Below are positions 1 through 20,473 of a DNA stretch of 20,473 nucleotides, one piece after another. Each line of letters starts with the position of its first letter. Position 1 is the stretch's first letter. The translations under genes and the position numbers were made by a program. The stretch comes from a virus: positions 1 to 20,473 of IMG/VR virus record IMGVR_UViG_3300017786_000195; one strand, 5' to 3'. Below the pieces are notes generated by a model that was given only the letters and a program-made list of their open reading frames with translations, did not search any database and had not been told where the DNA came from.

Positions 1-477
1 GATATTACCCGAAGCAAGTGAAGTATTACCTTGTATGTTACCACCTTGTAGTGATAAGTTTCCGTCAGCGTTAGCAGATACGTTACCAGAACCTGAACCA
101 GAACCAGTACCTGAACCTGAGTTGACGAGTGCAGCACCTGAGTCATAACCCATACATCTCCAGTTTCCTGAAGGAGAAGTGTTACTTTGACGACCAGTTG
201 CGTCACTATAACGTAATGACGAACCGGCTAATGTTGAACCGGGGTTGGTTGCTGAGTTTTCAGCACCTGATTGTTGTAAGAACGCATAAGTACCAACGTC
301 TCCAACCGAAGCGTTAGCGTTGACTGTCGCATCCAAAACGATAGTCGCTGTGTTTATCGCACTTATTCTTTTGTCTGAATCAACTGTAATTACAGGAACT
401 GCTCCGGTGGAACCATAAGTACCGGCAGATACATCTGTTGTTTGGTTTACGTTTGACCCAGTACCATATAGAGCCAT
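1..477 (-). CDS. Tail fibre-like virion protein, N-terminal part (runs off the window)
   Basis: An open frame starts at the ATG at 477 and is uninterrupted to the window edge, so 159 residues are seen and the C-terminus is missing. It begins MALYGTGSNVNQ and is rich in Ser, Thr, Gly, Asn and Ala, as phage fibres are. Residues near 28-38 (AVPVITVDSDKRI) resemble IPIITVDSKGRV in the neighbouring 938-aa fibre. A SGNWRCMGYD stretch is of a kind I know from phage fibre and structural proteins. A Gly/Ser linker of about 12 residues follows, then a repeat-like region (NLSLQGGNIQGN) resembling the start of a beta-repeat shaft. A purine-rich GGGAG lies about 13 bases before the ATG, and a CATAAATA octamer lies further upstream. 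Role as a virion fibre or plate component is inferred from composition, the shared motif and position; no specific gene is recognised. Confidence 0.75.
   Translation of the reverse strand, partial: MALYGTGSNVNQTTDVSAGTYGSTGAVPVITVDSDKRISAINTATIVLDATVNANASVGDVGTYAFLQQSGAENSATNPGSTLAGSSLRYSDATGRQSNTSPSGNWRCMGYDSGAALVNSGSGTGSGSGSGNVSANADGNLSLQGGNIQGNTSLASGNI
85..120 (-). repeat. Gly/Ser-coding hexamer repeat (flexible linker)
   Basis: Six consecutive 6-base units encode Ser/Thr-Gly dipeptides (SGSGTGSGSGSG) within the partial fibre gene. It probably forms a flexible hinge between the N-terminal domain and the repeat region that follows. Short tandem units of this kind could also expand or contract by slippage. 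Confidence 0.7.
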
Positions 478-504
478 TGAACTTTACTCTCCCTTGTGTG
501 TTAT

Positions 505-512
505 TATTTATG
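505..512 (-). promoter_or_regulatory. Putative late promoter octamer CATAAATA
   Basis: The minus strand reads CATAAATA in the 44-base gap between the 938-aa fibre stop and the partial fibre gene, 27 bases before its ATG. It matches the NATAAATA form reported for T4-like cyanophage late promoters (T4 itself uses TATAAATA). Assignment rests on the motif and its position. Confidence 0.5.
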
Positions 513-521
513 CAGAGAAGA

Positions 522-3338
522 TTATACTTCTTCTAGCATGAATCTGTATGATTTACCATTTCTTCTATTCTTCAAGAATAGATCATGTTCTCCCTCTTCA
601 ATCAAGTAAGAACCCCATGATTGGTCAATGGTGTTACCACCTTTCCATTCATTGTTCAAGTCAATATCAGAACTGTATACGTTAGCCCAGCGTGTTCCAC
701 TTGAACCTAAGTTCTGAGTACCGTTGGCAGAAGGTATAATACTACCCGCCATAGTCAACGTACCAGTAAACGTATCAGAAGTATCTGATCTTAAGAAGGA
801 AGCAGAACTGATACCATCAAGAGTATCAGCATCAAGACCTGATCCAGATCCGTCAACAGTCTTGATAAGGTTCAAGATTTCTGATGCTGTCTGATCGGCA
901 GTCGCTGCACTCTCAATTCCGTCTAATTTTGATCCATCACCAGCAACGTCACGCCCATCAACTGTACCTGATACAGTTATGTTACCAGTAACAGCAAATT
1001 GTCCGGCAGTTCCAACATAAACTGTTGTGTTATCAGCCGTACCTGTGATTGTACCGTTTGAACCAGTATCTGTTACAGCAACGTTAGTATCTAAAACTGC
1101 GATTGTTGTGCTATCAACTGCTGTTGATGATGTGTTTGTTACACGACCTTTTGAGTCAACAGTAATGATTGGAATTGCAGTTGCAGAACCAACTGTTCCG
1201 GCAGATACACCTGAGTTTGCAAGTGTAACCACACCACTAGCACTAGCAGTAAGATCACTTGATGCAGAAGACCAAATGTATTTCTTGACTCTAGACATGT
1301 CGGAACGTCTATTTGTTCCACCACCTCCATCATCAATTAGCATCTCGTCAGCATCTACAATGTCAGCACCTATGTCTGTACCACCATCTATATTGACTGA
1401 TGCTAGATCAACGACAACTGCTGAACTCAATGCTGTTGCACTAAGTATCTGAGTGTTATTGACCTTCAATACCTTACCTGATGCAAGGTTTATATTTTCT
1501 GATGCACCCCAGTTATCGCCAGTTGCTTCAAAATTCCATGTCTTATCTCCGTCTCCTGAGTCAACAGTCAATCCAGCACCGTCAGCAGCCGCATCATCAG
1601 CAGCTCCTGTTGCAACTTGGAAGTTTTTGTCATCTATAGCAACTGTGGTACTATTAATGGTAGTTGTAGTACCATTGACTGTCAAGTTACCCGAAACTGT
1701 CAAGTTATCATCAACTGTGGTTGTACCACCTGCTGAGTCGATAACTAAGTTTCCTGAAGATGTGTCGATCTCGTTGTTATTGGTGACACCAATTTGAACG
1801 TTATCAATACTTGCTCCACCGTTAGCATCAAGAGCACCAGTTATAGTAACACCTGCTGAGAAGGCAGCTGCTTCTGCAACTGTCAATCCGTCAAGTGTGG
1901 TTGCACCATCAACATCAAGTGTAGATGAGAAGGCAGCTCCCTCTGCTACTGTTAGTCCATCAAGTGTGGTCGCACCGTCAACATCAAATGTTCCTGTGAC
2001 TGAACCGTTACCACTAACTGTTATGTTATCAGATACTGCTACAGTTCCACCTGCAGAATCTAATGTAAGATTACCCGAAGATGTTGATACTGTGTTACCA
2101 TTTACAGTAACGTTATCAGCAGCAATGTCTCCTGTTACAGTTAGAGTTCCAACAATGTTTGTTGCATCTAAGTCTGTTGTGCCATCTACATCTAAGTTTC
2201 CGTTGAAGTCAGCATTTCCAGCCAATGTCAAGTTAGATGCCATGTCAACAGCACCGTCAATATCTACAGCATCTAAGTTAGAAGTACCATCTACATCTAA
2301 GTTTCCGTTGAAGTCAGCATTACCAGCTAATGTCAAGTTAGATGCCATGTCAACAGCACCATCTATATCAACAGCATCTAAGTTTGTAGTGCCATCAATG
2401 TCTATATTACCAGATATATCAAGACTAGCTGCGGTTATTGTTCCTGCGAAGGTAGCATTACCATTGTTGAAAATGGTAGCGTTTTCCCCGATTGGTGTGT
2501 CTGCACCAAGAACGTTGACCCCTGCTATCTCAATACCTACGTTGTGTAAGTTAGATGTTCCTGTCTTTACAGTTGTCTCATTGATGGTAACGGTTCCATT
2601 ACCGAATGATGCGATACCAGTAACACGCATATCGCCACGAACTATGACGTCAGTATTACCTACACCAACTGTTAGTTTAGAACCATTAGCGTCTAGAGTA
2701 CCAATGATTGCTGCATTTTCATCAACATCTAGTGTATCAATGTGAGCAGTTCCATCAAGATATAAGTCTTTCCACTCTAATCCTGATGCACCTAAATCAC
2801 GAGCATTATCTGTGCTAGGAGTCAAGTCACTATCAAAACGACCTGTTGCGGTGATAGTATCACTTGTAGCATTACCAAGGTCGGTGTCTCCAGTTACAAC
2901 AACATTCGTTGTTGTTAAGATAGAACCGTTGAATGTTAAGTTTGCAGAATCCTCTATTTCTCCAGAGGTTCCTGCGATTACTACACGATCATTTGTTAGA
3001 TCGCCAATTTTAGCAGTATCTGCTAGTAATGCGTCAACGTTTGCGGTGCCATCAATGTAAATATTTCTCCACTCTTGGGTAGAACTACCCAAATCATAAG
3101 TATTATCATCATCAGGTATAATGGATGAATCAACATCTGCACCAAACACAACATTATCCGACGCTGAGTCTCCTAAAGTTAGTGTTCCTCCATTGAATGT
3201 TGTAGTACCTGTAACCTCAAGGTTACTGTACATGAAAACATCTGCTGCGAATGTAGAAACTCCAACGTGAGAAGATAGACCGGCAACAATTTGTTGGTTC
3301 TTTCCACCTACTTTAGCCAGTTCTCTTGCCCTAGACAT
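522..3338 (-). CDS. Large repeat-rich tail fibre protein (938 aa)
   Basis: This protein is built almost wholly of short beta-type repeats rich in Thr, Asp, Gly, Val and Asn, consistent with an elongated trimeric fibre. Motifs in order: YDLGSSTQEWRNIYIDG near residues 81-97, a KIGDLTNDRVVIAG...GEIEDS module near 110-132, a second DLGASGLEWKDLYLDG copy near 181-196, two nearly identical 35-residue repeats (NLDAVDIDGAVDMASNLTLA type), two 23-residue repeats (TTLDGLTVAE type), AIPIITVDSKGRV, then GDGSKLDGIESAATADQTA and GLDADTLDG, motifs I know from cyanophage fibres. The last 72 residues (NLGSSGTRWANVY to the FMLEEV end) match the C-terminus of the 628-aa fibre, so this is probably a shared cap or trimerisation module. 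The gene lies directly downstream of the two oxygenases, with a perfect TATAAATA 31 bases before its ATG; the ribosome-binding site is weak. Fibre identity is well supported; its place in the virion is not known. Confidence 0.85.
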   Translation of the reverse strand: MSRARELAKVGGKNQQIVAGLSSHVGVSTFAADVFMYSNLEVTGTTTFNGGTLTLGDSASDNVVFGADVDSSIIPDDDNTYDLGSSTQEWRNIYIDGTANVDALLADTAKIGDLTNDRVVIAGTSGEIEDSANLTFNGSILTTTNVVVTGDTDLGNATSDTITATGRFDSDLTPSTDNARDLGASGLEWKDLYLDGTAHIDTLDVDENAAIIGTLDANGSKLTVGVGNTDVIVRGDMRVTGIASFGNGTVTINETTVKTGTSNLHNVGIEIAGVNVLGADTPIGENATIFNNGNATFAGTITAASLDISGNIDIDGTTNLDAVDIDGAVDMASNLTLAGNADFNGNLDVDGTSNLDAVDIDGAVDMASNLTLAGNADFNGNLDVDGTTDLDATNIVGTLTVTGDIAADNVTVNGNTVSTSSGNLTLDSAGGTVAVSDNITVSGNGSVTGTFDVDGATTLDGLTVAEGAAFSSTLDVDGATTLDGLTVAEAAAFSAGVTITGALDANGGASIDNVQIGVTNNNEIDTSSGNLVIDSAGGTTTVDDNLTVSGNLTVNGTTTTINSTTVAIDDKNFQVATGAADDAAADGAGLTVDSGDGDKTWNFEATGDNWGASENINLASGKVLKVNNTQILSATALSSAVVVDLASVNIDGGTDIGADIVDADEMLIDDGGGGTNRRSDMSRVKKYIWSSASSDLTASASGVVTLANSGVSAGTVGSATAIPIITVDSKGRVTNTSSTAVDSTTIAVLDTNVAVTDTGSNGTITGTADNTTVYVGTAGQFAVTGNITVSGTVDGRDVAGDGSKLDGIESAATADQTASEILNLIKTVDGSGSGLDADTLDGISSASFLRSDTSDTFTGTLTMAGSIIPSANGTQNLGSSGTRWANVYSSDIDLNNEWKGGNTIDQSWGSYLIEEGEHDLFLKNRRNGKSYRFMLEEV
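1858..1995 (-). repeat. Two tandem 69-bp direct repeats in the 938-aa fibre gene
   Basis: Two adjacent 69-base units (about 1858-1926 and 1927-1995) each encode 23 residues of the form LDVDGATTLDGLTVAE followed by a short Ala/Ser-rich end. They differ mainly at synonymous or conservative positions, which points to an in-frame duplication of a fibre-shaft unit. Confidence 0.8.
2182..2391 (-). repeat. Two tandem 105-bp direct repeats in the 938-aa fibre gene
   Basis: The sequence beginning CCATCTACATCTAAGTTTCC on the plus strand at 2182 recurs at 2287, an exact 105-base period (35 codons), with only a few differences between copies. Each encodes a NLDAVDIDGAVDMASNLTLA-type unit ending NGNLDVDGT. 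A degenerate start of a third copy follows. The near identity of the copies indicates a recent in-frame duplication or gene conversion. Confidence 0.85.
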
Positions 3339-3369
3339 AGTTTAATATCTCAGTTAGATTAGTTATATG

Positions 3370-3377
3370 TATTTATA
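3370..3377 (-). promoter_or_regulatory. Putative late promoter TATAAATA (perfect T4 consensus)
   Basis: The minus strand reads exactly TATAAATA, the T4 late promoter element. It overlaps the TAA stop (3373-3375) of the upstream oxygenase gene and lies 31 bases before the ATG of the 938-aa fibre. Among the octamers seen in gaps this is the only perfect T4 match. It would let the fibre be transcribed apart from the oxygenases. Confidence 0.6.
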
Positions 3378-4239
3378 CCACTTTTATCCTAAACGCTAAT
3401 CTTTGTGTTATTTCTGGCGCAGATATCCTTGGTGGACTTGCTGTATGTGTGGTATTATGCTTATAAACTATGATACGACCTGGTTTATTACCAACAACTT
3501 TCTCCGGCCATCCTAAGTCATACTTACGTTTCCAGTGCTTTGCACCTGTCACATCATCATTGAAAAATGTCAGTTCACCTCCCCAATCAGGTTGCCACAC
3601 TTTATTCAATACGAACAATACAGTATAATAAGAGTCTTCTGGATTTGCTTTGGCATCTGTATCCTTGTGCATTTGACCACTTCTCTCCCCTATCTTATCA
3701 TTCTTCATAGGGTCTGTAGAACGACCATTTAGGTAGCAAGTGAAATCAGTTATTGAACTTGGCACGTCATACTTATCGTAATAAGACTCGCCATTTATAA
3801 AATAACCATTGGGTCCTGACAGTCCTGCTTTGATTGACTCCGCCAGACCAGCATCTAAAGATGCTTTACCACCAAATATCTGAGTGTTGATACTATCAAA
3901 AATATCGTATGCTTCTTTACTATGTCTCTTGGTGCTGGCATCATCCCAACCAATAGGATGTCTGTACATAGAGAATCTAAACAGAGATAACATGTCCTCT
4001 ATTGGTGTCTCTGTACCTAAAATATGTTTACTACTACTCTTCCCTGATAGGTTAGGGATATATTCTTGAATGGAGACTTTTCTTGGTACTCCTGTTCTTT
4101 GTAATTGTTTCTTCTCGTCTATCAAAGGAGTTATACCAACCCACTTACAATACCAACTCATTTTTTGAGCAGCATCATACATGGCATGATGTAATTCCTC
4201 GCTGACAAGCCCATCATAGACTTCTACGTCAACCATCAT
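3373..4239 (-). CDS. 2-oxoglutarate/Fe(II)-dependent oxygenase, copy B (288 aa)
   Basis: A non-haem iron dioxygenase of the prolyl-4-hydroxylase-like double-stranded beta-helix type; such enzymes couple 2-oxoglutarate decarboxylation to hydroxylation of a protein or other substrate. Visible signature: HxD iron ligands in GQMHKDTD (His191, Asp193), the strand motif DWGGELTFFND near 218-228, a distal histidine in HNTTHTASPPR (His265 likely, His261 possible), and Arg280 or Arg284 in QRLAFRIKV as the probable 2-oxoglutarate contact. An extended N-terminal half shares the block SKHILG.ET and FRFSMYRHPIGWDDAST with copy A. The start is an ATGATG pair at 4239 or 4236 with AGAGGT just upstream. It lies 18 bases downstream of its paralogue and directly before the 938-aa fibre. 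The substrate is unknown; hydroxylation of fibre residues is inferred from context only. Confidence 0.85.
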   Translation of the reverse strand: MMVDVEVYDGLVSEELHHAMYDAAQKMSWYCKWVGITPLIDEKKQLQRTGVPRKVSIQEYIPNLSGKSSSKHILGTETPIEDMLSLFRFSMYRHPIGWDDASTKRHSKEAYDIFDSINTQIFGGKASLDAGLAESIKAGLSGPNGYFINGESYYDKYDVPSSITDFTCYLNGRSTDPMKNDKIGERSGQMHKDTDAKANPEDSYYTVLFVLNKVWQPDWGGELTFFNDDVTGAKHWKRKYDLGWPEKVVGNKPGRIIVYKHNTTHTASPPRISAPEITQRLAFRIKVV

Positions 4240-4257
4240 ATACCTCTGTTGATATAT

Positions 4258-5094
4258 TTAGTCTTTGATTTTTATCCTGAAAGCAACCCGTAGTGACATC
4301 TCTTCTGCATCTATTCTTGGTGCCATAGTACTATGAGTAATATTATGTTTATACACTATAATACGACCTGGTACATTACTAACCACCTTTGAAGCCCATC
4401 CCAAATTATATCCTCTCTTCCAATGTTTTGACCCTGTATCCTTGTCATCATAATATAACAAGTCTGCACCCCATGTAGGATACCACTCCAAGTTAGCAAT
4501 GAACAATACAGTATAATAAGGATCTTCTGGTTTTGCTCTAGGATCTGTGTCCTTGTGCATTTGTCCTGATCTTTTACCAATACGATCACCAGACATAGGG
4601 TCAGTAGATCTAGCATTGATGTAAGAAACGAAACCATTTCCTACTTTGTTCTTTGGAACTCCGTACTTAGTATAATAATCTTCTCTGTTCTTATAATAAC
4701 CCTTGAACCCTGACAGTCCATTGATACCCTCTTTCAGTCCCTCATCAAGAGATCCTTTTCCATCTAGTAACGTATCGTTGATAGTATTCCATAATTTATA
4801 TACTATGTTAGAGTAGAAGCATGTGCTTGCATCATCCCACCCAATAGGATGTCTGTACATACTAAAACGGAAGAGATCAACCATATCTGATATGGCAGTT
4901 TCTTTTCCTAAAATGTGTTTACTACTAGTCTTCCCGTCAATTGCAGGAATATACTCATTTATTGTTTGAGTTGTCCTGTTGTGAGTCTCAATTCCTATCC
5001 ACTTTGTGTATAACGACGCACCTTGAATCCAATCATAGACCTCACGATGCAACTCTTCGTCAATAACACCATCAAAGATCTGAAAATCTTCCAT
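4258..5094 (-). CDS. 2-oxoglutarate/Fe(II)-dependent oxygenase, copy A (278 aa)
   Basis: A tandem paralogue of the next gene, alignable over nearly its full length. Iron ligands are visible as GQMHKDTD (His180, Asp182) with the distal histidine in HNITHSTMAPR (His254 most likely) and Arg269 or Arg273 near the C-terminus for 2-oxoglutarate. The usual GGEL strand is altered to TWGADLLYYDD (about 208-217), so this copy has drifted in a region that shapes the active site. The shared block near 58-91 (SKHILGKET, FRFSMYRHPIGWDDAST) and the KHWKRGYNLGW segment near 224-233 are strongly conserved between the copies and are not part of the minimal oxygenase core. It is the first gene after the largest gap in the window, which holds a promoter-like TATAAATC and a dyad. 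No clear Shine-Dalgarno sequence precedes the ATG. Catalytic activity is likely; the substrate is unknown. Confidence 0.85.
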   Translation of the reverse strand: MEDFQIFDGVIDEELHREVYDWIQGASLYTKWIGIETHNRTTQTINEYIPAIDGKTSSKHILGKETAISDMVDLFRFSMYRHPIGWDDASTCFYSNIVYKLWNTINDTLLDGKGSLDEGLKEGINGLSGFKGYYKNREDYYTKYGVPKNKVGNGFVSYINARSTDPMSGDRIGKRSGQMHKDTDPRAKPEDPYYTVLFIANLEWYPTWGADLLYYDDKDTGSKHWKRGYNLGWASKVVSNVPGRIIVYKHNITHSTMAPRIDAEEMSLRVAFRIKIKD

Positions 5095-5154
5095 AAGTTA
5101 CAGCAAAATTATTAAGTTGTATCGAACTACTACTGGCAGTTGTTCTGTGTGCCT

Positions 5155-5175
5155 AAACCGTAATGATTACCGTTT
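5155..5175. promoter_or_regulatory. 21-base near-perfect dyad (operator or 5' hairpin)
   Basis: The plus strand reads AAACCGTAAT-G-ATTACCGTTT: two 10-base arms complementary at nine positions around a single central base. It begins just past the TATAAATC octamer in the direction of transcription, where a late transcript would start. It could be a binding site for a dimeric protein or a 5' mRNA structure. The very short loop and lack of a T-run make an intrinsic terminator unlikely. Confidence 0.45.
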
Positions 5176-5176
5176 T

Positions 5177-5184
5177 GATTTATA
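5177..5184 (-). promoter_or_regulatory. Possible late promoter octamer TATAAATC
   Basis: The minus strand reads TATAAATC, one base from the T4 late consensus, 82 bases before the first oxygenase ATG. It is weaker than the other gap octamers because the final base deviates and the same TATAAATC also occurs inside the spike gene at 18355-18362. Its place in the only long gap is the main support. Confidence 0.35.
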
Positions 5185-5216
5185 TATGCAATTAGGTATA
5201 TTGCACATCTAGCAAT

Positions 5217-7103
5217 CTAGGATACAGGGGTTAGTGATATTTTATACTTCTTACCTGTGAGATTATTTATCATGAATATATCATCCTTTCCTTCTTGAAG
5301 TGTCCAGTTTCCTTCACTTCCATCTACGGAATTACCGCCATTTCCTACGTTACTAAAATGCATATCAGCAGTATATACGTTTTGCCATCTGCTGCCCACA
5401 GCACCTAAATTTCTTGTTGCATCTGCGTCTGGTAACATATTACCATTCAACGTAACATCACCTACACTTATGTTAGGAACACCCGTTAGACCTGTAGCAT
5501 TACCACTCAATGTGGCAGCTGTCAGCGTGTTAGTGCCTGGGTTGTATTTGAGTTCTACGTCAGTTCTTACATCCTCATTACCAGTTGCAGTATCTACGAA
5601 CGTGACGAAATGATCAGCAGCTGTTGTATTAGTTGCAGTCAACTCGACTTTATCAGCAATCACACTGGTAAGTGCTGAACCATCAACTGCTGCTAATGCT
5701 CCTGTAATCTGTCCGCCAGGTACATTTGTTAGTCCACTACCAGAACCACTAAAGGTTCCTGATGTTGTGATACCTGATATCTTCAACCCTGCTTGCGAGA
5801 AGACTGCTACTTCTGTGTTATTGACAGTAATAGTTGTCTTCAACGGTGCAGTTTGAACTTGTGTGTTTGTATCTTGTATCGCTGTCGCATCTATTCCTGA
5901 AAGGTTTGATCCATCTCCATAGAAATGCGATGCTGTTATAATACCACTGGCATTGACTGTGGTAGCACCAAGTTGACCTACAGTAGAAACACCTGATGAG
6001 TTTATATCACCAGTTACATCTCCTACTAATCTTCCGGTGAATCCGGAGCCTCCGACTCCATCAATCCCTGCCACAAAACCACCAGCACTAGTGGTAAGAC
6101 CAGATACATTAATATTGGTTCCATTGAAAAACGCTACGGTTGAGACGCCAGCAGAATTGAGTGATCCAAGAAATCCAAAACTACCGACTGGGGCTACGAA
6201 CCCTTGTGATGTTGTTATAATACCAGTTGCCTGAACTGTCTCTACAAAGAATTGATCGGCTGTTGATATACCAGATGAATTGAAATCTCCTGTAAGATTT
6301 CCTGTGACATCTCCTGTTACATCTCCGACAACATCTCCAGTGACATTTCCTACAACGTTTCCAGTTATATTACCATAAAAACCTGCACTTGCGGTAACTC
6401 CAGCACCAGCTAAATCACCTTTGAATCCTAACGCTGATGTTACTATACCTGTTGCATTGATATGTTCAAACTCGCCTGTTACTCCAAATGATGCTATACC
6501 CACTGAAACTTGATTTGCAGTTAGTCCTGCACCTATTCTCAATGTTCCTACATTACCAAATCCAAATGTGCCATCTGCGTTCTGTATGTTAGTTCTCGCA
6601 TCAGCAGCAGAGAATATACTAACAATACCAGTTACACCTGGCTCTTGGTAGAACGATAATCCGGCACCCACTTTGAATGTCGTAATACCTGTGGCTCTAG
6701 TAAAGTTACTAGCATCCATTACGTCGTTGGTTGACCTGTTTATGGTCATTGTAGCGATACCAACCTCGATACCACCACCCAGATCCAACTTCATCTGGTT
6801 TACAGTAACACCGTTACCTCTGAAATTCAATTTAGTAATTGAACCAGCAAAACCAGTCGGTGTTATCTCATCTTTCTGTACTTCTATACCTTCTACACTT
6901 CCTGATGGTGCACCAGAAGGTGCAGCCCAATATCTTTCTCCCTCAGTAGTACCATAAAGTACAAAGTTATTATTATCAGGCAACCCCAAGTTAGGTTCCG
7001 CCTCTTCCAATCCTAGGAAAGCAGGTAGACCTGGTGTTTGTTTTCTATGTGTTGATAGTCCAGCGTAGGATGTAACCCCAACCTTCCCAGATAATAATCT
7101 CAT
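5217..7103 (-). CDS. Repeat-rich tail fibre protein with shared C-terminal module (628 aa)
   Basis: A long fibre-type protein. The N-terminal part (about 1-60; KVGVTSYAGLSTHRKQ, then LPDNNNFVLYG) is distinct and could be the virion attachment region. The middle alternates units such as ATGIVTSALGF, SSGVSTVGQLG and ASGIITASHFYGDG with a four-residue GDVT/GNVT repeat run. The region GDGSNLSGIDATAI followed by a low-complexity stretch leads to the last 73 residues (MLPDADATRNLGAVGSRWQNVY ... DIFMINNLTGKKYKISL), which match the end of the 938-aa fibre. The ATG at 7103 lies one base after the stop of the 112-aa gene, implying coupled translation. Its stop precedes the 122-base gap, so it probably ends the transcript segment that starts at the giant collar protein. 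Fibre identity is well supported; which fibre it builds is unknown. Confidence 0.82.
   Translation of the reverse strand: MRLLSGKVGVTSYAGLSTHRKQTPGLPAFLGLEEAEPNLGLPDNNNFVLYGTTEGERYWAAPSGAPSGSVEGIEVQKDEITPTGFAGSITKLNFRGNGVTVNQMKLDLGGGIEVGIATMTINRSTNDVMDASNFTRATGITTFKVGAGLSFYQEPGVTGIVSIFSAADARTNIQNADGTFGFGNVGTLRIGAGLTANQVSVGIASFGVTGEFEHINATGIVTSALGFKGDLAGAGVTASAGFYGNITGNVVGNVTGDVVGDVTGDVTGNLTGDFNSSGISTADQFFVETVQATGIITTSQGFVAPVGSFGFLGSLNSAGVSTVAFFNGTNINVSGLTTSAGGFVAGIDGVGGSGFTGRLVGDVTGDINSSGVSTVGQLGATTVNASGIITASHFYGDGSNLSGIDATAIQDTNTQVQTAPLKTTITVNNTEVAVFSQAGLKISGITTSGTFSGSGSGLTNVPGGQITGALAAVDGSALTSVIADKVELTATNTTAADHFVTFVDTATGNEDVRTDVELKYNPGTNTLTAATLSGNATGLTGVPNISVGDVTLNGNMLPDADATRNLGAVGSRWQNVYTADMHFSNVGNGGNSVDGSEGNWTLQEGKDDIFMINNLTGKKYKISLTPVS
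6282..6374 (-). repeat. 12-bp tandem repeat coding for GDVT/GNVT units
   Basis: About eight 12-base units encode GNIT-GNVV-GNVT-GDVV-GDVT-GDVT-GNLT-GDF. Glycine recurs at every fourth residue, unlike collagen's every third. This fits a tightly wound beta-solenoid or triple-stranded shaft segment. Many units keep the core GTNACATCTCC-like bases on the plus strand, showing tandem duplication at DNA level. Confidence 0.8.
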
Positions 7104-7104
7104 G

Positions 7105-7443
7105 TTACTTTGCGTTCTCTAGTATACTAATAATACACTTCATAGTGTTGTTATTGTCTCCCTCAATTTTCAGGATATCTCCTGTTTCCATAACAAGACG
7201 ACCCTCAATGAATGACATTGCATCCTGATGAGGTATTCTAGCGTTTTTGACGATTTCTGTATCAATTGATGATCTACTGTGCTTGACAGTAAATGATGTA
7301 ATTGATGAACCTTGTCCGACGTTTGATACGTTACCGTATATGACAAGTGATGCTACACCAGGAGGGCAAGTGTATATACCCACTGCTGCGTCAGTCACCA
7401 CATGTGTAATCGTTCTGAATTTATTTAATGGTATTGCAGCCAT
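7105..7443 (-). CDS. Small beta-sandwich virion structural protein (112 aa)
   Basis: It begins MAAIPLNKFRTITHVVTD and continues YTCPPGVASLVIYGNVSNVG ... IPHQDAMSFIEGRLVMETGDILKIEGDNNNTMKCIISILENAK. This YTCP.G...(V) ... GRLVLE.GD.LK layout is one I recognise from small phage structural proteins often encoded beside fibre genes; an all-beta fold is expected. No catalytic motif is seen. The ATG at 7443 follows the upstream stop with no gap (TAAATG), and a strong AGGAGG in the end of the upstream gene lies about 10 bases before it, fixing this start. The high-affinity site suggests it is made in larger amounts than its neighbours. It may be a fibre adaptor or decoration protein; that is inference. 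Confidence 0.72.
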   Translation of the reverse strand: MAAIPLNKFRTITHVVTDAAVGIYTCPPGVASLVIYGNVSNVGQGSSITSFTVKHSRSSIDTEIVKNARIPHQDAMSFIEGRLVMETGDILKIEGDNNNTMKCIISILENAK

Positions 7444-10098
7444 TTACATTGGTCCTCCTAATGCTATTATCAATGGTGTGAGTGTTGCTTGGATACTCTT
7501 ATTGAATGAGTCTCCGGTTATAGTACCAGTTTGTTGGTTGATAGTAAAACCATCTCCAACCTTTAGATTTCCTCTCTCATCGGTAGATGTATAAACAACT
7601 CTACCTCCATCCTCAGATACTATTTCATTCTCTGGTACTGTAACACCACCGTTTCTAGGTAGTGCAGCTGGTATGGTATGACCCGAACCAACATATTCAA
7701 ATGTGTAGGATGATGCAAGAATCAATGATTGTCTTGCAAAAGGAACCGTAGATCCAACTCCAACGTTAGCTGGAAGAGTTTGATCAATCGTTACTGTAGA
7801 AACACCAGCAGTAACAGGTGTCGCACTATTTATAGTAAAATAACTAGGTCCAATCTCAGCAGTGGCGAGTGCAGTTATACCAATACCAGGTGCTGCTATT
7901 GAAACTGTCGGTGTGGATCTGTATTGAGATCCAGTTGCGAACATATTGATAGCAGTTATACTACCAAAACCACTAACAACTGCTGTTCCTTCTGCTTTCG
8001 ATCCATTAGGTCCGGACGGGTTGTCTATACTAACAACAGGAGGATTAGCAGAAGTGTAACCAGAACCTGGATTTGTTACGTTTACCTTTATTATTTCATT
8101 AAACTTCTCACCAAGATATAATACCTGTCCTGAGTATGGTCTCTGTGTCAATCCTGACACCACCAAGATGTTATCTTCTTCTACTGCTGTTGCTGTAAGA
8201 ATACCTGTCTGAGTGACCGTACCTATTCCTGATGCAACTAAACCAAATGTACCAAAGGAGGAGTTAGAGTTGTTGAGGTCACACTGTCCACCTGATGTAC
8301 AACTAACTGCATACTCATCACATACAGTGAATATTGAAACCAACTGTGCATAACCATCATTAGATATAGTAACACCGATACCACCTTGGTTATACTGTGT
8401 ATATGAATCAACAACCATTGACTTAGTGCCATTGGTATGATCTCCATTTATCCTCATACCGATGCTATCAGGTACAAAGTTTGTACAGTTTCTAACGTAA
8501 GGAGACTGAGTTATAATACCACTAATACGAGCATGACTACCTGCATCTCCTACATTGAATGTTATAGTATCATTGGTATGTGATGTGATAGCAGTAAATA
8601 TACCAGCTATTGGGTCGGATGCTCTTGGATATGGATGGTTAGTAGCATAATAATCCATCTCACACTTGAAGTTTAGTGCTGCAGTTACAATGCCCACTGT
8701 GTTAGAGTTGTTTAGCCCGTGTCCTGCGGACGTCACAGTAGTAACACCTGATGTTGGATCGTACGATATCGCTGTAGGTGTTAGTGCGTTACCAGCATGC
8801 CAGTTAGGTCCTACCTTGACACTATCCACGCCCTTTACAATACCAACATTGACAGTTATGGTATTACTTGTGAATGATGAAATAGTAAGAGCAGTATTGT
8901 GTGCTGGATCTCCTGCTCTTGGATAAGTATGACTTGTTGCGTGGTTATCAGCATCGCAGGTGAAGGATAACTTATCAGTTCCTATGGTTATAGTATTATT
9001 AGTATCAAGACCATGACTGTTTGATGTCAAGACTAACACACCAGTCAGTGGGTTGTAAGCTGCTCCCTGAACTGCACCTGTCCCACCACCTGTAACTGTG
9101 TACGCATCAGCAACTGTTCCACCATTATATGTGTGAGTTCCTGTATCCTTGTTCCATCTATGATTGTTGACAACACCACCTGGTGGGAATGTTACCATTG
9201 CTGCTGTGTTCGCTGCACCAACAAATGACATGTTCTGCAGTAAAGCACCGTTATGTACCTCAAATAGATCCTGTCCTATATTTGAAGGCATGATCTGAGT
9301 ATTTCTTAGATCATCTCCATCTATTGATACGTTTCTTGGTACGAAGATTGGGTTATTCTCTGGATATATACCACCTGCTACTCTTATAACATCACCTGCT
9401 TTTGCTACTCCACACGCTGCCTTGACAGATCTCTTAGCAGTTGATAGAGTCTTACCATCAGCAGTGTCATCTCCATCTTCCGCAACATAATATATGTTGA
9501 GTGTTGACGCACCAGCACCAACCCATTGTGTCTTACCATCATTATCTGCTGCTAGTACTGATCCACCAGCTCCTACTGTAGCATTAGAGTCACGAAGAAC
9601 TCCATCAATTATTACCTCTCCCTTGACATCTAAAAGATATTCTGGTTGTGTACTACCAATACCTACTCTATTAGTAGAATCATCATATACTAATTGACCT
9701 GCACCACCAAATTTTCCGTCGGATTTTTTATACTGAACCTGTGTTTTTAATCCCGATGCGTCTGTCTGTATGTCCGCACCAGCAGACCATGAAACACCAG
9801 TTCCAACTGATATAAGAACGTTATTATTTGCACCAGCACCCTCGTTGCCATCATATAATTTCTTTCTTATAATAAGATCTTTATTGAAGTCAATGTCTTT
9901 ACCAGGTTGAGTACTACCAATACCCACCTGCCCAGCTGCTACGACTCCATCGAAATTGGCAGTGAGTGCTACATCTAAACCGTATTTTGGATCAGTTTTA
10001 CCAATACCAGTTCGGTTAGTGTCAGCTTCAACTACTAGAGCGTCATCTCCGACCTCTAGACCTTTTTCAACTGCAAATTTCTTATTGACTGACGCCAT
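7444..10098 (-). CDS. Fibre/plate-like structural protein with beta-helix region (884 aa)
   Basis: The N-terminal part (1-170) carries fibre motifs GIGKTDPKYGLDV, VGIGSTQPGKDI and VGIGSTQPEYLLDV. Residues about 200-295 (NIYYVAEDGDDTADGKTLSTAKRSVKAAC ... GDVIRVAGGIYPEN) resemble the first turns of right-handed beta-helix (pectate-lyase-like) proteins. A repeated domain follows (about 347-419 and 445-517, each with HGL and YPR..DP). Near 595-616 SCTSGGQCDLNNSNSSFG matches a segment of the 1847-aa protein. A double GxGY/GSQY module spans about 675-750, and YTFEYVGSG ... RVVYTSTDERGNLKVGDGFTIN (798-853) matches a region of the 1847-aa protein. AAGGA lies about 10 bases before the ATG. It probably forms part of the tail tip with the upstream giant protein. 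No polysaccharide-degrading catalytic site can be identified by eye. Confidence 0.8.
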   Translation of the reverse strand: MASVNKKFAVEKGLEVGDDALVVEADTNRTGIGKTDPKYGLDVALTANFDGVVAAGQVGIGSTQPGKDIDFNKDLIIRKKLYDGNEGAGANNNVLISVGTGVSWSAGADIQTDASGLKTQVQYKKSDGKFGGAGQLVYDDSTNRVGIGSTQPEYLLDVKGEVIIDGVLRDSNATVGAGGSVLAADNDGKTQWVGAGASTLNIYYVAEDGDDTADGKTLSTAKRSVKAACGVAKAGDVIRVAGGIYPENNPIFVPRNVSIDGDDLRNTQIMPSNIGQDLFEVHNGALLQNMSFVGAANTAAMVTFPPGGVVNNHRWNKDTGTHTYNGGTVADAYTVTGGGTGAVQGAAYNPLTGVLVLTSNSHGLDTNNTITIGTDKLSFTCDADNHATSHTYPRAGDPAHNTALTISSFTSNTITVNVGIVKGVDSVKVGPNWHAGNALTPTAISYDPTSGVTTVTSAGHGLNNSNTVGIVTAALNFKCEMDYYATNHPYPRASDPIAGIFTAITSHTNDTITFNVGDAGSHARISGIITQSPYVRNCTNFVPDSIGMRINGDHTNGTKSMVVDSYTQYNQGGIGVTISNDGYAQLVSIFTVCDEYAVSCTSGGQCDLNNSNSSFGTFGLVASGIGTVTQTGILTATAVEEDNILVVSGLTQRPYSGQVLYLGEKFNEIIKVNVTNPGSGYTSANPPVVSIDNPSGPNGSKAEGTAVVSGFGSITAINMFATGSQYRSTPTVSIAAPGIGITALATAEIGPSYFTINSATPVTAGVSTVTIDQTLPANVGVGSTVPFARQSLILASSYTFEYVGSGHTIPAALPRNGGVTVPENEIVSEDGGRVVYTSTDERGNLKVGDGFTINQQTGTITGDSFNKSIQATLTPLIIALGGPM
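8548..8766 (-). repeat. Internal domain duplication, copy 2 (884-aa protein residues 445-517)
   Basis: It encodes YDPTSGVTTVTSAGHGL ... FKC..DYYATNHPYPRASDP ... NDTITFNVG, the second copy of a roughly 75-residue domain. Copy 1 lies at 8842-9063. The copies align along their length but have diverged at DNA level, so the duplication is old. Confidence 0.75.
8842..9063 (-). repeat. Internal domain duplication, copy 1 (884-aa protein residues 346-419)
   Basis: It encodes YNPLTGVLVLTSNSHGL ... FTCDADNHATSHTYPRAGDP ... SNTITVNVG. The Cys-x-x-Asp and TYPR..DP positions are shared with copy 2. This type of domain is familiar from cyanophage structural proteins; its function is unknown. Confidence 0.75.
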
Positions 10099-10121
10099 TT
10101 ACAAATATTCCTTGGTATGTG

Positions 10122-10129
10122 TATTTATC
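10122..10129 (-). promoter_or_regulatory. Putative late promoter octamer GATAAATA
   Basis: The minus strand reads GATAAATA overlapping the TGA stop (10128-10130) of the 1847-aa gene, 23 bases before the ATG of the 884-aa gene. It fits the NATAAATA pattern. The same GATAAATA also occurs in coding sequence at 5264-5271, so the motif alone is not decisive. Confidence 0.45.
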
Positions 10130-13100
10130 AACTAATTCGCATGATATATGCGATAGCATAATATGGAGGTAAGTTAGCGTTAGTAGCACTAACACCTTGA
10201 CTGTCAATGGATAGTCCAGTTGATACTGATTCAGTATCTGCTGTGAACCCACTCAACCTATCGCCATCAGGACCACCACTTTGTTCTAACTCATTTAGAA
10301 TGCCATGGTTGGTTGTATTTGTAGTACCACTTGACTGATAATTATTACCAATTGAATTGTCCTGAGGTGCTGCAAATGCATAATTGTGTTTGTGTCCAGT
10401 CTCTGTAGTAGAGTGTTGGTGAGATACAACCACTGCGTCAGCACTACCACCTGTGCTGTTGTCAGCATATTCACTACCTCGACCTACGATGAACCTGTCA
10501 ACTAGGTTAGGAGTTCCATTACTACCATTACATAGAGCCCAGTTCGCTGGAACTGCAGCATCATTTCCAGACCACATTATAATACCACCGATAGGTATAG
10601 TACCATTTCCAACGAAGTCAGAAGCAGTAACTGTTCCACCTGCAGTAATGTCATCTACTGCGTTTATATCGTCAGTAGATGTAATCTGTTCTGCAGTTAG
10701 TGTCTGTGTGATTGTAGCGTTTTGCTGTACTGCTAATGTGTTAGCAGTAAGTGTCGCACCTGAGAATACAAGTGAGGAACTATCCTGTAGTTCACCATTT
10801 GCACCTGCAAATGTAACTCTAGTCTCTGTAAGATCAGAAATCTTAGCACTTCCTGCAACCAATCCAGTTGAGAATGTACCAACACCTGATGCTACTACGT
10901 TACCTGCAAGACTCGAATCACCAGTAACATCAAACACTCTGCCTGATGTATTCTCTGCGATGCCGATTCCCATCTTATCAACAGCATATGAATCGGTGTG
11001 ATCGTATGATATGAGACCAAACTTCTTCCATGGTTGAGTTGGATCAGAAGTTCTCACCCATCCTAAGTATCCACCAGCGTCAAATGTTGTATTGATTATT
11101 ATCTTATCAACAGATGATGTAGGTGCTGCTTGGTTAGAACCATTGACACCAACAATAACACTATTTCCTACGTTACCTGATCTATTACCCTTGAGTTCAA
11201 TATCAACTACCTCAGTATTACCTAAACTATAGAAGTTGGAGTTGACTGATAGTTCATCTAAAGTTAGAGTACTTGGTAGTGCTGATGCTGAACTACTATC
11301 AAACTCAGTGATAGTTGACTTCTCCTCACCAGTAATAGCATCAATTCTTTTTCTACCAACGTAGAACTCACCCTTATCATTCATTCCAGAGTACACAATT
11401 GTACCACCTCTGGAGGTAGTTGCCTGTGCTAATAACTGTTCACCATCATCCAGAACTCTTGTCTGAGTCTGTGGTAATGAAGTTGAATAGTTACCTGGAC
11501 CAAAACCAACGTACTCAAACGTATGTCCTGATGCTCTGATCGTACTATGACGTCTTGCTTCTACAGGTAATACTTTGATCTTCACCGCAGCAGCATAGCG
11601 TGGGTGTGATGTGGCATTCGTACCTAGTGCACCTCTAGCAATAGATGTGGTAGCATTTGTTGTGATACGAACTATCTCGTTCTCAATCTGTAGATAATCA
11701 CCTCTTCTGAGTTTATCGTGACTTTGTACAGATATACTAGTAGTAGTGGTAGTAAGACCAGATACTAAGTTAGTTGTTGTACCACCATAGATTGATATTG
11801 CTCTATTCTTACCCTTCAGTCCGATTCCATTACCATGTCCAACACCACCTGATGTGTATGATGGAGATGAACCAGCATCGATAAGAACTGATAGTGATGA
11901 ACCATATCCTATTCTATCTTGTATAGGGAATGTTCCATTATAAACTGCTGCACCACCAGTGATACCAGATAATACTATCTGATCTCCACGTCTTAGTCCT
12001 ATGTCTCTGTTTAATGTAACTGTTGCTATACCACTTACAGTATCATGAACAATATTGTTTACTGCTGTTGCAACACCAACGTGGTACATATAACCACCAG
12101 TTGACCCAACAGATATGTTACTTTTCTCGTAAGTTATCTTATTGGGGTCATTTATATTACTAATTCTATGTAATCCATTATAACCATCGCTTCCTACACC
12201 AACTATTTGTATAACATCACCAATATTATTATCAATAGCAGAAACTGTTACCTGACAATCAGCACCTGGTGTTATGAAGGGAACTCCCTTCACAGTAAGA
12301 ACATCTCCTACGCTGTATCCTGTACCATGATCTACTAGATCGACTGCAGTGATGGTTGCTGCTGCAGCAACGGTGACATCAGCAGTTGCACCTTTACCAC
12401 TACCACCAACAAGATCCACACTGAAGTAGAACTCAGCTGAACCAGAGTTTGTACCGTACTGTGTACCACCAGTTATGTTACCAAGATTCAATATACCATT
12501 AAAACCATGGTCAACTTCGGTGAATGCCGATGCATCTGTCCCGCTAATGCTGGTGGTTGTTAGTCCTATACCAACACCTGTGTCCTCTATTATATTAAGA
12601 CTGGTCTCTTTTGTTATACTATGAGCAGGATCACTACCTTCTACCTGACCTATCGTGCCTCTAAGAGCGTATGACTTAGTTGCTATTGGATCATCAACTG
12701 GATTATCTAAACTTACTACTGGTTTTAGGTCGTTGACATTCTGTGGGAATCTATTTGCTCCAATGTCAAATGGTGCAACCTCAGGTATATTATTATAAGA
12801 TAATAAAGTAAGATTGTATATACCATCTTGACTACCCTGTCTATGCTCCTGAACAACCTCATGGTTGAATATCTGATAAGCATTACCATAGTCCTTCCTT
12901 ACAAAATAAGGAGAGAATGTTCTACCTGAACCAACAATGTTATTATTATGTAAGGTATAAGGAATACCAGTGGTGATAGTTGACATTCCACCAGGATTAG
13001 TTCCTATACCAATACTAAATGTCTTCTTATCATTGATAGATAAGACTTCAAATACACCATTATAACCTAAGTTTGATGTTCCAGAAGTGTTATTAGTTGA

Positions 13101-15671
13101 CCTGACTCTATTGACTTGAATAGTCTGTCCTCTCTTCAACCTGTGTGGGAACTTAGTGGTTACAATACCAACATTACTACTCCATGATGCATGGATGATA
13201 TTAGTATCATTCCTTAGATCAAGGTCATTATTGAGGTTTGTGTTATCATTTTGGAACTTATCATCATCAATAACAGTACCACTATCCTGTATAACATAAC
13301 CATTTTGTGGTGGTGATGCGTTTGTTGCACCCTCAGGTATAATATACTGAGCTCTGTATATCTTCTCTATATCTCTTCTATTATCTACCTTTCTCTTGAT
13401 GAATGTATTTGTAGTCTCAGGAGTTATATTTGATTGGTTCTGAGTTATAAAAGTATGAAGTTGGTTACCAGAGTCTACATTCAAATGCCAACCAGTTTCA
13501 TCCCACTGCAGTGGGTGACCTGGATCTCCTGCAATCTTACTCTCTACATCAGATGTAACAGTTATGTTACCACCCAAGTTGTTGATACCTGTTATAGAAT
13601 TGTTTGCTAGTGCATTATTCTTTGTTGTCGCAACCTTGATCTGATTAGCATCAAGTGATGCTGTTATAGCAAAGTAAGTCTTCTTATGTTCTATACCATC
13701 AGGAAGAGATCCTGTGTCAGAATTGAACTTGATTGATTCACCTTGGAACAGGTTATGATCTGCTCGTAGTGTTATAACATTACTTGTTATACTATTGATA
13801 CCTGATGCCCTACCAACAAAATGCTCTTTCTTACCAGAAGGTCCTACCCCTGTAGGAACTGTCATCAAGACATTTGCTGTTGATGTAATACCAGCAATAG
13901 TAAGACTTATTGTCTCCCCTGACCTATTACCTACAGTGTAGATTGAAGTCTTATCACTAGGTACGGTATCTTTATTCTTATATCCTCTGATGTATAACTT
14001 ATTACTTGACGCTGCAACTGTATCTTCTACGTCTATCTTCAACCAGTTGAAGTTGATTTCGTTTGTATAGTTCTTCTGTGCTGGTACAATACCTGTGATG
14101 AATCCTTTGTCATCTTTATTGAACGCATCAAACTTGAATCCGTCTGCACCTAACGCTTTCTCTCCGAAGTTTGAGTTAGAGTTAGTAATAGATGAGTCTC
14201 CACCTGACTCACAAATGAAGTGTCTACCACAACCTACAGCAAATGTAGATACTAATTGTAATACAGCATCATTAGATGCCTTGATGTGGAAACTTTCGTG
14301 AGTTGGTTTATGGATCGCAAATGAATCAGTATGAAGTGTGGATGAATCACCTAATGCTGCTTGGTCTTTATACGTTCCAGATACTGAGTCATACTTTACG
14401 AATACTGTATCGTCTTTGTTTAGTGATACACCCGTAAACTGGGCAGCAACCATAGACTTGAATCCAGATGCTTTCGCACCATCAGCCCATAGTCCGTTCA
14501 TACCAAATACAGACCTGACTGAACAGTTGAAAATATATGGAGATGAAGATGCTACAGTGTCACTCTCAATGGTAGCTGTCGGTGACAGCCCAGATAAGTT
14601 TGGTGTTGCTGTAGATGCTGGTGCACTTGTTACACTATAAGTGAACAACGTATCACTGAGGATCTGAGTAACAATATGAACACCATCATACTCTGTACCG
14701 TTTACATTACCTGAACCAGCTACGCCCTTGATTATAACGGGAGTACCCACGTTATAGTCATGTGGTTCTGCTGTTACAACTGAAACAACTGTGGTGGCAG
14801 TAGATGATGATGGGTTTACACCTGAATATATGTCCTCAATCTCAATAGCACCGATCTGTGATAGTTCACCAACAATTCTTGATTCGTCTGTTACCTTCTC
14901 AAAGTCTGAGTTGCTAGTATATGATGGTATAGCACGACCAGAACTGTTACCAAATGCTAGAGTCAACTTAGCATAGTACATGTCAAGGTCAGTAATATCC
15001 TTACCTGTGACTACATTCTTACCATCAGCAAACTCAAATGCAGTTAGTTTATGGTGTGAGTAGTTTGGTTGATATACTGATGTAGTATAGTCCTTGTAGA
15101 TTCTATCAGCAGGGTCACCATCAAATATAGTTACTTCTCTAAAGTAGCAACCACCAGTTACACGGAAGATTGCACTTGTGTTTATGTTAGCGTTATTTGG
15201 GTCTGGTATAAACTTAGGTCTTACCTTAGTCTTTCTAAGATCCATACCAACTATGGATGTACCACGAGGTAGTATGACACCACCATGTATAGAGTTGAAC
15301 TGATACAGTACGTTGTTAGCGTTCTGCACATCAAACTCTGTACCAATGGAGAACTCATTTATTGCTTGGTTAGATCCGTTGATATCAGTGACTGCACCAG
15401 CAGTATTGATTTGATATCCTGGTCTATTATCAATATAATGAATACCCGGTGCTACTACGATAGTAGTTTTATCAAACTTATCGTTATCTTTACCTAACTG
15501 ATATGAAAATCTCGCAGATTCTAGTAGTGCCCTTTGTATTGTTTTGAAGGGTCTAGTCCTAGAATTACCTGTGTTACTTATATCATCAGTCGCATCTAAT
15601 TCCTCAGGATTAACATATAGAACGTTACCCTGTATATTTTTTAGAAAATTTTCAAGTCTACTTAACGGCAT
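10128..15671 (-). CDS. Giant virion protein: beta-helix N-terminus and tail-collar C-terminus (1847 aa)
   Basis: The largest gene in the window. The N-terminus (about 1-185: MPLSRLENFLKNIQGNVLYV, TRPFKTIQRALLESARF, DKTTIVVAPGIHYIDNRPG) matches a conserved cyanophage structural protein type with a pectate-lyase-like beta-helix start. Near 480-503 lies CGRHFICESGGDSSITNSNSNFG. Middle segments repeat a small beta domain (HDYNVGTPVIIKG, HRLKRGQTIQVNR, GLRRGDQIVLSG). A GTGYSVGDVLTV segment lies near 1113, HTFEYVGFG begins near 1380, SGRVFDVTGD near 1570, and KISDLTETRV ... GELQDSSSL near 1605. From about 1690 to the end is a phage tail-collar domain (GTIPIGGIIMWSG, WALCNG, NLVDRFIVGRG, PPYYAIAYIMRIS) like that of T4 short tail fibre gp12, with two His-x-His pairs (1751/1753, 1760/1762) that could bind metal in a trimer. 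It is probably a host-recognition component of the tail tip. Confidence 0.85.
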   Translation of the reverse strand: MPLSRLENFLKNIQGNVLYVNPEELDATDDISNTGNSRTRPFKTIQRALLESARFSYQLGKDNDKFDKTTIVVAPGIHYIDNRPGYQINTAGAVTDINGSNQAINEFSIGTEFDVQNANNVLYQFNSIHGGVILPRGTSIVGMDLRKTKVRPKFIPDPNNANINTSAIFRVTGGCYFREVTIFDGDPADRIYKDYTTSVYQPNYSHHKLTAFEFADGKNVVTGKDITDLDMYYAKLTLAFGNSSGRAIPSYTSNSDFEKVTDESRIVGELSQIGAIEIEDIYSGVNPSSSTATTVVSVVTAEPHDYNVGTPVIIKGVAGSGNVNGTEYDGVHIVTQILSDTLFTYSVTSAPASTATPNLSGLSPTATIESDTVASSSPYIFNCSVRSVFGMNGLWADGAKASGFKSMVAAQFTGVSLNKDDTVFVKYDSVSGTYKDQAALGDSSTLHTDSFAIHKPTHESFHIKASNDAVLQLVSTFAVGCGRHFICESGGDSSITNSNSNFGEKALGADGFKFDAFNKDDKGFITGIVPAQKNYTNEINFNWLKIDVEDTVAASSNKLYIRGYKNKDTVPSDKTSIYTVGNRSGETISLTIAGITSTANVLMTVPTGVGPSGKKEHFVGRASGINSITSNVITLRADHNLFQGESIKFNSDTGSLPDGIEHKKTYFAITASLDANQIKVATTKNNALANNSITGINNLGGNITVTSDVESKIAGDPGHPLQWDETGWHLNVDSGNQLHTFITQNQSNITPETTNTFIKRKVDNRRDIEKIYRAQYIIPEGATNASPPQNGYVIQDSGTVIDDDKFQNDNTNLNNDLDLRNDTNIIHASWSSNVGIVTTKFPHRLKRGQTIQVNRVRSTNNTSGTSNLGYNGVFEVLSINDKKTFSIGIGTNPGGMSTITTGIPYTLHNNNIVGSGRTFSPYFVRKDYGNAYQIFNHEVVQEHRQGSQDGIYNLTLLSYNNIPEVAPFDIGANRFPQNVNDLKPVVSLDNPVDDPIATKSYALRGTIGQVEGSDPAHSITKETSLNIIEDTGVGIGLTTTSISGTDASAFTEVDHGFNGILNLGNITGGTQYGTNSGSAEFYFSVDLVGGSGKGATADVTVAAAATITAVDLVDHGTGYSVGDVLTVKGVPFITPGADCQVTVSAIDNNIGDVIQIVGVGSDGYNGLHRISNINDPNKITYEKSNISVGSTGGYMYHVGVATAVNNIVHDTVSGIATVTLNRDIGLRRGDQIVLSGITGGAAVYNGTFPIQDRIGYGSSLSVLIDAGSSPSYTSGGVGHGNGIGLKGKNRAISIYGGTTTNLVSGLTTTTTSISVQSHDKLRRGDYLQIENEIVRITTNATTSIARGALGTNATSHPRYAAAVKIKVLPVEARRHSTIRASGHTFEYVGFGPGNYSTSLPQTQTRVLDDGEQLLAQATTSRGGTIVYSGMNDKGEFYVGRKRIDAITGEEKSTITEFDSSSASALPSTLTLDELSVNSNFYSLGNTEVVDIELKGNRSGNVGNSVIVGVNGSNQAAPTSSVDKIIINTTFDAGGYLGWVRTSDPTQPWKKFGLISYDHTDSYAVDKMGIGIAENTSGRVFDVTGDSSLAGNVVASGVGTFSTGLVAGSAKISDLTETRVTFAGANGELQDSSSLVFSGATLTANTLAVQQNATITQTLTAEQITSTDDINAVDDITAGGTVTASDFVGNGTIPIGGIIMWSGNDAAVPANWALCNGSNGTPNLVDRFIVGRGSEYADNSTGGSADAVVVSHQHSTTETGHKHNYAFAAPQDNSIGNNYQSSGTTNTTNHGILNELEQSGGPDGDRLSGFTADTESVSTGLSIDSQGVSATNANLPPYYAIAYIMRIS

Positions 15672-15706
15672 TACCTATAAATCCTGACACCAATTCCTCA
15701 ACCTAT

Positions 15707-15814
15707 TTAGCAGCCATCGTCATTGTGTTTTGTATGTAATAGTAAAAAGTCTATTTCCTCTTGATCTAAGTCGTCGTCTTTAGTTTCTTTTTCCTTTACT
15801 TGGGGTTTAGTCAT
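15707..15814 (-). CDS. Small acidic protein of 35 aa
   Basis: A short frame starts MTKPQVKEKETKDDDLDQEE, continues IDFLLLHTKHNDDGC and stops at TAA (15707-15709). Its ATG overlaps the TGA stop of the membrane-protein gene by four bases (ATGA), the arrangement used elsewhere in this operon, which is the main reason to call it real. The N-terminal half is highly charged; DLDQEEIDFLLL may form a short amphipathic helix. No domain is recognised. It fills most of the space between the membrane protein and the giant collar protein. Function unknown; it could be a small chaperone or partner for the membrane protein, but nothing in the sequence proves this. Confidence 0.6.
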   Translation of the reverse strand: MTKPQVKEKETKDDDLDQEEIDFLLLHTKHNDDGC

Positions 15815-16152
15815 CGAATTGCTAATCTTTTGATTAATGGTATCAAATCGCCTTCTACCTTTGATACAACATTATCTATAACATTTACATCGAGGTGCAT
15901 AAAAGGAGGAACTATACCCAATACTCTTAGTAGTCCATCAACAAACAATGCAAGGGTTGTAAAACCCAGTATCATACTAATAATAGTTGCTTCTCTATTA
16001 TGCTTCGCCATTGATGCTTCATCAATACGACGTGCTTCTGCTAATGCTGCTGATATTAATTTATCCACTTCCTTCTTTGTATAGTAGGAAGATTCTAACT
16101 TTAACTTGACAACATCAGTTGTTGGCAAACTCTTTACTAATTTGTCGATCAT
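15811..16152 (-). CDS. Single-pass membrane protein with fibre-like YTKKEVD helix (113 aa)
   Basis: Residues about 55-81 (ATIISMILGFTTLALFVDG, then LLRVLGIVPP) form a clear hydrophobic membrane segment. Before it lies a charged helical region (SYYTKKEVDKLISAALAEAR, about 22-41) with the YTK.EVD.LI pattern often seen in phage fibre and other virion proteins, then RRIDEASMAKHNREA. After it comes an amphipathic tail with PPF and a basic end (LIPLIKRLAIR). There is no signal peptidase site or lipobox, so a spanin outer-membrane type is not supported. It could be a holin-like, inner-membrane or virion-associated membrane protein. The upstream AGAAAAAGAC is only weakly Shine-Dalgarno-like. It overlaps the 35-aa gene by four bases. 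I do not recognise a named family. Confidence 0.75.
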   Translation of the reverse strand: MIDKLVKSLPTTDVVKLKLESSYYTKKEVDKLISAALAEARRIDEASMAKHNREATIISMILGFTTLALFVDGLLRVLGIVPPFMHLDVNVIDNVVSKVEGDLIPLIKRLAIR

Positions 16153-16164
16153 TGTCTTTTTCTA

Positions 16165-16353
16165 TTAGTGTATGTATTTGACTTCTATCTCTTCATCAAT
16201 CTTTTTTGCGGTTTCTGTGATTTTCCACACATGCATGAAGTCATCTGCATTATCGCAATCAATATTCTTCACGCAACCATCTGAACCGAATATTCGGAAC
16301 GATGCTCTAGGTATATCAATTTCTATCGTACTTACGTATTCGTCAGTAAACAT
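16165..16353 (-). CDS. Small conserved-type hypothetical protein (62 aa)
   Basis: It begins MFTDEYVSTIEIDIPRASFRIFGSDG and continues through VKNIDCDNADDFMHVWKITETAKKIDEEIEVKYIH. An N-terminal beta region with two short strands is followed by an acidic helix. It has no membrane segment or known catalytic motif. It resembles, from memory, small uncharacterised proteins in cyanophage structural regions, but I cannot name it. The ATG at 16353 has no clear Shine-Dalgarno sequence; a TTGCAA-16-TATAAT promoter-like pair lies 23 to 50 bases upstream. Twelve bases separate its stop from the membrane-protein gene, so the two are probably co-transcribed. Confidence 0.65.
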   Translation of the reverse strand: MFTDEYVSTIEIDIPRASFRIFGSDGCVKNIDCDNADDFMHVWKITETAKKIDEEIEVKYIH

Positions 16354-16375
16354 GGTAGGAAATGCTATTTTGTCT

Positions 16376-16403
16376 ATTATACCATTAATCCTTAGTATTG
16401 CAA
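16376..16403 (-). promoter_or_regulatory. Possible sigma70-type promoter before the 62-aa gene
   Basis: On the minus strand TTGCAA (16398-16403, four of six matches to TTGACA) and a perfect TATAAT (16376-16381) are separated by 16 bases. The predicted start falls roughly 10-15 bases before the ATG at 16353. AT-rich sequence gives such pairs by chance, and no late octamer is seen in this gap. Confidence 0.3.
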
Positions 16404-16756
16404 ATAATCATGTATGTTCCCTTGATAGGTCCACTGGCAGCATTTTTTACAGTTGCTTTACGCCCATAGTGTATATTCTCAACGTATAGTTCTTGGAATG
16501 TACCATGTGGGGTAATCATTATAGTAAGACTGTCAAGGTTTAGCTTATTATTCCATGCTTTAGGGAAATTTATGACCCCATCTGCTGGAATATCGCCTTT
16601 GTCTCTTACAGCACTCCCCATGGTTGCATGATCTCCACGTTGTTCTGCCATTGGTGGTTCCTCCTCTTGGATGTAAATTTTGGCTTTGTCGATTCTTATT
16701 TTATGATATGTCTCACCCCAAATTTTTAGTTTGGAGCCGTCACCTTTACCGTTCAT
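16385..16756 (-). CDS. Small virion-type beta protein, paralogue 2 (123 aa)
   Basis: The C-terminal two-thirds (about 52-120) align closely with the preceding 107-aa gene: DGVINFPKAWNNKL, IMITPHGTFQELYVENIHYG, RKATVKNAASGPIKGTY. The FP.AW.NK ... LTP...Q.LYVE.I pattern is one I know from uncharacterised cyanophage virion proteins. The N-terminal 50 residues (MNGKGDGSKLKIWGETYHKI, ending near EEEPPMAEQRGDHATMG) are unlike the paralogue and suggest a distinct partner-binding part. A start at Met36 (MAEQRGDH), which has AGGAGGAACCACCA-like sequence just upstream, is a serious alternative and would give a protein of about 88 aa closer to its paralogue in layout. The longer start is kept because its ATG overlaps the upstream stop (TAATG). 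Function unknown. Confidence 0.7.
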   Translation of the reverse strand: MNGKGDGSKLKIWGETYHKIRIDKAKIYIQEEEPPMAEQRGDHATMGSAVRDKGDIPADGVINFPKAWNNKLNLDSLTIMITPHGTFQELYVENIHYGRKATVKNAASGPIKGTYMIICNTKD

Positions 16757-17079
16757 TATTCAAATGATTGAGTATTACTATAGTTACCCATCTTTGTTTC
16801 TATTTCTTCACCATCATTTAGGTTAGCGATAAGGAAATACCATCCTTGAATAGTTCCTCCGGCAGCATTTCTAACGATTGCCTGTCTTCCATACTGTATA
16901 GACTCAACATATAGTTGTTGATAAGTCTTGTATGGAGTTAGTATGATAGAAATAGTATTAGTTTTAATCTTGTTTGCCCAAGCTGTTGGGAATTCAATAA
17001 CGCCATCAGAAGATAACCTACCTTTCGCTCTTACAGCTAGGTTATAGGTTTTTGATGATGACTCCAAATTGACTGACAT
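16756..17079 (-). CDS. Small virion-type beta protein, paralogue 1 (107 aa)
   Basis: It begins MSVNLESSSKTYNLAVRAKG and shares SSDGVIEFPTAWANKI, IILTPYKTYQQLYVESIQYG and RQAIVRNAAGGTIQGWYF with the next gene. The length, lack of hydrophobic segments and alternating pattern suggest a compact beta fold. The C-terminal NLNDGEEIETKMGNYSNTQSFE is polar and probably flexible. AAAGGA lies five bases before the ATG and an AATAAATA octamer precedes it, so this gene seems to open its own transcript segment. Its stop overlaps the ATG of the paralogue by one base (TAATG). It may be a minor tail or baseplate protein; no function is assigned. Confidence 0.75.
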   Translation of the reverse strand: MSVNLESSSKTYNLAVRAKGRLSSDGVIEFPTAWANKIKTNTISIILTPYKTYQQLYVESIQYGRQAIVRNAAGGTIQGWYFLIANLNDGEEIETKMGNYSNTQSFE

Positions 17080-17105
17080 TTTATTCCTTTGAATATTTGT
17101 TTTAC

Positions 17106-17113
17106 TATTTATT
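17106..17113 (-). promoter_or_regulatory. Putative late promoter octamer AATAAATA
   Basis: The minus strand reads AATAAATA, overlapping the TAA stop (17112-17114) of the 245-aa gene and lying 26 bases before the ATG of the 107-aa gene. The position matches the other late-type octamers. An identical octamer occurs inside the hub gene at 18510-18517, so confidence is moderate. Confidence 0.45.
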
Positions 17114-17849
17114 ATCTGGCGTATGCAGGATCGTCATAGTTCTCATCTGGGTAGTCGTTGTAACTGTCTCCCTCATATTCCACCACAAGTGGGTTCACAT
17201 CCTTCCTCTCACCATAAACATGATAGAAGCAATCAGTCACACCCTCAAGAGTTATCTTACTATCATCCCACTCCTTTACTATTATATCCTGTGCTGCTCC
17301 TACTGGTTGTGTCTGTACAGTAATAGTGTCAGTCACCACAAGATCTTTCCAATAATCTGGTAGTGCAATCTCATTATCCTGAGTCCTACCTCTGAAATAT
17401 ACACCAACCTCAGGTCCTTCAAGACAGGCATATCTCAGTCTGTGACCCTCACCCTTGGTAGGATGAACCATATCAAATGGTTTTGGTTTAGCGTCAGCAA
17501 CACCAAATCTGGCAGCGAGTCTACCCTTATTACCACAATCTACAGCACCTGTGACATATACATCTCCATCAATATAGACTGCATTTACTGCTTTCTCGCC
17601 ATTTATCTCTACATCACCCTCTACCTGCAACGCTCTACCAGATACGCCAGGTGCAAAACCTCCTAAATCAGTACCTATGTTGAGTGTTCCTTTTGCGAAA
17701 CCACCCTTATGTTTACCAATAAATGCAGGTCCTGATGCAGCAAGAGTACCAGTAAATGGTTTGTCACCATCTAGTGTATCTACTGATTGATCGACATGAG
17801 GTTCGGGACCTATAACGATCTTACCTGAGTGAATGTCTGGTATATTCAT
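17112..17849 (-). CDS. Virion structural protein with C-terminal HPTKGEGHRLRYACLEGPE domain (245 aa)
   Basis: The first 110 residues are a Gly/Asp/Val-rich repeat region (GTLNIGTDLGGFAPG, ALQVEGDVEINGEKAV, YIDGDVYVTGAVDCGN) of fibre or spike type. Residues about 123-157 (KPFDMVHP, GHRLRYACLEGPEVGVYFRG) belong to a C-terminal domain common in phage fibre-like proteins and some bacterial surface proteins, followed by a beta region (ALPDYWKDLV, TITVQTQPVG). The end (about 225-245) is acidic and Tyr/Asp-rich and probably flexible. The ATG overlaps the spike gene's stop (ATGA), so it is translated with the hub and spike. It may extend or cap the baseplate hub, or be a small fibre. The Ser-Lys catalytic pair of self-cleaving fibre chaperones cannot be recognised by eye. 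Confidence 0.75.
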   Translation of the reverse strand: MNIPDIHSGKIVIGPEPHVDQSVDTLDGDKPFTGTLAASGPAFIGKHKGGFAKGTLNIGTDLGGFAPGVSGRALQVEGDVEINGEKAVNAVYIDGDVYVTGAVDCGNKGRLAARFGVADAKPKPFDMVHPTKGEGHRLRYACLEGPEVGVYFRGRTQDNEIALPDYWKDLVVTDTITVQTQPVGAAQDIIVKEWDDSKITLEGVTDCFYHVYGERKDVNPLVVEYEGDSYNDYPDENYDDPAYAR

Positions 17850-18385
17850 TCTTGATACTTGCTAATAAGTTTTTTGAGTGTGGGTGGTATTATCTTAGAG
17901 TTGTTCTCATGTACATGAACAAATCCTCCTTGAAGGATATGTGCAGCACCAGATTTTGCTATAAGATTTTGTGTTGCCACCACTTGAACGTTATGTCCTT
18001 TTAGTTTAGCAGTCTTTTTCGCCTCTGCAAAGAAATCCTGCTGTGCTGTCAATTTTATATTACCCTCAACAGCATCCCTTGCTGTCATGACAATCTTTTT
18101 GGCATTGACATTGAATTCACCACCACATTCTATATTGAAGTCACCATCTACCAATATATTCAGAGGTCCTGTGCCTTGCTGAACAATATTAGAACCAGGA
18201 TTCTCTGTTTCCTGTCCTAGTTTAGATCGCAGTTCCCAACCACCATCATCAAAGAGTCTGAGTGTCGCATCTGAACCAGCTTTTATCTGTATGTCAGCTT
18301 TTCTGACTACATGGAGATCTTCTTCACCTATTCTAATCTGCCCGTCTTCGGGATGATTTATAATATACGGAGGAAACTTAGACAT
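17846..18385 (-). CDS. Beta-helical baseplate spike-like protein (179 aa)
   Basis: After a polar N-terminus (MSKFPPYIINHPEDGQIRIG) the sequence becomes a run of short beta repeats: LNILVDGDFNIECGGEFNVN, then KIVMTARDAV, NIKLTAQQDF, TAKLKGHNVQVVATQN, typical of the intertwined trimeric beta-helix of phage spikes (gp5C, gpV, VgrG tips). Near the end, GGFVHVHENN gives His157-x-His159; in P2 gpV and phi92 gp138 a His-x-His at the spike apex binds iron. About 20 residues (KIIPPTLKKLISKYQE) follow. It sits directly after the OB-fold hub with a one-base overlap and AGAGG before the ATG, as if the needle part of T4 gp5 had become a separate gene. The spike assignment is inferred from repeats and context and is fairly likely; the metal site is less certain. 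Confidence 0.65.
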   Translation of the reverse strand: MSKFPPYIINHPEDGQIRIGEEDLHVVRKADIQIKAGSDATLRLFDDGGWELRSKLGQETENPGSNIVQQGTGPLNILVDGDFNIECGGEFNVNAKKIVMTARDAVEGNIKLTAQQDFFAEAKKTAKLKGHNVQVVATQNLIAKSGAAHILQGGFVHVHENNSKIIPPTLKKLISKYQE

Positions 18386-20349
18386 TATGAACCTCTAGGG
18401 CAGTCAACAACTGTAAGAATTTGTGAAGGAGGTACGACTGGATCACTGTACTCAGATACAGGAACGAATGTAGTAATCGGTCTCACTTGTGCACCATAAC
18501 CAGTTTTGCTATTTATTGAAAGTTGAGGTATATTTTGACCTAATGAACAACTTCCAGTTGATCCCACTATTCTACCATTCTCTATCACAGGTGTCAACAC
18601 ACATCCATCAGGTGTTGTTATAGTATCACCTTCCTCATATCCTGTACCTGTGCTTATGATATCAAGTTCTTTTATTTGTCCTATCACCTGCTCCCCATCA
18701 CTTCCACCACCTAGATAACCATCACCTGGATTTGTTATAACAACATTTTCCAATACCCCATCCTTTATTATTGCTACACCTGTAGCACCTAAACCATTAC
18801 TACAATTATCAATGAAAGTTACATAAGGTTGTTCTGTAAATCCTAAACCTAGGTTACTCATCTGGACACCAACTATACTACCAGTATTATTGACAACTGC
18901 TTGAGCAAATGCACCAATACCACCACCACCGAATATTTCTACACTAGGAGGTTGACATGTCTTAGGGTCATATGGATTACAAGGACCTGCTAGTTGTTCC
19001 ATCTCACTTGTAGAACCATCAGAATCTCCAGTCAATCCAGGGAACATACCACCAACTAAACCATCAACACCACTGTCTATCTTACCAAGAAGACTTGTCA
19101 TTCCCACCATCTTCTGGAAGTCTAAAGCATTCTTACTATCAGGACCTTGATTCAATTTCCAGTCAGTTATACCTGGATCACACTCAGATCCCTCACATTG
19201 TAGTAGATTGAGTAATTCCTGAATGCCACCAAATGCTTTACCCATCATACCTGAGAAACTAGGGATAGAAATGCCAGTAAGACCTCTCATCATAGTAAGA
19301 AAAGGTGCTATTCCTTTCTTTATCTTATCAAGAATGTTAGAGAATAGTCCAGCAAGAAATTGCTCTGCAGCACATAACGGGAAGTTGAGTAGTTTACCTA
19401 GAAGAGATTTGATAAACTTAGATATTGTATCCTTCAAACCTTTCATCAAATTCTGTAATAGACAATAGATACCATCTTTCGCTTCCTCTATACCAAGTTG
19501 CTTTGAAAGAAAATTGGGATCTAAGAAGTCTAATTTAGATTCTATCCCTTTATCAATCTCTTTGAATAACTCTGATCTTGCTCGACTTATAACACCAGAC
19601 ATACTACCAGCCATTTTCTGTGCTGCTCTGTCTACCAATTTATCTACATTTACAAGTGTATTCAATACAGGGTCAATGTATCCGTCTTTTACCTTCTCCA
19701 GTTTACCAATCGTGTCCATCAAACCAGTCAATGCCTTTGATGCATCACCCATCTCAATTTTAGGTATAGTACACTCAGTTGCTTTTACAAGTGTGAGTAC
19801 CTCATTATTCTTTTCTTTACCAATAGTATTCTTACCTATGAGTTTATCATTATTGTCTGGTATACCACCTATCTTAGTACCCCCACTCTTTACTTTAGTG
19901 GGTGTACCTAGTGCAAGCACAGGATCTACTGAGACTGGAGAAAAACCAGAAGTTGAATTTGATACAACATCATCCCAAGTCTTAATATCCTTTATATTTT
20001 TGTGTGCGTATAATGAACCAATAACTATAGGTTGTTGTGCTTCTATTCCATCAAGAAAGAAACCCACTACAGTTTCTCCACCCTGTAGTGTGTTACTTAC
20101 TCCATAATGGTTGTTACCAGAACCCATCGTGGCTGGCATTAAAAAATGTGCCCACGGTAATTCGTTATCCTCTATGTCCTTGGTAGCAGGATGTTTTCCT
20201 AGGATTCTTAGTTTTGCTCTGTAACCGTAGTCATTTGATTGCTTATGATCATCTTTTCTCCACCATTTGTCTACAACTACTTGTCCGACAAACCAGTAGA
20301 ATCCATCATGCCCAAAATGACTACTCGTTATGGATTCTTGTTCAATCAT
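18385..20349 (-). CDS. Baseplate hub protein, gp5-like OB-fold, no lysozyme domain (654 aa)
   Basis: Residues about 15-120 match the N-terminal OB-fold of T4 gp5: DGFYWFVGQVVVDKW, YRAKLRILGKHP, LPWAHFLMPAT, GGETVVGFFLDG, QQPIVIGSLYAHK. No T4-lysozyme-type catalytic domain follows. A long helical, weakly hydrophobic middle (about 200-385; KLEKVKDGYIDPVLNTLV, CLLQNLMKGLKDTI, GMMGKAFGGIQELLN) takes its place. Residues about 468-630 contain repeated glycine-rich segments (NLGLGFTEQPYV, NPGDGYLGGG, STGTGYEEGD), like those in the two largest fibre proteins. Eight or so cysteines fall in the second half. It would form the central hub at the tail tube end, joined to the spike encoded next. The start ATG overlaps the previous stop (TAATG), without a strong ribosome site, so translation is probably coupled. 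Confidence 0.82.
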   Translation of the reverse strand: MIEQESITSSHFGHDGFYWFVGQVVVDKWWRKDDHKQSNDYGYRAKLRILGKHPATKDIEDNELPWAHFLMPATMGSGNNHYGVSNTLQGGETVVGFFLDGIEAQQPIVIGSLYAHKNIKDIKTWDDVVSNSTSGFSPVSVDPVLALGTPTKVKSGGTKIGGIPDNNDKLIGKNTIGKEKNNEVLTLVKATECTIPKIEMGDASKALTGLMDTIGKLEKVKDGYIDPVLNTLVNVDKLVDRAAQKMAGSMSGVISRARSELFKEIDKGIESKLDFLDPNFLSKQLGIEEAKDGIYCLLQNLMKGLKDTISKFIKSLLGKLLNFPLCAAEQFLAGLFSNILDKIKKGIAPFLTMMRGLTGISIPSFSGMMGKAFGGIQELLNLLQCEGSECDPGITDWKLNQGPDSKNALDFQKMVGMTSLLGKIDSGVDGLVGGMFPGLTGDSDGSTSEMEQLAGPCNPYDPKTCQPPSVEIFGGGGIGAFAQAVVNNTGSIVGVQMSNLGLGFTEQPYVTFIDNCSNGLGATGVAIIKDGVLENVVITNPGDGYLGGGSDGEQVIGQIKELDIISTGTGYEEGDTITTPDGCVLTPVIENGRIVGSTGSCSLGQNIPQLSINSKTGYGAQVRPITTFVPVSEYSDPVVPPSQILTVVDCPRGS

Positions 20350-20473
20350 TAGTCGTCATACACTAAACATTCTGGTTCATCTGGATGTAAGTCGCAGAAT
20401 ACTTCTAAGACATTAGGGTCATGATGATCCCCTGCTTTGATCTCATCCTTGTGGTGCTCTGCATATTCTTCTA
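20349..20473 (-). CDS. Small acidic protein, C-terminal part (enters from outside the window)
   Basis: The frame is open from the right edge to a TAA at 20349-20351 and encodes about 41 residues, EEYAEHHKDEIKAGDHHDPN continuing VLEVFCDLHPDEPECLVYDD. It is very acidic, with two cysteines and several histidines in a C-x-x-H-P-D-x-P-x-C arrangement. The stop overlaps the hub gene's ATG by one base. Short proteins ending in this way before the hub gene are familiar to me from cyanophages, but their role is unknown. The start lies outside the window, so full length cannot be given. Confidence 0.65.
   Translation of the reverse strand, partial: EEYAEHHKDEIKAGDHHDPNVLEVFCDLHPDEPECLVYDD

Follow-up and report, generated by a model that had tools for sequence, protein, structure and literature searches.

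A tandem pair of 2OG-Fe(II) oxygenases in a fixed tail-fibre slot of marine cyanophages: most likely late protein hydroxylases whose leading candidate substrate is a virion tail protein

Introduction

A virus record of 20,473 bases, referred to here in its entirety as the window, contains two adjacent genes for Fe(II)/2OG oxygenases with a tail-fibre gene on either side, and this arrangement raises the question of what a pair of such enzymes modifies at a fibre locus. Several 2OG oxygenases are usual in a T4-like cyanophage, with 24 in S-SCSM1, and roles in DNA repair and in 2OG/NtcA control have been proposed for them (PMC2984593, PMC3037559, PMC9602691). A preliminary description of the window proposed instead that the pair serves post-translational fibre maturation, each copy acting on a particular fibre or on a C-terminal module that the two fibres share.

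Two Intact Oxygenase Genes between Two Fibre Genes

The genes of the locus, all on the minus strand, are arranged as follows.

522–3338 (−), fibre B, 938 aa
525–764 (−), C-terminal shared module of fibre B, residues 859–938
3373–4239 (−), 2OG-Fe(II) oxygenase copy 2, 288 aa, orthologous to the single copy of sister phages
4258–5094 (−), 2OG-Fe(II) oxygenase copy 1, 278 aa, from a sister lineage that was seen in no phages other than the window and two of its near relatives
5217–7103 (−), fibre A, 628 aa, putatively in one late transcription unit with the oxygenases
5223–5462 (−), C-terminal shared module of fibre A, residues 548–627
7105–7443 (−), 112-aa conserved structural neighbour, the anchor of the survey
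7444–10098 (−), 884-aa structural protein with a late-promoter-like site upstream, the putative start of the unit 884-112-fibre A-oxygenases

The preliminary description of two adjacent, intact oxygenase genes with an HxD motif, a distal His and an Arg was borne out in position as well as in residues. Aligned along their whole length, the two proteins have 56% identity (E 1e-114), and the HxD...H metal triad, H190, D192 and H264 (numbered in the 288-aa protein from its second Met), is invariant in 45/45 relatives. A basic residue for 2OG binding is present in the last strand, the candidates being Arg279, which every fibre-locus copy has and which is Lys or Arg in many other relatives, and Arg283, which is found in 44 of the 45 relatives, the remaining one having an unread X. 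The 288-aa protein matches Pfam 2OG-FeII_Oxy_3 with 32 bits (cut-off 27); the 278-aa protein alone gave no match in the Pfam scan, and it carries all of the ligands and has a predicted model with the fold of the 288-aa copy. The extended block beyond the minimal fold is likewise real: it lies outside the Pfam core and marks the subfamily, and phrog_274 is matched only weakly, in the core. The dN/dS values of oxygenase orthologues (0.13–0.57) indicate purifying selection. By all signs in the sequences, both oxygenases are real, conserved and enzymatically intact.

The pair was also correctly placed between two fibres of common C-terminus, since the last 80 aa of fibres A and B form a module of 41% identity (E 3e-19); no collagen-repeat match was obtained for the window fibres with Pfam. 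The view of the oxygenases as the sole evident enzymes agrees with a Pfam scan of ten window proteins, in which only the 288-aa oxygenase scored above the curated cut-off, and a gp5-like hub carries a lysozyme name through PHROGs only. Elsewhere in the window, two tandem small proteins (16385–16756 and 16756–17079, minus strand) are 52% identical over 79 aa, and both match PHROG 17490, as does a 245-aa protein at 17112–17849, in an apparent serial duplication of one domain.

A Fixed Slot in an Uncultivated Cyanophage Clade

The psbA gene is found on related contigs, some of them also oxygenase-bearing, and together with the gp5-like hub it assigns these phages to a T4-like cyanophage clade; the window is a marine cyanomyovirus contig of an uncultivated clade. 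A tblastn search of 50,697 phage records (E 1e-3) gave no oxygenase match in isolated phages, and a pattern search of bacterial and archaeal genomes returned 20 matches, none of them a relative. Relatives of the 112-aa neighbour were found in 86 phage records, most of them from Synechococcus phages, and the use of this protein as an anchor made the fibre region readable at 49 loci. An oxygenase lies exactly between fibres A and B at 25 of these, and the two fibres are directly adjacent, with no oxygenase, at the other 24; some of the surveyed contigs are near-copies, and hence the locus counts do not represent independent events. On the core-gene tree (884-aa and 112-aa proteins), the presence of the enzyme amounts to one change. 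Among ten longer records, all of which may be fragments, six contain an oxygenase only at the fibre slot and four contain none in the whole record. A subfamily locked to one fibre slot in this manner leaves few candidate substrates to consider, and mass spectrometry of virions can address the question.

The survey bears directly on the assignment of one enzyme to each fibre. The two-copy state is not universal, as five of the oxygenase-bearing loci have two copies and 20 have one (three of the latter are cut by a contig end), and both fibres are likewise present at the 17 uncut single-copy loci; thus, a separate enzyme for each fibre is not needed, and that part of the proposal was not supported. 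The shared module fared no better as a specific target: essentially all fibre ends that could be read carry it, whether the enzyme is there or not, and it is therefore no marker of modification. The co-occurrence of enzyme and module, which had been suggested as a point for survey, is accordingly not strict, the module being equally present without the enzyme.

Old Paralogues in a Recombining Cassette

In the oxygenase tree, all 288-type copies, those of the single-copy phages among them, form the sister group of the 278-aa lineage, and the two lineages thus separated before the window diverged from the single-copy phages and its nearest relatives. A recent tandem duplication was rejected, since the 278-aa copy falls outside all of the 288-type copies. 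The only other kind of pair, found at loci L061 and L063, combines two quite different oxygenase lineages. Monophyly of all fibre-locus oxygenases gave an AU p of 0.127.

Synonymous divergence was compared between the oxygenases and the fibres. Between the window and L045, dS is 0.73–0.75 for the oxygenases and 0.25–0.30 for the fibres; between L061 and L063, it is 0.09–0.15 for the oxygenases and 0.54–0.65 for the fibres. The oxygenases have thus diverged more than the fibres in one comparison and less in the other, and there is consequently no sign of tight co-evolution with them. We infer that the cassette contains paralogues of long standing that were differentially lost, and that homologous exchange has taken place in it; judged from these divergence values, its recombination is independent of the fibres. 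Because the two copies diverged long ago and belong to a cassette that recombines, they probably differ in the site they target or in their efficiency.

This independence also favours an unlikely alternative, namely that the enzymes are host-directed protein hydroxylases for which the fibre slot is merely a convenient position for late-expressed cargo, the possible substrates being a translation factor (as for PPHD and EF-Tu), a ribosomal protein (as for YcfD) or a surface protein. That the enzyme is never seen elsewhere in the clade's ten longer records speaks against such a role, and further evidence on it is given below.

Late-Promoter-Like Sites and Putative Transcription Units

Two sites resembling T4 late promoters were located next to the oxygenase genes.

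3370–3377 (−), TATAAATA, T4-late-promoter-like site ahead of fibre B, where a new unit starts
4255–4261 (−), CTAAATA, 16–22 nt before the second oxygenase (288 aa), present only in the pair-bearing phages of the lineage

In the window alone, the counts of TATAAATA and CTAAATA are not above chance; NTAAATA was counted in the distinct upstream regions of each gene across the related loci, with the expectation taken from shuffles. The motif was found upstream of fibre B in 36/38 cases (6.3 expected), of the 884-aa gene in 37/37 (3.5 expected), of a 1847-aa gene in 34/34 (2.6 expected) and of the gene after fibre B in 26/26 (3.2 expected). It is absent upstream of the 112-aa gene, near chance upstream of fibre A (7/42; 5.0 expected) and at chance upstream of the oxygenases (2/22; 2.0 expected). 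With sites before the 884-aa gene and fibre B and chance levels before fibre A and the oxygenases, the enzyme appears to belong to the unit of fibre A. These upstream motifs suggest that 884-112-fibre A-oxygenases form a single late unit and that fibre B has a unit of its own. A late unit would be an odd time for host reprogramming, which counts against a host-directed enzyme.

A Candidate Pseudoknot in the Oxygenase Leader

The region ahead of the first oxygenase contains a further candidate element.

5123–5154 (−), candidate H-type RNA pseudoknot, 32 nt, two interleaved 4-bp stems, 28 nt before the first oxygenase start

The candidate occurs at ten loci, 21–49 nt ahead of an oxygenase (besides the window, L003 4105–4136, L047 11229–11260, L061 12025–12056 and six more); it is absent at several oxygenase loci, where the spacer is only 1–7 bp. 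At L061 and L063 it lies between the two oxygenases, and thus it tracks the oxygenase rather than fibre A. In the stems, 100% of cells are paired and changes on both sides are seen at 3/8 pairs; the covariation score was reached by 0/500 shuffles and by no slid version, a result somewhat favoured by the drawing of the structure from the very sequences that were scored. A scan of IMG/VR found 11 stretches with all eight pairs, all on contigs of the oxygenase clade, and five other pattern matches without full pairing. No Rfam family reached its gathering score in the window, L052, L061 or L087, and nothing convincing was found in Rfam around the candidate. The covarying pseudoknot candidate constitutes a separate, testable element with a putative regulatory role.

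Predicted Fold and the Nature of the Substrate

AlphaFold2 models of the two oxygenases (mean pLDDT 86.3 and 88.7) and their structural matches support a double-stranded beta-helix fold for both. In VIA-align, in which rows no more than 1 Z apart are regarded as tied, PHD2 is at or near the top for both models (Z 14.8–14.9, 172–173 residues, 3.0 A), with the Pseudomonas P4H (PPHD) at Z 13.7–14.0 and a Dictyostelium PHD at Z 13.2–13.9, and all 50 VIA-align entries among the matches listed are protein prolyl hydroxylases. The best sequence-profile matches in the PDB are likewise prolyl hydroxylases (Dictyostelium PHD, E 0.005), at an identity of 10–15%. Ranked by E-value in Foldseek, OkaE is first and the best rows include the small-molecule enzymes OkaE, FtmOx1 and PtlH, so that the fold favours, without proving, a protein substrate; a fold shared between models and known structures does not fix the substrate.

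These Foldseek rows support a hydroxylase acting late on the host envelope, a glycan or a small molecule, for example on receptors against superinfection or in a change of metabolite, and the slot beside adhesion genes may suit receptor modification. The uniform VIA-align entries argue otherwise, as does the window itself, in which no envelope or sugar gene was identified with Pfam or PHROGs, and we consider this explanation improbable. PPHD, on the other side, is the closest bacterial structure, and its hydroxylated substrate is EF-Tu (PMC4543633), which lends some weight to a host-directed protein hydroxylase.

Several families or proteins named "DNA endonuclease V" (phrog_274 and the BFVD entries A0A0E3EVN2, A0A0E3IAM0 and A0A127KLI7) match the oxygenases in the 2OG core or fold, and the label is thus probably wrong for some cyanophage proteins.

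Relatives at Other Genome Positions

The oxygenase family has other homes and uses. Relatives are found beside ribonucleotide reductase (class II and class I RNR; L008, L022 and L124), beside clamp-loader genes (L010, L011, L120 and L121) and beside AAA/radical-SAM genes (L116 and L119). In an unrelated 244-kb phage contig (L123, 3–8369), a relative lies between a minor-tail-like protein and a subtilase, and a collagen-repeat tail fibre is encoded nearby. At L010 and L011, several different 2OG-type oxygenases are clustered beside clamp, clamp-loader and Hsp20-like genes, and an unrelated phage (L127, 112–2162) has a tandem pair of its own, in which both proteins are long and only distantly related to the window oxygenases (334 and 349 aa).

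Homologues regularly lying away from fibre genes, beside nucleotide or lipopolysaccharide modification genes, had been named in advance as evidence against fibre maturation; this holds in part, as several adjoin RNR or clamp-loader genes, which is not decisive for the fibre-locus clade. Such neighbours fit an AlkB- or TET-like oxygenase of repair or base modification, acting on nucleotides or DNA and displaced into the fibre locus, and the oxygenases of Syn9 lie beside uvsX and uvsY, with a proposed role in repair (PMC2984593). The fold ranks with the prolyl hydroxylases, and the fibre-locus clade is in the putative late unit rather than in a replication region; we regard this origin as slightly less probable still than an envelope or small-molecule substrate. 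The scattered positions also agree with a host-directed protein hydroxylase, against which stands the second phage (L123) with a relative among its tail genes.

The 2OG-consuming modulation of the host NtcA nitrogen response has been suggested for cyanophage 2OG oxygenases generally (PMC3037559), and the psbA genes that mark these contigs as cyanophage agree with it; it is very unlikely here, as it leaves the fixed fibre slot, the late unit and the conserved extended block unexplained.

A Late Protein Hydroxylase as the Most Likely Function

Phage fibre chaperone genes often adjoin fibre genes. A fibre chaperone or virion component that has no catalytic activity and employs the fold as a scaffold would fit such a slot, and it is the least credible of the readings considered, since the metal ligands and the Arg are invariant in relatives and a pure scaffold would not need them.

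Fibre maturation itself survived in part. The slot, the putative late unit with fibre A, the fold and the relative among the tail genes of L123 speak for it, and the loose co-occurrence, the recombination and the RNR and clamp-loader neighbours speak against it. The pair probably acts late in infection, decorating a protein of the virion or of the host. Our preferred explanation, held tentatively and at somewhat below even confidence, is that the two are late protein hydroxylases of the P4H/PHD structural type that most likely act on a co-made virion tail protein, the leading candidate substrate; the late co-expression, the protein substrate and the virion target are each putative. Under this model, both enzymes would be active and would be made from the late transcript of fibre A, initiated at the putative promoter ahead of the 884-aa gene. 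Their target would be a side chain, perhaps that of a proline, in a tail protein of the virion that is made concurrently, with fibre A, fibre B and the adjacent structural proteins as candidates, and its hydroxylation would take place before or during assembly. The two copies would probably differ in target site or efficiency, as their divergence suggests, and not serve one fibre each. A stricter version, in which these are the clade's dedicated late hydroxylases, controlled by the pseudoknot leader and modifying either the tail fibres of the phage itself or tail proteins next to them, is doubtful.

If the proposal holds, it would represent 2OG-dependent post-translational fibre maturation in a bacteriophage; we found nothing in the literature on phage prolyl hydroxylation of fibres. 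With a fibre as the target, O2- and iron-dependent hydroxylation would become a step of phage assembly and perhaps of host recognition in the ocean.

Comparison with Known Systems

The nearest solved folds, PPHD (EF-Tu) and the HIF hydroxylase PHD2/EGLN1, have the same set of metal ligands as the phage oxygenases; the phage proteins are only 10–15% identical to them and have extra regions and family-specific motifs. The closest predicted viral folds (TM about 0.67) are the uncharacterised proteins A0A6J5LYG4 and A0A6J5T324 of uncultured Caudovirales phages, which are 20–22% identical to the window oxygenases. Mimivirus L230, a collagen lysyl hydroxylase, is also a virus-encoded, collagen-modifying 2OG hydroxylase (PMC5802723, PMC9546862); it belongs to a different subfamily and to a eukaryotic giant virus, and the window fibres lack a collagen-repeat match. 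The cyanophage 2OG oxygenases of T4-GC 104/240/412/611 share the Fe(II)/2OG fold and occur, several per genome, in T4-like cyanophages (PMC3037559, PMC9602691), but those of PMC3037559 are shorter (537–768 nt) than the window genes, and those of Syn9 are near uvsX/uvsY (PMC2984593), unlike the pair in the fibre slot. 2OG oxygenases are common in cyanophages, and the long, fibre-linked subfamily is a new form of them.
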